A DNA stretch of 58,688 nucleotides, from NCBI GenBank assembly GCA_947455255.1, contig CANGOA010000003.1:1-58688 (forward strand), given 5' to 3'. Positions 1-58,688 of the stretch are shown piece by piece. The stretch is from Flavobacteriia bacterium. GTDB taxonomy: Bacteria; Bacteroidota; Bacteroidia; Flavobacteriales_D; Crocinitomicaceae. Every line of letters starts with the position of its first letter. Within the stretch, counting starts at the first letter, position 1. Both the position numbers and the translations under genes were made by a program. The notes beneath the pieces were generated by a model that did not search any database, was not told where the DNA came from, and saw only the letters and a list, made by a program, of their open reading frames with translations.

Positions 1-1
1 A

Positions 2-601
2 TGGGATGATCGTCAGAATCGGAAGATAGATAGAAACGTAAAACTAGCTGGTTTTAGGTATAAAGCTTCTATGGAAAAAATCGATTTTAGTGAAGAAAGG
101 TCTTTAGAAAGAAATGCTATTTTACGATTAGCTCAAGGAGATTACATCCGTCAATCTCAAGACATTTTAATTACTGGAAGCACAGGGGTTGGAAAGAGTT
201 TTCTAGCAACAGCATTGGCTTATCAAGCATGTATTGAAGGTTATAGAGTGAAATACTTCAATACTACACGTTTGTTTGCACAGTTAAAATTAGCAAAAAC
301 AGATGGTAGTTATTTAAAGGAATTAGCTAAAATAGAACGTTTTCACCTCATTATTTTAGATGATTTTGGTTTACATCCGATGGACCAGCAAAACAGAATG
401 GCATTTTTAGAAATCATAGAAGATAGACATGGTAAAGGTTCTATGATATTAACTTCGCGACTACCAGTATCAAAATGGTATGAGATTATTGGCGAGAAAA
501 CAATCGCTGATGCTACGATGGATAGACTTGTACACAGTGCACATCGTGTGGAAATAACAGGAGAATCGATGCGAAAAAAAAGAATAAGTCAAGATAAATA
601 A
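2..601 (+). CDS. istB: IS21 helper ATPase IstB, 5' end missing
   Basis: This is an AAA+ (DnaA/DnaC-like) ATPase that assists the IS21 transposase IstA in target selection. The reading frame is open to the left edge of the window, so the gene starts outside; 199 codons are visible against about 245 in intact IstB proteins. A Walker A motif (GSTGVGKS, about nt 176-199) and a Walker B motif (LIILDDFG, about nt 347-370) are intact. The C-terminus, with the arginine-rich tail ending in RKKR plus a few residues, looks complete. An internal ATG at 71 exists but lies after conserved IstB sequence (NRKIDRNVKLAGFRYKAS), so it is not the true start. No frameshift is seen in the visible part. Confidence 0.88.
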   Translation, partial: WDDRQNRKIDRNVKLAGFRYKASMEKIDFSEERSLERNAILRLAQGDYIRQSQDILITGSTGVGKSFLATALAYQACIEGYRVKYFNTTRLFAQLKLAKTDGSYLKELAKIERFHLIILDDFGLHPMDQQNRMAFLEIIEDRHGKGSMILTSRLPVSKWYEIIGEKTIADATMDRLVHSAHRVEITGESMRKKRISQDK

Positions 602-676
602 AATCCTAAAGAAAAAGTAATATTTTTGTTAATATGATAACTGCTTAAAATCGATTTTTTTAGACATCAAAATGAC

Positions 677-719
677 TGGTCACGATGGAGCGGAATCACA
701 TGGTCAACATGAGCGGAAT
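677..719 (+). repeat. IS21 right-end tandem terminal repeats
   Basis: Two imperfect direct repeats are present: TGGTCACGATGGAGCGGAAT at 677-696 and TGGTCAACATGAGCGGAAT at 701-719. They share TGGTCA and GAGCGGAAT. Such short multiple repeats at the terminus are a hallmark of IS21-family ends, where they are thought to bind the transposase. The position, about 75-120 bp behind the istB stop, is as expected. Confidence 0.7.
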
Positions 720-725
720 TTACAA

Positions 726-1026
726 TTATATCTCTCAATTCTCGTTTTAAGGCAGATATTGCCTTTTCCGATTCGCTCTGTTTTATATTTCCATTACAAG
801 GAAATGCAACATCTCCGTTTTCACGGTATTGTTTCTTCATATGGATAGTTGTTGAGTTTGATATCTAACTCTTCTGCTACCTCATTCACATTGTTTCTAG
901 CGAAACTCAATTCTACAGCCTTTGTTTTAAAAGACTTGTCATACTTTTTTCTTTCTATTACCATACTTCTAAGGTTTAATCCTAGTATATAGCTTAACTT
1001 ATACTCCAATTAATTGAGAAGGTTCA
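726..1026 (-). pseudogene. IS3-family orfA fragment, interrupted by the IS21 element
   Basis: Read on the minus strand, this stretch is a close copy of the first 300 bp of the IS3-type element at 15071-16355, from the common GAACCTTCTCAATTAATTGGAG near the IS tip through most of orfA. The best-preserved protein stretch is KKYDKSFKTKAVELSFARNN. One base is missing relative to the other copy near 856 (ATCAAACTC instead of ATCAAAGCTC), which shifts the frame and truncates the product to about 60 residues. Homology stops at about 726, where the IS21 element begins. The outer tip of the IS appears lost or diverged beyond 1026. It is a non-functional remnant. Confidence 0.85.
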
Positions 1027-1321
1027 CACCTTTTCAGATAAAGATAGAATTGAATTTATTTTTGTAAGGTTGAATTCTTTCAACATTGTTGAAAAAATAG
1101 AAATAAAAGTTGAAGAATTTGTTAAATATGCACTCGTATCTGAAATCTTGTTTTTATATTTGATCTGTTGCATTTTTTGACAACTTTAAATTAGTTTTAA
1201 CTATCTTAAAATTAAAGGCTTACACGTCTATTTGCAGCTTTTTTAACATTTTAAACATTTTATTTTGTTGATTATTAAATATTTAACAACTCAGAAACTT
1301 TAGATAAAAACCTTAAAATTG
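1027..1321 (+). promoter_or_regulatory. leader region of the amidotransferase cassette, with a perfect palindrome
   Basis: This AT-rich spacer has no convincing ORF. It holds a perfect palindrome with 8-bp arms, TTTCAACA-T-TGTTGAAA, at 1078-1094, within a run where TTGAA/TTCAA words recur. A Bacteroidota-like -7 box TATATTTG lies at 1155-1162, which would give a leader of about 150 nt before the start at 1322. No clear -33 box is seen, and no known riboswitch was recognised. The palindrome could be an operator or merely debris from the IS junction. Confidence 0.3.
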
Positions 1322-2452
1322 ATGAATTATTGCAAAGAGTGTCTTCAAACTGATACGCGTCCTGGAACTATTTTTACAAACGATGGCGTATGTCCCGCAT
1401 GTAGTTATAGTAATAGTTTTAGTGAAATAGATTGGCAATCTAGAAAATTGGAATTAGAGGACATAGTTAATTTTGGTAAATTAAATAACGCATCTGGCTA
1501 TGATTGTATAATTGGAGTTAGTGGAGGCAAAGATTCAACTAGACAAGCATTATTTGTTAAAGAACAATTAAAAATGAATCCTTTATTAGTTTGTTTGGCT
1601 CCACCACCAATAGAAGTTACTAAACGAGGAGTTGATAATTTATCAAATTTGATTAAATTAGGTTTTGATTGTATTTCTATAAATCCATCACCAATAATAT
1701 GGAAGGAATTAATGAAGTTATCTTTTTATAAATATGTTAATCCATTCAAATCAACAGAATTAGCACTTTTTAGTAGTGTTCCTAGATTAGCAATAGCCTA
1801 TCAAATTCCACTTATTTGGTGGGGAGAAAATTCAGCTCTGCAATTGGGTGAAGTTAGCGTAATGGGTAAAAATGGAAGTGATGGAAATAATTTAAGAAAA
1901 ATGAATACACTTGGAGGAGGTGATATATCATGGATATTAGAAAATCAATTTAAAAAAAATCAAATTTTACAATATTGTTACCCTACAGAAGAAGAAATGT
2001 TAAAAGCTGACTTAAAAATAACTTTTTTGGGGTATTTTTGGAAAGATTGGTCTTTAATTGATAATGCAAATTTTTCTGCATTAAGAGGTTTAGAAATACG
2101 TAATAACCACCCTTTAGAAATTGGGGAACATGTGGGAGTAACGGCATTAGATGAGGATTGGACACCATTAAATCAAATGTTGAAGTATTTAAAGTACGGA
2201 TTCGGAAGAACTACTGATTATGTAAATGAAGATATACGATTAGGTCGAATAACAAGAGAAGAAGGTGTAAAAATCGTAGAAAAATACGATGGTTCGTGTT
2301 CCAATGAATTTATTGAAAGTTTCTGTGCATTTATTGAAATATCTGTACAAGAATTTTGGGAAGTAGTTGACAGTGTTGTAGAAAAAAAATATTTTAAAAG
2401 AATTTCAGAAGGAAAATATTTACCTTTATTTAAAGTTGGTTTAGGCTTATGA
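1322..2452 (+). CDS. N-acetyl sugar amidotransferase (WbpG/WbuX/PseA-type PP-loop protein)
   Basis: This predicted ATP-dependent amidotransferase would turn an acetamido group of a nucleotide-activated sugar into an acetamidino group, using ammonia delivered by HisH/HisF-like partners. The protein has 376 residues. It shows a Cys4 motif (C4xxC7 and C24xxC27), probably zinc binding, then a PP-loop SGGKDS at residues 67-72 that activates the substrate by adenylation. The size and the order Cys4, PP-loop, C-terminal helices fit the WbpG/WbuX family. The start is the ATG at 1322; a TTG codon just upstream is in frame but less likely. It is the first gene of a four-gene operon, and its stop overlaps the next start by 4 nt (ATGA). 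The family assignment is firm; the sugar substrate is unknown. Confidence 0.88.
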   Translation: MNYCKECLQTDTRPGTIFTNDGVCPACSYSNSFSEIDWQSRKLELEDIVNFGKLNNASGYDCIIGVSGGKDSTRQALFVKEQLKMNPLLVCLAPPPIEVTKRGVDNLSNLIKLGFDCISINPSPIIWKELMKLSFYKYVNPFKSTELALFSSVPRLAIAYQIPLIWWGENSALQLGEVSVMGKNGSDGNNLRKMNTLGGGDISWILENQFKKNQILQYCYPTEEEMLKADLKITFLGYFWKDWSLIDNANFSALRGLEIRNNHPLEIGEHVGVTALDEDWTPLNQMLKYLKYGFGRTTDYVNEDIRLGRITREEGVKIVEKYDGSCSNEFIESFCAFIEISVQEFWEVVDSVVEKKYFKRISEGKYLPLFKVGLGL

Positions 2453-3072
2453 AAAAAATTGTAATTATAGATTATGGTGTTGGCAATGTATTTTCAGTCT
2501 ATAATGCTATAAAATATTTGGGTTATTCTAATGTGAAGATCACTTATGATGAAAAGGATATATTTTCTTCTGATGCTATTATCTTACCTGGGGTTGGTGC
2601 CTTTGATGAAGCAATGAAAAATATCACAAAAAGAAAACTAGATAAAATCTTACACGAGAATGTATTAATTAATAAAAAGCCAATATTAGGAGTTTGTGTT
2701 GGTATGCAAATACTATCAGAGGGATCTGACGAAAACGGATGGCATAAAGGACTTGGTTGGATACCTGGTAAAGTTAAAAAGCTCGAATTAACTCAAAATT
2801 TAGCTGTTCCTCATGTAGGTTGGAATAATTTAGAAATTGCAAATAAATCAAATTTGTATTTAAATCAAAGTAATTCGAATCCACATTTTTATTTCGATCA
2901 TAGTTATTATTTCGAAACAGAGGATAAGTATGTGTCTTCATATTGTGATTATGGTATAAAAATTTGTGCTTCTGTTCAAAATGACAATATTTATGGAGTT
3001 CAGTTTCATCCTGAGAAAAGTCAGAATAATGGATTGAAATTATTTAGAAGTTTTCTTAATTCAGTAAAATAA
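2449..3072 (+). CDS. hisH: HisH-like glutamine amidotransferase of the acetamidino-sugar pathway (WbuY type)
   Basis: This class I glutaminase releases ammonia from glutamine. The 207-residue protein keeps the catalytic triad: nucleophile Cys83 in GVCVGMQ, and His187 and Glu189 in FHPEKS. Its sequence is that of imidazole-glycerol-phosphate synthase subunit HisH, but the neighbours are PP-loop sugar amidotransferases rather than his genes, so its role is to feed ammonia through the HisF-like partner to the sugar enzyme. It overlaps the upstream gene by 4 nt and the downstream gene by 1 nt (TAATG), which suggests translational coupling and a fixed complex. Confidence 0.88.
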   Translation: MKKIVIIDYGVGNVFSVYNAIKYLGYSNVKITYDEKDIFSSDAIILPGVGAFDEAMKNITKRKLDKILHENVLINKKPILGVCVGMQILSEGSDENGWHKGLGWIPGKVKKLELTQNLAVPHVGWNNLEIANKSNLYLNQSNSNPHFYFDHSYYFETEDKYVSSYCDYGIKICASVQNDNIYGVQFHPEKSQNNGLKLFRSFLNSVK

Positions 3073-3938
3073 TGCTCAAAAAAAGAGTTATTGCAACTTT
3101 AATTATAAAAAATAATATAGTTGTACAAAGTATAAACTTTAACAAATATTTACCAATTGGTAAGCCCAGAATTGCAGTTGATTTTTTAGACCAATGGGGA
3201 GTTGATGAAATAATATATTTAGATATCGATGCTACAAGGCATGGATACGAACCTAATTTTGAGTTGATAAAAAATCTCGCAAAAAAATGTTTTTTACCCT
3301 TAACAATAGGCGGAGGAATAAAAAATATTGATCAGATTAAAAAGTTAATGAAATATGGTGCAGACAAAATTTCATTAAACTCTATATTACTTAGCGATAT
3401 AGAATTCGTTAAAAAGACATCCTCAATCTTTGGGAGTCAATGTATTGTCGCTTCTGTAGATGTAATAAAAGTTGGGGGAAACTATCAAGTTTTTGACTAT
3501 TTGAATTCCAAAAGTAACAAAGTTAGTATTGTTGATTTTGTAAGACAATTAGAGGATAATGGTATTGGTGAGATTTTAATTAATTCAATTGATAGGGATG
3601 GAACGTATAAAGGGTTTGATATGGAATTAATTAATATAATTGATCCAATTTCGAATGTACCTGTAATTATTTGTGGAGGTGCTAAAACACCAAAAGATTT
3701 TCAAGAAGTTTTTGAAAATTCAAATATAAGTGGGGCAGCTGCAGGAAACTATTTTCACTTTTATGAGCATAGTGTTACACTTACGAAATCATTTTTAAAT
3801 AGAAAATTACCAATTAGATTTGAAACAAATTTTGATTATCATGAAAGTGATTTATCAAATGATTTTAGAATATTAAAAAAGGAGGATATATTCTTAGAAA
3901 ATATGTTATTCCATAAAATTGAGAATGAAAATATATGA
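3072..3938 (+). CDS. HisF-like ammonia-channel subunit (AglZ/HisF2/WbuZ type) with C-terminal extension
   Basis: This TIM-barrel protein of the HisF family is predicted to form the HisH-bound tunnel that carries ammonia to the sugar amidotransferase. The phosphate-binding loops are recognisable (TIGGGIKN and CGGAKT). At the position of the catalytic HisF Asp11 the protein has a hydrophobic residue (IATLIIKN instead of ACLDVKD), which fits loss of the histidine-pathway cyclase reaction. The later Asp in VASVDV is kept. At 288 residues it is about 35 longer than usual; the extra acidic C-terminal tail (from about residue 253) is without recognised homology. It lies between the HisH-like gene and a second PP-loop gene, with overlapping ends on both sides. 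Confidence 0.85.
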   Translation: MLKKRVIATLIIKNNIVVQSINFNKYLPIGKPRIAVDFLDQWGVDEIIYLDIDATRHGYEPNFELIKNLAKKCFLPLTIGGGIKNIDQIKKLMKYGADKISLNSILLSDIEFVKKTSSIFGSQCIVASVDVIKVGGNYQVFDYLNSKSNKVSIVDFVRQLEDNGIGEILINSIDRDGTYKGFDMELINIIDPISNVPVIICGGAKTPKDFQEVFENSNISGAAAGNYFHFYEHSVTLTKSFLNRKLPIRFETNFDYHESDLSNDFRILKKEDIFLENMLFHKIENENI

Positions 3939-5182
3939 AAATTTGTAAAAGATGTTTATATACAGAAAATCACCCTTTGAATATCATTATTGATAACGAA
4001 GGTATTTGCAGTGGTTGTAGAATTCACGAAGAGAAAGATAATATTAATTGGTATATAAAATCATTAGAATTAAAAGAATTATTAGAAAATTACAAAAATA
4101 AATCTGGAAATAATTACGATTGTATAATACCTGTTTCAGGTGCAAGTGACTCTTATTTTATTGTACATACAATAAAGAATATTTATGGTATGAATCCATT
4201 ATTGGTTACTTATAATAAACATTATAACACATCTGTAGGAGTAAGAAATCTGGCAAATCTAAGAACTAAATTTGATTGTGATATAATTACATTAACCGTT
4301 AACCCGGAAACAGTAAAAAAAATAACTAGAGCAACTATTAGAAAATTAGGTAGTATTTATTGGCATTGTATAGCTGGACAAACAGTTTTTCCTGTTCAAA
4401 TTGCTGTTAAGTTTAAAATTCCATTAATAATTTGGGGGGCACACCAAGGAGTTGATCAAGTTGGAATGTTTTCTCATCATGATAAAGTTGAGATGACTCG
4501 AAAATATAGAAAAGAACACGATTTAATGGGCTTTGAAGCAGAAGATTTAATAGATGAGTTTGATGGTATTGACGAGAAAGATATAATTCAGTTTAAATAT
4601 CCTTCTAATGAAGAAATTGAAAAAGTAGGCGTTAGAGGAATTTATTTAAATAATTATCATCGATGGGATAGTAAAACACAACATGAAGAAATGATTAAAT
4701 TGTACGATTTTGAATCAAATATTCAAAATAGAACTTTTGACACCTATAATAATGTTGATTGTTGGAATTATTCTGATACACACGATTTTATAAAGTTAAT
4801 TAAACATGGGTACGGAAAGATGACTGATCATGTTTGTAGAGAGATTAGATTAAGAAGATTGTCAAGAGAAAAAGGAATAGAATTAGTTGAAAAATACCAT
4901 TTTATAAAGCCAATGAAAATCGATCATTTTTTAAAATGGATAGGGATTAGTGAAAATTCATTTTATTATTTAATTGATCAACATAGAAATAATAAATTTT
5001 GGAAAAGGAATGACAATTGGGGGTGGGAATTTTATAAAGATTTAAATTATAATATAAATTCAATTGAATCTGCTAGATATAGTTTTGAATTAATTCAAGA
5101 ATGGTCAGATTTTTATTTAACAAAAGAGAAAATTAGTGAAGATTCAAATGATGAATATATTTTAATTGGGAAAGGTTGTTAA
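3935..5182 (+). CDS. second N-acetyl sugar amidotransferase-like PP-loop protein with altered loop
   Basis: This 415-residue paralogue of the first gene of the operon has C4xxC7 and C25xxC28 at the N-terminus and the PP-loop region at residues 68-73. The loop reads SGASDS instead of SGG-x-DS, so one conserved glycine is alanine and the usual lysine is serine. The C-terminus is about 40 residues longer than in the first copy. Two PP-loop proteins with a single HisH/HisF pair suggest either two successive amidine-forming steps or a catalytic plus a non-catalytic partner. It overlaps hisF by 4 nt. The stop codon is followed at once (5183) by the presumed tip of a degenerate IS3 element, so the present C-terminus could have been reshaped by insertion. 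Confidence 0.82.
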   Translation: MKICKRCLYTENHPLNIIIDNEGICSGCRIHEEKDNINWYIKSLELKELLENYKNKSGNNYDCIIPVSGASDSYFIVHTIKNIYGMNPLLVTYNKHYNTSVGVRNLANLRTKFDCDIITLTVNPETVKKITRATIRKLGSIYWHCIAGQTVFPVQIAVKFKIPLIIWGAHQGVDQVGMFSHHDKVEMTRKYRKEHDLMGFEAEDLIDEFDGIDEKDIIQFKYPSNEEIEKVGVRGIYLNNYHRWDSKTQHEEMIKLYDFESNIQNRTFDTYNNVDCWNYSDTHDFIKLIKHGYGKMTDHVCREIRLRRLSREKGIELVEKYHFIKPMKIDHFLKWIGISENSFYYLIDQHRNNKFWKRNDNWGWEFYKDLNYNINSIESARYSFELIQEWSDFYLTKEKISEDSNDEYILIGKGC

Positions 5183-5273
5183 TGTCTAGTCCTGAAATAG
5201 CGTTACACAAAAAATAACGTTATAAAAGAAGAAAAAAAACGTTTATCAAAAACGTACACAGAAAGACTATTCA

Positions 5274-5655
5274 ATGTCCTTCAAATTGCAGATTGTTCAA
5301 TCAATTGAACGTGGTGAACTTACAGCTTATGACGCAAGGAAGTAATATGGTATTCAAGGCGATTCAACAGTTCTTAAATGGTTAAGGAAATTTGGCAACT
5401 TTGATTGGCAAACACAAACACCTTCAAAAATGGCAAAAAACACCATCTCAAAGGTTAATGGAACTCGAACAAGAAGTGCTTTTGTTAAAAAAACAAAAAG
5501 CATTATTGGAAAAGCAAATTGAATTTTCTGACAAGAAGGCTATCATATTTGATGTAATGATAGATTTGGCTGAAAAAGAGTATAATATTCCAATAAGAAA
5601 AAACTTATCACCCGAACAATTGATTCCTTTAAACAAGGCCAACAAGAAAGCATAA
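5274..5655 (+). pseudogene. broken IS3 transposase orfA
   Basis: The translation gives a helix-turn-helix-like start (SFKLQIVQSIERGELTAYDA), a stop codon after DARK, then YGIQGDSTVLKWLRKFG, and after a further frame change a leucine-zipper-like helix (LEQEVLLLKKQKALLEKQIE) that ends at 5655. This is the domain order of an IS3 OrfA. One nonsense codon (TAA near 5344) and at least one frameshift near 5400-5430 disable it. The intact 87-codon frame 5392-5655 is only its C-terminal half, not an independent gene. Confidence 0.75.
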
Positions 5656-6480
5656 AAACTTCTTGTAAATTGTTCGGGGTAAGTAAACAGGTCTATTGTC
5701 GCTCAATAAAATCCACTAAAAAGAGGAAAGGAATTTCCCTTTAAGTTATCGAGATGGTGACTTCAATACGGAATATTATGCCTAAAAATAGGGGGTAGAA
5801 AATTATTTCATATGCTGTCAAATCAATTAAAAGAGATAGGAGTTGGTAGAGATATGTTGTTTCGAATTTTGAGATCAAATCACATGCTAATTACACCTAA
5901 AAAAGTTGTTATATCACAACGAATTTACATCATCGATTTAGAAAGCATAAGAATCAAATAGAAAATATTCAAATCGTTGAACCAGAGCAAATTTGGGTGC
6001 CTTACATAACTTATATTGGGAATAGAAAAAATCCGATGTATTTGTCATTAGTTACATATGCGCACTCTAAAATGGTTGTGGGATATGATCTTTCGAATTC
6101 ACTCAATACTGAAGGGTTATTAAGAGCATTAAAAATGGCAAAAAAATCGAGAGTTTATAAATAAAATATCTTAATTCATCATTCAGATAGAGGATTACAA
6201 TATTGTAGTAATGAATACCAAACTTTATTGAGTAAAAGCAAAATTAGATGCAGCATGACAGAGACTTATGATCCATATGCCAACGCTGTTGCAGAAAGAA
6301 TAAATGGTATATTAAAGTAAGAGTTCATCGGTGAAAATAGAAATATTGAAATAAAAATCATGAAGGAACTTATCCGAGATAGCATAGGTATTTATTACAA
6401 TATTAGGCCCCATTATTCATGCTATATGAATACTCCGAAATACATGCATCAGCAAAATGAGATTAAAATAAAAACGTACA
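5630..6480 (+). pseudogene. broken IS3 transposase orfB (DDE integrase)
   Basis: The conserved order of an rve-type integrase can be read across frames: the N-terminal part (TSCKLFGVSKQVY), WVPYITYIGNRKNPMYLSL, HSDRGLQYCSNEYQ, NAVAERINGILK and a C-terminal part with RPHYSCYMNTP. Stops occur after AKKSRVYK (near 6161) and after GILK (near 6318), with frameshifts upstream. The first catalytic Asp (normally WVADITY) is replaced by Tyr; the second Asp (HSDRG) and the Glu (AVAER) remain. The sequence is cut at the intron border. It cannot make an active transposase. Confidence 0.8.
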
Positions 6481-6486
6481 AATCGA

Positions 6487-6557
6487 GTAGGGAGTTAGGG
6501 ATAAGTTCCCTACCTGTCCTCTCACACCACCGTACGTACCGTTCGGTATACGACGGT
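6487..6557 (-). ncRNA. group II intron domains V and VI
   Basis: On the minus strand, domain V reads ACCGTCGT, an upper arm, a small loop around CCGAACGG, then GTACGTACGGTGGT. The lower 8-bp helix ACCGUCGU/ACGGUGGU pairs throughout, with two G-U pairs. Eleven nt after it, domain VI forms a 7-bp stem, GTAGGGA (minus-strand 5' arm at 6513-6507) with TCCCTAC (6493-6487). An A about seven nt before the intron end could serve as branch point. The catalytic RNA core thus looks preserved even though the protein is not. Confidence 0.7.
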
Positions 6558-6573
6558 TCCTTAATTTACATAC

Positions 6574-7959
6574 AACCTTAACTTTTCGGTAATAATCCGA
6601 TAGAAAAATATAACCAGCTTGTTTGAGACGTTCATTTGTGACTGTTCTAGTTAGGATTGGGCTGTTAGCTCTACGCCAATAGCCTTTTCTATTGTTTGCA
6701 TATTCCCAAGCTTTGTATTTATTTATACCCAACTTGATAAGATTTCTAAGTTTGGTTCTACCTCGTTGCCATATAACCATTCTTAATCGTCTGCGATACC
6801 ATTCATCTGTTTGTAGCAGAAGTCCCTTCATGTTTGCCAACTTGAAGTAGTTCACCCAGTCAATAATATATTGTTTAAGCGATTCTTTTCGTCTTTCATT
6901 TCCCCAACCATTGCTTCAGGAAGTTAATTCTTTCAACTTTTCTCGCATCTTTTGTCCATTTTTCGAGTGTACTCGTAGTTGACATTCTCCCTTATATCTG
7001 TAAAAGGAATACCCTAGAAACTTGATCTTCGAGATCTGTGCAACTGATGTTTTCTCTGCATTTACTTTAAGAAATAGTTTTTCTTCGATGTATGAAAGAA
7101 TATTCCGTAGGGTTCTCTCTGAACTACTTTTACTTTTACACAAAATAAACATGGCATCTGCGTATCGTACAAAACGATGTCCACGATTTTCAATCTCTTT
7201 ATCTAATTCGTTAAGCATTATATTACTCAATAAAGGACTTAAAGGACCGCCTTGAGGAACTCCGACCTCTGTTTGTTCAAACCTATTTCGTATTACACCC
7301 CCTGCATTTAGATACTTATGGATTAGCGAGATAACTCGACCATCTTTGATTGTTCTTGACAACACTTCAATCAATTTACTATGATTGACTGTGTCGAAGA
7401 ACTTTTCTAAGTCCATATCCACCGACCAAACATACCCTTCGGTGATATTTTTTTGGCAGGTTCTTAATGCTTGATGCGCACTACGTTTTGGTCGAAAACC
7501 ATAACTCGTGTCTGAAAATTGTTTCTCGTAAATTTGAGATAAAACTTGAGAGATTGATTGTTGAATAACTCTATCAACTACGGTAGGAATACCAAGCTGT
7601 CTTGTTTTTCCATTTTCTTTAGGTATATCTACCCTTCGAACTGGATTCGGTTGATATTTACCAGCCAATATAGACTTTACAAGTTCATCTTTATGTCTAA
7701 CAAGATAATCTTTTAAAGATTCGACTTCCATCTTGTCAATTCCTCCAACCCCTTTATTTCGCTTTACCTGAAGGTAAGCTTCATTCAGATTGTTGGGTGA
7801 CAAGATAAACTCTAAAAGTCCATAACCTAATTGGTTGTTGTTTGCGAGGTTGTTTTCAGTTATCCAAATGAAAGTCTGCCCTTCTACATAGCCGTCGAGT
7901 TCCGCTCTATTCTTTTGTAGACAGGTATCTGATGATATTTTCTGCTTTCTACCCTTCAT
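6574..7959 (-). pseudogene. ltrA: group II intron reverse transcriptase/maturase, disabled
   Basis: This is an LtrA-type intron-encoded protein. The frame 7959-6916 holds the RT domain: RNKGVGGIDK, QLGIPTVVDRVIQQ, SYGFRPKRSAHQA, DMDLEKFFDTVNH and GVPQGGPLSPLLSNIMLNELD. The catalytic motif reads YADA where active enzymes have YADD, so one metal-binding Asp is lost. A TGA at 6918-6916, after LKELTS, then interrupts the frame. Without any shift it continues into the maturase domain (NGWGNERRKESLKQYI, WYRRRLRMVIW, ANSPILTRT, YIFLSDYY). CGA to TGA would explain the stop by a single transition. The original C-terminus is uncertain because the frame now reads on through domain V. The protein is most likely inactive. 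Confidence 0.85.
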
Positions 7960-8373
7960 TCAGTAACATTCATTTACTATTCACTTCTTAAGGTTCAGCC
8001 CTTCCTAAACATAGTCGATATTTTATACTATGGCATCTGCTGACTTCTCACAGTAAATCTTTTCCAACCGTAAATCATACTTCGTTTCAATACGTCTGTG
8101 AGATCTCCCGTAGTAAGACAAATAACTTTCATTCCATGCACCCGCAACATTTACACTCTTGTGTCTGTGTAGTTTTTGGACTTCGTTTTGTGTTGCAAAC
8201 TCATCCCACAAGATATGTCTGATGTTATTCGTGTTCCTCAGGTCGGAATTTTGCATTAGGCTTCCTTCAGATTCCACTTCGTAAAGGACACCCTTGCCAT
8301 CTGCTAGTGGTTGGCAACTACAGACCCCCATGACGGACTTACACCGTCGAGTTATTTACCATGCACGGCACAC
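7960..8373 (-). ncRNA. 5' ribozyme part of the group II intron
   Basis: This stretch lies between the intron start (GTGTG at 8373) and the maturase start (ATG at 7959). It is richer in G+C than its surroundings and contains short complementary segments, for example CTCGACGGTGTAAGTCCGTCATGGGGG near the 5' end. These fit domains I-IV of the ribozyme. A 102-codon open frame (8331-8023) crosses it but has no protein-like features. Exon-binding sites were not assigned. Confidence 0.6.
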
Positions 8374-8381
8374 AACAAAAA

Positions 8382-8413
8382 AAAACACCAGCAAACACGT
8401 ATTTGCTGGTATG
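8382..8413 (-). terminator. rho-independent terminator, target of the group II intron
   Basis: On the minus strand the stem ACCAGCAAA and TTTGCTGGT (9 bp, six-base loop) is followed by G and a run of nine T. That is a strong intrinsic terminator shape for transcription leftwards. The intron 5' end follows after only a few bases (TTTTTTTTTGTT, then GTGTG). No intact leftward gene lies upstream, so the terminator belongs to a gene that is lost or reduced to the remnant at about 8455-8575. Confidence 0.72.
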
Positions 8414-8414
8414 T

Positions 8415-8981
8415 AATATTTAATTATTTTTACTTTAAATCTGTAATGTCCATTTAGCACTAGTCATCGGTTTGATTTATTCCTGGCGAGTTGCTCCTCA
8501 GCAGGCTCGTTTCCGCTTCAATCAAATAAAGCAAAAAACAATAATTTGAACTATGATTTACAATGTATCGAAATTAGTGATCACTTACCTTTTTTATATT
8601 TATTTTGAGCTAAAAGCACTTTATATTCTCTACTTCGACCATTGTAGTTGTGTTATATGCAGCTGTAAGACAAGCTTTTATAAAAATAAATTACTTAAAT
8701 ATTTCAGGTTTCGTTTTTTTTTGATCTCAATATTACCTCTATTGAGTATCTTTGTTCATAAGAAAGGTAGCCGTCACAAATTTATTTTTGGCGATTTAAC
8801 AGGGTAAAATAACTTCTTTCCTACAAACAAAAGGGGAATTTTCGAATTTCAATTCTGTCTTGAAGTTTTCAGCCTCTATTAAGACTAAAAGTTGCTTTTG
8901 TTACTTATACTTAAGATTGTTTTTAGTAGGAAGATTTCGATTTAAGAGTAAGGATTTTTTATTTTTTAATTAATTTATCAT
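8415..8981. other. gene-free spacer with a G+C-richer structured patch at 8455-8530
   Basis: No convincing gene is seen in this 570-bp stretch. An open frame 8553-8807 is composed of low-complexity AT-rich codons and is not believed. A patch at about 8455-8530 stands out by higher G+C and by nested inverted repeats: TTTGATT (8471-8477) with AATCAAA (8520-8526), and inside it CGAG-t-TGCT (8487-8495) with AGCA-gg-CTCG (8500-8509). The minus-strand reading of the patch is the end of an open frame (...IEAETSLLRSNSPGINQTDD, stop near 8460) that sits about 45 bp before the terminator. It could be the tail of a degraded gene or a structured RNA; neither was identified. Confidence 0.35.
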
Positions 8982-10376
8982 ATGAAAAAAATATTAATAG
9001 TTGATCATTTTATGGTAACTCCCTATTTTGAAACCTCTGTAGAGATAGCCTTAAATAATATTGATGAGGGAGCAGAAGTTTCATTTTATTATGTTGATCT
9101 ATTTTATGATTATTTCCGTGTACCAGGTCATCTTAAATTATCTTTTTTTAAAAATTTAAAATGGTTAAGAAATGATAAGAAAAAAAAAATAAAAGTATTA
9201 AAAATATTAGAAGCTAAAGGAGTTAAGGTTTTTCACTTAAAAAACAAAAATATATTTACATTCTTGAAAGCATTTAAATATGCTTTTTTTCATCCTTTAA
9301 GTATCGATTTGATTAAAAATTATGAGTTTTATGGTGCTAATCTTGGCATTGGAGTTGCATCCTCTTATGTTAGTATTCTAGGAGATGATGAGCCTATATT
9401 AAACTTAAAGTCACGCTTAATTAAAAAATTGTTGTTTGAATCTGCTATAGCATATCAAATCGTAAGAAAAAAAAATAATAACAATTACTTTTCTGAATTT
9501 TACACTTTAAATGGAAGGAATTATTTGGATAATGCTTTTGTGAAAGCATCTCAAAACATGTCAAAAAAAATATTTGTTTATGAATTGGGGTTTAATTATA
9601 GTAAATATGAATTATTTCGCTATCCACTTCATTCTTTTTTGAATATTAGTAAAGAAATAGATCTTTATTGGGGATTAGCAGGTGTTAATAAAGTAAGAAT
9701 TGCGGAAGATTTTTTCATTAAAAATCAAACCGGAACAGATTTTAATACGCCTAGTTTTTCAAAACAATTTCAAAACAATTTAATTGATATAAAAACAACT
9801 AAAAGAAAAATAGTTTATTTTACATCTAGTGATGATGAATTAGCTTTTATTGATGATTCTGAACAGGCTCAACCTATATTTAGAAAACAAAAAAATCTAC
9901 TTGATTTTTTGAAGAATTTCGCTATAGAAAATGATAATATTCAGCTTGTTATTAGAATTCATCCTAACATTTCTTCAAAAAGTAAAAGATTAAAATCATA
10001 CTGGAATGATTTGCAAATACCAGGAGTTATAGTTTATCCCTCTTATTCTAAAATTAATTCTTATGAATTAATCGAATGGGCAGATGTTATCGTTAGTTAT
10101 GGTTCAACTATCGGTTTTGAAGCAACTTTTTTAGGAAAACCTTCAATTAGTGCGGGTTCGTCATATTACAGGATGTTAAATTGCACATATAACCCAAGAA
10201 ATGAGGATGAATTGAGAACACTTTTAAATGACGCTTCACTTAGGCCTATGTTGAAATCAAAATGTTTACCATATGCCTATTATTTAGTTAGTTTTGGGAT
10301 TAATTACAAATATTTTAAACCCCTTGCTTTTAATGATGGTTATTTGACTATTGATGGTGAAATAATTAAACTTTAA
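8982..10376 (+). CDS. capsule-polysaccharide-synthesis-like glycosyltransferase (GT-B fold)
   Basis: This 464-residue cytoplasmic protein has a C-terminal half that carries the signature of capsule/teichoic-type GT-B transferases: a RIHPN motif, then VIVSYGSTIGFEATFLGKPSI, where the Ser-Thr/Glu loop would hold the nucleotide-sugar phosphates. The N-terminal half starts with a Rossmann-like strand (KKILIVDHFM) and is otherwise not recognised. It has no membrane segment. It is the first intact gene after the mobile-element region, with no partner closer than 240 bp, and may have its own promoter. It contains a run of ten A at 9180-9189 (Lys codons). The class is likely; donor and acceptor are unknown. 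Alternatives are a CDP-glycerol or Kdo transferase relative. Confidence 0.62.
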   Translation: MKKILIVDHFMVTPYFETSVEIALNNIDEGAEVSFYYVDLFYDYFRVPGHLKLSFFKNLKWLRNDKKKKIKVLKILEAKGVKVFHLKNKNIFTFLKAFKYAFFHPLSIDLIKNYEFYGANLGIGVASSYVSILGDDEPILNLKSRLIKKLLFESAIAYQIVRKKNNNNYFSEFYTLNGRNYLDNAFVKASQNMSKKIFVYELGFNYSKYELFRYPLHSFLNISKEIDLYWGLAGVNKVRIAEDFFIKNQTGTDFNTPSFSKQFQNNLIDIKTTKRKIVYFTSSDDELAFIDDSEQAQPIFRKQKNLLDFLKNFAIENDNIQLVIRIHPNISSKSKRLKSYWNDLQIPGVIVYPSYSKINSYELIEWADVIVSYGSTIGFEATFLGKPSISAGSSYYRMLNCTYNPRNEDELRTLLNDASLRPMLKSKCLPYAYYLVSFGINYKYFKPLAFNDGYLTIDGEIIKL

Positions 10377-10562
10377 TTTTATATAACAATTTATGCGTAA
10401 TTTGCATATATAATTTGTGTAATTAAAGCAAGACAAAAATAAATAATTGACCCAAAAAGAGATATAATTATGAAACACCCACATATTTAATGAGAAAATT
10501 ATTGTTTTATGATATAAATAAAATTAACTCATTTTTAACATTAACAATTTTGTTAAAATTAA

Positions 10563-10616
10563 AAATACAAATATAAAATACAAATATAAAATCAAATAAG
10601 TATAAAATCAAATAAG
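10563..10616 (+). repeat. two overlapping tandem duplications upstream of the PhyH gene
   Basis: AAATACAAATATA occurs twice in tandem (10563-10575, 10576-10588), followed by TATAAAATCAAATAAG twice (10585-10600, 10601-10616). The second array ends one base before the start codon at 10618. The duplications move the start codon away from any upstream promoter or ribosome-binding context in steps of 13 and 16 bp, and their copy number could vary. Confidence 0.75.
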
Positions 10617-10617
10617 T

Positions 10618-11478
10618 ATGACATCTTTATTAAACGAAAGTTCTCATATTCAGTATAAAGCTGAAGGTTATTTAGGACCATTTAAAATTTTAAATGCTAC
10701 CGAATGCGAAGACTTACTTAAAGCTATACATTTTCCACACTTAGTTCAAACTTGGTATAAGTCAGGACATGAAAAGTCAAAAAGAATTATCGATGTTGCG
10801 AATAATCCTAAACTTGTGTCAATTGTTTCTGGGTTAATTGGCGATGATATACTATTATGGGGAAGTATCTTTATTGTACAATCTAGATTTATGAAACATG
10901 ATTTACATCTTGATGTTGAACATGGTAAATGGAAAGGTGTAACGTTGTGGTTGGGTCTTAGAAATCTTGAAGAGACAGAAGTTTTTATTATCACTAGATC
11001 ACATTTGTTGCCAATAACTCCTCAAGAACTTTCTAAACAAGGAGTAGATATTTCAAATGATCAAGAAATGCTTAGGATAGCACAATCTTACGATTCTAAG
11101 TGTGAATTAAAATATTTTAGAATTCAACCAGGTGAACTTGTACTTTGGGAAGGAAAAACTTGGCATGGGACAATAAATCATGGTAATTTAGATAGGGTAG
11201 CACTAATACTTCAATATTCCCCAACTTCAGAAAAAACATTTATTCCTAAAACTTATTCCTATCCAGATACGGAATGGGAGGAGAATATATTCCCTCCTTG
11301 TATTTTGATAAATGGAAAGGATGATTTTAAATTAAATAATCTAATGAATCCTAAAAAAATTGGTTCTTTGCTCGATTATTTGGATACATATTATAAGCTG
11401 TACAAAAAAGGAGCAGCTAAAAATATTATCATTAATATGATAAAGTCGGACTTAAAAAATCAATTTCAGACCTATTAA
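10618..11478 (+). CDS. phytanoyl-CoA dioxygenase (PhyH)-like Fe(II)/2-oxoglutarate oxygenase
   Basis: This predicted non-haem iron oxygenase has 286 residues. The iron triad is visible: His97-x-Asp99 in LHLDVEH, and distal His183 in TWHGTINHG; Arg193 (LDRVAL) would bind 2-oxoglutarate. The spacing and the PGELVLWEGKTWHG segment are typical of the PhyH family. Its place between a capsule-type transferase and an FkbM methyltransferase suggests hydroxylation or oxidation of a sugar or of a lipid or amino-acid substituent of the glycan; this is inference. The start ATG sits at the end of a tandem repeat array. It has its own spacers on both sides, 57 bp to the next gene. Confidence 0.75.
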   Translation: MTSLLNESSHIQYKAEGYLGPFKILNATECEDLLKAIHFPHLVQTWYKSGHEKSKRIIDVANNPKLVSIVSGLIGDDILLWGSIFIVQSRFMKHDLHLDVEHGKWKGVTLWLGLRNLEETEVFIITRSHLLPITPQELSKQGVDISNDQEMLRIAQSYDSKCELKYFRIQPGELVLWEGKTWHGTINHGNLDRVALILQYSPTSEKTFIPKTYSYPDTEWEENIFPPCILINGKDDFKLNNLMNPKKIGSLLDYLDTYYKLYKKGAAKNIIINMIKSDLKNQFQTY

Positions 11479-11535
11479 AATCCTATAGCTACTTTTTCAA
11501 TTTTGTAGTTGTACTAAATTCAAAAAAATTAGATT

Positions 11536-12366
11536 ATGTTCAAATTCCTAAAGCTTTTTAAGCAAAATACAATATCAGTATATGATGATGTTTCGAATTC
11601 AACTTTTAAATTAGTTTTACGTGATGATTGTTATATTGAAAAAGAAATACAACAATTTGGATTATATGGATATTTTGAAAAAGAGTCTTTAAAACTTTGG
11701 TCGATTTTATGTAGGGATTCAAAAGTTATTATTGACATTGGTGCCAATACTGGAGTATATTCCATATTAGCCAAAGCAAATAATCCAACATCAAATGTAC
11801 TTTCCATAGAACCTATTAGTACAAATTTTGATGTATTAACTGCAAATATAAAGTTAAATAAATTTAAAATTCTAACTGAAAAAGTTGCATTATCAAATAC
11901 TGTTGGCGAAGCTAAGATGTATATGTTTAAGGATAAATTAAATTATATGACTAGTATAAATTCTAATAGATATGAAGGTAATCCGGAAATTATTCAAGGA
12001 AAGGAGATTGTAGAAGTAATTGTTCCTATTCAAATTTTTTCTAATTTGTATGAAAAACATCATTTTAAATCATTGGATCTAATAAAAATAGATGTTGAAG
12101 GGCATGAGGTAGAAGTCATTGAATCAATGATGGAATATATATCTAAATTTGAACCAAATATTTTGATTGAGATTCTAAGTGATGAAATTGCTAATTCGAT
12201 TTCCAAATTGGTCGAAAGTATTAATTATCATTTTATCTCAATTGATGAAAATACTATGCCTAATGAAGTAGATAAATTAAATAATAATGATCATCATAAT
12301 TTTTTACTATGTAATTCCTCAACTTTTAATTCATTGCTAGCATCTAAAAAGATTCTTCAAAAATGA
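11536..12366 (+). CDS. FkbM-family SAM-dependent methyltransferase
   Basis: This 276-residue class I methyltransferase has the SAM-binding motif DIGANTG at residues 67-73, the acidic IEP motif (residues 91-93), VALSN (residues 117-121) and the FkbM hallmark IKIDVEGHE (183-191). FkbM enzymes O-methylate sugars or similar hydroxyls. In this locus the likely target is a hydroxyl of the polysaccharide or its sugar precursor. It follows the PhyH-like gene by 57 bp. It is the first of four FkbM genes in the window; the four differ enough to be separate acquisitions. Confidence 0.85.
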   Translation: MFKFLKLFKQNTISVYDDVSNSTFKLVLRDDCYIEKEIQQFGLYGYFEKESLKLWSILCRDSKVIIDIGANTGVYSILAKANNPTSNVLSIEPISTNFDVLTANIKLNKFKILTEKVALSNTVGEAKMYMFKDKLNYMTSINSNRYEGNPEIIQGKEIVEVIVPIQIFSNLYEKHHFKSLDLIKIDVEGHEVEVIESMMEYISKFEPNILIEILSDEIANSISKLVESINYHFISIDENTMPNEVDKLNNNDHHNFLLCNSSTFNSLLASKKILQK

Positions 12367-12571
12367 TTTTTTACCTTTTGTATTATTTGTTTATAATCGA
12401 CCCATTACATACTCAACGCGTTTTGCATGAGTTTTGCAACTAACTGAATAGTATATTTTTTTGTTTAAGTTATTTTATCGATTATTTATTGCATTAATAA
12501 ATAATTGCGACTACTCAATTTTTGTTATTAATTGTCTTCGTGTAAAAAACTTAATTTCTAATAAAAAAAGA

Positions 12572-12579
12572 TACTTTTG
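12572..12579 (+). promoter_or_regulatory. putative Bacteroidota -7 box before the GT4 gene
   Basis: TACTTTTG matches the Bacteroidota TAnnTTTG box and lies 19 bp before the start at 12599, in a 232-bp gene-free spacer. No convincing TTTG/TTG box is found about 20 bp upstream, so only half of the promoter is supported. Confidence 0.35.
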
Positions 12580-12598
12580 ATTTTTATTTAAAACACAA

Positions 12599-13873
12599 AT
12601 GAAAGTATTACATATATCCACCACGGATTTAGGAGGAGCTGGACTTGCAGCTATAAGATTCCATGAAGCACTTTTGCAAGAAGGTTTTGAGTCATCCATA
12701 CTTTTTTTAGAAAAGAATAGGTATAATGGTTTAAATTCATTTATTTTTAAAGGTAGAAGCAAGACTGAATTACAATTACCATCTCAACCAGTTTTGACAT
12801 TAAAAAATTATTTTAAGGAAAAGTTTTTTTATTCCTACACAAATAGGTATAATCAAATTTTATCTGAGATTAACAAAAATAAAGAGTTTCAAGATAGAAT
12901 TAATAAGGATTCACATACTAAATTTGAAGTGTTTTCCCCCCCCTTTTCTTTATATGATGTTACTGAAAGTCAGTGTTATAAAGATGCTGATATTATTCAT
13001 TTACATTGGATATCGGGATTTGTAGATTTTGAATCTTTTTTTAGGATTAACAAAAAACCAGTGTTTTGTTCATTACATGATGAATATTTATTGTTAGGAG
13101 CATTTCATTTTGAGTTAGATAGTGAAAGAAACATAGAGGAATATGGTGAATTAGATAAGTCCTATTCACTCACAAAACAAAATGCGATTTTACATTCGAG
13201 TTCTAAAATTACTTTTATTTCTGGTGCGGATTGGTTAATGAACAAATTAAGCAACCATCCTTTAAAAGATATAAATAGAGAGAAGGTGTTTTATCCAGTT
13301 AAAAGGTCTCTATATCGTTTTATAGAAAAAAATACAGCAAAATCACTTCTTAATTTACCAAGTAATAAGCCTATCGTCTTATTTGCAGCAGGTAATGTTT
13401 CAAATTATCGGAAGGGTTTTGATTTGTTATTACCATTAATCTCTGATCCTGCATTTTCACATGTGCATTTTTTGGTTATGGGTTTATTAACGTTTGAAAT
13501 TCAATGTGATAATATTACTGTTCTAGGTAAAATTTCGGATGAATTATTGATGCCTATTCTATATGCATCTGCTGATTATTATGTATTACCCTCAAGGGCG
13601 GAAGGATTTTCCTATGGTATGAGTGAAGCATTATGTTGTGGGACGCCTGTAATTGCTTTTGATGTAGCAGATCATAAATCTTTTTTAGAAAAGAATGCAT
13701 TCGGTGCAATCGCTGAAAATTTAAATTCGGATTCATTAAAGCAAACACTATTAAATTGCATTAATGATAAGAATGCATTTGATAATCAGTATATTGCTAT
13801 TAATTCAATTAAATATTTAGATTCTTCTATTGTTGCAAAAAGGTTAATTTCAGTTTATAATACAAATAGTTAA
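12599..13873 (+). CDS. GT4-type glycosyltransferase (WcaC-like)
   Basis: This 424-residue GT-B glycosyltransferase starts with VLHISTTDLGGAGLAAIRFH, a glycine-rich acceptor-side loop seen in WcaC-like enzymes. It continues with IIHLHWISG and CSLHDEY, a donor-domain segment GNVSNYRKGFDLL (Arg/Lys phosphate contacts), and the E-x7-E motif in RAEGFSYGMSEALCCGTPVI. It lacks membrane segments. Eight consecutive C (12936-12943, residues Ser113-Pro115) sit in the coding frame, unusual in this AT-rich DNA. The stop overlaps that of the convergent rffA gene by 4 bp. Confidence 0.82.
   Translation: MKVLHISTTDLGGAGLAAIRFHEALLQEGFESSILFLEKNRYNGLNSFIFKGRSKTELQLPSQPVLTLKNYFKEKFFYSYTNRYNQILSEINKNKEFQDRINKDSHTKFEVFSPPFSLYDVTESQCYKDADIIHLHWISGFVDFESFFRINKKPVFCSLHDEYLLLGAFHFELDSERNIEEYGELDKSYSLTKQNAILHSSSKITFISGADWLMNKLSNHPLKDINREKVFYPVKRSLYRFIEKNTAKSLLNLPSNKPIVLFAAGNVSNYRKGFDLLLPLISDPAFSHVHFLVMGLLTFEIQCDNITVLGKISDELLMPILYASADYYVLPSRAEGFSYGMSEALCCGTPVIAFDVADHKSFLEKNAFGAIAENLNSDSLKQTLLNCINDKNAFDNQYIAINSIKYLDSSIVAKRLISVYNTNS
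12936..12943 (+). repeat. homopolymeric C8 tract inside a glycosyltransferase gene
   Basis: Eight C follow TTTT and precede TTTT inside the GT4 frame. The present length keeps the frame open. A gain or loss of one C would truncate the protein at about residue 115. Poly-C or poly-G tracts of this size are a common basis of slipped-strand phase variation in surface-glycan genes, but a tract of eight is at the short end. Confidence 0.5.
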
Positions 13874-15009
13874 AACTGAATTAAAGTTAGATTTGAAATG
13901 ACAGAATAGATTTCTTCTTTCGAAATTGTGTAGAATAGAGGTAATCGAATCAAACAGTTGGTGTATTTTTCACTTTGAAGTAATTCTCTACCATCATGTT
14001 TGTTTTCATAAAATTTACTTTTTTCTAGACTTTGATAATGAAAAACAACATCGATATTTTTTTGCTTCATTGATTTAATTATGTGATTTCTTTGGTCTAC
14101 ATTTTTACATATTAAATAAAACATGTGGGCATTATTTGTAGAATAAGTGGGTATAAAAGGAAGCTTTAATCCGTTCGTGAGTGCCCAGTTTTTTAATTCC
14201 TTATAATAAATATCCCAAGTTTCAAGTCGTTTTTTTTGAATGACATCAATATTTTCTAGTTGAGCCCATAAAAATGCCGCAGTTAATTCCGAAGGTAAAA
14301 ACGAAGACCCAACATCTACCCATCCGTATTTGTCAACTTCACCACGATAAAAAGAAGATCTATTCGTTCCTTTTTCCCAAATTATTTCAGCTCTATGCTC
14401 GAAAGTTTTGTCATTAATTACGAGTAGCCCACCTTCGCCAGCGATTATATTTTTTGATTCATGAAATGAAAATGCGCTTAGGTGTCCAAAACTACCAAGT
14501 GTTTTTTTTGATCCATCCGATGAAATAAAGTAATTATCTATAGCTTGAGCAGCATCTTCAATTAAAAAAATGTTATGTTTTTCTGATATGGAATTAATTT
14601 TATCCATATCAGTTGCTACCCCAGCATAATGAACAATAATAATAGCTTTCGTTTTTGGAGTTATTAAATTTTCAATTAAGTCTTCATCAATTCCAGGGTG
14701 GTCTTCACGACTATCACAGAAAATAATTTTTGCACCACGTAAAATAAAAGCATTCGCAGTACTAACAAATGTATATGAAGGCATAATTACTTCATCATCG
14801 GGTTGAATGTTTATGAGTATTGAAGCCATTTCTAATGCATCAGTACACGAAGATGTTAAAAGGCATTTATTGAAATTATATTTTTGTTCAAAAAAGGATT
14901 GACATTTTTTTGTGAAAATTCCGTTTCCACAAAGATGCCCTGAGTCCACTGCCTCTTGTATATATGTAGTTTCTTTACCTGTAAGATAAGGTTTGTTAAA
15001 TGGTATCAT
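13870..15009 (-). CDS. rffA: dTDP-4-amino-4,6-dideoxygalactose transaminase (RffA/WecE)
   Basis: This PLP-dependent sugar aminotransferase of the DegT/DnrJ/EryC1/StrS family converts dTDP-4-keto-6-deoxyglucose and glutamate to dTDP-Fuc4N. The 379-residue sequence follows E. coli WecE closely over its whole length as I remember it: MIPFNKP at the start, SGHLCGNG, VIMPSYTFVSTANAF, HYAGVA, EDAAQ (Asp152, PLP ring nitrogen), SFHESK with Lys186 as Schiff-base lysine, EKGTNRSSFYRG, and NAHMFYL. No rmlA/rmlB gene is in the window, so the precursor must come from elsewhere. It is a single gene on the minus strand, overlapping the GT4 stop by 4 bp and starting 62 bp from the IS3 tip. Confidence 0.88.
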   Translation of the reverse strand: MIPFNKPYLTGKETTYIQEAVDSGHLCGNGIFTKKCQSFFEQKYNFNKCLLTSSCTDALEMASILINIQPDDEVIMPSYTFVSTANAFILRGAKIIFCDSREDHPGIDEDLIENLITPKTKAIIIVHYAGVATDMDKINSISEKHNIFLIEDAAQAIDNYFISSDGSKKTLGSFGHLSAFSFHESKNIIAGEGGLLVINDKTFEHRAEIIWEKGTNRSSFYRGEVDKYGWVDVGSSFLPSELTAAFLWAQLENIDVIQKKRLETWDIYYKELKNWALTNGLKLPFIPTYSTNNAHMFYLICKNVDQRNHIIKSMKQKNIDVVFHYQSLEKSKFYENKHDGRELLQSEKYTNCLIRLPLFYTISKEEIYSVISNLTLIQF

Positions 15010-15040
15010 TTTTATTATTAAATTTCGAGTTTTAATTAAT

Positions 15041-15048
15041 CAAATATA
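15041..15048 (-). promoter_or_regulatory. putative -7 box of rffA next to the IS3 tip
   Basis: On the minus strand TATATTTG (TAnnTTTG) lies 31 bp before the rffA start. The IS3 left tip is at about 15071, so any -33 element would fall at or inside the IS end. The IS may have replaced part of the promoter. No TTTG is seen at the expected distance. Confidence 0.35.
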
Positions 15049-15120
15049 TCGAATATTTATTAATTAAATATGGACTTGTCTTTGAACCTTCTCAATTAAT
15101 TGGAGAATAAGTTAAGCTAT

Positions 15121-15459
15121 ATGCTAGGATTAAACCTTAGAAGTATGGTGACAGAAAGAAAAAAGTATGACAAGTCTTTTAAAACAAAGGCTGTAGAATT
15201 GAGTTTCGCTAGAAACAATGTGAATGAGGTAGCAGAAGAGTTGGTTATCAAAGCTCAACAACTATCAGAATGGAGAAAACAATACCGAGAAAACGGAGAT
15301 GTTGCATTTCCTGGTCATGGAAATATAAAACAGAGCGAATCGGAAAAGGCTATATCTACCTTAAAACGAGAATTGAGAGAAATGACAATGGAACGCGATA
15401 TAGTAAAAAAGGCGATCAGCATCTTTTCCTCGAGCGACAAGAAAAATACACGTTTATGA
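15121..15459 (+). CDS. IS3 transposase OrfA
   Basis: This DNA-binding subunit of an IS3 transposase has an N-terminal helix-turn-helix region (KKYDKSFKTKAVELSFARNN, then NEVAEELVIKAQQLSEWRKQ) and a leucine/heptad-rich C-terminal helix that begins at SESEKAISTLKRELREM. The frame is open from a TTG at 15100. The ATG at 15121 is used here; ATG 15145, just before the usual TERKKYDKSF start of such proteins, is equally possible. The gene ends at 15459 inside the orfB overlap, as expected for programmed frameshifting. Confidence 0.8.
   Translation: MLGLNLRSMVTERKKYDKSFKTKAVELSFARNNVNEVAEELVIKAQQLSEWRKQYRENGDVAFPGHGNIKQSESEKAISTLKRELREMTMERDIVKKAISIFSSSDKKNTRL
15405..15411 (+). other. putative programmed -1 frameshift site (A AAA AAG)
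   Basis: AAAAAAG lies in phase with orfA (codons GTA AAA AAG, so the heptamer reads A AAA AAG). A -1 slip here enters the orfB frame, which is open through this region. This is the classical IS3-type signal that makes the OrfAB fusion transposase. A stimulatory stem-loop was not established. Confidence 0.6.
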
Positions 15460-16320
15460 AATTTCATCAACAATTTTTCACTGTCGAAAAGATGTGTAAA
15501 ATATTCAAAATTAGTTCTAGTTCCTACTATAATTGGAAGCTAAATATAGATGGTAAAAGAAGAGCAAATGATGAAAAACTACTTCGTAAAATAAAGGACA
15601 TACATAAGCATAGTTGTCAAATATATGGTAGCACATTGATTTATAATGAATTAAAAAATAGTGATGTAAGTGTTTCTAGGCGAAAGTCGCAAGAATAATG
15701 AGTAAAAACCTTATCCGTTCAGTACATGCTAGAAAGTTTAAAATCACAACAAACTCTAAGCATAACTATCCTGTTTGTGAGAATATTTTAGATCGAAATT
15801 TTTCTCCAGAACGGGAAGGAAAATCATGGGTGTCTGATATTACATATATAGCAACAAAAGAAGGGTGGTTGTATATAACAATCATTTTGGATTTGTTTGA
15901 CAGAAAAGCAATTGGATGGGCTTTCAGTTCAAGAATGTTTGCGAGTGAAACTGTAATCCCAGCTTTTAAAATGGCAAAACTCAATCGGCTGATTGTGGAT
16001 GGCTTAATTTTTTCATTCGGATCGCGGAGTTCAATATGCTTGTAATGAGTTTAAAAAGCAGTTAGAAAGCCCTTTAATAAGACAAAGTATGAGTAGGAAA
16101 GTAAATTGTTGGGACAACGCAGTGGCAGAGAGTTTTTTTCAAATCTTTAAAGAAAGAATGTGTTTACAGAAATAATTATTTAACGCGCAAAGAAGTTGAA
16201 TTATCTGTTTTTCAATGGATAGAAATGTGGTATAATACAAATCGAATTCATAGTAGTTTGGGAAATAAATCGATTAAAGAATTTGCTAAATCAAATAAAA
16301 ATCAGAACTTAGCGGCATAG
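15409..16320 (+). pseudogene. IS3 transposase orfB with three frameshifts
   Basis: This DDE integrase can be read in four pieces: FMKFHQQFFTVEKMCKIFKI and QIYGSTLIYNEL up to 15681; ARIMSKNLIRSVHARKFK, WVSDITYIATKEGW and the LDLFDRKAIGW block up to 16007; HSDRGVQYACNEFKKQLE to NAVAESFF up to 16133; and KKECVYRNNYLTRKEVEL to WYNTNRIHSSLGNKS with a TAG at 16320. Breaks are a lost A at 15683-15685, an extra T in 16008-16013 and an extra T in 16133-16139. All catalytic residues (Asp in WVSD, Asp in HSDRG, Glu in AVAES) survive, so decay is recent or the shifts are sequencing errors. Confidence 0.85.
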
Positions 16321-16391
16321 CTTAACTACGTCTCCAGAATTTGAAGGCAAGTCTAGTATGTAAATAGTGTTTAATTTCATTTTAATAATTA

Positions 16392-17120
16392 GTGGCTTTT
16401 TTCTCAATAATAACTATAAATTATAATAATTCTTTTGGTCTCAAAAAGACTATAGAAAGTGTTGCAATACAGAGTTATGTAAATTATGAATTTATCATTA
16501 TTGACGGAGCTTCAACAGACGATAGTGTCTCAGTTATTAATCAATTTCATCATATTATTACAAAAAGTTTAATAGAATCAGATACTGGTGTTTATAATGC
16601 GATGAACAAAGGTTGGAAACAAGCGATTGGTTCTTATTGTATTTTTTTAAACTCGGGTGATGTATTTGCAGATAAGGATGTGCTTAAAAACACCTATGCG
16701 TTAATTGATCCTTCTTCCGATATAATATATGGGTGCCACCTATGTGGAAGTACAGATGGAGCACGTTGGAATCCCAAAAAAGATTTTAAATTTCGAGAAA
16801 TTATGAATCATACCCCAATTTCACATCAAGCTACTTTTATCAAAATATCGGTGCTTGAAAATATCGGAGGATTTAAGGAGCAGTACAAAATCATTGCGGA
16901 TTGGGGAGTGTTACTTGATTCGATGCGCATGCATACTCGATTGCAAAAAATTTCTCTAGATATCTGTATTGCAGAAGTTGCGGGCATTTCTAATGTTTCA
17001 GATCAAGAAGTGATGAAAGAACGTAGTTTGTACTTACTTCGACATCATTTTATTGCTTTTTTCTTGAATAAATATGTAGTTTTACCATTGATTAGTCTAC
17101 GTAAAAAGATATTGTGTTAA
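16392..17120 (+). CDS. GT2 glycosyltransferase (WcaE-like)
   Basis: This 242-residue GT-A enzyme has the opening strand FSIITINYNN, IIDGASTDDS as nucleotide-binding region, SDTGVYNAMNKGW, and LNSGD in place of the DxD motif, all typical of the WcaE-type branch that acts in colanic-acid-like assembly. The start is GTG at 16392, only 37 bp after the IS3 end, so the IS may have removed the native upstream region. The gene heads a three-gene operon, 3 bp before the next GTG-started gene. No membrane anchor is obvious, although the C-terminus is hydrophobic (HHFIAFFLNKYVVLPLISL). Confidence 0.8.
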   Translation: MAFFSIITINYNNSFGLKKTIESVAIQSYVNYEFIIIDGASTDDSVSVINQFHHIITKSLIESDTGVYNAMNKGWKQAIGSYCIFLNSGDVFADKDVLKNTYALIDPSSDIIYGCHLCGSTDGARWNPKKDFKFREIMNHTPISHQATFIKISVLENIGGFKEQYKIIADWGVLLDSMRMHTRLQKISLDICIAEVAGISNVSDQEVMKERSLYLLRHHFIAFFLNKYVVLPLISLRKKILC

Positions 17121-17123
17121 ACC

Positions 17124-18272
17124 GTGAGTAAGCAAAAACTTTTATTTATAACACACGAATCAGCACTTTCAGGTGCGCCACGTTCCTTATTGTATTTCAT
17201 CGAATGGTTAAGGTCTAATCGAAAGGAATATGAGATTCATGTATTATCTTTGAAATCTGAAACCCCTTTAGATAATGCATTCAAAACGGTTTCAGATTTA
17301 TATTTTGATTTTACCAATGTAAGCAATAAGGTTGAATATAGTCTAAAAAATAGAGTTCAGCGAAAATTAACAGGAAAACCATTTTCTTCAGAAAAAGATA
17401 GATTGTTACAAGATATTGTTAAAAATCAGTATGTTTTAATTTATGCAAATACGGTGGTAACTTTGCCAATTGCTTTATATATAAAAGAACAGCTTTGTAC
17501 TACGAAATTAGTCTTGCACGTACATGAAATGGCGACAGCAATTCACCAATTAGTTCCTGATTTTGAGAGTTATATTTCCAATGTTGATTTTTTTATAGCT
17601 GCTTCTGCATTGGTTAAAGAACATTTAGTTCGCTATTTTGGGTGTAATGAAACGATGATTCAGCGGGTATATGAGTGTTCCGATATTTCAATAACAGATA
17701 GTATACCAACACTTGAACCTATAAATGCGAAGCGTGTAATTATGGTTGGTGGTGCTTATTGGGCTAAGGGAGATGATTTGTTTTTATTGGTAGCAAAAGA
17801 AGTTGTTTCACGGGATCCTTCCATTCACTTTTATTGGTTGGGAAGTCAATCTTTAGAGCGTAAAACAGTTAATCAGGGAGATATTGATAAATTAGAGATA
17901 GGTTCTCATGTTCATTTTTTACCTCATACGTCTACACCTCATGATATAGTAAAAGTGATGGATATTTTTGCTTTGACTTCGCGATCAGATTCTTTTCCTT
18001 TAGCTGCTATTGAGGCAGGTTTGTTAGGAGTACCGATAGTATGTTTTGAAAAAGCATCAGGTATACAAGAAATCATTCAACAAGGCGGGGGAGAAGTTGT
18101 TCCGTATTTGGATATTCAAAAAATGGCAGACGCAATTATACGTTTAGTGACCAGTGACGAGTTACTTGGGAGGCTAGGTTTGGAAGTTAAAGATTTGTTT
18201 CAACATTGTAAACCGAATATTATAGCAGAAGAAATTGGAAAAGTGTTAATTGATATTTTAGAAAGAAAGTGA
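17124..18272 (+). CDS. GT4-type glycosyltransferase
   Basis: This 382-residue GT-B transferase begins with LLFITHESALSGAPRSLLYF, where the Gly-rich loop contacts the acceptor. It continues with HVHEMATAI, VGGAYWAKGDDLFLLVA at the start of the donor domain, and the E-x7-E region altered to RSDSFPLAAIEAGLLGVPIV (Asp-x7-Glu, a common variant). It starts with GTG 3 bp after the preceding GT2, and its stop overlaps the next GTG start by 4 nt, so translation of the three genes is probably coupled. Sugar specificity is unknown. Confidence 0.83.
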   Translation: MSKQKLLFITHESALSGAPRSLLYFIEWLRSNRKEYEIHVLSLKSETPLDNAFKTVSDLYFDFTNVSNKVEYSLKNRVQRKLTGKPFSSEKDRLLQDIVKNQYVLIYANTVVTLPIALYIKEQLCTTKLVLHVHEMATAIHQLVPDFESYISNVDFFIAASALVKEHLVRYFGCNETMIQRVYECSDISITDSIPTLEPINAKRVIMVGGAYWAKGDDLFLLVAKEVVSRDPSIHFYWLGSQSLERKTVNQGDIDKLEIGSHVHFLPHTSTPHDIVKVMDIFALTSRSDSFPLAAIEAGLLGVPIVCFEKASGIQEIIQQGGGEVVPYLDIQKMADAIIRLVTSDELLGRLGLEVKDLFQHCKPNIIAEEIGKVLIDILERK

Positions 18273-19087
18273 ATAATTCAATTGAAATAAGTGTTTGTAT
18301 TCCCACGTATAACAATATCAAGAATTTACAAAAAGTGATTGACTCGATCGTAATACAATCTTTTACATCCTATGAAATTATTGTTTCAGATGATAGTAGT
18401 ACAAACGAAGTCAAAGAATTAATTCAATTCAATATACAAAACGGGGTAGCTATTCGTTATTTTCATCATCCTATTTCTTTAGGTTCTCCGAAAAATTGGA
18501 ACTTTGCGATACAACAAGCAAAAGGAAAATACATAAAAATTTTACATCATGATGATTGGCTGTTAACTTCAGAAGCACTAGCGTTGTATTATACGGAAGT
18601 TTCCCAAGATGAAAAATGTTTTGTGTTTGCTGCTGCTGAATCGATACAAAATGGTAATTTAGTGCATCATGTTCCAAGTAAAACAATTTTTCAGGATTTA
18701 CAAGCGAACCCTTTTGTAATTTTAAAAGCAAATTTTATAGGAGGTCCATCTTCAATGCTATTTCCAAATAATCAACTTTTATTTGATGAGCGATTAATTT
18801 GGTTAGTTGATGTCGATTTTTATATGCAATTATTTGTAAATAACTATACAGTTAAATATGTTTCAAAACAATTGTATTGTACATTTATGGATGATTCTAA
18901 CATAACAAACAAATGTGTAAATGACTATGATTTAAATATTAAAGAACTTACAATAATATACCATAAGTATAAAAATAAACTTAAATTAAGAAAACGTGTT
19001 CAACTTTTGGTATTTATGCATCACTATTTGCAACAGGTACATAAGACAAATTTCTTTAGTTCAACTATTAAAATACTATTTCACTAA
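18269..19087 (+). CDS. GT2 glycosyltransferase
   Basis: This 272-residue GT-A fold enzyme has VCIPTYNN at the N-terminus, IIVSDDSSTNE for the nucleotide, SPKNWNFAIQQAKGKYIKIL and then HHDDW as DxD-type metal motif, and a later LVDVDFYMQLF region. The GTG start overlaps the stop of the GT4 gene (GTGA). It ends the operon of three GTG-started glycosyltransferase genes. It carries no membrane segment. The class is clear; donor and acceptor are not. Confidence 0.82.
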   Translation: MNNSIEISVCIPTYNNIKNLQKVIDSIVIQSFTSYEIIVSDDSSTNEVKELIQFNIQNGVAIRYFHHPISLGSPKNWNFAIQQAKGKYIKILHHDDWLLTSEALALYYTEVSQDEKCFVFAAAESIQNGNLVHHVPSKTIFQDLQANPFVILKANFIGGPSSMLFPNNQLLFDERLIWLVDVDFYMQLFVNNYTVKYVSKQLYCTFMDDSNITNKCVNDYDLNIKELTIIYHKYKNKLKLRKRVQLLVFMHHYLQQVHKTNFFSSTIKILFH

Positions 19088-19128
19088 TCAAACTAAAGTT
19101 GTTTTATTAAATTTACAAAAAAAATACT

Positions 19129-19857
19129 ATGCTACTAAATAAGATAAAGAACAAATTATCCTCCATGTTCATAAAAGAGAAGGTAAATGAACGGTTCGAT
19201 TATATTAATCCACAGAAAATTTCTTATTCTCAAAGTGGAGAAGATTTACTTGTAGATTATATTTTTAAGGTTAGAGGATTGGAAAAAGTTAGCTATTTAG
19301 ATATTGGAGCTAATCACCCTCTCTATATAAATAATACATATATTTTCTATCTGAAAGGTAGTAGGGGAGTAAATATTGAGCCTAATCCAAAAATGATTGA
19401 GCGCTTTATTAAATTAAGACCAAATGATATTAGTATTGCCGCAGGCGCAGCGCCTGATAAAGGTGAATTAATCTATTATGAATTAGATTCTCCAGAATTA
19501 AATACATTTTCTAAAGAACATGCATTGCAAATGCAAGAAAAAGGTCATACGATACATCGTGTAACTATTTTTCCAGTAATTACTATAAATTATATTATTG
19601 CAACCTACTTTAACAATATTTCTCCCAATGTTATATTTATTGATGCAGAAGGAATGGATTTCGAGCTTGTAAATAGTATAGATTTTAATATATATAAGCC
19701 TGAAGTGCTTTGTGTAGAATCGGTTAGTTATGAGTTAGATGGGAGTGGTAAGAAAGATGCAAAACTGATAGATTTAATTACTTCTAAAGGTTATATGCTG
19801 TATGCAGACACTAATATTAATTCCATTTTTGTAAGAAAAGATTTTTGGCTTTTATGA
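19129..19857 (+). CDS. FkbM-family methyltransferase
   Basis: This 242-residue SAM-dependent methyltransferase opens its core with YSQSGEDLLVDYIF, a segment often seen before the SAM site in this subgroup. LDIGANHP (about 57-64) is the SAM loop, NIEPNPKM the ribose-binding acidic region and FIDAEGMDFELV the FkbM signature. ESVSYELDGSGKKD follows in the C-terminal part. It stands alone in a 200-bp spacer context, 41 bp after the GT2 operon. It is probably an O-methyltransferase on a sugar of the glycan. Confidence 0.82.
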   Translation: MLLNKIKNKLSSMFIKEKVNERFDYINPQKISYSQSGEDLLVDYIFKVRGLEKVSYLDIGANHPLYINNTYIFYLKGSRGVNIEPNPKMIERFIKLRPNDISIAAGAAPDKGELIYYELDSPELNTFSKEHALQMQEKGHTIHRVTIFPVITINYIIATYFNNISPNVIFIDAEGMDFELVNSIDFNIYKPEVLCVESVSYELDGSGKKDAKLIDLITSKGYMLYADTNINSIFVRKDFWLL

Positions 19858-20037
19858 TTCTATCTAAAGCAAAATGTGTGTTTGTTAATCAATTTTTTCT
19901 ACAACTAATTGTAATTTAAAATCGAAAGAAGAATTATTTTTGGGGATTACTAATTTACTTAAATTTTAGTTGTGTTTACTAATCTTATTCAGTTGTTTTT
20001 GAATTCATTTAGACAACATAACTATTAATTTTATTAT

Positions 20038-20045
20038 TACATTTG
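20038..20045 (+). promoter_or_regulatory. putative -7 box before the FkbM-GT11-GT2 operon
   Basis: TACATTTG fits TAnnTTTG and lies 13 bp before the start at 20059. The spacer 19858-20058 contains nothing else recognisable. No TTTG/TTG is found about 20 bp upstream of the box, so the assignment rests on one element only. Confidence 0.35.
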
Positions 20046-20058
20046 TTTTTAAAAAAAT

Positions 20059-20820
20059 ATGTATAACGATTTTGATTATTTAATGTCTCCTTTAGAAATT
20101 GAGGATGAATTAAAAAAATATTTTAATTTAAATAAAGTTAATTTAGTTCTTGATATTGGTGCTTGTGATGGTTTGGACTCAATAAAATATGCAAGGTTAT
20201 TTCCAAATTCTGAAGTTTACTCATTTGAACCTTTAATCCATAATTTGGAATTGGTTAAAAAGAACTTAAATACATTTAATATTAAGAACGTTATTCCAAT
20301 TCCTTTGGCTTTAAGTGATAGTAAAGGTAAAGCTATTTTTTATGTTTCATCAGGTAGGCCAAATGATGTTGAAGGTGCTGAAGATTGGGATTTTGGAAAC
20401 AAATCAAGTTCTTTATTGCAGCCTAATAAAACAATAGAAGTACATCCTTGGTTGGAATTCAAAGAAAATGTTTCAGTGAATACAGATACATTAGCAAATT
20501 TCGTTATTGAGAACAAGATTTCTAGAATTGATTTTATTCATATGGACGTTCAAGGCGCAGAATTAATGGTACTTGAAGGGGCTAAAGATTTTATTTCTAA
20601 CATAAAAATGATTTGGCTTGAAGTTGAAAATATTGAATTATATAAAAATCAGCCATTAGCAACAGATGTTGAAATGTTTTTATCTATAAATGGATTTACT
20701 AAAATTAAAGATGCTGTAAATCAGATTGCAGGTGATCAGCTTTGGATTAATTACGATTTTTTTCCTAAGAAAAAGTTAACTCATTTTATGTATAAAATTT
20801 TAGAAAAATTAACATTTTGA
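20059..20820 (+). CDS. FkbM-family methyltransferase
   Basis: This third FkbM enzyme of the window has 253 residues. LDIGACDG (31-38) is the SAM loop, with EVYSFEPL, IPLALSDSKG and the signature FIHMDVQGAELMVLEGA, followed by WLEVENIELY. It is the first gene of a compact three-gene operon with a GT11 fucosyltransferase (6-bp gap) and a GT2 enzyme. The order suggests it methylates a sugar added by one of these two, possibly fucose; that is inference only. Confidence 0.84.
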   Translation: MYNDFDYLMSPLEIEDELKKYFNLNKVNLVLDIGACDGLDSIKYARLFPNSEVYSFEPLIHNLELVKKNLNTFNIKNVIPIPLALSDSKGKAIFYVSSGRPNDVEGAEDWDFGNKSSSLLQPNKTIEVHPWLEFKENVSVNTDTLANFVIENKISRIDFIHMDVQGAELMVLEGAKDFISNIKMIWLEVENIELYKNQPLATDVEMFLSINGFTKIKDAVNQIAGDQLWINYDFFPKKKLTHFMYKILEKLTF

Positions 20821-20826
20821 GTTAAT

Positions 20827-21720
20827 ATGCTTATAGTACAACTCACGGGTGGTATAGGGAATCAATTATTCCAGTATGCAATGGGCAGGTCACTTAGTGA
20901 ACGTTCTAAAGATACTTTAATGTTGGATATTAATTCTTATTCTTGGGATTCTCTTAGAAAGTACGAATTAGGTGTGTTTCAATTAAAAGCTCCATTTGCA
21001 TCGAAAAAAGAGATTGAAAGGGTAAAACAAAGTAACCCTTTATTTAAAGATCGTGTTTACTATTACTTTAAATTAAAATGTGCTCCTTTCCCATATTTTA
21101 GACTTTCTTATTTAAAGGAACAATCGTTTACATTTGATACGAATTATTTAAAATTCAAATCTGAAAATGTATATGTAGAAGGTTATTGGCAATCAGAAAA
21201 TTATTTCAAGGAGATACGCGATATTTTATTAAACGAGTTGTATATAGAGGAATCTAGATTTTCTTTAATTATGAAGGATTACACATCTATAATTAGGAAA
21301 GCCCAAGACAGTGTCTCGATACATATTCGACGAGGTGATTATTTATCAAATACAGAAACAACAGCATTTCATGGTTTATGTGGTTTAGATTATTACAGAG
21401 ATGCGATGTATCATATTGAAAAAACAATAGCTAACCCAACTTATTTTGTGTTTTCTGATGATAAATCCTATGTAAAAGAAGTTTTTAGTGGCAAAAAGAA
21501 TGTAGTCATCGTTGAAAATGTACCTTACGATTATGAGGAATTATTTTTAATGAGTTATTGTAACCATCATATAATTGCTAATAGTTCTTTTAGTTGGTGG
21601 GGAGCATGGCTTAATGATTCTTCAAAGAAACAGGTTGTTGCTCCAGCTAGATGGTTCGCAAATATTGAGATGAACAATCAAACACAAAGTTTATTTCCAC
21701 CATCCTGGATTAGAAAATGA
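20827..21720 (+). CDS. alpha-1,2-fucosyltransferase (GT11)
   Basis: This 297-residue protein transfers fucose from GDP-fucose in alpha-1,2 linkage. Signatures of GT11 are complete: GGIGNQLFQY (8-17) at the N-terminus, the GDP-binding HIRRGDY (166-172), FSDD, and SSFSWWGAWL near the C-terminus. It has no signal peptide or membrane segment. The stop overlaps the next start by 4 nt. No GDP-fucose biosynthesis genes (gmd, fcl) are in the window, so the donor must be made elsewhere. A few GT11 enzymes use other acceptor positions, so the 1,2-linkage is by family only. Confidence 0.9.
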   Translation: MLIVQLTGGIGNQLFQYAMGRSLSERSKDTLMLDINSYSWDSLRKYELGVFQLKAPFASKKEIERVKQSNPLFKDRVYYYFKLKCAPFPYFRLSYLKEQSFTFDTNYLKFKSENVYVEGYWQSENYFKEIRDILLNELYIEESRFSLIMKDYTSIIRKAQDSVSIHIRRGDYLSNTETTAFHGLCGLDYYRDAMYHIEKTIANPTYFVFSDDKSYVKEVFSGKKNVVIVENVPYDYEELFLMSYCNHHIIANSSFSWWGAWLNDSSKKQVVAPARWFANIEMNNQTQSLFPPSWIRK

Positions 21721-22715
21721 TTAATTCAAATGAAAATCTATCGTTAGTAAGCGTCATTATGCCGGTGTATAATGGTGCAATGTATTTGAATGAAGCAATA
21801 ACAAGTATTTTAGGTCAAACCTATTCAAATTTTGAATTTATTATTATCAACGATGGTTCGACTGATCGTTCTGAAGAAATTATTTTATCTTTTTCAGATT
21901 CTCGAATAGTTTATGTGAAAAACCCTGAGAATTACAGGTTGATTAAGACCTTAAATCTTGGTTTTTCAATGGCAAAAGGCCGCTATATTGCGCGAATGGA
22001 TGCAGATGATATTTCACTTCCAGATCGCCTGTTAAAGCAAGTAGATTTTTTGGATAATAACATAGAGTATGGTTTAGTGGGAACAGGAGTTAATTTACTT
22101 AATTCAGAAAAAAAACAACTTCTGTATCATACTGATCATTCCTCTTTAAAATTTGCTTTAGCCTTTTATTGTCCGTTTATCCATCCAAGTGTAATGATTC
22201 GAAAAAATGTTTTTGAAGGAATGGACGTAATTTTTGATAATCTGTATCTTCATGCAGAAGATTATGAATTATGGACACGACTCGCATTTAATACAAAGAT
22301 GGCTAATCTACCAGAATATTTGTTGAATTATCGTATACATGATGCACAAATCAGTAGTCAACATTCTGACTTTCAGACTGAATTAGCGAATGAAATCCGC
22401 AGAAAATATTTGACTTTCTATTTTAACGAATCAGCGAAGGATTTTGACTATGTTTTTAAGTTAAATATTGAAAAATATACATTTAAAGAAAAGTATAATC
22501 AAATTAAGACGCTTTTTGATAAAGATAGGAAGCAATCAGTCTTTGGTGGAGATAATTTGAATAGATTTTTAATCAAACTTTGGAAAGATTTATATATAGA
22601 ATCGGAGAAACTTACTTTAAAAGAGTATTTTTACTTTGTTTCAAGTTCTATTACATTTAGGTCTAATTGGACAATAAAGCAGATGATTACTGTTTTTGTT
22701 AAAATATTTAAATAG
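21717..22715 (+). CDS. GT2 glycosyltransferase
   Basis: This 332-residue GT-A transferase has VSVIMPVYNGAMYL, IIINDGSTDRSEEI, and ARMDADDISLPDRLLKQV, where DADD is the metal site, then GLVGTG and LHAEDYELWTRLA, the usual acceptor/base region of this subgroup. The C-terminal 100 residues are helical and not assigned. It overlaps the GT11 gene by 4 nt and closes the operon. The protein type is the commonest of O-antigen/capsule GT2 enzymes; specificity cannot be read. Confidence 0.85.
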   Translation: MINSNENLSLVSVIMPVYNGAMYLNEAITSILGQTYSNFEFIIINDGSTDRSEEIILSFSDSRIVYVKNPENYRLIKTLNLGFSMAKGRYIARMDADDISLPDRLLKQVDFLDNNIEYGLVGTGVNLLNSEKKQLLYHTDHSSLKFALAFYCPFIHPSVMIRKNVFEGMDVIFDNLYLHAEDYELWTRLAFNTKMANLPEYLLNYRIHDAQISSQHSDFQTELANEIRRKYLTFYFNESAKDFDYVFKLNIEKYTFKEKYNQIKTLFDKDRKQSVFGGDNLNRFLIKLWKDLYIESEKLTLKEYFYFVSSSITFRSNWTIKQMITVFVKIFK

Positions 22716-22787
22716 TTAATTCTTGAGAAATATTAATGTATAATACCTACATAATATGGATTTTTTAATTTTTAATCAATCAAAACG

Positions 22788-24800
22788 ATGAAACAAGTTG
22801 CTAATTGGGGGAATTATCCTGTTTCATACTCAACTATTTTTTCTCCTACTAATATTGAAGAATTAAGAACAATTGTTCTTGAAAACAAACATTTAATAGC
22901 AAGAGGAAATGGAAGATGTTATGGTGATTCTTCGCTTGCTAAGAATATTGTTTCAACATTAGGGTTGACAAAAGTGATTTCTTTTGATAAAGAAAATGGA
23001 ACTTTAGCATGTGAATCTGGAATGTTGTTAAAAGCTATTTTAGAGTTAATAGTACCTTTCGGTTATTTTTTACCTGTTACTCCAGGAACAAAGTTAATTA
23101 CTTTAGGCGGAGCTTTTTCTTCAAATATACATGGTAAAAATCATCATGTAGATGGTTGCTTTAGTAATTTTGTAAATTCAATTAAACTATTAGATGAATT
23201 TGGTAATATTCATCATTTGATGCCTACTGATGAGTTGTTTAAAAAAACAGCAGGAGGTATGGGAAAAACTGGTGTTATTGTCTCAGTCGAAATTCAATTA
23301 AAAAAAATTGAAACTAGTTATATCAAGTTGCGGACGATTCAAGCTAAAAATTATGCAGAAGTTATTCAACTAATGGAATCAAATAAAAATTCAACTTATT
23401 CTGTAGCATGGATTGATTGTTTAGCGTCTAAAAAAAACATGGGTAGATCGGTTCTTTTATTGGGAGAACATGCTACATTAGATGATCTCTCTACTAAAAT
23501 TAAAAATCCACTTGAAGTACACAAAAAGGCAAAATTTTCTTTGTTTTTTTACTTTCCTTCATTTGTAATTAATAATTTCTTTGTCCGAATATTTAATTTT
23601 CTTTATTATCATAAATCCATTAAATCAACAAATAAAATTGTTCATTATGATTCTTATTTTTTCCCTTTAGATATTGTAAATAATTGGAATAGGATTTATG
23701 GAAAAAAAGGGTTTTTAGAATATCAAATGGTTTTTCCAAAGATCAATGCTGAAATTGGAATAAAAAGCGCATTAGAATTATTAACAAAATATAATTCGGC
23801 ATCTTTTTTAAGTGTAATTAAGGCATTTGGGGATAAAAGTCCTACAGATTATTTAAACTATCCAATCGAAGGAATTACTTTAGGTTTGGATTTAAAAATA
23901 AGTAAAAGAGTTTGGTTTTTATTGGATGAGTTAGATGAATTAGTTTCTAAATACAATGGAAAAACATACTTAGCTAAGGACGCAAGGATAAACAAAAACA
24001 ATTTTGAAAAACAATACCCTTTAAATTTTAATAATACTAATTTTCAATCACATCAAATGCAACGTATAAGTCAATTACATCAAAATATATTATTAGTATT
24101 AGGAGCAAATAGTGACATTGCTAAGGCTTATGTTTTAATATATATATCTAAAAATCCAACTGCTTATGTATTGTTCGCTTCTCGAAATCAAAATGAGACA
24201 GATGATTTTATACAAAAGAACAGACTTCAAGAAAAAGTGAAATTTGTTTATTTTGATGCTGAAAAGTTGGAAAGTCATGCTGATTTTGTCAATACACTGG
24301 AAGGTTATAAACCAACAGAAATTTTATATGCAGCTGGTTATTGCCCAACTAATACTGAGTGTTTTACTTCTTTTGAAACTACACAAAGAATGGTATATGT
24401 AAACTACTTAGGTGCTATGTCAATTTTAAATCAATTAGTTGAAGATGATAATCCTTTTTTAAAACGAATAGTAGGAATTTCTTCTATTGCTGGAGTAAAA
24501 GGAAGAAAGTCCAATTTCATGTATGGTTCAACAAAATCTGGATTAATAGCCTATTTATATGGGTTAAGTCAAAAATTAAAAGAAAGAGCAATTACTGTGC
24601 AGTCTATCGCACCGGGTTCTGTCAAAACTAAAATGACGTCACATTTAAAACTTCCCTTTTTCGCAAGTAGTCCTGAAGAAGTGGCTAACGTTATTTACTC
24701 TAAAAGAAAACAATTTCAAGTGTATCCATCCTTTATTTGGAGGTGTATAGCAATGATTGTAAAGCTTTCTCCTCGTTTTATTGTATCCAAATTAGAATGA
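22788..24800 (+). CDS. DprE1-DprE2-like fusion: FAD oxidase plus short-chain reductase (2'-epimerase)
   Basis: This 670-residue two-domain enzyme begins with a VAO-type FAD-binding oxidase (residues 1-420) that matches DprE1: ARGNGRCYGDSS for FAD, TPGTKLITLGGAFSSNIHGKNHH (99-120), GGMGKTGVI. From about 432 a short-chain dehydrogenase follows, matching DprE2: LGANSDIAKA as dinucleotide loop, FASR, YAAGY, SSIAGVKG with the catalytic Ser, Tyr579-x3-Lys583, and PGSVKTKM. In mycobacteria the two separate proteins oxidise and then reduce C2 of decaprenyl-phosphoryl ribose to give the arabinose donor. Here one chain would do both, keeping the keto intermediate local. The substrate in this organism is unknown; a polyprenyl-phosphate pentose is the obvious candidate. 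The gene stands alone between two short spacers. Confidence 0.85.
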   Translation: MKQVANWGNYPVSYSTIFSPTNIEELRTIVLENKHLIARGNGRCYGDSSLAKNIVSTLGLTKVISFDKENGTLACESGMLLKAILELIVPFGYFLPVTPGTKLITLGGAFSSNIHGKNHHVDGCFSNFVNSIKLLDEFGNIHHLMPTDELFKKTAGGMGKTGVIVSVEIQLKKIETSYIKLRTIQAKNYAEVIQLMESNKNSTYSVAWIDCLASKKNMGRSVLLLGEHATLDDLSTKIKNPLEVHKKAKFSLFFYFPSFVINNFFVRIFNFLYYHKSIKSTNKIVHYDSYFFPLDIVNNWNRIYGKKGFLEYQMVFPKINAEIGIKSALELLTKYNSASFLSVIKAFGDKSPTDYLNYPIEGITLGLDLKISKRVWFLLDELDELVSKYNGKTYLAKDARINKNNFEKQYPLNFNNTNFQSHQMQRISQLHQNILLVLGANSDIAKAYVLIYISKNPTAYVLFASRNQNETDDFIQKNRLQEKVKFVYFDAEKLESHADFVNTLEGYKPTEILYAAGYCPTNTECFTSFETTQRMVYVNYLGAMSILNQLVEDDNPFLKRIVGISSIAGVKGRKSNFMYGSTKSGLIAYLYGLSQKLKERAITVQSIAPGSVKTKMTSHLKLPFFASSPEEVANVIYSKRKQFQVYPSFIWRCIAMIVKLSPRFIVSKLE

Positions 24801-24809
24801 TTAAAATTA

Positions 24810-24840
24810 TTGTCTTTTGTCTTTTGAATCCTTATATTTG
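24810..24840 (+). promoter_or_regulatory. putative Bacteroidota promoter before the 2OG oxygenase
   Basis: TTG at 24810-24812, a 20-bp spacer, then TATATTTG at 24833-24840 (TAnnTTTG), 23 bp before the start at 24864. This is the best match to the full -33/-7 pattern of Bacteroidota promoters that I found in the window. Confidence 0.45.
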
Positions 24841-24863
24841 AAAAATATTCAAATTAAGGAAGT

Positions 24864-25706
24864 ATGGAAAAAAACGGATTTTTGTCTAATCAATTGGATG
24901 TTATTTTAGACACTACAAAACATAAGTATTTTGACCAACATCCCTATCCTTTTGCTCAAATAGATAATTTTCTAAATGAAGAATATATTAATCAAATTTA
25001 TGATGAGTTTCCAACTCTAAATTCTTCTAAATGGATTAATTACAAGCATTTTAATGAAAATAAGTTTGGTAATACAAAACTTGATTCATTTCCTCCAAAA
25101 ATTAAGGATTTAATTGTTTATCTCAATTCTAAAGTATTTACAGACAAATTATCAGAGTTTACAGGTATATCTGGGTTAATTCCTGACCCATCTCTTGAAG
25201 GGGGAGGTTTACATCAAACACCAAAAAATGGTTTTTTGAATATTCATGCTGATTTTACAGCTCATCCTCACAATAAAACTTGGAGAAGACGTGTGAATCT
25301 CCTTATTTATTTAAATAAAGAACTTCAACCTGAATGGGGTGGAGAATTAGAGATTTGGGAAAAAGATATGAGCAAGTGTGTACACAAAATCTCTCCTATT
25401 TATAATCGTTGTGTTATTTTTAATACAGACTCTGATACGTATCATGGACATCCAGATCCATTTAATTGCCCTGAAGGAGAAAGTAGAAAATCGATCGCCT
25501 TGTATTATTTTACGGATGAAAAGGAGGACTTAAAAGTGAAAGGTACTGATTATAAATCAAGACCACAAGATAGTAGTGTTAAGCGATTTTTAGTTTTTTT
25601 GGATAAAAAAGCACTTGCGATTTATCATTATGTAAAAGTGAAAACAGGAATGAGCGATGCGTTTATGAGTAGAATATTAGGTTTATTTAATAAGAAGTTA
25701 AAATAG
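24864..25706 (+). CDS. 2OG-Fe(II) oxygenase (prolyl-4-hydroxylase-like fold)
   Basis: This 280-residue predicted dioxygenase has the iron ligands His128-x-Asp130 in NIHADFT and distal His194 in DTYHGHPDPF; Arg208 in SRKSIALYY would bind 2-oxoglutarate. RVNLLIYLNKE and WGGELEIWE lie between, as in prolyl-hydroxylase-like enzymes. This subgroup is often seen next to glycan genes and may hydroxylate an amino-acid or sugar substituent. It has its own promoter-like sequence and is convergent with the FkbM gene on the other strand. It belongs to a different family from the PhyH-like oxygenase at 10618. Confidence 0.8.
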   Translation: MEKNGFLSNQLDVILDTTKHKYFDQHPYPFAQIDNFLNEEYINQIYDEFPTLNSSKWINYKHFNENKFGNTKLDSFPPKIKDLIVYLNSKVFTDKLSEFTGISGLIPDPSLEGGGLHQTPKNGFLNIHADFTAHPHNKTWRRRVNLLIYLNKELQPEWGGELEIWEKDMSKCVHKISPIYNRCVIFNTDSDTYHGHPDPFNCPEGESRKSIALYYFTDEKEDLKVKGTDYKSRPQDSSVKRFLVFLDKKALAIYHYVKVKTGMSDAFMSRILGLFNKKLK

Positions 25707-25765
25707 AGATACTTCAGTTAAACTCTTCATTTTTCTTGTTCTTTTAAGCTCAAAGATTGTTATAT

Positions 25766-26692
25766 CTATTTTTGTAAGTGATCCATAAATCTCTCCTCAA
25801 AATTTTGAACTAGATGATTTGGACAAGCTAAATAATTCCACTTTAGAGGAACAACTTTTAATGATTGACATTTTATTAGAATTTTATTTTCTTGTAAATG
25901 ATAAAATGTAAATTTATTATTAAATATTAAATTTAATTTTTTAGCTACTTCATTGTTTAAAACTTCTATAAAAATAAATGCTGATAAATTAAATAATATT
26001 TCTTCAAATCCTTCCATTACTTCAGGTTCAAACATTTCAACATCAATTTTTATTAAATCAATCTCCTCTAAATTAATTTTGGTTTTTTTGATGTAATTTT
26101 TAAACGTTATTGTTTGAACTGAATATTTATTAGTTTGATATTCAGTCCAGTTGTTAGACATTTCAATGGACATACTTGCGCTTGTTTGATTTGTGTCGTA
26201 GCTATCGTAAAATATTGAATTACCATTTTGGTTTGATAACGCGATGTCATAACAATTAATATTAAAATTATTTAGCTTATTATTTTCTAATAATTTGTAA
26301 TATGTATTAACAGATGGTTCAAATGCATAAATAGTTGCTTCTCGGTTGATACATTTAGCAACTAAGCTATAAATACCAGTATTGGATCCAATATCAATGA
26401 TTGTTTTCGCATTACGTGATAGTTCAATCCACAACCACCCTGTTTCTTTTTCAAAAGTTTTAAATAATCCGAACCAATAGGTTTCTTTTTCGATAGTTCC
26501 TCCATAGTTTATCATTTTAAAAGAGTTTTTATTATCAATTGAAACTTTAAAATCGCCACTAAATTTTAAATCGCGGTAAATTTTTATTGTAAACCATTTA
26601 TTTAGTTTAATAATTGAAAAAATCTCTTTTTTAAATGGGATTGAAGATAATATTTTGATTATCAACCAGTATATATTTAATTTATGTTTCAT
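25766..26692 (-). CDS. FkbM-family methyltransferase
   Basis: This fourth FkbM enzyme of the window has 308 residues. The SAM loop is IIDIGSNTGIYSLVAK, with IYAFEPS, CYDIALSNQNG, and the signature LIKIDVEMFEPEVMEGF, where the usual Gly-His is replaced by Met-Phe. FIFIEVL follows. The N-terminal 80 residues are poorly conserved. It is the last gene of the minus-strand series 35544-25766, 94 bp behind the acyltransferase gene, and may be expressed separately. A sugar O-methyltransferase is likely. Confidence 0.82.
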   Translation of the reverse strand: MKHKLNIYWLIIKILSSIPFKKEIFSIIKLNKWFTIKIYRDLKFSGDFKVSIDNKNSFKMINYGGTIEKETYWFGLFKTFEKETGWLWIELSRNAKTIIDIGSNTGIYSLVAKCINREATIYAFEPSVNTYYKLLENNKLNNFNINCYDIALSNQNGNSIFYDSYDTNQTSASMSIEMSNNWTEYQTNKYSVQTITFKNYIKKTKINLEEIDLIKIDVEMFEPEVMEGFEEILFNLSAFIFIEVLNNEVAKKLNLIFNNKFTFYHLQENKILIKCQSLKVVPLKWNYLACPNHLVQNFEERFMDHLQK

Positions 26693-26786
26693 TATGTTTG
26701 TCTATTAGCTGTAAATAGGAAGTGTTTAGAGTTCGTTCTAAAATTAGTTGTTTTTTGACTAGTTGTTCAGTTTATTAAAGATTAGT

Positions 26787-27857
26787 TTAATCTGAATCAA
26801 ATTTATTTTTCAACTTTAAAACATTTTTTTCAAGTAAAAAATAGGAGATAGTAGGGATGAGAATTATAAAAAATATACTTATCCACAGGTTTGAATACCA
26901 ACTATTACTGGAACATGTGAAAAATTGTTGCCATAAATATAATCCATATGAAATTTTAGCAATGTAATTTACAAAAATATTATCCAAAATAAACAATTTA
27001 TTTTTGCTATCGATGGTTAAGGTTATGAATATTAAAATAATCAAATTTACTGCGAATCCAGAGTGACTAAAAATCACTGCACCTAAAAACTTAGATAGTT
27101 GATTAATTATTTTTAGATTACATTGTAGTAAAGGAATCCAAGTAACAATAATTACTAAAGCAATAAGTAAGAAAAACATAGTTTTTTTATTATTTATAAT
27201 AACTTCATTAATTCTTTCAAATTTCAGAGCTAACAAACATCCAATCAAAATAGAATCAACTCTTATAAATAGACTTAATTCGTTAAGTAATATGCAAGAT
27301 TCAGGATATATAAAGTTATATATTCTAAATATCGTAGGTATAACAATTAAGCTGATTGTAATTTTAATCCTATTTTTTTTGAATAAGATAAAAATTATTG
27401 GCCAAAAAAGGTAAAAAAATTGTTCAATACCTAAAGACCAAGTATGAGCAGTAATTTGATCTAATTTCCAATTTAGCCATTTGGTATATGTAATCATTGT
27501 TAGCCACGAATCATGACTTATTTCGACGTAAGAAAATATATCCAAGATTAGATAGAATAAAAGGAGTAGTAAAAATGGAGGTATAATTCTTAATGCTCTT
27601 CTATAATAGAAGTTTTTTACATTGATGTATTTTTTTTTTCTTTCTTCTCTTATTAGTAAAGTATTGATTAAAAAACCAGATAGTACAAAAAATATTGAAA
27701 CACCAAATTGTCCATCTAAAATAAACATTACAAATGATTCAATAAAATGATTATCAATATTAAGAGTAATCTTATTATTTAATATTAAATGATTTATAAC
27801 AACAATTATAACTGAATAAGCTCGTATCCCATCTAAATTTTTAATTCTAAAGTTCAT
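26787..27857 (-). CDS. acyltransferase 3 family membrane O-acyltransferase (OafA-like)
   Basis: This 356-residue integral membrane protein has about ten hydrophobic segments. The N-terminus reads NLDGIRAYSVIIVVINHL, with the conserved His of the family. FGVSIFFVLSGFLI, YYRRALRIIPPF (the R-x10-H region variant) and HTWSLGIEQFFYLFWPIIF complete the acyltransferase-3 pattern. Such proteins move acetyl or other acyl groups across the inner membrane onto sugars of O-antigen or capsule. It has no SGNH domain. It is separated by 131 bp from the operon upstream and by 94 bp from the FkbM gene. Confidence 0.87.
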   Translation of the reverse strand: MNFRIKNLDGIRAYSVIIVVINHLILNNKITLNIDNHFIESFVMFILDGQFGVSIFFVLSGFLINTLLIREERKKKYINVKNFYYRRALRIIPPFLLLLLFYLILDIFSYVEISHDSWLTMITYTKWLNWKLDQITAHTWSLGIEQFFYLFWPIIFILFKKNRIKITISLIVIPTIFRIYNFIYPESCILLNELSLFIRVDSILIGCLLALKFERINEVIINNKKTMFFLLIALVIIVTWIPLLQCNLKIINQLSKFLGAVIFSHSGFAVNLIILIFITLTIDSKNKLFILDNIFVNYIAKISYGLYLWQQFFTCSSNSWYSNLWISIFFIILIPTISYFLLEKNVLKLKNKFDSD

Positions 27858-27988
27858 AAAATATTTTTTCTTTTTTTAATTAACCACATCGTTTTTAATG
27901 TGTATATTTCTTTGTATGATTATTAATTTATCACATGCTTTTAATATTCTGTATAAATTTAAATCCATATTAGTTGAATATAACAATT

Positions 27989-29482
27989 TTAAAAACTGTT
28001 GGATTTATTGTTCTGTTGGTTAATTAATACAATATAATTATTGATTTTGACTGTATCATATTTTACTATTGAGACATTAAAAAATTGAATTAAATAATCT
28101 ACAGTTGGTTTGTCTTTTAGTTTATAAAAGATATAGTCGATGTTTTTATTTGATTGTTTCTTGAATGTTTGATAGCTATAACTAGCGTAATTATAATATT
28201 CGGTATTAATCATAATTGAATTTTCAGCCAAAAAGTTTCTGTCTAATTGATTTATAGTAAGAACTTTGTCATGTTTACTAATCTTTAAGTTTGATTTTAT
28301 TTTTTGTATGGTTTTATAATGAGTATAATACTCAACTTTACCATTATTCAGTTTAATAAAAGGGGAAGTATATACATAAACCTGTTTGAAAATAAATAAT
28401 CCGGAGATTACCATTCCAAATGAAATGGTGAATAATGGAGATAATATTTCATTTTTGAAGCTAAGTGATGATAAAAAACAAACGATTACTATCGAAGAAA
28501 ATATAATGTAAGGGGTGTAATAATTCACCCAAGATCCCGATTTTGATGATGTAGCAAGCGCTACAAAAAAATAAAAGAGACTTGCTAAAGAAAATAATGC
28601 AATGTATTCTTTACGTTTTTTAATTAAAAAATAAATAGAGCATATAAGTCCAAGAACAAAATGAATCATGTAAAACCCATACGCTCTGTCAAACACTCCA
28701 ATGATTTGTTGAATGGATGAGGTGTTTTTCAATCCTTTAAAAACACAGGTGTAAAAGTGTTCTCCAAATATAAATGGGCTGATTGCTATTGATCCTATTA
28801 ATAATCCTAAAGAAATGAAGCTTAAGCTGAAAAAAGTCCTCCATTTTTTAAGTAAAATAAGTCTGATTGCCATCGGTCCAGCAATGAGAATGCCATCTTG
28901 TTTGGTGTAAAAACATGTAATGATTAGTAAGGAAGTTAAAACGGTCCAATTGATATGATTCTTTTGTTCCATTTTTAAATAGGACCAAATCGATACTCCG
29001 ATCATTAGAAGTAGTGTAGCGTCTGGTCGTACCGTAAATGCTGGATTCGTAAATAATGAAAGAATAAGTAATGCACTTGTCGCAGAAGTATGTTTAGAAT
29101 TCCCTAAGTATTTGATTGAAATGTGGTAGATGAGTATCACAAGTAAGATATTCGCGAATAATTCATACAACCTTCCATAGACTGTTACTAAATATACATA
29201 ATCAACACTTTCTTTATTAAGTAATTTCGCTATCCCAATGATAGGCAATTGAGATATAGGTGTGTATTGAAAAACTTCTAAAGGTAATTCCTCCGGATTT
29301 GTGTAGATTGGTTTTCCATTTGCAACATTAATTGCTTTCCAAATGTTATTCGATTCTCCATTGGATAATTCAGGGAGGTAACTAAAACAAATTGTAATTC
29401 GATATATTAGTAATATCGTTAACCATAAAGCGAATATTACTTTAAACCAGCTGGATGAAATTCCTTGTTTAATTTGAAACAT
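27989..29482 (-). CDS. multi-pass membrane glycosyltransferase, GT-C fold (ArnT/PMT-like)
   Basis: This 497-residue protein has a first membrane segment at about 13-34, a short extracytoplasmic loop with acidic residues (ELSNGESNNIW), and some ten further hydrophobic helices. FTNPAFTVRPDATLLLMIGV resembles the helical core of GT39/GT83/GT87-type transferases. The C-terminal 110 residues are hydrophilic, probably a periplasmic domain. Such enzymes use polyprenyl-phosphate sugars as donors. It follows the polyprenyl-phosphate GT2 gene by 2 bp, which supports a donor-maker plus transferase pair. The exact GT family is uncertain. Confidence 0.65.
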   Translation of the reverse strand: MFQIKQGISSSWFKVIFALWLTILLIYRITICFSYLPELSNGESNNIWKAINVANGKPIYTNPEELPLEVFQYTPISQLPIIGIAKLLNKESVDYVYLVTVYGRLYELFANILLVILIYHISIKYLGNSKHTSATSALLILSLFTNPAFTVRPDATLLLMIGVSIWSYLKMEQKNHINWTVLTSLLIITCFYTKQDGILIAGPMAIRLILLKKWRTFFSLSFISLGLLIGSIAISPFIFGEHFYTCVFKGLKNTSSIQQIIGVFDRAYGFYMIHFVLGLICSIYFLIKKRKEYIALFSLASLFYFFVALATSSKSGSWVNYYTPYIIFSSIVIVCFLSSLSFKNEILSPLFTISFGMVISGLFIFKQVYVYTSPFIKLNNGKVEYYTHYKTIQKIKSNLKISKHDKVLTINQLDRNFLAENSIMINTEYYNYASYSYQTFKKQSNKNIDYIFYKLKDKPTVDYLIQFFNVSIVKYDTVKINNYIVLINQQNNKSNSF

Positions 29483-29484
29483 GC

Positions 29485-30216
29485 TTATTTACGTTCTCTA
29501 TTTTTAGGTAATTCGTAGGTGGATGAAAAAATGTTTTGATACACTTTACGCATATCTTTTATTGTTCTCATGATATTTTTTGGTGAAACAGATGCACCTT
29601 TCCCAAATTCTCTAGGAAACGTTTGTATCCCCATTTCTCCTACTCTGTATCCTTTTAACATCGTTCGTAATGTGATTTCAGCACCTATAAATGGACTGTC
29701 TGAAATTATTGTTAAGTCATCATAGACGGATTTTCTCATTAATCTTAAACCAGTACTAATGTCTCTATAATTCGTTCTAAATAATACACGAAATATTTTA
29801 TTATACATACCAGATATAAACACACGTAACGTAGAGTATAATTTTACATACCTAAAGGTGATAATTAAATCATAATAGTCTTTTAGGCGAATCATTTTCC
29901 GAAGATCTTCAATATCATATTCATCATCTCCATCTGTAAAACACACCCATTCATATTGCGCATTTTCAAGTCCAGATTTAATGGCGGCACCGTACCCTTT
30001 ATTTTGAGGGTGGTGAATTACACGAACATACTCATATTTATTTGCCATTTCATCCGCAACAGCACCACTGTTATCTGGGCTACCATCATTGATTATTATC
30101 ACTTCATAGTTAGAAGCGACTTCTTTTAATATATGTATGCATTTTTCAGTCATGTTCGCAATGGTATTTTCATCATTGTAAACGGGGAAAAATATTGTTA
30201 TTTCTGGTTTTTCCAT
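29485..30216 (-). CDS. DPM1-like GT2, polyprenyl-phosphate glycosyltransferase
   Basis: This 243-residue GT-A enzyme of the dolichol-phosphate-mannose-synthase group has TIFFPVYNDENTI, IIINDGSPDNSG, HHPQNKGYGAAIKSGL (the KGxGxA signature) and FTDGDDEYDIEDL as metal site. RDISTGLRLMRK and PFIGAEITLRTMLKGYRVGEMG complete the family pattern. It lacks C-terminal membrane helices, so it probably acts at the membrane surface. It likely loads a sugar on undecaprenyl phosphate for the GT-C protein encoded 2 bp downstream. Confidence 0.83.
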   Translation of the reverse strand: MEKPEITIFFPVYNDENTIANMTEKCIHILKEVASNYEVIIINDGSPDNSGAVADEMANKYEYVRVIHHPQNKGYGAAIKSGLENAQYEWVCFTDGDDEYDIEDLRKMIRLKDYYDLIITFRYVKLYSTLRVFISGMYNKIFRVLFRTNYRDISTGLRLMRKSVYDDLTIISDSPFIGAEITLRTMLKGYRVGEMGIQTFPREFGKGASVSPKNIMRTIKDMRKVYQNIFSSTYELPKNRERK

Positions 30217-30218
30217 AC

Positions 30219-30854
30219 TTAAAAGAGAATAGTTGAGTTACTTCTAAATTTTTCTACCCAATGAAGTCCTTTTTTTGTGAATTCTAAACTACTATGAAAT
30301 GAATCCAAGCAAAAATCGGAAAAATAGGTTTTATTTAACTGCGAAGTAAATTGTTGTAGTCTTTGTTTTTTTGAAGCATAAATTTCATTTTCTAAATTAA
30401 CTACAAAATTTGGCACCCATTCTAAAGAGGTAGAAGGGGTAAAATATTCAATCAAACTCATTGGTTTAATTCTACACAATGCAGGTCCAAGATTATTTAT
30501 TTTTTTATGAAAAAAATGGTTGTCTTGATTACTTGGGGTTAAAATTAATTCATGCTCATTTAGAATGTATTTTTCTAAATAATTAATGATAAAATCTTCA
30601 CCTTCTATAATGGCATCAAAATCGATGATGTGTATGGTTACGTTTGGTACTTCTTTCCAAAAGTTTAGCATTTCTTGATGACGGAGACTGGAGGTTGTTT
30701 CGTCACAATGACCACCTTTTGTCATACAAACCAAGTCAAAGTGAGTATCTGGGTATTTTAATATTGTACCTGACATTCCATATTCAATATCATCTGGGTG
30801 AGGACTTAACCCTAAGACCTTTGTGAAATTAAGAAAACGAGTACTTGGTGTCAT
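30219..30854 (-). CDS. PIG-L/LmbE-family deacetylase
   Basis: This 211-residue predicted zinc-dependent N-deacetylase has the first zinc motif intact: SPHPDDIEYG (His19, Asp21-Asp22). The second motif is unusual, PSNQDNHFFH instead of PxDxHxDH; the spacing of the histidines is kept but the following Asp is missing. Family members remove acetyl from GlcNAc-containing lipids or sugar conjugates. The start overlaps the stop of the hexapeptide acyltransferase gene by 4 nt, and the next gene follows after 2 bp. An N-deacetylation step on a sugar precursor, perhaps to free an amine for another acyl group, is the simplest role. Confidence 0.78.
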   Translation of the reverse strand: MTPSTRFLNFTKVLGLSPHPDDIEYGMSGTILKYPDTHFDLVCMTKGGHCDETTSSLRHQEMLNFWKEVPNVTIHIIDFDAIIEGEDFIINYLEKYILNEHELILTPSNQDNHFFHKKINNLGPALCRIKPMSLIEYFTPSTSLEWVPNFVVNLENEIYASKKQRLQQFTSQLNKTYFSDFCLDSFHSSLEFTKKGLHWVEKFRSNSTILF

Positions 30855-31702
30855 ATTATTGAATTTAATGAAACAAAAGGAAGTCCTGTGAAAATTTTGA
30901 TGCCTTTTCTACGTAAATAATCTCTTAAATCTTCACTTAGTGGACTATTGTCTCCAGTAATTTTTTTATTTATAATGTCGAATTGTGTTTTTTTGTTTGA
31001 ATGAGTAAGTAGAATAAGTTGATTCTCTTTATTATATTCAACTGAAATATCTTTAATTCCTTTTTTCTCTTCGGTACTTTGTTTCCAATATTCAAGTGTT
31101 GGAACGATTAGATTCTCAAGCGCTTGTTTATCTAAAGGTCTTGGATAATAATTTTCACGTAGTACTCTACATGGACTGCCTGCGGCCATAGCGTTGGATG
31201 GAATTGGTTTTGTTATAATACTACCGATTCCAATTACACAATTATCACCTATCGAAGTATTTGGCAGCATGATAGTTCTTGCAGGTAACCAAACATTATT
31301 GCCGATAGATACTGGTCCAAAGTCGGAAGGAAAACCTTGTGTCACATCTAACCATGCTCCATGGGTCCAAATCATCACCTCTGTACCTATACCAACTTCG
31401 TCACCTATTGTCACAGGACTGTTTGGATTAATTAACGTATTTTCAAAAATACCAACATGTTGGCCAATATGGACTATTGCTTCTTTATTTGTAAATCCTC
31501 CTCTACCTATTTCAACCGATTTTGACATATATAAGTATTCACCAGCAATAAATTCTTCACATTGTATGGTTGTACCACTTTTAATGATTGAACAATCACC
31601 TATTTCAAAGCGACCTCGAACATTGATTTGCACATCGTCTGCAATTTGACAATTATTGCCGATAATGATTTCTTTTGCACTAATATTTTTATAATTTTCC
31701 AT
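30851..31702 (-). CDS. left-handed beta-helix (hexapeptide repeat) acyltransferase
   Basis: This 283-residue protein's hexapeptide repeats run from about residue 12 to 165 (for example IIIGNNCQIADDVQI, VTIGDEVGIGTEVMIW, VSIGNNVWLPARTIML, TSIGDNCVIGIGSII) and form a LbH domain, with the usual closing AMAAGSPCRVLRE. WTHGAW supplies a His at the expected active-site region. A C-terminal tail of about 100 residues is not recognised. It probably O- or N-acetylates a sugar nucleotide or glycan. Overlap with the PIG-L deacetylase gene suggests linked steps, such as exchange of acyl groups on one amino sugar. Confidence 0.82.
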   Translation of the reverse strand: MENYKNISAKEIIIGNNCQIADDVQINVRGRFEIGDCSIIKSGTTIQCEEFIAGEYLYMSKSVEIGRGGFTNKEAIVHIGQHVGIFENTLINPNSPVTIGDEVGIGTEVMIWTHGAWLDVTQGFPSDFGPVSIGNNVWLPARTIMLPNTSIGDNCVIGIGSIITKPIPSNAMAAGSPCRVLRENYYPRPLDKQALENLIVPTLEYWKQSTEEKKGIKDISVEYNKENQLILLTHSNKKTQFDIINKKITGDNSPLSEDLRDYLRRKGIKIFTGLPFVSLNSII

Positions 31703-31730
31703 GATTCTTGTTGACTTTCAAAAGTAATGA

Positions 31731-32831
31731 TTATTTAGATAGGTTATCTTCACAGAATTTTATGTTTTTTTCGAGTTGTTCTAAATTTACAGTGATTATT
31801 CTATCTACATGTTCAATTCTTTTTTCTCCAGTAGTTTTTTTTAAAGGTTGATAGCTAATGTTTTTTGTTTTGTCGCTCAAACATAATTGATAAGCATAGT
31901 TAACATCAACAGCAGAAGCCAATTTCCAATGTGGGAATGGATTGGCATAATGTGCAAAGTCTTTTTCTAAAAATTCTAAAGCTATTTTATTTGGTTCCAT
32001 GAATATAACATTCGAAAATCCTGCTCCATGATTTGTGAATAAAATGTCTGCATTATTCATATATATTATTTGATCCCAAACACTTAAGTTTTCGAAAGAG
32101 ACGATTTCGAATCCGTTATTTATGAAACATATTTGAAGGTCATCTTCGTTAGCGATAGCTCTTTTAACATTCTTACCTCTAGTAAGATATATTTTTTTAG
32201 GCGTATGGGTTAATTGACATCTTTGTTTCGCTTCATCTAATAATCGATCTCTAACGAGTTTGATATGTTCGGGATAAAAATAAGATGTTATTTCTCTGAC
32301 TTCTGGAAAAATAAGATTGTCAATAAATAAATGATGTCCAGCAGGGATTCTAAAATGTTCGATTTGGAAGGCTTTTAGACTTTCAGAAATATATGGGATA
32401 GTATCCCATTCTTCCGGATACAATAAAATTAGATTTTTCAATCCAATTTCATTTTCTACTCTCGTAAGTCTTTGAAGGTATTCTGTAATCCAAAAACTAT
32501 AATTTAACCATTTTGAATGTATTAGTAAATAAGTTTTGTCTTTTAAATGAATGGAAGGAATACTTTTTCCAAATTTACAAACGATATTTTGTTCGAATGC
32601 GGTTTTCCAATACTCAAAATAAAATGTATGATCGTTTTTAGATTTTAAATTTAGTCCGCTTTTGGGGTTTAATATTCCGTTTTTTAAAACGAATCCATTG
32701 TTTGTTACAAATACCTTTTTTACTCTTTTTATTTGAGGAATGTCAATTGTATAATTTGCCACTTGATCGAAAAGATGTCGATCAAATTCTTGAAGGTTTA
32801 TAGGGTATTTTACTGAAATAGTATGGCTCAT
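31731..32831 (-). CDS. GT61-family glycosyltransferase
   Basis: This 366-residue protein has a C-terminal half matching the GT61 (formerly DUF563) core: KKIYLTRGKNVKRAIANE, FEIVSFENLSVWDQI and FTNHGAGFSNVIFM, where the GAG-x-(S/T)-N segment is the family hallmark. The N-terminal half is loosely conserved. GT61 includes xylosyl- and GlcNAc-transferases in eukaryotes and many uncharacterised bacterial capsule enzymes. It lies 1 bp from the stop/start of the upstream polymerase-like gene and 28 bp before the acyltransferase gene, in one operon. Donor and acceptor are unknown. Confidence 0.83.
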   Translation of the reverse strand: MSHTISVKYPINLQEFDRHLFDQVANYTIDIPQIKRVKKVFVTNNGFVLKNGILNPKSGLNLKSKNDHTFYFEYWKTAFEQNIVCKFGKSIPSIHLKDKTYLLIHSKWLNYSFWITEYLQRLTRVENEIGLKNLILLYPEEWDTIPYISESLKAFQIEHFRIPAGHHLFIDNLIFPEVREITSYFYPEHIKLVRDRLLDEAKQRCQLTHTPKKIYLTRGKNVKRAIANEDDLQICFINNGFEIVSFENLSVWDQIIYMNNADILFTNHGAGFSNVIFMEPNKIALEFLEKDFAHYANPFPHWKLASAVDVNYAYQLCLSDKTKNISYQPLKKTTGEKRIEHVDRIITVNLEQLEKNIKFCEDNLSK

Positions 32832-34163
32832 TTATCTATTATTTTTTTCTGATTTTAAATTCATTGTTAATAATATAAATAAAAAAGGTAATAACGGAGC
32901 TTTAAATCGAACAAGTACACCAAATAATCCCGAAGTATAGCCAGCAAAAAAGCCAAGTATTAAAGAAAATACTGCTGCCATAACCAAAAATTCATTTTCT
33001 CGTATGCGTTTAATAAATAACACGACTCCACTCCTAAAAATGAGTGTGATAGAAAGTGATAATAATAGGAGTGTTTCCAATGCACTAATTAATATAAATA
33101 AACTTCCAGCCTCCCATAAAAAAGGTCTATAGAAAGCAGTGAAAATAGATATAGGCATCGCTTTTAACATACCAAAAGGCGTAAAGTCCGTAATGCCAAG
33201 GTCGTATTTTGCACCGCCATATTCTGAGTTATTTTTAAGGTCCGATTGAATTACCTGCGCTTCTTGGGTGATTTCAACCGCTTTAGAAGAACCAAAAAAG
33301 ATTGCCATACCAGCAAAGATCATTAGAATCAAAATTGATTGAATGAATAACTTAGAAAAATTTGAAATTCCAGGTCGATTACTATATTTAATACCAAAAG
33401 CAAAAATGAATGGAGCTAAAGCAGTTAAAAGCATGAAGTCACGAATGTTGGATAGTAAAAAATAAATAATTAAAAGTTTGAAATAAAAAACAAAACCTTT
33501 TTTTATTGATTTGTCAAAAAAACAAAATAATAAATCCAAAGCATAAATTACACAACAATATACAATTGTATCTTTAGAAATACCTGTACACCAGAAAGCA
33601 GTGGAAGGAAGGAGTAAAGCTCCAATGGCTAAATTTCGTTCACTACTTGCATTGTATTTTATTCCCATTTCAAATAATTTCCAACTTGCTCTAAACGAAA
33701 AATATGCACAAAGAAAAGTCATGGCGAAATAACTTCTAAACGTTAAAAAAGTTAGTAGTGCATATACTTTTGAAGTAAATAACCCCTCTTTTTCGTTATA
33801 AATCCATTCTGGAGGTACACCTGTATTTATATCAAAGCTGTAATACCTACTTGAAAAAGGTAGCGAACTAAACATCTCTTCGAAAAAATTAAGTGGTTTG
33901 ATATAAAACAAATTATTAAATTTTTGAGCGGTATCCCAGTAGGCCGCTGTGTCTCCTCCATCATATTTATAAATGTAGATAATTGAGAAAGAAATAGCTG
34001 CTAAAATTTTTACGTAAAATCCTGTTTTATAGTATTTATAGTAAGATTTATCCTTGTTTTTGTTATAGGTATTCGAGACAACACTTAATAGAATAAAAAA
34101 CCAAATCAAAATCGCTAATCCATCAAAAAATCCTAAAAATTGATACGTACCCTCTTGAATCAT
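32832..34163 (-). CDS. multi-pass membrane protein, candidate Wzy-type polymerase
   Basis: This 443-residue protein has about ten to twelve hydrophobic segments and a large loop after the first helices that contains YDGGDTAAYWDTAQ. The motifs LLPSTAFWCTGISKDTIVY, SNIRDFMLL and FYRPFLWEAGSLFIL recur in polytopic proteins of Bacteroidota exopolysaccharide clusters. The topology, the large extracytoplasmic loop and the presence of only one such protein in the amidotransferase operon make it the best candidate for an O-antigen/EPS polymerase, but Wzy proteins share little sequence. It overlaps the HisF-like gene by 4 nt and is followed directly by GT61. Confidence 0.55.
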   Translation of the reverse strand: MIQEGTYQFLGFFDGLAILIWFFILLSVVSNTYNKNKDKSYYKYYKTGFYVKILAAISFSIIYIYKYDGGDTAAYWDTAQKFNNLFYIKPLNFFEEMFSSLPFSSRYYSFDINTGVPPEWIYNEKEGLFTSKVYALLTFLTFRSYFAMTFLCAYFSFRASWKLFEMGIKYNASSERNLAIGALLLPSTAFWCTGISKDTIVYCCVIYALDLLFCFFDKSIKKGFVFYFKLLIIYFLLSNIRDFMLLTALAPFIFAFGIKYSNRPGISNFSKLFIQSILILMIFAGMAIFFGSSKAVEITQEAQVIQSDLKNNSEYGGAKYDLGITDFTPFGMLKAMPISIFTAFYRPFLWEAGSLFILISALETLLLLSLSITLIFRSGVVLFIKRIRENEFLVMAAVFSLILGFFAGYTSGLFGVLVRFKAPLLPFLFILLTMNLKSEKNNR

Positions 34164-34930
34164 TTATCCTGACTATTTATTTCAATAATTTCTTCATTCG
34201 ACAAGTAGGTTATCAAAACTGCAAGATGAGGTTGTTGTAAACTGAAAAAACTACCTGCAGCGAGTGCGTCTGCTCCGGCTTTTTTTGCATCTTTCAAATT
34301 CTGGAAATTATTTGCACCGCCATTAATGACTGTTGGAATTGTTAAACCTTGGATATATTCTTTTATTAAATCTAAATCATAGCCCTTAAAAGTCCCTTCG
34401 CGTTCTATATTGTTAAAAATAATTTCTCCAACACCTAGCTGCAGGCATTGTTTTATATATGCATGTAATTCAACGTTAATCTTTTGGGTAGCTGATTTAA
34501 TGTATGGGACTATTTTTTTTGTCAACCAATGTTTTTTGAAATCTATGCTTGCGACAATACTTTGTGCACCATAAAGTTTAATCGCATTTTCAATTAATGT
34601 AGGATTGGTGTAAATTAAAGAATTTACAATTATTTTTTCAACGCCAAGCGTAAAAAGTCGCTTTATATCTTCCAATGTTTCAATTCCACCACCATAACCG
34701 ATTGGCATAAAACATTCAGAGCATAATTCTTCTATGTAATCAAAGTCTATTTTTGATTTTCTTTTAGCTGCATTAATGTCAATAATTAGTAATTCATCAA
34801 CCCTTTTTTCATTGAATATTTTAATAGCATTTAATGGATCACCTAAATACTTTGGGTTTTTATAATTTACCGTTTTAACCAATGCACGATTGCTAATTTG
34901 TATAATCGGAATAATTCTTGTTCTTAACAT
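34160..34930 (-). CDS. HisF-like ammonia-channel subunit (AglZ/HisF2/WbuZ type)
   Basis: This 256-residue TIM-barrel protein has RIIPIIQISNRALVKTVNYKNPKYLGDPLNA, IGYGGGIE, VASIDFKKH and INGGANN. At the HisF Asp11 position it has Gln (IIPIIQIS), again arguing for a sugar-amidotransferase channel rather than histidine synthesis. It is of normal length, unlike the 288-residue copy at 3072-3938. It overlaps the HisH-like gene by 7 nt and the polymerase-like gene by 4 nt. Its PP-loop partner is most likely the GT4 fusion encoded divergently at 35687. Confidence 0.87.
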   Translation of the reverse strand: MLRTRIIPIIQISNRALVKTVNYKNPKYLGDPLNAIKIFNEKRVDELLIIDINAAKRKSKIDFDYIEELCSECFMPIGYGGGIETLEDIKRLFTLGVEKIIVNSLIYTNPTLIENAIKLYGAQSIVASIDFKKHWLTKKIVPYIKSATQKINVELHAYIKQCLQLGVGEIIFNNIEREGTFKGYDLDLIKEYIQGLTIPTVINGGANNFQNLKDAKKAGADALAAGSFFSLQQPHLAVLITYLSNEEIIEINSQDK

Positions 34931-35544
34931 AACTCAATGAAGTTTTTCATTAGTTTTAGCCCAAAAACGTGACTTTTTTCAGGATGATACTGTACTCCAA
35001 AAATATTTTCTTTATTGAAAGCCGAAGTGAAATTTCCATGATAATCCGTTTGATGTAAAATATCATTTGATTCATCGCAGGTTACAAAATAAGAATGAAC
35101 AAAATAAAATCGGCTTGGCGTTTCAAAATCTGCATTGAACTTATGGTTTTTGGATTGATTAATTTCATTCCATCCCATATGTGGAATTTTGATTTCGGGT
35201 TGATTTGAGAACTTAAATTTGGTTGTTTTACCTTTGATCCAATTTAATCCGTCAACATTTCCTTCTTCGCTGAAGCTAGTCATCAGTTGCATGCCAAGAC
35301 AAATACCTAGAATAGGTGTTTTATCCTCTAATACTTTTTTATTTAAAATATTGATTATATTTAAATTAGCTAAATTAATCATCGCCTCTTTAAAATTTCC
35401 AACTCCAGGTAAAATCAATTTATCGGCATTTGAAATGTCTTCCATTTTGTTGGAAATTATTGATTGATAACCTGCTTTTTTTACGATGTTTTGTATAGAA
35501 CCAAGATTACCCATACCATAGTCAATGATAACAATCATATTCAT
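34924..35544 (-). CDS. hisH: HisH-like glutamine amidotransferase of the second acetamidino module
   Basis: This 206-residue class I glutaminase has nucleophile Cys82 in GICLGMQ and His185/Glu187 in YHPEKS, with the oxyanion strand PGVGNF. It starts the long minus-strand operon that continues down to 27989. The ATG at 35544 is used; ATG 35538 is also possible. A 142-bp spacer separates it from the divergent GT4-amidotransferase fusion, so both may share control. It is clearly a distinct copy from the HisH at 2449. Confidence 0.88.
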   Translation of the reverse strand: MNMIVIIDYGMGNLGSIQNIVKKAGYQSIISNKMEDISNADKLILPGVGNFKEAMINLANLNIINILNKKVLEDKTPILGICLGMQLMTSFSEEGNVDGLNWIKGKTTKFKFSNQPEIKIPHMGWNEINQSKNHKFNADFETPSRFYFVHSYFVTCDESNDILHQTDYHGNFTSAFNKENIFGVQYHPEKSHVFGLKLMKNFIELC

Positions 35545-35658
35545 ATTTTAATTTGTAAAAATAATCAAGAAACTAGTATAAAAGACTAATATTTAGTAAA
35601 ATTTACCTAAGCTAAAAAGTAAATTTTGCTTATTTAAATTAGTAACTTACTTTTTGTG

Positions 35659-35666
35659 TAGTTTTG
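35659..35666 (+). promoter_or_regulatory. putative -7 box of the GT4-amidotransferase fusion gene
   Basis: TAGTTTTG fits TAnnTTTG and lies 20 bp before the start at 35687. It is in the divergent spacer 35545-35686. No good -33 box is seen at the proper distance, and no matching box was found for the minus-strand operon. Confidence 0.35.
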
Positions 35667-35686
35667 TTTACCTTTTTTGCTAAATT

Positions 35687-38044
35687 ATGAAAGTATTATT
35701 ACTATCTACAACATCTTTTCCATTTGGTTATTCGGAGCCTCTTTTAGCTGACTTGATTAATTATGCATCTGATTTTGATCAAGTTATAGTATTACAACCG
35801 AAACCAACTTCTTTACCATTGTTATATGATTTACCTCACAATGTTTCCATTGTTTATTTGAAAGATTCGTTAACAATTTTTGAAAAATTAAGTGGACTTA
35901 AGTCTTTTTTTAATCGATATATTTTTGACGAAATAAAAGTTTCAAAGCAACGAGGTATTAAAATTAGTTTACAATTTTTAAAGGTTTTATTAAATTATTT
36001 TAGTCTTGCCTCAAAAAATAAAAAGCATATTCAATCACTTATTGACGAATATGCTACTGAGTTTACTGATTTCTATTTTTATAGTTATTGGTGTATAGAA
36101 GCAACGTTAGCTGCTAGTTTAATAAAATCCAAACAGTCTAATTTAAGCGTGATATCTCGTATGCATGCTTTTGATTTATATGAGGAAAGACATAGTCCTA
36201 ATTACTTGCCTTTTAGAGGCTTGCTAAGTAAGACGTTAAATAATATTGTGTTTGTTTCTGAACAAGGGATGAACTATTTTATATCGAAGTATAACTTTTT
36301 GGAGGGGTTTGAAGAGAAAAAATGCATTGTAGGTCGACTTGGAGTTTTTAAAGAAAATGAAGAGAAGTATTCTCCCCTAATTTATAACAAACGAGAATTT
36401 GTAATTGTTAGCTGTAGTTCTCTAATCCCTTTAAAACGCGTACATTTAATTATCGAAGCCCTTTCTGAGATAAAAAATCAATCTATATATTGGGTTCATT
36501 TTGGAAATGGCGTGCTTGAAAAAGAGTTGCTTACATTATCAACTACGCTTTTAGGTAATTCGTCCATTCGATTCGAATTTAAAGGATTTGTTTTAAATCA
36601 AGAGATAAAAAATTATTTCGCCAATAATCCGGTAGACTTGTTTGTAAATACTAGTAAATACGAAGGTTTACCAATTAGCATGATGGAAGCTATGGCTTTT
36701 GGAATACCATGTGTTGGAACGGATGTCGGGGGCGTGTCAGAAATTATTGAAGATCATAAGAATGGATATTTGTTATCCGTAGATTTTTTACCGATTGATT
36801 TAACAAATACAATTAGTAAATTTTTTGAATTAGACGAAGAAGAAAGAAAACGTTTTCAACTATTAGCAATAAATACTTGGAAGACAAAGTTTCATGGATT
36901 AAATAATTTAAAAGCTTTAAAATCTTCTCTGCTAAAGCAAAAAAAACAATGTGTTAGATGTTTGTTTGATAATGAAATGTATGTAAACATACTTTTTGAT
37001 AATCAAGGACTTTGCAATGTTTGTAGAGCAAATGAAAAATTAAAGAAAAAAACGATTTTTTCTGAAGATTTGAAAACGGAAAAATTAAATGATTTATTAA
37101 CAGAAATTCGAAAACGAAAACATAAAAAATACGATTGTTTGATTGGTTTAAGTGGAGGAGTGGATAGTTCTTATGTAGTTTACAAAGCAAAAGAATGGGG
37201 GTTAAATCCCTTGATTCTTCATATAGATAATGGATGGAATTCGGAATTAGCTTCTATGAATATAGAAAACATAGTTAAGAAAATGGGGTTTGATTTGTAT
37301 ACCTATGTGATTAATTGGTCTGAAATGAAAGATATTCAGTTATCCTTTTTAAAATCATCCGTAGTTGACATTGATTTACCGATGGATAATGCTATTATGG
37401 CGGTTCAATTTAAGATTGCAAATAAGTTCGGCATTCAACATATTTTATCTGGTATTAATACAGCTACCGAAGGATGGATGCCTACGGATTTTAGTCACTA
37501 TAAATTAGATTCATTAAATATAAAGTCAATACAACGAAAGTTTGGATCTGTAAAATTAAAAACCTTCCCAACCGTAAGTCCATTGCAATTTAAATGGAAT
37601 ATTAAAATTCGTAAAATTAAGTTTTGTGCACCTCTTGATTTTATTAATTTTAATAAGGCAGATGCTAAAGAAACTTTAATTCGTGAGTTTGGTTGGAGAG
37701 ACTATGGTGGAAAACACTATGAAAATGTTTTTACGAAGTTTTATCAAGGGGTTATTCTTCCTGATAAATTTAATTTTGACAAACGAATATCTCATTTGTC
37801 TGTGCTATTAAGCTCTGGTCAGATTAATAAATCAGAAGCAGAGGAGACGATGAAAATCCCTCCCTATAAAATAGAGGAATACATGGATGATAAACTTTTT
37901 TTCTGTAAAAAAATCGGTTTGACTGAAGTTGAATTTGATGAAATAATGAAAAGAAATCCAGTAAGTCATCTAACGTTTACTTCCTATGTGAACATTATCA
38001 ACAAATTAATAAAAGTGAAAAAGATATTAACTTTTTACAAATAA
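35687..38044 (+). CDS. fusion of a GT4 glycosyltransferase with an N-acetyl sugar amidotransferase
   Basis: This 785-residue two-domain protein starts with residues 1-405, a complete GT-B glycosyltransferase: VLLLSTTSFPFGYSEPLLADL, RMHAFDLYEE, VSCSSLIPLKRVHLIIEAL, and E326-x7-E334 in YEGLPISMMEAMAFGIP. After a linker of only about 15 residues a WbpG/WbuX amidotransferase follows, with C422xxC425 and C443xxC446, then the PP-loop SGGVDS at 489-494 and the C-terminal family helices. Two separate enzymes are thus joined: one that makes the acetamidino group and one that may transfer the sugar that carries it. The partner HisH/HisF genes are divergent at 34160-35544. The C-terminal 18 nt overlap the convergent membrane protein gene. 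Confidence 0.87.
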   Translation: MKVLLLSTTSFPFGYSEPLLADLINYASDFDQVIVLQPKPTSLPLLYDLPHNVSIVYLKDSLTIFEKLSGLKSFFNRYIFDEIKVSKQRGIKISLQFLKVLLNYFSLASKNKKHIQSLIDEYATEFTDFYFYSYWCIEATLAASLIKSKQSNLSVISRMHAFDLYEERHSPNYLPFRGLLSKTLNNIVFVSEQGMNYFISKYNFLEGFEEKKCIVGRLGVFKENEEKYSPLIYNKREFVIVSCSSLIPLKRVHLIIEALSEIKNQSIYWVHFGNGVLEKELLTLSTTLLGNSSIRFEFKGFVLNQEIKNYFANNPVDLFVNTSKYEGLPISMMEAMAFGIPCVGTDVGGVSEIIEDHKNGYLLSVDFLPIDLTNTISKFFELDEEERKRFQLLAINTWKTKFHGLNNLKALKSSLLKQKKQCVRCLFDNEMYVNILFDNQGLCNVCRANEKLKKKTIFSEDLKTEKLNDLLTEIRKRKHKKYDCLIGLSGGVDSSYVVYKAKEWGLNPLILHIDNGWNSELASMNIENIVKKMGFDLYTYVINWSEMKDIQLSFLKSSVVDIDLPMDNAIMAVQFKIANKFGIQHILSGINTATEGWMPTDFSHYKLDSLNIKSIQRKFGSVKLKTFPTVSPLQFKWNIKIRKIKFCAPLDFINFNKADAKETLIREFGWRDYGGKHYENVFTKFYQGVILPDKFNFDKRISHLSVLLSSGQINKSEAEETMKIPPYKIEEYMDDKLFFCKKIGLTEVEFDEIMKRNPVSHLTFTSYVNIINKLIKVKKILTFYK

Positions 38045-39970
38045 AATTCTGTCCCCTGTTTTAGAGTCTACAAGAGAATCATTAATTATTTTTCGAACTG
38101 AAAAAGGGATGGTAGAATTTTGTTTAGTAAGTATTATTTGAATTTTGTATTTTTTTATAAAGTTAAAAATATGTTGTTCATATTGAATCGCATTTATTTT
38201 TTTATTTTTCAGCAAATAAATTTGATGATTCCAGTTTGTGAATCTGCTTGATAAAGAGTTTTTCGGGTATTTGTAGTAGGGGTAATTCAAAGAATATAGG
38301 TTAAAGTAATCTAAGGTTAAAATAAATTCACAAGGATAGTAACCATACCAATATCCTGGCTGAATAGTTTTAGCGTCTATGTCGCTTAATAAGTATGCGA
38401 TTTTAGGGTTTTTATAAGTTGATAAAATTGAAACAGCTTTCATTGTAAAAGATGAATCTTGAATTTTATTAATACTTATTTCCCTTCTTGTTTTACAATT
38501 TTGGTAGGTTTTACTGAAATTAATACTAGAAATTAAAATGGATGTGAAAATTATAATGCAAGCAATCCATTTTTTGTTTGATTCTATTGAGTTTATTAAT
38601 ATTATTATAATAGTTACATTTAATAATGGCAATATATACGTTAGGAATTGAGCAGAGTTGAATCCTTCAATGAATGGACGTGTACAAACACCTACGAATA
38701 AACAAACAAATGAAAAAGTTATTGCTTTTTTATTGTCAAGAATGTTCTGTTTATTTTTGAATGAAATCAAGAAATAGGTCCCATATGTTATTATAAGCCA
38801 AAAGATTGTATAGATAAATTTTAGAATAATTTTAATTAGTTCACCCTTTAAGTTAAGTGTTGAAGACAAAGTGTTAATACTGGTTTGCTTTTCAATATCA
38901 TACCCGCCATTTATTTTGTAGTAGATCAAGATAAATAACACAACCAATGAAATCGGAAGAATGTTAGTTAGTAAAGTTCTAAACTCTCTATTTTTAATGT
39001 AATCTATTGTCGAAACAATTACTAAGCCACCCATAATTCCTGGAAGAAGTCCAATGTTAAGTAATGGAGTAAATGCGAGTATTATGTAGGCTTTTTCTTT
39101 GGATGTTTTTTTTAATAATATCAGGAATAAGATTGCGATAATGTAAAAAGTTAAATGTTTTTGTCCATGATAACTAAAAGGAAGTGTATTAAAAAAAAAA
39201 CCTACATTTTCAAAAATCACTGTATTTATCGACAATAAATTTCCTACATCAAATAATTCACGAAATATTTTCAGATCAATTACACCGATAAAAAGTAAAC
39301 TAAATGAAAATCCAAGTTTATAAATGAATTTATATCGATTAAAAATAGAAACTATTCCAGTTAGGTAAATTGTTAATAATAATGGATATGCTATATATAT
39401 TAAGGAATATCCAATTTTTAATTTTGGGAAAATTGAAACAAATGAAGAGGTTAGCCATAATTCGGGATAGTGGTAAGGTGTTCTTTTAGGTACATTGGTT
39501 GGAAATAGACTATTTAGTGCCCCGTATTTGCTTTCAAAACCGTTTTTCATGTGAAAAATTATCTCAGAATAATTATTCACATCGATAGGTAATAAGTTCC
39601 ATTTTCCAAATTGAGAAAATAATAAGAATTGAATCATTATTACAGGTAAAGCAATACTATTTATTTTTAAAAGTTCTTTTTTGTCAAATAATTTTCGTTC
39701 AAATCGAGAAGGAGGATTGCTTTTTAGTAAAAAAAAGATTGGAATTAAAAATCCAATTAATATTGTATTTACATGTGTATAAACTAACGCAGGAAAAAGT
39801 ATAAATGGAAGAGTACCTAAAATCAATTTGAAAAATGGTCTATGTTGTATTACATTAGTAGAAAATTTAAAAGGGAGTGAAAGAAAATGACCAGTAAGAT
39901 ATATGATATTTAATGCAACTAAAAAAAATATTATGTATGTATAATGAGGGTGTAAATAAAAGTCGTTCAT
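38027..39970 (-). CDS. large multi-pass membrane protein, GT-C-like glycosyltransferase candidate
   Basis: This 647-residue protein has some twelve or more hydrophobic helices in the first 490 residues and a soluble C-terminal domain of about 150 residues. The loop FESKYGALNSLFPTNVPKRTPYHYPELWL, with Tyr-His-Tyr-Pro-Glu, resembles the first periplasmic loop of GT-C enzymes, but no catalytic Asp/Glu could be fixed. It is divergent (78 bp) from a GtrB-like GT2, which may make its lipid-linked donor. A run of ten T codes for Phe residues at about 39191-39200. Function is inferred from topology and context only. Confidence 0.5.
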   Translation of the reverse strand: MNDFYLHPHYTYIIFFLVALNIIYLTGHFLSLPFKFSTNVIQHRPFFKLILGTLPFILFPALVYTHVNTILIGFLIPIFFLLKSNPPSRFERKLFDKKELLKINSIALPVIMIQFLLFSQFGKWNLLPIDVNNYSEIIFHMKNGFESKYGALNSLFPTNVPKRTPYHYPELWLTSSFVSIFPKLKIGYSLIYIAYPLLLTIYLTGIVSIFNRYKFIYKLGFSFSLLFIGVIDLKIFRELFDVGNLLSINTVIFENVGFFFNTLPFSYHGQKHLTFYIIAILFLILLKKTSKEKAYIILAFTPLLNIGLLPGIMGGLVIVSTIDYIKNREFRTLLTNILPISLVVLFILIYYKINGGYDIEKQTSINTLSSTLNLKGELIKIILKFIYTIFWLIITYGTYFLISFKNKQNILDNKKAITFSFVCLFVGVCTRPFIEGFNSAQFLTYILPLLNVTIIIILINSIESNKKWIACIIIFTSILISSINFSKTYQNCKTRREISINKIQDSSFTMKAVSILSTYKNPKIAYLLSDIDAKTIQPGYWYGYYPCEFILTLDYFNLYSLNYPYYKYPKNSLSSRFTNWNHQIYLLKNKKINAIQYEQHIFNFIKKYKIQIILTKQNSTIPFSVRKIINDSLVDSKTGDRILFVKS

Positions 39971-40005
39971 ATCGTTTTTTATGCTAAATTACTAAAAGAA
40001 TATGC

Positions 40006-40013
40006 TACTTTTG
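40006..40013 (+). promoter_or_regulatory. putative -7 box of the GtrB-like gene
   Basis: TACTTTTG fits TAnnTTTG, 35 bp before the start at 40049 and within the 78-bp divergent spacer 39971-40048. Only this element of the promoter is clear. Confidence 0.33.
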
Positions 40014-40048
40014 TTTGTTAAAGCAATATTTAGTTATTACAATTAATT

Positions 40049-40999
40049 ATGAGTTTAATTAAAAAGATACGACTTGGTGTTATTTTACCTTGCTATAACG
40101 AAGAAGCAGTGTTACAATTAAGTGCAGAAAAGCTTCGTGCTAAATTTTTAGATTTAATAGCAGCTAATTTAATAACGAAAGATAGTTTTGTTTGTTTTGT
40201 GGACGATGGAAGTAGAGATTCAACATGGGAAATTATTGAAAATTTAACAAAAGAACCAATTTTCAAAGGAATTAAATTAGCGACAAATTTTGGTCACCAA
40301 AATGCAATACTTGCTGGAATGTTTACTTGTAAAACTATGGCTGACTGCATAATAACAATAGATGCAGATTTACAAGATGATATTGATGTTTTTGATAAAA
40401 TGATTAATGCTTATTGCGAAGGGAGTCTAATTGTGTATGGAGTTAGAGACAATCGCGATAGTGACACGTTTTTCAAGAAATTTACAGCTCAATCTTTTTA
40501 TAAATTAATGCAATGGATGAAAGTTAAGTCGGTGTATAATCATGCAGATTTTCGTTTCATTGATTCACGAGTTATTACTGAATTAGAAAAATTTAACGAG
40601 GTTTCTTTGTTTTTACGTGGTATTTTTCCGTTAATTGGATTTAAATCATCCAATGTATATTATGCTAGATCCCCAAGACTTGCTGGTGAAACAAAGTATC
40701 CAATCAGTAAAATGTTGAATTTTGCCTGGAATGGGATAACTTCTTTTTCTACAACACCACTTAGATTTATATTTTATGTTGGAATTGTGATGTTTTTATT
40801 GTCTTTATTTTTTGGTGTTTGGGTTACTATCTCTGCATTAAACGGAAATGCTATTAAAGGATGGTCCTCCACTTTACTTGTAAATCTTATATTTTCCGGA
40901 ATAAACATGATTTGTTTAGGTATTATTGGTGAGTATATTGGTAAAATATATCAAGAGGTAAAGAAAAGACCTAGGTATATAATAGATGAAATAATATAA
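40049..40999 (+). CDS. GtrB/ArnC-like GT2, undecaprenyl-phosphate glycosyltransferase
   Basis: This 316-residue protein has GVILPCYNEEAVL, FVDDGSRDSTWEII, ATNFGHQNAILAGM and IDADLQDDIDVFDKMI (metal site), then two C-terminal membrane helices (about 238-262 and 275-300). This is the layout of GtrB/ArnC/YfdH-type enzymes, which transfer a sugar from a nucleotide to undecaprenyl phosphate on the cytoplasmic face. The next gene, 26 bp downstream, and the divergent gene 78 bp upstream both encode polytopic membrane proteins, so this enzyme could serve either as donor maker for serotype-type side-chain glycosylation. Confidence 0.86.
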   Translation: MSLIKKIRLGVILPCYNEEAVLQLSAEKLRAKFLDLIAANLITKDSFVCFVDDGSRDSTWEIIENLTKEPIFKGIKLATNFGHQNAILAGMFTCKTMADCIITIDADLQDDIDVFDKMINAYCEGSLIVYGVRDNRDSDTFFKKFTAQSFYKLMQWMKVKSVYNHADFRFIDSRVITELEKFNEVSLFLRGIFPLIGFKSSNVYYARSPRLAGETKYPISKMLNFAWNGITSFSTTPLRFIFYVGIVMFLLSLFFGVWVTISALNGNAIKGWSSTLLVNLIFSGINMICLGIIGEYIGKIYQEVKKRPRYIIDEII

Positions 41000-41025
41000 T
41001 TTTATCATTTCTAAACTCTTATACT

Positions 41026-42627
41026 ATGGTTTCTATCTCTAAGACTTCCGCTATTTATTTATTTTTGATTGTTCTGATTTCCTATATAGTTGCTCAGACA
41101 GCGCTTTCCAAACGTAATGTATTTGATCGTACAAATGTTCCTGTGTATGATGGTGTAATGTACGAGTATCAACAATTAAAAAGGTATCAGAAGTTCGATG
41201 GTGATTTTAGCTTAAAAAACAGATTTAGTCAAAGTGTTTATGAATATCGAGGCAATCCTGTTGGAGGAATGTACTCCCTGTTATTAACCTTTTTCGCACC
41301 GACCTTCCTTCAGAATGATATAGATATATTAATAAGGTCTTTTATCGGATTAGTTTTGTTTAACTTGGCGTTTTTCACCCTTTTTAGAAGAAGGTATTCA
41401 GAATGGTGGACATTTTGTCTTTTATTATTGATTAGTCAAGTTCCTGTTATTCACGATTATAGAATAGGGGTAGGAGCATATACACCAGAATTAATAGGTG
41501 CTATTTATCTTTTAGCGGGTTACTTTTTTTTATACCAATTTATTTTATATAAGAGGAATATTTTTTTCATAATTGGAATTGTTAGTTTTTTATTTCCGCT
41601 TTCTTTTAGGTACAATTTTTTCGCCTATGCTTCTTTATTATCACTGCCATTAATTTTTTTATTTATTCGAGATTTTTCAAGTTTTAATTATAAAAGATAT
41701 CGTTTAATTTTGCTTTTTGGGATTCTAATCATTCTAATTTATCTTCTTAATTTCTTTTATCATTTCCATAATTTTTATGGTTATTACACCAAGGTATGTT
41801 ATGCAATTGGTAATTTAAAAGACTCTCTTTTATTTTATAGTTTAAATATCAAGGAGTTTTATGGCAAGTTATTTTTGATATTATTACTATTTGTATTTAT
41901 TGGTAATATTTTATTTAAGAGATCAATCAATATTTCTACTAATAAAGTTTTAGGTAATGTTTTAATGGTTATATACCCATATATGGTGTATAGTGGTTTT
42001 GTAATTTTTATTATGAATTCAACAAATACACCGCATATTATGTCTATATCCTTGTTTTTTGGGGTATTAATTCTACCTATTTTTCAATTTTTTAGACTTC
42101 AGACAACATTTGAATTTCAAAGCAATAAATTGTTGAAAATTACTTTCAGTGTTTTAGTGGTGTTATTTTGTTTAGGTTCATTCCTTTCAAATTATTTGTT
42201 TAATAAAAATTCACATCCAGAGAAAGCGTATACTACTCAGAGATTTACAGTTGATTATATTAAAAAACATCCAATTAAATCAATGTTTAATTGTTACGAT
42301 GCAATGTTAGACATTCCTATAAATACGAGTTTATTTAATGAAAATAAAAAAATGGTTGAGTATACGGGGACTTTTGTTATACATGATATTTATTTGCATT
42401 ATACCTGTAAAAATTTTAAAATTTGTTTGGATCAATATGTTAATCAAATAAATAAAGCAGATTTAATAGTAATAAATGAAAAAGAGACCGATCCGTATAT
42501 TTTTCCAATGGCTAAAAAAATACGAATTAAATTAAGAGCATTACTTTTAACTTCAAAAACACATAAATTGGTTTTTAAAAAATATTTTCCCTATTATGGA
42601 AATATACTTTTTTACCGAATGCGTTAA
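41026..42627 (+). CDS. multi-pass membrane protein, GtrC/GT-C-like transferase candidate
   Basis: This 533-residue protein has an N-terminal helix (YLFLIVLISYIVAQTAL), a loop of about 60 residues with FDRTNVPVYDGVMYEYQQL where acidic residues could be catalytic, about ten more hydrophobic helices, and a soluble C-terminal part of about 110 residues. It stands directly behind the GtrB-like gene, so the pair looks like a gtrB-gtrC type cassette without the gtrA flippase. No family motif allows a firm class. Its stop abuts the stop of the convergent GT4 gene with no intervening base. Confidence 0.5.
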   Translation: MVSISKTSAIYLFLIVLISYIVAQTALSKRNVFDRTNVPVYDGVMYEYQQLKRYQKFDGDFSLKNRFSQSVYEYRGNPVGGMYSLLLTFFAPTFLQNDIDILIRSFIGLVLFNLAFFTLFRRRYSEWWTFCLLLLISQVPVIHDYRIGVGAYTPELIGAIYLLAGYFFLYQFILYKRNIFFIIGIVSFLFPLSFRYNFFAYASLLSLPLIFLFIRDFSSFNYKRYRLILLFGILIILIYLLNFFYHFHNFYGYYTKVCYAIGNLKDSLLFYSLNIKEFYGKLFLILLLFVFIGNILFKRSINISTNKVLGNVLMVIYPYMVYSGFVIFIMNSTNTPHIMSISLFFGVLILPIFQFFRLQTTFEFQSNKLLKITFSVLVVLFCLGSFLSNYLFNKNSHPEKAYTTQRFTVDYIKKHPIKSMFNCYDAMLDIPINTSLFNENKKMVEYTGTFVIHDIYLHYTCKNFKICLDQYVNQINKADLIVINEKETDPYIFPMAKKIRIKLRALLLTSKTHKLVFKKYFPYYGNILFYRMR

Positions 42628-43749
42628 TCAGGATTTATAAATATTTAACAATTTGATGACATAGTTTTTAATGTCAAATTGCTGACTAAATTCCACACCC
42701 TTTTTTTGAAAATGTTGATAAAGTTGTTGGTCTCTATAAAGTTCAATGATTTTTTCTGCAAACTCATCAGGTTTAGGTTGGTCTAAAATAAATCCATTTT
42801 CATAATTAGTAATCAATTCTTTGTTTCCTTGTCCATTAATTGATACAATTGGTGTGCCACTCGCCATCGCTTCTAATAAAACCAATCCAAAAGGTTCGTA
42901 CGTTGCGGAATGAACAAATACATCCGCATTGGTTAAACAAGCTGCAATGTCTTTTTGATTTCCTAGAAGGTGAATGACATGTTGAAGGTTTAACCTTTCA
43001 ATTTTATTTGCTAACTCCTTTTTCAATTTACCATCACCTACAATGGAAAGTTCTACATCGATATGCTGGTTGATTAATTCAGCAACGACATCAATTAAGA
43101 ATGTTTGGTTCTTCTTCTTTACTAAGCTACCAATTGCAATTAATTTTAATTTGTTCGATGGTATTTTATTTGAAGAGATGAAGTTTGATGTATCAATCGA
43201 GTTTGGTAAATAGAAAATATTGTCATTTAATTTTTTAGGTAAATATTTTAAACTGTAATTCGTAGTATCTCTTGAGATTGATATGAATTTATTATTCGTT
43301 TTTTTATAACGATTGAAAATCCACCAACGTTCAAAAAGTTCGGTTACATTTTTCTTTTTAGACAGATTAAATCGTGGTTTGAATTGTCTAATGTTATCAT
43401 GAACGTGAGTGAAATATCGAATGTTTTTATGTAAAGTGTATCTGCTAATTATTTCAGATTCAAAAAGATGAGAATGAATTATGTGCGGTTTAAAATCTAA
43501 TAGTATGGATTCAAATTCACTATTATCAAACGAATGCGGTTTTTTAATAGATAAAGAACATTTGTTTTTTAAGATGATTGTATTGAAGTGAGTCGGTAGA
43601 TCATATTCAATTTCATTTTCTAATAAAATCAGTGTTACAACGATATTGGGAGTGTTGGCTAATTGACTACATATGTCAATCGTGAGTCGTTCAGCGCCAC
43701 CCATCTTTAAATTTGTAATTACATGTAGTATACGTAATTCGGAATTCAT
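42628..43749 (-). CDS. GT4-type glycosyltransferase
   Basis: This 373-residue GT-B enzyme has ILHVITNLKMGGAERLTIDI at the N-terminus, HSHLFESEII, AIGSLVKKKNQTFLIDVVAEL at the start of the donor domain, VGDGKLKKEL, and E-x7-E in ATYEPFGLVLLEAMASGTPIV. All motifs are those of active GT4 enzymes. It is the last of four genes on the minus strand (47384-42628); its start overlaps the methyltransferase stop by 4 nt. Confidence 0.88.
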   Translation of the reverse strand: MNSELRILHVITNLKMGGAERLTIDICSQLANTPNIVVTLILLENEIEYDLPTHFNTIILKNKCSLSIKKPHSFDNSEFESILLDFKPHIIHSHLFESEIISRYTLHKNIRYFTHVHDNIRQFKPRFNLSKKKNVTELFERWWIFNRYKKTNNKFISISRDTTNYSLKYLPKKLNDNIFYLPNSIDTSNFISSNKIPSNKLKLIAIGSLVKKKNQTFLIDVVAELINQHIDVELSIVGDGKLKKELANKIERLNLQHVIHLLGNQKDIAACLTNADVFVHSATYEPFGLVLLEAMASGTPIVSINGQGNKELITNYENGFILDQPKPDEFAEKIIELYRDQQLYQHFQKKGVEFSQQFDIKNYVIKLLNIYKS

Positions 43750-44516
43750 TTTTTCTTACAAACAAAAAAAACAGAACTGCTAATCCCTTTCAATCTCAAC
43801 TTAGGGAACCATTGTACAAAATCTGGATAAGGATATAAACAAGGGGTAATAATTTCATGAATAATAAACTTCTCACGTATGATTTTTTCCCAATTCTTAA
43901 TTCTATAATGTGTTAAGTCATAAAATGCATATTTGTGATTGGGTACACTATGTGAAGCGGGGATGAAGATGTGCACTAAACGTGAAATCATATCCTTCTT
44001 TCCTATGCTTTTCAGGAAGAAAAGTAGATTGACATGTGTCGTGAATAAATAATGGGATAATATCGCAATCAGTGCCATTGAGGTAGTAGGCATGCCAATG
44101 ATTAGTGTTCCCTCGTCTTTTAAAACTCGATTTATTTCATCTAGGCTTTTAGTCTCACTTCCTACGTGTTCTAATACGTGCGAACAGAAGACCATGTCAA
44201 ATGCTTTGTCTGTAAATGGAATTTCTTCGGCGCCACCTTGTACGATGTTTGGGGATGTGATTTTTTCAGTTGAAAACCTGCCAACTCCATGACTTCCTGG
44301 AGATGGGTCAATACCTTTGACTTCACATCCTAATTCTTGATTCGCACGATTCATGTTGTCACCAGAGCCGCAACCAACGTCTAAAAATGATGAGTTAGGT
44401 GTGATGTATTGTTTGAAAGAATTCCATTCAATGTCACGAATTACTTTTTGAAATTTTTCAATTTGATTTTTTGAAGAAAATGGAAACCAAAAAGCTTTCT
44501 TAATCAATTTAAACAT
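43746..44516 (-). CDS. class I SAM-dependent methyltransferase (Methyltransf_11 type)
   Basis: This 256-residue protein has the SAM loop FLDVGCGSGDNMNR, then EVKGIDPS, EIPFTDKAFDMVFCSHVLEHVG and INRVLKDEGTLIIGMP, the order of type 11 methyltransferases. The C-terminal 90 residues are specific and perhaps bind the acceptor. It lies between a GT2 and a GT4 gene with overlaps of 1 and 4 nt. Methylation of a sugar or capping of the growing glycan is the plausible role. Confidence 0.83.
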   Translation of the reverse strand: MFKLIKKAFWFPFSSKNQIEKFQKVIRDIEWNSFKQYITPNSSFLDVGCGSGDNMNRANQELGCEVKGIDPSPGSHGVGRFSTEKITSPNIVQGGAEEIPFTDKAFDMVFCSHVLEHVGSETKSLDEINRVLKDEGTLIIGMPTTSMALIAILSHYLFTTHVNLLFFLKSIGKKDMISRLVHIFIPASHSVPNHKYAFYDLTHYRIKNWEKIIREKFIIHEIITPCLYPYPDFVQWFPKLRLKGISSSVFFVCKKK

Positions 44517-45442
44517 TATGCGTGAATTTCGTGTGCTTTAGGTTTAGTGAACGCAAATTTAAGTAAAAAAAGCGACCTGACAAACTTGTATTTAAGGTCT
44601 AATTCAGGGAATTTAATGATAGACTTTATGATCCAACTGATTGCTTTTAAGTGATTTTTTTGGTAGAAGTGATAGTCCGATATACCATAGTAACATCGAT
44701 TTAGATGTAATCGTTTGATGGTTGATGGGATTTTTTTTCCAACTTCTTTATTATAAAATAATACTTTCAAGCCTTTTAAACGAAGGTTGTAGGCATTGTA
44801 TTTATAGATGTTTACAGAGTTGTCGTCGTGTAAATGATAAATTACGGACGTTATTGGAATGTATTTAATCGGATGTTTTTCTAATATTTCAGTCCATAAC
44901 ACCGTATCTTCTACAATAATTGTACGAGGATCGAATGAAAAATGATTGAATATCGAATGATGTAGGCAAACTCTAGCAGGGACAACCGAATTTTTTAAGA
45001 AAAAATCGATTGGTAAAGGCGAAGGGATTTCATTTTTTACAATGATTTCTTCTTCTTCGTTTGAAATTGCTTTTCCGTTTGTAAAGAACATCATACTCTG
45101 CTCTTGGTCACCAACGATTGCTTGGTAAAGATTACTCAAGTGTTCAGGTTCAAAATAATCGTCACTATCTATAAAAATGAAATAGTCGCCTTTTACTTTT
45201 TTTGCACCATTGTTTCGAGAAATTGCTCTTTCAGAATTTTGTTGGTTAATCAGTGAAAAACGTGTGTCATTTTCAATAATTCTCTGTATTTCATGTGCTG
45301 TATTGTCAGTGGAACCATCATTCACAATAATACATTCCCAATTTTTATAGGTTTGTTGCTGGATGGATGCAATGCATTTTTTTACCAATTCACATCGATT
45401 GTAAGTCGGAATAATTATGGAAAAAAAAGGCGAAGTTGTCAT
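44516..45442 (-). CDS. GT2 glycosyltransferase
   Basis: This 308-residue GT-A protein has FSIIIPTYNRCELVKKCI, IIVNDGSTDNTAHEI, NSERAISRNNGAKKVKGDY, and FIDSDDYFEPEHL as metal motif; IVEDTVLWTEIL follows. The start is taken as the ATG at 45442, just behind the upstream stop; a TTG five codons earlier is in frame but would overlap that gene. The sequence resembles the GT2 at 57055 (same PFFSVII/FSIII opening and SERAISRNNGAK/ERCETRNKGIQ region), so the two may be related by duplication or shared ancestry. Confidence 0.86.
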   Translation of the reverse strand: MTTSPFFSIIIPTYNRCELVKKCIASIQQQTYKNWECIIVNDGSTDNTAHEIQRIIENDTRFSLINQQNSERAISRNNGAKKVKGDYFIFIDSDDYFEPEHLSNLYQAIVGDQEQSMMFFTNGKAISNEEEEIIVKNEIPSPLPIDFFLKNSVVPARVCLHHSIFNHFSFDPRTIIVEDTVLWTEILEKHPIKYIPITSVIYHLHDDNSVNIYKYNAYNLRLKGLKVLFYNKEVGKKIPSTIKRLHLNRCYYGISDYHFYQKNHLKAISWIIKSIIKFPELDLKYKFVRSLFLLKFAFTKPKAHEIHA

Positions 45443-45446
45443 TGGA

Positions 45447-47384
45447 TTATTTTTCAATGGTTACTGGTAGGTACAACCAAATAAACTTATTTTTTGGGTA
45501 TTGATTGAGGTATTTTTTGTTCATTATTGTTAAATGATTATTATTAATTACATCACTAACGATACATTCAGGTCTTGTTTTATTTGGTGATATAGATTTC
45601 GTGTAATTTTTCACTTGAAGGTGAATTGGTTCGACGATTTGCTTGTTTAATTTAGGATATAGCGGATATTCCCATGAATCATTATGGATGATGAGTCCTA
45701 TTATACTGATTTTTTGAGCTGCAAGCTTGTTTGTAATTTTATCATATTCTGGGTATAAATCTGGCCTGTTTGTAAAGTACTTTTTGTAACGTGTTTCATT
45801 TATTCCTATAGTAGAATTTTGGTTTTCAATTGAAATAAATTCTCTCGAATAATTTGTAAGGATGATGTAAAAAGCTTGTGCGATTAATACTAAGGTCAGA
45901 ATATGATAAATTACATTTATTTTTTTAAGGCCAAACCCAATAACAATTACTGGTATGACCGAGTAAAAGAGAGGGATGTGAAGGCGCGAATTCCAAGGTT
46001 CCCAGGATAACATCAAACAAAATAATAAAAATTGAAAAAGAGCATGGATAATAATTACTAATAATATTGAATTTTTCTCCGTTTTCTCTTTTCTAAACCA
46101 TAAATAAACAATTAATCCGGAGGATATGCAGATCATCAACAAATGCAAAAAATTCGGTTGCGTATCTTCATGATTTTTCCATCCAGGGTTGCACGTAAAT
46201 GTTGCATTAAAAACATTCGTTCCTCTTTTGTTGATATCTAAGCTTGTCATTAGATGAAATTTTTCTATTAGAACATTTCCAGTATTACCCATAAATAAGG
46301 GGTCAAGATGTAATCCAATATTTTTTACAGCAATCGAAATTGTATTTGGGAGTGATAAATCTTCATTTATATAATCTTGACTTTCTTCCTTGGAGGTACC
46401 TCTGATGTCACCACTAAATTGATAGTTTCTATATGAATGAGGGAAGTTGATAAGTATTATTATTGCTAAACAAAGTATCGCATTTTTGATAAGCTTGATT
46501 TCCTTATGTTTAATAAATTTATACGTTATAAGACATGCGACAAGTAGTCCTGTAACAGGAAAGTATAAAAAAGAAATTGCCTTTGATAAAAAGGCTAGTC
46601 CAATTGAAATCCCTAAAAAAGTAAAATTGAATAGATTACTGTTTTTTAGTATTCTTACTATGAAATACATACTAGTTACTAAAAAGAATCCATGAAAAAT
46701 ATCATTTTGAGTACTGGAAGCTTGGAGTAGTGATTCAGGCAATAAAAATGTCAGTATAAAACCAAAAAATTGTTGTTTTTTGGATAAGCCTACTTCTTTG
46801 GATAAGCCTACGACTGCAAAGGATGCAAATACATGAAAAAATAATTGAGCTAAATTATTGAGGAGATCAGATCCGGTTAATAATTGTAGATTCATCATTA
46901 CATATTCCGAAAAACAGGGCTGGTAAAGTTGACGAAGAATATGTGTTTGAAAATTTTCAAAAGAACCGTGCGCAATCCAATCGATTATTCTTGGCATGTG
47001 ATACGTCATCGAATCCCAGTTATTTGGGGGGTACATAATCCCTTGAATTACTAGCAGTAGAAATATTAAACTTACACTAATCAAACTTGTTTTCTGCAAG
47101 AAGGTGGTTTTGATTTTTGAATAACTATCGTGAATAAGCTTGTAACAGGATGAAATAGTTTTGTATTTGTAGTGATATGCAAATAGTATGAGAGTTAAAC
47201 TTAGCCAAGTAAAAGTAATGTTGAGAACATTTATTTGGTTAATCAGACTTAATGTTTCGTTTAAAACTAAAAGAATAAGCGAAAAAGTTAGTGTTGTTAA
47301 AATAATCGAATGGATAATCTTTTTGCTTTTGAAATAAATGGCAATAAAAAGATTTAAAATAAAAATTAAAAGTAAAAAAGCCAT
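45447..47384 (-). CDS. GT39/PMT_2-like multi-pass membrane glycosyltransferase (GT-C)
   Basis: This 645-residue polytopic protein has after the first helices a loop reading PNNWDSMTYHMPRIIDWI, the characteristic GT-C motif of ArnT/PMT-related proteins, with Asp as the probable catalytic residue. LLPESLLQASSTQNDIFHGF is a second conserved patch. At least ten further membrane segments and a periplasmic C-terminal domain of about 120 residues follow. It heads the minus-strand operon with GT2, methyltransferase and GT4 genes and is divergent (134 bp) from the DPM1-like GT2 at 47519, which could make its polyprenyl-phosphate donor. Confidence 0.75.
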   Translation of the reverse strand: MAFLLLIFILNLFIAIYFKSKKIIHSIILTTLTFSLILLVLNETLSLINQINVLNITFTWLSLTLILFAYHYKYKTISSCYKLIHDSYSKIKTTFLQKTSLISVSLIFLLLVIQGIMYPPNNWDSMTYHMPRIIDWIAHGSFENFQTHILRQLYQPCFSEYVMMNLQLLTGSDLLNNLAQLFFHVFASFAVVGLSKEVGLSKKQQFFGFILTFLLPESLLQASSTQNDIFHGFFLVTSMYFIVRILKNSNLFNFTFLGISIGLAFLSKAISFLYFPVTGLLVACLITYKFIKHKEIKLIKNAILCLAIIILINFPHSYRNYQFSGDIRGTSKEESQDYINEDLSLPNTISIAVKNIGLHLDPLFMGNTGNVLIEKFHLMTSLDINKRGTNVFNATFTCNPGWKNHEDTQPNFLHLLMICISSGLIVYLWFRKEKTEKNSILLVIIIHALFQFLLFCLMLSWEPWNSRLHIPLFYSVIPVIVIGFGLKKINVIYHILTLVLIAQAFYIILTNYSREFISIENQNSTIGINETRYKKYFTNRPDLYPEYDKITNKLAAQKISIIGLIIHNDSWEYPLYPKLNKQIVEPIHLQVKNYTKSISPNKTRPECIVSDVINNNHLTIMNKKYLNQYPKNKFIWLYLPVTIEK

Positions 47385-47518
47385 ATTTGTCGTGAAATAT
47401 TTCCGTAAAATTAATTAATATTCTACGAAAGCATAGTTATTTACTATGTATAATTCAAATAACACATATTTATACTATTTTTACGCTATATTATTTTTTT
47501 AAAACAGAATAAATAATT

Positions 47519-48712
47519 ATGATCTTATCTATAGTTATCCCTGCGCTTAATGAAGAAGACAGTATTGCTTCAATCATCGAAAGAACATTAACAGCTAGCC
47601 CAATTATTATAAAAAATACGGATATTACTGAAGTTGAAATTACTGTAGTTAGTGATGGTTCTACGGATAATACTGTAAAATTCGCACAAAAATATCTTCC
47701 TAAAATAAATTTAATCATTTTTGAAAAAAATAAAGGGTATGGTGCAGCTATCAAGCAAGGATGGAATGAGTCTAAGGGAGATTTAGTTGCGTTTTTAGAT
47801 GCTGATGGAACTTGTGATCCATTGTTTTTTGAAAATTTATGTAATCTATTAAAAACTGAAAATGCGGATGTCGTTTTAGGGTGTCGATTAAATAAAGAGT
47901 CTAAAATGCCTTTAATTCGTAGGGTGGGTAATTTTATGTTTGCTGCACTACTTACTTTTTTATCTTCTTCAAAAGTTAAAGATACAGCTAGTGGAATGCG
48001 AGTGGTTAAGCGTGCTAGTTTGAATAAACTATACCCTTTGCCAGATGGGCTTCATTTTACTCCTGCGATGAGTGCTAAAGCCTTAATGAATGATAATGTT
48101 ACCATTGCAGAAATTGATATGCCTTATAATGAGCGTGATGGGGAGTCAAAACTTCATGTATTGAAAGATGGAATACGTTTTTTACGTGTGATTTTAACGG
48201 CAGCGTTTTTGTATAGACCGCAAGTAATTTTTAATTCTGTTGCATCAATTTTATTCATCTTTTCTGCCCTTTTGATGTTTCAACCGTTAGGTTATTATTT
48301 TGCGAATCATAAAGTTGCAGAATGGATGATTTATCGATTTATCGTGTCAGAAACTTTTGCAATTACAGCCATGGTTTTGTTTAGTAGTTCTTTTGTATTG
48401 CATAATACGGTTTGGTTATCTTTGTCAAATGACATTGAAAAAGAGAAAGTTTCTGGACTTGTAATGTCGTTTTTTAAATCTAAATTTTCAACACTACTTG
48501 CACTTGGGTTATTAATCGTTGGATTGGTTTTAATTGGGAGTAGTATTGGTTCTCGAATAATCACTGGACATACACACGAACATTGGTCTAGATACATTGC
48601 TTTTTCATTTTTAACGATTTCAGGATTTATTATATTGATTACTAAATGGATAAATTGGGTTTTTTCTGTGTTGAAAGATAAAGTGTTGTATATTCAAGCA
48701 AATAGTCATTAA
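47519..48712 (+). CDS. DPM1-like GT2 with C-terminal membrane domain
   Basis: This 397-residue protein has a GT-A domain (1-230) with LSIVIPALNEEDSI, TVVSDGSTDNTV, KNKGYGAAIKQGW and AFLDADGTCDP (DxD-type site), then DTASGMRVVKRASL and MPYNERDGESKLHVLKDGIRFL of the dolichol-phosphate synthase group. The C-terminal 165 residues form about four membrane helices. It probably makes a polyprenyl-phosphate sugar. It is followed after 65 bp by a methyltransferase gene and is divergent from a GT-C transferase gene, its likely user. Confidence 0.85.
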   Translation: MILSIVIPALNEEDSIASIIERTLTASPIIIKNTDITEVEITVVSDGSTDNTVKFAQKYLPKINLIIFEKNKGYGAAIKQGWNESKGDLVAFLDADGTCDPLFFENLCNLLKTENADVVLGCRLNKESKMPLIRRVGNFMFAALLTFLSSSKVKDTASGMRVVKRASLNKLYPLPDGLHFTPAMSAKALMNDNVTIAEIDMPYNERDGESKLHVLKDGIRFLRVILTAAFLYRPQVIFNSVASILFIFSALLMFQPLGYYFANHKVAEWMIYRFIVSETFAITAMVLFSSSFVLHNTVWLSLSNDIEKEKVSGLVMSFFKSKFSTLLALGLLIVGLVLIGSSIGSRIITGHTHEHWSRYIAFSFLTISGFIILITKWINWVFSVLKDKVLYIQANSH

Positions 48713-48777
48713 ATAGGTCTCTTTATTGAAAATTAATTTCGAAAGAAATAGTGTTTAATTTTTTTAATAATTTATAT

Positions 48778-49566
48778 ATGAAATATTTAAATTTAGGTTG
48801 TGGCGGCACATTTCATAAAGATTGGGTTAATATTGATTATGCTTCCGTTTCACCTTTTGTAAAAATACACGATTTATCAAAAGGAATTCCTTGTGATGAT
48901 AATTCATTTAAATTAGTTTATCATTCCCATATATTAGAACATTTTAATCAAATTGACGGAATACAATTTTTAAAAGAATGTTATCGAGTAACAGAATATG
49001 ATGGTGTGATCAGAATCGTAATCCCAGATTTAAAAGAAACAGTGGACGAATATGTAGAAGCTTATAAAAATGTCAAAGAAAACAAAAATGATTTAACAAG
49101 AGCAAATTACGAATGGGCAGTTATTGAGTTAATCGACCAATTCGTACGTGAAGAATCCGGAGGTGAAATGCTTAGATATTGGGCAAAAGAGAACATTGTA
49201 AATACTGAAAAATTAGAAAGTCGTGTAGGATCAGTTTTTTATAATTTTAAAAACTATAAATTCCCTGAAATAAATCCTCCTAAAGGTTTTTTTGAAAAGT
49301 TGAAAGCTTTTTTTTTAGCAAAAACAGGTATTTCTTGGGAACAATACCAAACAATGAAATTTTATGATGTTGGAGAACGTCACAAGTGGATGTATGACGA
49401 CTTCTCCTTAACTGAACTACTAAAAGAAATTGGATATACGAACATAACAGTTCGAGATGGAAAAACTTCATACGTCGAAGATTGGAAAGCGTATATGTCT
49501 CTAGATGTAGAAGGTGAAAATATTAGAATCCCAAATTCTTTGATAATAGAAGGAATAAAAAAATAA
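48778..49566 (+). CDS. SAM-dependent methyltransferase
   Basis: This 262-residue protein begins MKYLNLGCGGTFHKDWVNID, with the SAM glycine loop right at the N-terminus as in a group of small O-antigen/capsule methyltransferases. IPCDDNSFKLVYHSHILEHF and RVTEYDGVIRIVIPDL follow (type 11 order). The ATG at 48778 is chosen; a GTG at 48751 would add nine AT-rich codons of no conserved character. Its stop directly abuts the convergent gene at 49567. Target unknown. Confidence 0.8.
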   Translation: MKYLNLGCGGTFHKDWVNIDYASVSPFVKIHDLSKGIPCDDNSFKLVYHSHILEHFNQIDGIQFLKECYRVTEYDGVIRIVIPDLKETVDEYVEAYKNVKENKNDLTRANYEWAVIELIDQFVREESGGEMLRYWAKENIVNTEKLESRVGSVFYNFKNYKFPEINPPKGFFEKLKAFFLAKTGISWEQYQTMKFYDVGERHKWMYDDFSLTELLKEIGYTNITVRDGKTSYVEDWKAYMSLDVEGENIRIPNSLIIEGIKK

Positions 49567-50502
49567 TTAGAATAAGTATTTTTTTCGAAACAAATAAAGC
49601 TTATCTCTTGTTGATAAATATTTACCGTTAAAAATTTTCTCTGTGTAAAATTTTTCTAACAACTTATTTTCTTTGATTGATGAGAAATAATATTTTTTCT
49701 TTACAAAAATAGTATCTGCTAACTCTATATTGTAATAAGGATTATCTTCTAATTTAAAATCTCCACAATGTTCTCCTGACCCATCTAAACCAATGTTATT
49801 AGTTAAGCTAATGGAGGGGTGTAAGGATAAGCCATTTTTTAAAAAAACAGAAGCATACCAAAAAATCGCCCACGTTGAAATCTGGCCAGATTTATTTTGA
49901 AAGAGTTGATCCCTATAGGATGGGAAAGTATTGTTTACTGTAAATTTTTCCCATAAATTTCTTTTTTCAATCTGTTCGATTTGGTAATCTACATTTTTTT
50001 CAAAAAAACTCCAAGATTCTTTCCATGTCCCCCAACCCCAGCAAGAGGTAGGCTTACTGAAAAACACATACTTTTTATTCGTATCCTGAAAAGGAAAAAC
50101 ATACCCGCTGATATGCATCACTTTTTTCGTAGAGGCATATATTTCTAACGCATCATTCATATATTTTAAAAAACCGCTAGAAGTTGCAATGTCATCTTCT
50201 AAAACAATAATTCTTCCATATTTATTTACAATTTCTGTAACCCCTTCTATAATCGAATTGGCAAGTCCCTTATTGATTTGACTTTCGATTAGGGAAACAC
50301 GTTTAAATCCAAGGATTTCCCTAATTACCTGTCTGGTTTCTTCGATTTTTTCTTTTTCTGAATCTGTAGCATTTTCTTTTGCTCCATCACAATACACAAA
50401 TAGTTCACTGTCTTTTGCTTCAGGATTATTTTTTAATGCATCTAGTACTTTTTGAGTATGGTCTGGTCTGTTATAGACAAATAAAACGATTGGTGCTAAC
50501 AT
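49567..50502 (-). CDS. GT-A fold glycosyltransferase (GNT-I/GT2-like)
   Basis: This 311-residue protein opens with IVLFVYNRPDHTQKVLDAL, has LFVYCDGAKENATD and NKGLANSIIEGVTEI, and the metal motif IVLEDDIATSSGFLKY. SKPTSCWGWGTWKESW is a family-typical aromatic segment. The LEDD motif and overall layout resemble GT13-like GlcNAc-transferases and the related bacterial GT2 enzymes. It is the last gene of the operon 53756-49567, 4 bp behind the GNAT gene. Confidence 0.78.
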   Translation of the reverse strand: MLAPIVLFVYNRPDHTQKVLDALKNNPEAKDSELFVYCDGAKENATDSEKEKIEETRQVIREILGFKRVSLIESQINKGLANSIIEGVTEIVNKYGRIIVLEDDIATSSGFLKYMNDALEIYASTKKVMHISGYVFPFQDTNKKYVFFSKPTSCWGWGTWKESWSFFEKNVDYQIEQIEKRNLWEKFTVNNTFPSYRDQLFQNKSGQISTWAIFWYASVFLKNGLSLHPSISLTNNIGLDGSGEHCGDFKLEDNPYYNIELADTIFVKKKYYFSSIKENKLLEKFYTEKIFNGKYLSTRDKLYLFRKKYLF

Positions 50503-50506
50503 TTAA

Positions 50507-51484
50507 TTATATTGAATCGTGATCAATTGGGCTTATATTCCAATACAAAGATGAATTTATTTTTTCGTATTCCAATACTGTTGTAAATGAAATAAAAGGG
50601 GTTTGGAAGGATAATGGACCTTTTGAAAATGGATTCGAAATAAATCCTGTTTTTTTTAAGGTGTTACTCCAATTTCCATTTTCCTGAGAAAAAGCGAGTA
50701 TTCCTTTTATGGACTGAGTAACGTTTTCCTTTGTAAGTATGTTTATTATGAGTTGTTTCCCTTCCGAAATGGATTCGAAATGATAATCAATTAATTGAAT
50801 TATATTTTTTTCAATATAAAATACTATGAATGAAGTCGAATTTTGATGAAATGTTGATAAAGTGAATATTTTATAGGTGTGTAAGGGATTTTTTAATCTC
50901 CAAGTATATTTTTCGATTGTACGTTTTGTCTGGATTTTATTTATTGAATCCGATACTATCAAATGTTTGATTGCATCCAAATCATTGATAGCACATTCAG
51001 CAATCTGATAGTGTTTATTTTTTGGAATAAAGTTTTTAAAAAATGCCGGATAAAACTGATTTTTACAATTAAAAAGGTGTTTCCATCCGAATTTTAGAAA
51101 ACCAGGTGTCGATTCACTACCTCCAAAACCGATGATAAATAATTGATTTTCTTGTTCGAGTTCATTATAACAATGTTTCGCTAAACGTTGGAACAATCCT
51201 TTACGTCTATGCTTGGAATGGGTCATGGTGTCGCACGATTGAAAAATCAATTTTTCTTCTCCGAAATAGGAAATCATTTGTGGAATTACTCCGTAATACG
51301 CAGCAATTTCATCAGAATCGGATTTTGCGTAATATCCTCTTACAAATCCGTCTGGATTATCCAAATATTTCCATTTAAAGTAAGCAATATCTACTTCCAT
51401 ACCAAAACAATCTTGCATCAAAGGAATAAGGCAATCAAAATCTGTTTTCTCTAAACGATGTATGGTATAGTTTTCCATTTTCAT
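50507..51484 (-). CDS. GNAT-family N-acyltransferase
   Basis: This 325-residue protein's N-terminal half is a GNAT domain: YTIHRLEKTDFDCLIPLM, AAYYGVIPQMI, and the acyl-CoA pyrophosphate loop HSKHRRKGLFQRLAKH. IIGFGGSESTPGFLKFGW is typical for GNAT proteins in polysaccharide clusters. The C-terminal half may be a second degenerate GNAT-like domain. It overlaps the polysaccharide deacetylase start/stop by 1 nt. Together with that deacetylase it could exchange an acetyl group for another acyl group on an amino sugar; this is inference. Confidence 0.75.
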   Translation of the reverse strand: MKMENYTIHRLEKTDFDCLIPLMQDCFGMEVDIAYFKWKYLDNPDGFVRGYYAKSDSDEIAAYYGVIPQMISYFGEEKLIFQSCDTMTHSKHRRKGLFQRLAKHCYNELEQENQLFIIGFGGSESTPGFLKFGWKHLFNCKNQFYPAFFKNFIPKNKHYQIAECAINDLDAIKHLIVSDSINKIQTKRTIEKYTWRLKNPLHTYKIFTLSTFHQNSTSFIVFYIEKNIIQLIDYHFESISEGKQLIINILTKENVTQSIKGILAFSQENGNWSNTLKKTGFISNPFSKGPLSFQTPFISFTTVLEYEKINSSLYWNISPIDHDSI

Positions 51485-52467
51485 TATTTTTTGATCAATT
51501 TTTTCATCTTTTGAATAACACCAAAAGTATGCGCTAAAGCTAATTCGGTATTTTGATGGTATTGATTAATTCTATAATAACTTGCAGCTTTAAAATTGAA
51601 ATTTTTATTTATGTGCGTTGTCTTGTCGTCCGTTTTTAATAAATACTTATATCCTAAATCGGACGCTAATTGATCAGTTAGTTCATTGGAAGCTCCATTG
51701 GGGTAAGCAAATACAGGTATATTTTGTTGCGTGATCTTCTCTAGTATTTGCTTCGAATGCGCTAGTTCATAACTAGCTGCTTCTGTATTAATTTTAGTAA
51801 GAACGGAATGGCTGTGTGAATGAGAACCAATTTCTACTAGTTTATTTTTCGCTAAAGTTGTCAGTTGTTCATCTGAAATAACGCGAGAATATAAATCAGG
51901 ATTCATAGTCAATTTTTTGTGCATATTCAAGGTGAATTTTCGTTTATCTTCTTTATTAAGATTGGATAAAATTGCAGTGAATTCGTTCTCAGTGACTATA
52001 GGAGTTACGTAATTAATTTTAATAGGCTCAGTTAAATATGTTTCATCCATATATTCAGTCAATGTATTTGAATGATTTAGGATATCATATACACGTAGAA
52101 AATCTTGTGGTAATTTCGTTTCAAGTATTTCGGTGTCAATGTTAATATTGAATTTTAATTGATGACTTTCCATGAAAGGTAACACATGTTCAATTATGTC
52201 ATACATTCCATCGTCAAACGTGATGATAGCAGCAGGTTTTTTAGGATTTGATTGGTAATGTTTTTCAACTTCTGCAAAGTGTAATATTTCGTATTTTTTT
52301 TTCAAAAATAGACACATCTCTTGATACACTTTTGTTGGGACAGCAGGATAAAATGTAAGTGGTTTATCATTTACTTGATGAAAAAGTACTACAAGTAGTT
52401 CTTGTTTATTACGAAAAGGGCGATAATTGAGTGTAAGTAATCGAATTAAACGAAAGATGAGGTGCAT
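51484..52467 (-). CDS. polysaccharide deacetylase (NodB-fold, CE4-like)
   Basis: This 327-residue protein has the NodB motif 1 AAIITFDDGMYDI, with the catalytic base and metal-binding Asp, and motif 2 IGSHSHSHSVL, with the metal-binding histidines. The later motif PVFAYPNGA is also recognisable. An insertion of about 100 residues between motifs 1 and 2 is larger than in typical CE4 enzymes. No signal peptide is obvious, although the N-terminus is basic and hydrophobic. It is 5 bp behind a GT4 gene and overlaps the GNAT gene. It likely removes an acetyl group from an amino sugar of the glycan or its precursor. Confidence 0.82.
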   Translation of the reverse strand: MHLIFRLIRLLTLNYRPFRNKQELLVVLFHQVNDKPLTFYPAVPTKVYQEMCLFLKKKYEILHFAEVEKHYQSNPKKPAAIITFDDGMYDIIEHVLPFMESHQLKFNINIDTEILETKLPQDFLRVYDILNHSNTLTEYMDETYLTEPIKINYVTPIVTENEFTAILSNLNKEDKRKFTLNMHKKLTMNPDLYSRVISDEQLTTLAKNKLVEIGSHSHSHSVLTKINTEAASYELAHSKQILEKITQQNIPVFAYPNGASNELTDQLASDLGYKYLLKTDDKTTHINKNFNFKAASYYRINQYHQNTELALAHTFGVIQKMKKLIKK

Positions 52468-52472
52468 GATTT

Positions 52473-53756
52473 TTAGATTATCGAATTTATTTTAGAGGCT
52501 AAAATTTCCGTTTGTTTTTGTCTTGAATAAAATAGTATCCTATCTTCATTCATTTTTTTGAACGAGCTTTTATTTAATTTACATAAAATCAAAGCATCAA
52601 ATTTTTCTTTCACTTCTTGTATGGAATCACAGTTGATTCCAAGTTTTGTATCATTTAAAATTTGTTCAATGACATCTTTGTCATTCGGATAATGAAGAAT
52701 GTTTTTTTGTAATCCTATGTATTCATACAATTTACTCGAAGGAATGCCTTTAAATCCATTGTAGGAAAGCATTAATAGTAGGTCAGCATTTTTTTGCAGT
52801 TCAAGAACTTCATTTTTTGGAAGCCAATTTGTTATGTGAAGATACTTTTCGTACCCTTCCATTATCTGACTCACTCTTAAAGTCTGTTTAGGATCAAAGC
52901 CTAAGCCTGGGAAGTGGATATGAATTTTTAGTTTGTTTTCTTTTTTATTATTTTCAATAATTAAATTCAGTATTTCTTCAATTGGTTGATTGTAATACAA
53001 TGTTCCATTATGAACAATATGAAAATCCTTTGAATCGGAAAATTCGGAGCACGATACTGTGTCATCGTATCCATTTAATATGGTGTGTCCAGGGATTTTT
53101 AAAAAATCACTAATTTGTTCTACATAATTATCGGATACTGTAGTGAAAAATGCTGCTGTAGAACACCATTTTTTTTCGAATTTACTTTGTAAGAAATATA
53201 AAGCCTTATTTATTCCTCTTACTTGAACAGCCATTTTGTTTGTAGTCCATGCATCTCTGTAATCTGCTATCCAAGGTATACCTGTTTTTTTATGTAACAA
53301 GTAACAAAATTTAAATTGAATGAAAGGATTTGCAGATGTAAGAATGGCTTTTAAATCTTTGTTTTTCTGAAGATAATCTAAGGTGAAATCGTAGAAATTT
53401 GAATAGGGAATAAATCGATTACTCACTAATTCAAATATCATGGTTAAAATAGTCAAAAATTTACTTGTGTATTTTTTGAAAATAGAATTCTTTGAGCTTA
53501 AAAAAATGCGATCTCTTAAACTGGAAGTATAGGGTAGGTAATAAACTTCATGTGTTTCATAAACTTTATGTAATACCTTATTCCCAGTAGATTTTAAGAC
53601 GTCTTCTGGTGTATTGATGGCTAAGTCCCAATTTCTAGTGATTATTATTGGGAATATTCCGAACGAATTCAAATGTTTAGCAAATCCAGTCACCCTGTTA
53701 GATGCAGTTAAACTACAAGGGTTGAAAAAATAGGAAAGGATCAGGATTTTTTTCAT
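52473..53756 (-). CDS. GT4-like glycosyltransferase
   Basis: This 427-residue GT-B protein has KKILILSYFFNPCSLTASNR at the N-terminus, WIADYRDAWT, FFTTVSDNYVEQI, a donor domain starting VHNGTLYYNQPIEEILNL, and NADLLLMLSYNGFKGIPSSKLYEYIG in place of E-x7-E. This is the type often annotated as glycosyltransferase WbuB-like. The frame is open 50 codons upstream, but the extra sequence is not conserved-looking and overlaps the spacer; the ATG at 53756 fits with a -7 box 22 bp before it. It is the first gene of a four-gene minus-strand operon. Confidence 0.8.
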   Translation of the reverse strand: MKKILILSYFFNPCSLTASNRVTGFAKHLNSFGIFPIIITRNWDLAINTPEDVLKSTGNKVLHKVYETHEVYYLPYTSSLRDRIFLSSKNSIFKKYTSKFLTILTMIFELVSNRFIPYSNFYDFTLDYLQKNKDLKAILTSANPFIQFKFCYLLHKKTGIPWIADYRDAWTTNKMAVQVRGINKALYFLQSKFEKKWCSTAAFFTTVSDNYVEQISDFLKIPGHTILNGYDDTVSCSEFSDSKDFHIVHNGTLYYNQPIEEILNLIIENNKKENKLKIHIHFPGLGFDPKQTLRVSQIMEGYEKYLHITNWLPKNEVLELQKNADLLLMLSYNGFKGIPSSKLYEYIGLQKNILHYPNDKDVIEQILNDTKLGINCDSIQEVKEKFDALILCKLNKSSFKKMNEDRILFYSRQKQTEILASKINSII

Positions 53757-53778
53757 TAGAATATAAACAAGAACATTA

Positions 53779-53786
53779 CAAAAATA
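53779..53786 (-). promoter_or_regulatory. putative -7 box of the minus-strand operon 53756-49567
   Basis: On the minus strand TATTTTTG fits TAnnTTTG and ends 22 bp before the ATG at 53756. It lies in the divergent spacer 53757-53885 and supports the shorter start of the GT4 gene. No clear -33 box was seen. Confidence 0.35.
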
Positions 53787-53885
53787 GGATATTAAACGTA
53801 ATTGTATAGTAAGCAGTGTCATTGTAGACTTACATTTTTTTATTAATATTACAAAAACTGTACAAATCCATCTTTTTTCTAATAA

Positions 53886-55220
53886 ATGAAGGACTTTTTT
53901 CAACAAATTTTACCGAAAATTATTTATCGATTTCGACCTGAAAATTTCCCAAGAATATTTTCGTTATTGGTTTATTTACCAGGGTTTTACGGTAGATTCG
54001 AAAAGTCAATAATTTCAATAAATACCCACGACCAATCCGGAGGGGCATCCAAAATCGCTTACCAAATCGCGAACTATTTGCGTAACTTTTTTCCAAGTTC
54101 CTTTTTTGTTGGAACGAAAAAAAGAAATGACGATTGGATTTCTGAAATCCCTAAAATGGTAGATAATGAATTAACTTCTGTTTTAAACTATCAGGAAAGA
54201 AAAGGTGATTGGTTAGATTTTGCAAAGTTGGGTGCTCTACAACTTAGAAAAAACGGTAAGTTTCAAGAGGCAAGTGTTCTTCATTTTCATAATTTACATG
54301 GATATTATTTTTCCTATGCTTTACTCCCCGTTTTAGGAAAAGGGAAGAAGGTCATTTGGACTTTACACGATGATCATATTTTAACAGGGCATTGTTCGTT
54401 TACCATGCAATGTGAACGTTGGAAAATTGGTTGTGGATCATGCCCAAGTTTGGATGTTTATCCAGCTTTACAAAATGATGCTACGAAACAAATATTGTAT
54501 TGGAAGAAAAAGTGGATCAATCAACTTAATCCAATTATTGTTTCTCCATCCAAATGGTTAGCAGATCGTGTTAAAAGTAGTTATCCTAATCTTACAGATA
54601 TTCGAGTAATTAATAATGGAATCGATACAGATATATTTATACCAGGGGAGAAAAATCGATTAAGAGAGGAGTTAAATCTTCCTTTGGATAAGTTTTTAGT
54701 TTTGTTTGTGGCAGAATTTTCAACAGACAATCCATTTAAAGGTGGTGAAATTGTCCGTGAAGTGATCAGAAAGACAACAAATGAATCTATTTGTTTTATA
54801 ACGATTGGAGCTGAAAATAAATCGGTTAATCAACATCATATTGAGTTTCCTTACATTTCAGATGAAAGAGAATTAGCAAAATTGTATGCAGCTTGTGATG
54901 TATTATTTTATCCAACTAATGCGGATAATTTTCCTTTAGTAGTTTTGGAAGCTATGAGTTGTGGATTACCAGTGATAGCATCTGCTATTGCAGGAATTCC
55001 TGAGATTATTCAAGACAATTCCAATGGATTTTTGGTTGAAGGATATTCGATTGTTTCAAACTATGAAAATGTATTGCAACAAGTTTTTGAAATACGAAAT
55101 ACAACTACATTTCAAGAAATCATGAAAAAATCACGAGAAACAGTCTTGGAAAAATTCAGTTTATCCATGATGTTGGAAAATTATCATGAACTTTATCGTT
55201 CGCTCTTGAATTCGAAATAA
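53886..55220 (+). CDS. GT4-type glycosyltransferase (WcaC-like)
   Basis: This 444-residue GT-B enzyme has a basic, hydrophobic N-terminus of about 40 residues that may associate with the membrane. After it come SINTHDQSGGASKIAYQIANY (acceptor-side loop), LHFHNLHGYY, WTLHDDHILTGHC with a Cys-rich patch (CERWKIGCGSCP), FVAEFSTDNPFKGG, and E-x7-E in NADNFPLVVLEAMSCGLPVI with Asp in place of the first Glu. The HDDH plus Cys patch is typical of WcaC-like colanic-acid-type transferases. It heads the plus-strand operon 53886-57981. Confidence 0.85.
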   Translation: MKDFFQQILPKIIYRFRPENFPRIFSLLVYLPGFYGRFEKSIISINTHDQSGGASKIAYQIANYLRNFFPSSFFVGTKKRNDDWISEIPKMVDNELTSVLNYQERKGDWLDFAKLGALQLRKNGKFQEASVLHFHNLHGYYFSYALLPVLGKGKKVIWTLHDDHILTGHCSFTMQCERWKIGCGSCPSLDVYPALQNDATKQILYWKKKWINQLNPIIVSPSKWLADRVKSSYPNLTDIRVINNGIDTDIFIPGEKNRLREELNLPLDKFLVLFVAEFSTDNPFKGGEIVREVIRKTTNESICFITIGAENKSVNQHHIEFPYISDERELAKLYAACDVLFYPTNADNFPLVVLEAMSCGLPVIASAIAGIPEIIQDNSNGFLVEGYSIVSNYENVLQQVFEIRNTTTFQEIMKKSRETVLEKFSLSMMLENYHELYRSLLNSK

Positions 55221-56054
55221 ATGAAATTAACCATTCTTCTTGTCGTACTTAACAATAAAGATTTTATCAATCAGGCGATTGATAATTTTTTAGCTCAAGC
55301 GTGTTCTGAAGCTGAATTGTTGATTATGGACGGTGCTAGTACCGATGGGACATTGTCTGTTATTCAAGAATATGCAACTCGATTTCCGTCCATTCGTTTT
55401 GTTTCAGAAAAAGATTCTGGACAATCGGATGCAATGAACAAAGGGTTGAAATTAGCAAAAGGCGAATTTGTAAGCTTTTTAAATGTGGATGATTTTTATT
55501 CAGAAGGCATTTTTAATAAAGTTGTTTCGTTTTTAAATAACGATTCTTCGATTGATTTTATTACAGGTAATTGCCATGTTTGGGATGAAAAAGGAGCTCT
55601 AATTTATATCAATAGACCAACCCCTATCGAAAAACACCATGTGTTGAGTGGATTTCATTTTCCTGTAAATCCAACCGCATATTTTTACCGAAAATCAATC
55701 CATGATACTGTAGGCTATTACAATGAAAAAAACCATTACAATATGGATTTGGAGTTTATAGTACAGGCAGTCTTACACTTTAAAATCACTTATGTAAATT
55801 GTGATTGGGGGAATTTTAGAATGTTGCCAAACACCAAAACATTTTCGGATCAGTTGAGTAATCAACTTGAAGATCGAAAACGAGCGTTGCTTAAACGTTA
55901 TTTAAAGGATGAGTCTATTTTTGTGAAATTTAAAGTTAGATTGTATAAAATTGACAAGGTTTATACACCTAGAATTCTATCTGTTTATCGCAAGATAAGA
56001 GATAAAATTGGTTATGAATTTTCTAAATTTAACACTAAAAATAGATTTAAATGA
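55221..56054 (+). CDS. GT2 glycosyltransferase (WcaE-like)
   Basis: This 277-residue GT-A enzyme has LTILLVVLNNKDFINQAI, LLIMDGASTDGTLSVI, SEKDSGQSDAMNKGLKLAKG and FLNVDDFYSEG as metal region, and FHFPVNPTAYFYRKSIH. It is the same subtype as the GT2 at 16392 (DGASTD, DTGVYNAMNKG there). It starts directly behind the stop of the WcaC-like gene and overlaps the next gene by 4 nt. WcaC/WcaE-like pairs occur twice in the window (12599/16392 and 53886/55221). Confidence 0.86.
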   Translation: MKLTILLVVLNNKDFINQAIDNFLAQACSEAELLIMDGASTDGTLSVIQEYATRFPSIRFVSEKDSGQSDAMNKGLKLAKGEFVSFLNVDDFYSEGIFNKVVSFLNNDSSIDFITGNCHVWDEKGALIYINRPTPIEKHHVLSGFHFPVNPTAYFYRKSIHDTVGYYNEKNHYNMDLEFIVQAVLHFKITYVNCDWGNFRMLPNTKTFSDQLSNQLEDRKRALLKRYLKDESIFVKFKVRLYKIDKVYTPRILSVYRKIRDKIGYEFSKFNTKNRFK

Positions 56055-57058
56055 AAGCCATTTCCATACTTATGTGTAGTTACAATGGTCAATCCAACGT
56101 AGAAGGATCGATAGGCGCAATTGCAAAATTGAATACAGCAGGGATAGAGGGTGTTGAATTCATTTTTGTAGATAATGGATCCAATGAAAACATGGAAGCA
56201 TTGGTTCGGTTGATTTGGAAAAAAAATGGTTCTCCGTTCCTTTTGAAGACATTTACAGAAACAAAGCAAGGTAAAGTCTCTGCATTATTGAAAGGTATTG
56301 AAGCGATAGAAGGTAACTATGTTGTTATTTGTGATGATGATAATGAGTTAGCAGAGAATTATTTACATGTAGGGTATGATTATTTGGAAATACATCCAAG
56401 TGTAGGAGTTTTAGGAGGGAAAGGTATCGCTAAAGCAGAAATACAATTACCAAATTGGTTTGAAAGTGTGAAATACAACTATGCTTGTGGAGCACAAGCA
56501 TCTAAAACAGGAAATGTACAGCCGGAACGTAATGTAGTTTATGGTGCAGGATTGTGGTTCAGGAAATCGGCTTATGATCTAGCTGTTAGTAATGGTTTTC
56601 GTTTTATTTTTAATTATGTTCGCGACAATCCAAGAATGCGTGACATGTCGAATGGAGGAGAGGATGGAGAGTTATGTTGGGCTATCAAATACCAAGGGTA
56701 TGAAGTGCATTATCATGATGAATTAGAATTTACACATCATATTGAAACGTTTAAATTGAAAAATGATTACCATATTACTATTCTAGCTCGTAAAACGCAA
56801 TGTACTTTGTTTGCATCTTTGTATTATCGGGTTTTTCACATGCCTTTTTCAAGTGTAACTAATTTCTGGGTAAAAGAATTACTGTATATTTTTGTGAATT
56901 ACTTAAAGAATTTTAAGTTTAACAAGCACTATTTTATGGGTGAAATTAAACGTAATCGAAGTAATATAAAGATGTTGATTAATTATCGTTCTAAATACGA
57001 TGGATATGTAAATCAGTTGTTAGTTTTCAGAGATCATTCAAAAATTCAACCGCGATGA
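56051..57058 (+). CDS. GT2 glycosyltransferase
   Basis: This 335-residue GT-A protein has ISILMCSYNGQSNVEGSI, FIFVDNGSNENMEALV, TKQGKVSALLKGIEAI and VICDDDNELAENY as DxD-type motif. GVLGGKGIAKAE, YGAGLWFRKSAYD and SNGGEDGELCWAIKYQGY follow and are typical of a GT2 subgroup in capsule loci. The last 60 residues have a hydrophobic patch that may contact the membrane. It overlaps both neighbours by 4 nt. Confidence 0.85.
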   Translation: MKAISILMCSYNGQSNVEGSIGAIAKLNTAGIEGVEFIFVDNGSNENMEALVRLIWKKNGSPFLLKTFTETKQGKVSALLKGIEAIEGNYVVICDDDNELAENYLHVGYDYLEIHPSVGVLGGKGIAKAEIQLPNWFESVKYNYACGAQASKTGNVQPERNVVYGAGLWFRKSAYDLAVSNGFRFIFNYVRDNPRMRDMSNGGEDGELCWAIKYQGYEVHYHDELEFTHHIETFKLKNDYHITILARKTQCTLFASLYYRVFHMPFSSVTNFWVKELLYIFVNYLKNFKFNKHYFMGEIKRNRSNIKMLINYRSKYDGYVNQLLVFRDHSKIQPR

Positions 57059-57981
57059 CAAATTCTCCTTTTTTTTCTGTCATCATCCCTCTTTACAATC
57101 GCGAAGCTAAAATCAAAAAAGCGATTGAAAGTATATTGAATCAGGAGTTTCAAGATTTTGAAATTATTGTGATTGATGATTGTTCTTCGGATCGTTCGTG
57201 TGAGGTTGTTTTATCAATGCCCGATGAACGTATACATTTAATTAAAAACAAATCGAATTTAGAACGTTGCGAAACTCGCAATAAAGGGATTCAACATGCA
57301 AAAGGGAAGTACATATGTTTTTTAGATAGCGATGATTATCATTTAACTAATCATTTGAGTAAATTACACCAACAGATTGTTGATTTGAATGAGCCAAAGG
57401 CTTTCTTTTTCACAAATTCTTGGAACGAAACGGAAGATGGAATCCGTTCAGAACGTACCTGCCCGTCCATCGAAAATATTGATTTATATACCTATTTTTT
57501 AAAGTATACAGTCAATCCACAACGATGGGCTGTAGAACGTTCATTAGCTTCGGAAATCTTATTTGACCCGAATGTGTTGATTTGTGAAGATATGGACTTT
57601 AGTTTGCGAGTTGTTCAATCTAACTATCCGGTTCACCAAGTAAACGAACGCACAACCGTTTATGTTGCTGCTTTAGATAGTTTCACACATGGGGATCCAC
57701 AAAAGTGGGAAAAGGAATTGTTTTATTTGAAGCGAATTTTCGCAAAGGAAAAACTGAAGTCTGTACTTCCGAAAAATGAAACTAAGCGTTTATTAAGTAT
57801 GTGTTATTTTCATTTGGCTCGAAAAAACTTTCATTTGAAAAAGAATTGGAAGACGTTAAAATTTGCTGTTCAGTCTTATGTAACTTACCCAAAAGGATAT
57901 AATGGAAAAACGAATCGTGATGTTTTGATTATGACTTTCTATTCTTTGTTTTTTGTACAGCAATGGAGAAACAAAAATTAA
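57055..57981 (+). CDS. GT2 glycosyltransferase
   Basis: This 308-residue GT-A enzyme has FFSVIIPLYNREAKIKKAI, IIVIDDCSSDRSCEVV, ERCETRNKGIQHAKGKYI and FLDSDDYHLTNHL as metal site, then ICEDMDFSLRVV. It is related in layout and wording to the GT2 at 44516-45442. It is the last gene of the operon of one GT4 and three GT2 genes, and its stop overlaps the convergent partial gene at the right edge by 4 nt. Confidence 0.86.
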   Translation: MTNSPFFSVIIPLYNREAKIKKAIESILNQEFQDFEIIVIDDCSSDRSCEVVLSMPDERIHLIKNKSNLERCETRNKGIQHAKGKYICFLDSDDYHLTNHLSKLHQQIVDLNEPKAFFFTNSWNETEDGIRSERTCPSIENIDLYTYFLKYTVNPQRWAVERSLASEILFDPNVLICEDMDFSLRVVQSNYPVHQVNERTTVYVAALDSFTHGDPQKWEKELFYLKRIFAKEKLKSVLPKNETKRLLSMCYFHLARKNFHLKKNWKTLKFAVQSYVTYPKGYNGKTNRDVLIMTFYSLFFVQQWRNKN

Positions 57982-58688
57982 CTTTTCAAGATTCTTCGAT
58001 ACGTTTCTTCAAAAATTTCAGCACCCTTCTCCAATTGAAAAATTTCTTTGCAACTAGTTGATAAATCTTCAAATTCAGAAAAATCGCTTTCCTTCATTTG
58101 AGAGATTACCTTTTGGTAATTTTCGGTTGTAAAATCTTCTACTACCCATCCTGCATTGTATTTTTGAACGATGAGGTCAGAGTCTCCCACTCCTGCGTTA
58201 CAAATAACAGGTATACCCATAGACATCAATTCTGCTTGTTTTGTTGGTGAAGATGCTTTTTTAGAATAAGCTGGGATTATGAAATAGATAGAAGCTGTGA
58301 ACAAAGAAATGTAACTTGCGACTTGACTATGCAAACACGAAACCACGCGAATTTTAGATGCTGAGATTCCTTTTTTAGCTGCCAATTCTTTGATTTTGTC
58401 GGCTTCGTTACTAACAAATAAAAAAATAGCGTAGGGATTTGTTTGTTCTAAAGTCTTGAAAAAATCTAACATTTCGGGTAACATATACCAGGTGCCAATT
58501 GATCCAACATAACCTAGTACCAAATGTTCCGAATGAATATCAAGGGAACTTCGTAATTCCTCTTGTCGCAACGGTGAAATTTTTTCTGGATTAAATAAAT
58601 CCGTATCCACACAACAAGGGATCACAGAAATATCCAACTGTTTTTCACGTAAAGCCTTTGGTGTTGTTTGTTTGTGTTGCCAAGATTC
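57978..58688 (-). CDS. GT4-type glycosyltransferase, 5' end beyond the window
   Basis: The frame is open to the right edge, so only the C-terminal 236 residues are visible. They form the donor half of a GT-B transferase: SVIPCCVDTDLF, VLGYVGSIGTWYMLPEMLDFF, VVSCLHSQVASYI and SPTKQAELMSMGIPVICNAGVGDSD, where the Lys-x-x-Glu-x-Met segment replaces the usual E-x7-E. A TTG within the visible part is not a likely start. The gene is convergent with the GT2 operon on its left. Confidence 0.8.
   Translation of the reverse strand, partial: ESWQHKQTTPKALREKQLDISVIPCCVDTDLFNPEKISPLRQEELRSSLDIHSEHLVLGYVGSIGTWYMLPEMLDFFKTLEQTNPYAIFLFVSNEADKIKELAAKKGISASKIRVVSCLHSQVASYISLFTASIYFIIPAYSKKASSPTKQAELMSMGIPVICNAGVGDSDLIVQKYNAGWVVEDFTTENYQKVISQMKESDFSEFEDLSTSCKEIFQLEKGAEIFEETYRRILKS

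Follow-up and report, generated by a model that had tools for sequence, protein, structure and literature searches.

The window, which is the whole stretch of DNA analyzed here (58,688 nucleotides), carries on its forward strand a single open frame that runs without internal stops from an ATG at position 35687 to a stop codon ending at 38044. Its 785 codons encode a GT4-type glycosyltransferase (GT) joined to an N-acetyl sugar amidotransferase (NASAT) of the WbuX/WbpG type; both halves score above the cut-offs of their profiles (PF00534 and TIGR03573), and a fused homologue is found in the same genus. Across an intergenic region of 142 bp, read from the sequence (35545-35686), two genes are transcribed divergently from the fusion: HisH2, a putative class I glutaminase subunit (34924-35544, minus strand), and HisF2, a putative ammonia-channel subunit resembling WbuZ/AglZ (34160-34930, minus strand). 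An earlier note, made from the letters of this DNA, had described a complete GT4 (residues 1-405) followed by a complete WbpG/WbuX amidotransferase, with HisH/HisF partners lying divergently next door, and our analysis agrees with it in the domain limits, the four-cysteine motif, the SGGVDS loop, and the neighbors.

Are both halves complete members of their families? In the GT4 half (residues 1-405; 35687-36901, plus strand), PF00534 (Glycos_transf_1) scored 93.1 bits over residues 234-390, against a gathering score of 26.4; residues 1-233, which form the N-terminal Rossmann half, lie outside the Pfam coverage. The predicted structure of the fusion protein has a mean pLDDT of 93.6, and its GT half gave full-length Foldseek matches to BshA, HepE, and MshA, with TM scores by target of about 0.75. 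Because the predicted structure matches these whole GT-B enzymes, the GT4 half is complete, including its N-terminal Rossmann half. The EX7E motif (E326 and E334; 36662-36688, plus strand) is unchanged in 11 aligned fusions, and its Glu residues are kept in 38/39 and 38/40 sequences of a wider alignment. A GT-B fold across the N-terminal half, the PF00534 domain, and EX7E are all shared with the retaining GT4 enzymes BshA, HepE, MshA, and WbnH. Identity to the structural matches among GT4 enzymes is, however, 14-21%, and the window's GT4, unlike them, bears a C-terminal amidotransferase.

The NASAT half (residues 422-785; 36950-38041, plus strand) scored 246 bits against TIGR03573 (WbuX, N-acetyl sugar amidotransferase) at residues 420-755, above the cut-off of 203.2. 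Its domain model is closest to 8WEX, with TM scores of 0.69/0.68 against 8WEX_A and with 8WEX_B as the best structural match (E 6e-15; the next other protein is at 1e-6). The tetracysteine motif (C422, C425, C443, and C446; 36950-37024, plus strand), as defined in the structural work on LpNASAT, where it is a zinc site (PMC10607449), is invariant in 11 fusions. In the PP-loop SGGVDS (residues 489-494; 37151-37168, plus strand), the S, G, G, D, and S are conserved in 36/36 aligned sequences. The Cys4 zinc motif, the SGGxDS loop, and the HisH/HisF partners recur in the known NASATs WbpG (P. aeruginosa O5), WbuX (E. coli O145), and LpNASAT (8WEX). Whereas those proteins stand alone—the 8WEX chain has 468 aa, and typical stand-alone frames in this analysis have 370-430 aa—the window's NASAT follows a GT4 and makes up the C-terminal half of a chain of 785 aa; a stand-alone form is usual for described members but no strict requirement for membership. 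Catalytic motifs are conserved in both domains, and both domains are complete. By membership tests each is an ordinary member of its family; the chain that links the two sets this protein apart.

How closely are the two halves joined? Between the domains lies a weaker stretch of the model (residues 406-421; 36902-36949, plus strand), with a pLDDT of 81 over the block 411-420. The last conserved GT4 residue, N407, is separated from the first zinc cysteine, C422, by 14 residues in the window and by 14-29 residues in homologues. At two loci where the same genes are unfused (L078 and L079), the GT4, as read from the sequences, ends ~11 residues past the equivalent Asn, and WbuX starts 7 residues ahead of its Cys. 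Because the unfused proteins end and start at matching distances, the fusion brings essentially no extra linker, and the "very short linker" of the earlier description is borne out. The fusion model has a pTM of 0.67, at which it gives no confident arrangement of the two halves, or of their active sites, with respect to each other.

The window comes from a draft genome (212 contigs, 77% complete) in which two genes might have been joined by a sequencing or assembly error, and the earlier note had itself raised the case of a single error near nt 36940 in a gene whose homologues are always split. The search for homologous fusions that it suggested returned 20 different fused homologues, drawn from assemblies independent of one another. 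In one genome from the same genus, the fused protein is 82% identical across all 785 residues, and the 2355 aligned nucleotides show no indels relative to the window. For this pair dN/dS comes to 0.12 over the whole gene, with values of 0.14 for the GT4 half, 0.10 for the WbuX half, and 0.19 for codons 381-460, which contain the junction; the fusion is under purifying selection. The fused homologues, the equal length within the genus, and the overall dN/dS rule out a sequencing error as the origin of the fusion, and the chance of a joining artefact is negligible.

Where else does this architecture occur? Of 240 genomes in the window's family, 88 had WbuX above the cut-off, and in 13 of these 88 it lay in a frame >700 aa behind a glycosyltransferase; in one of the 13 (genome G031, locus L062) the partner is a different GT-B enzyme. 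A search of bacterial contigs yielded more fused proteins in the Bacteroidota, from Flammeovirgaceae (L075), Sphingobacteriaceae (L076), Flavobacteriales (L073 and L074), and others. GT4-WbuX proteins number about 20 distinct sequences in total, in Bacteroidota and concentrated in the window's family. When the phylum (395 genomes, 54 with WbuX over the cut-off) and the order (399 genomes, 98 with WbuX over the cut-off) were sampled evenly, above-cut-off frames >600 aa were confined to the window's family. By these family, contig, phylum, and order counts, GT4-WbuX proteins are fairly frequent in one family and occur sporadically outside it. No relatives of the fusion were confirmed in the viral contigs searched; in the plasmids searched, the matches listed were single-domain relatives only, none of them reaching a query coverage of at least 80%. 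The WbuX of one locus in the window's family (L040) is identical to the WbuX of another (L098, Crocinitomicaceae).

Did the fusion arise once? At L078 and L079, a GT4 gene and WbuX overlap in an ATGA, and HisF-HisH point away from the GT4 gene; this is the layout of the window in unfused form. In a careful WbuX tree, the 12 fused proteins that make up the window's clade (100/91) have the proteins of these two loci as their sister, with support of 100/99. On the WbuX tree, the GT4-fused label has to change about five times, and at least four of these changes fall on supported branches; the count does not separate gains from losses. Trees with one fusion change made up 0% of the bootstrap WbuX trees. 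A single origin of all GT-WbuX fusions was rejected by AU tests on quick trees with long branches, both for one clade of fusions on a fuller WbuX tree (p = 0.007) and on the GT4 tree (p 4.6e-74). Within the window's clade, the WbuX halves of the 12 proteins are monophyletic, while the GT4 halves are not one clade (AU p 1.8e-4, on a quick GT4 tree with some long branches), and an unfused GT4 of the same genus (genome G005, locus L011; 46-47% identical to the window's) is placed among them. Because the WbuX halves form one clade and the GT4 halves do not, the GT half seems to have been exchanged on a constant amidotransferase.

Two more GT-B types are fused to WbuX, at L062 (5093-7330, minus strand; 745 aa) and at L090 (3360-5810, plus strand; 816 aa); in both, WbuX stands behind GT-B domains unmatched by the GT4 profile of the window's family. 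L090 also carries a second WbuX in pieces (2655-3363), and its GT part is similar, by eye, to a conserved protein of ~430 aa. The latter (L064:11028-12347 and 11 further loci) is encoded close to the fusion or immediately downstream of it and has no Pfam or NCBIfam matches; judging by its N-terminus, it is likely a further GT-B enzyme. Other domain orders were seen as well. At L081 (4027-7239, plus strand), an open frame of 1070 aa reads GT4-HisH-GT4 and is followed by HisF and WbuX as separate genes; its HisH keeps GVCLGMQ and HPEKSH, and the arrangement is known from one metagenome-assembled genome only. An Opitutia bacterium (L084:1142-3196, plus strand) has a HisF-WbuX fusion of 684 aa with HisH upstream. 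An apparent 816-aa HisF fusion in L086 was discarded as an ORF extension artefact in high-GC DNA.

GATase_7 is joined to a distant WbuX-like domain in another set of proteins, of 605-684 aa (L056:7127-9181, L058:204-2225, L060:99-1946, and L061:1160-3196, also L103 and L126; Pfam matches are shown for L056, L058, L060, and L061). Like the window's protein, these class II GATase fusions contain a PP-loop amidotransferase-like domain, but the partner domain in L056, L058, L060, and L061 is a glutaminase, and the WbuX score is under the cut-off. They are perhaps self-contained, with no need for HisH/HisF. Tanf_01265 of Tannerella is a literature lead and a candidate parallel to them (PMC6120980).

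What kind of partners are HisH2 and HisF2? HisH2 scored 238 bits against TIGR01855 and keeps the nucleophile motif GICLGMQ and HPEKSH. HisF2 scored 293.7 bits against NF038364 (cut-off 310) and 255.3 bits against TIGR03572 (cut-off 299.7), and is called HisF2-like because it falls under both equivalog cut-offs. HisF requires Asp11 for its cyclase reaction. This residue is Q in the window's HisF2, L, T, Q, or I in the other acetamidino HisFs aligned, and D in four HisFs of his operons. Every aligned HisF of this kind lacks Asp11, and the his-operon controls keep it; the partners therefore match the acetamidino type rather than histidine biosynthesis. They resemble the WbuZ/AglZ acetamidino modules in the two HisH motifs, the replaced Asp11, and the pairing of adjacent genes, and they differ from them in the HisF2 scores and in an amidotransferase fused to a GT. 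In 13/13 fusion genomes there is a HisF of the second type, with 33-100% identity to the window's, and a HisH next to or near it; the pair lies ~19 kb from the fusion in G260 and on a different contig in G071, G248, and G233. In one near-complete genome of the same genus (G001, 99%), the sole HisF-family gene at a good score adjoins the fusion. A histidine-operon HisF was looked for in this genome and not found, so the organism may lack the usual histidine route.

How might such a protein work? The reading we favor, with somewhat better than even confidence, is a bifunctional enzyme that makes an acetamidino sugar on NDP and whose attached GT4 transfers the product. HisH2 would hydrolyze glutamine, and HisF2, its cyclase function gone, would conduct the ammonia to the NASAT half. 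There the PP-loop, with ATP, would activate the acetamido oxygen of a nucleotide-linked N-acetyl sugar; ammonia would displace the activated oxygen to give the acetamidine, and the GT4 half of the same chain would pass the amidino sugar from its NDP donor to an acceptor glycan in a retaining reaction. We infer the enzymatic activity, the order of the steps, the physical channelling, and the identity of donor and acceptor. In favor of this reading, the GT half resembles UDP-sugar GT4 enzymes in structure and the NASAT half resembles 8WEX. For the NASAT family, the reaction and a proposed chemistry in which ATP yields AMP and PPi have been described (PMC10607449), and one precedent on a nucleotide sugar, the conversion of CMP-Leg5Ac7Ac to CMP-Leg5Am7Ac by PtmG, is cited in PMC3766260. 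GTs and amidination are linked elsewhere too, by the two other GT-B types on WbuX and by the GT4-HisH-GT4 frame of L081, and a recurrent, shared fusion suggests physical coupling between making and using an unusual sugar. The coupling of amidine formation to transfer, already put forward in the earlier note, is thereby strengthened by the recurrence, by the exchange of GT halves, and by the GT4-HisH-GT4 protein. Against the favored reading, genes of donor pathways show no linkage to the fusion, and a neutral fusion of operon neighbors would be expected to give part of the same pattern. More tentatively, and with confidence short of even, we suggest that one assembly of HisH2, HisF2, NASAT, and GT may both make and consume the acetamidino group, such that the amidino sugar nucleotide never leaves, or may install the amidine on a lipid-linked glycan at the site of transfer; the GT module would be exchanged and the amidotransferase kept constant.

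Which nucleotide sugar might be the donor? GT4 enzymes use NDP sugars. NeuB is present in the window's own genome; at >200 bits, it is absent from six fusion genomes (G071, G076, G077, G078, G248, and G260), four of which are >90% complete. Since several near-complete fusion genomes lack NeuB and GT4 enzymes use NDP sugars, a CMP-nonulosonate is unlikely to be the general substrate, and we disfavor it as the general donor. UDP-L-FucNAc is likewise unsupported in this role: an FnlA-like dehydratase gave a very strong match in G076 only, and none of the fusion genomes had one at the cut-off.

The steps might also run in the opposite order, with GT4 first adding an N-acetyl sugar to a lipid-linked glycan and the tethered NASAT then amidinating it with ammonia from HisH2/HisF2. 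The fusion, the missing linker, and the recurrence fit this order equally well, one amidotransferase lineage is paired with different GT4 lineages, and the pocket of LpNASAT is unusually wide and open (PMC10607449). We nevertheless consider transfer before amidination unlikely: most family members are stand-alone proteins, and the precedent cited in PMC3766260 is a nucleotide sugar. A further account is a nearly neutral fusion of adjacent genes, in which sequential enzymes of one pathway are co-expressed without channelling. The overlap at L078/L079 is such that a small change could fuse the two genes, HisH-HisF and HisF-WbuX fusions also exist, and the same genus has an unfused GT4 that shares 46% identity with the window's (genome G005, locus L011). 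This account is improbable, given that the fusion arose repeatedly with three different kinds of GT-B enzyme, was kept for long under purifying selection, and stays intact even where HisH2/HisF2 sit elsewhere. It is very improbable that the C-terminal half forms some other amide or amidine, such as a uronamide, for although AsnB, NadE, and GMP synthetase share the PP-loop fold, the WbuX score is above the cut-off, the Cys4 motif is of WbuX type, 8WEX is the clear best structural match, and the HisH2/HisF2 partners are as in known acetamidino systems.

Acetamidino sugars are found on O-antigens, flagella, and S-layers. In the open-access literature searched, we found no settled answer as to whether the amidotransferase acts on a nucleotide-bound or a lipid-bound sugar, and no description of a GT-NASAT fusion. 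According to the structural paper on this enzyme, little is known of its structural and functional properties (PMC10607449). N-sugar amidotransferases appear in a 2026 survey of the QueC superfamily as proteins of 300-400 aa, next to a subcluster whose members are very large, and the word "glycosyltransferase" is absent from its text (PMC13329287). A natural fusion with a GT names the amidotransferase's partner enzyme and makes order and channelling testable in one protein. Natural controls are at hand in relatives that have this gene layout without the fusion and in fused relatives with a swapped GT half.

The window holds a second, unfused acetamidino cluster (1319-5182, plus strand), comprising a WbuX with the loop SGGKDS, HisH, a HisF resembling WbuZ, and another WbuX, which has SGASDS in its PP-loop in place of SGGxDS; one HisH/HisF pair is thus accompanied by two amidotransferases. 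Among the surveyed genomes, a WbuX-like match of 150 bits (G463:C77:9001-9954) lies within a 1347-aa open frame. Elsewhere in the window, a 670-aa chain (22788-24800, plus strand) combines a DprE1-like half (NF053785, 361 bits, below the cut-off of 500) with a DprE2-like half (NF053786, 127 bits, below the cut-off of 250) and is, by these matches, a putative oxidase-reductase fusion of the polyprenyl-phospho-arabinose type. A group II intron reverse transcriptase/maturase occupies 6916-8288 (minus strand), with Rfam group II D1D4 matches at 7998-8288.
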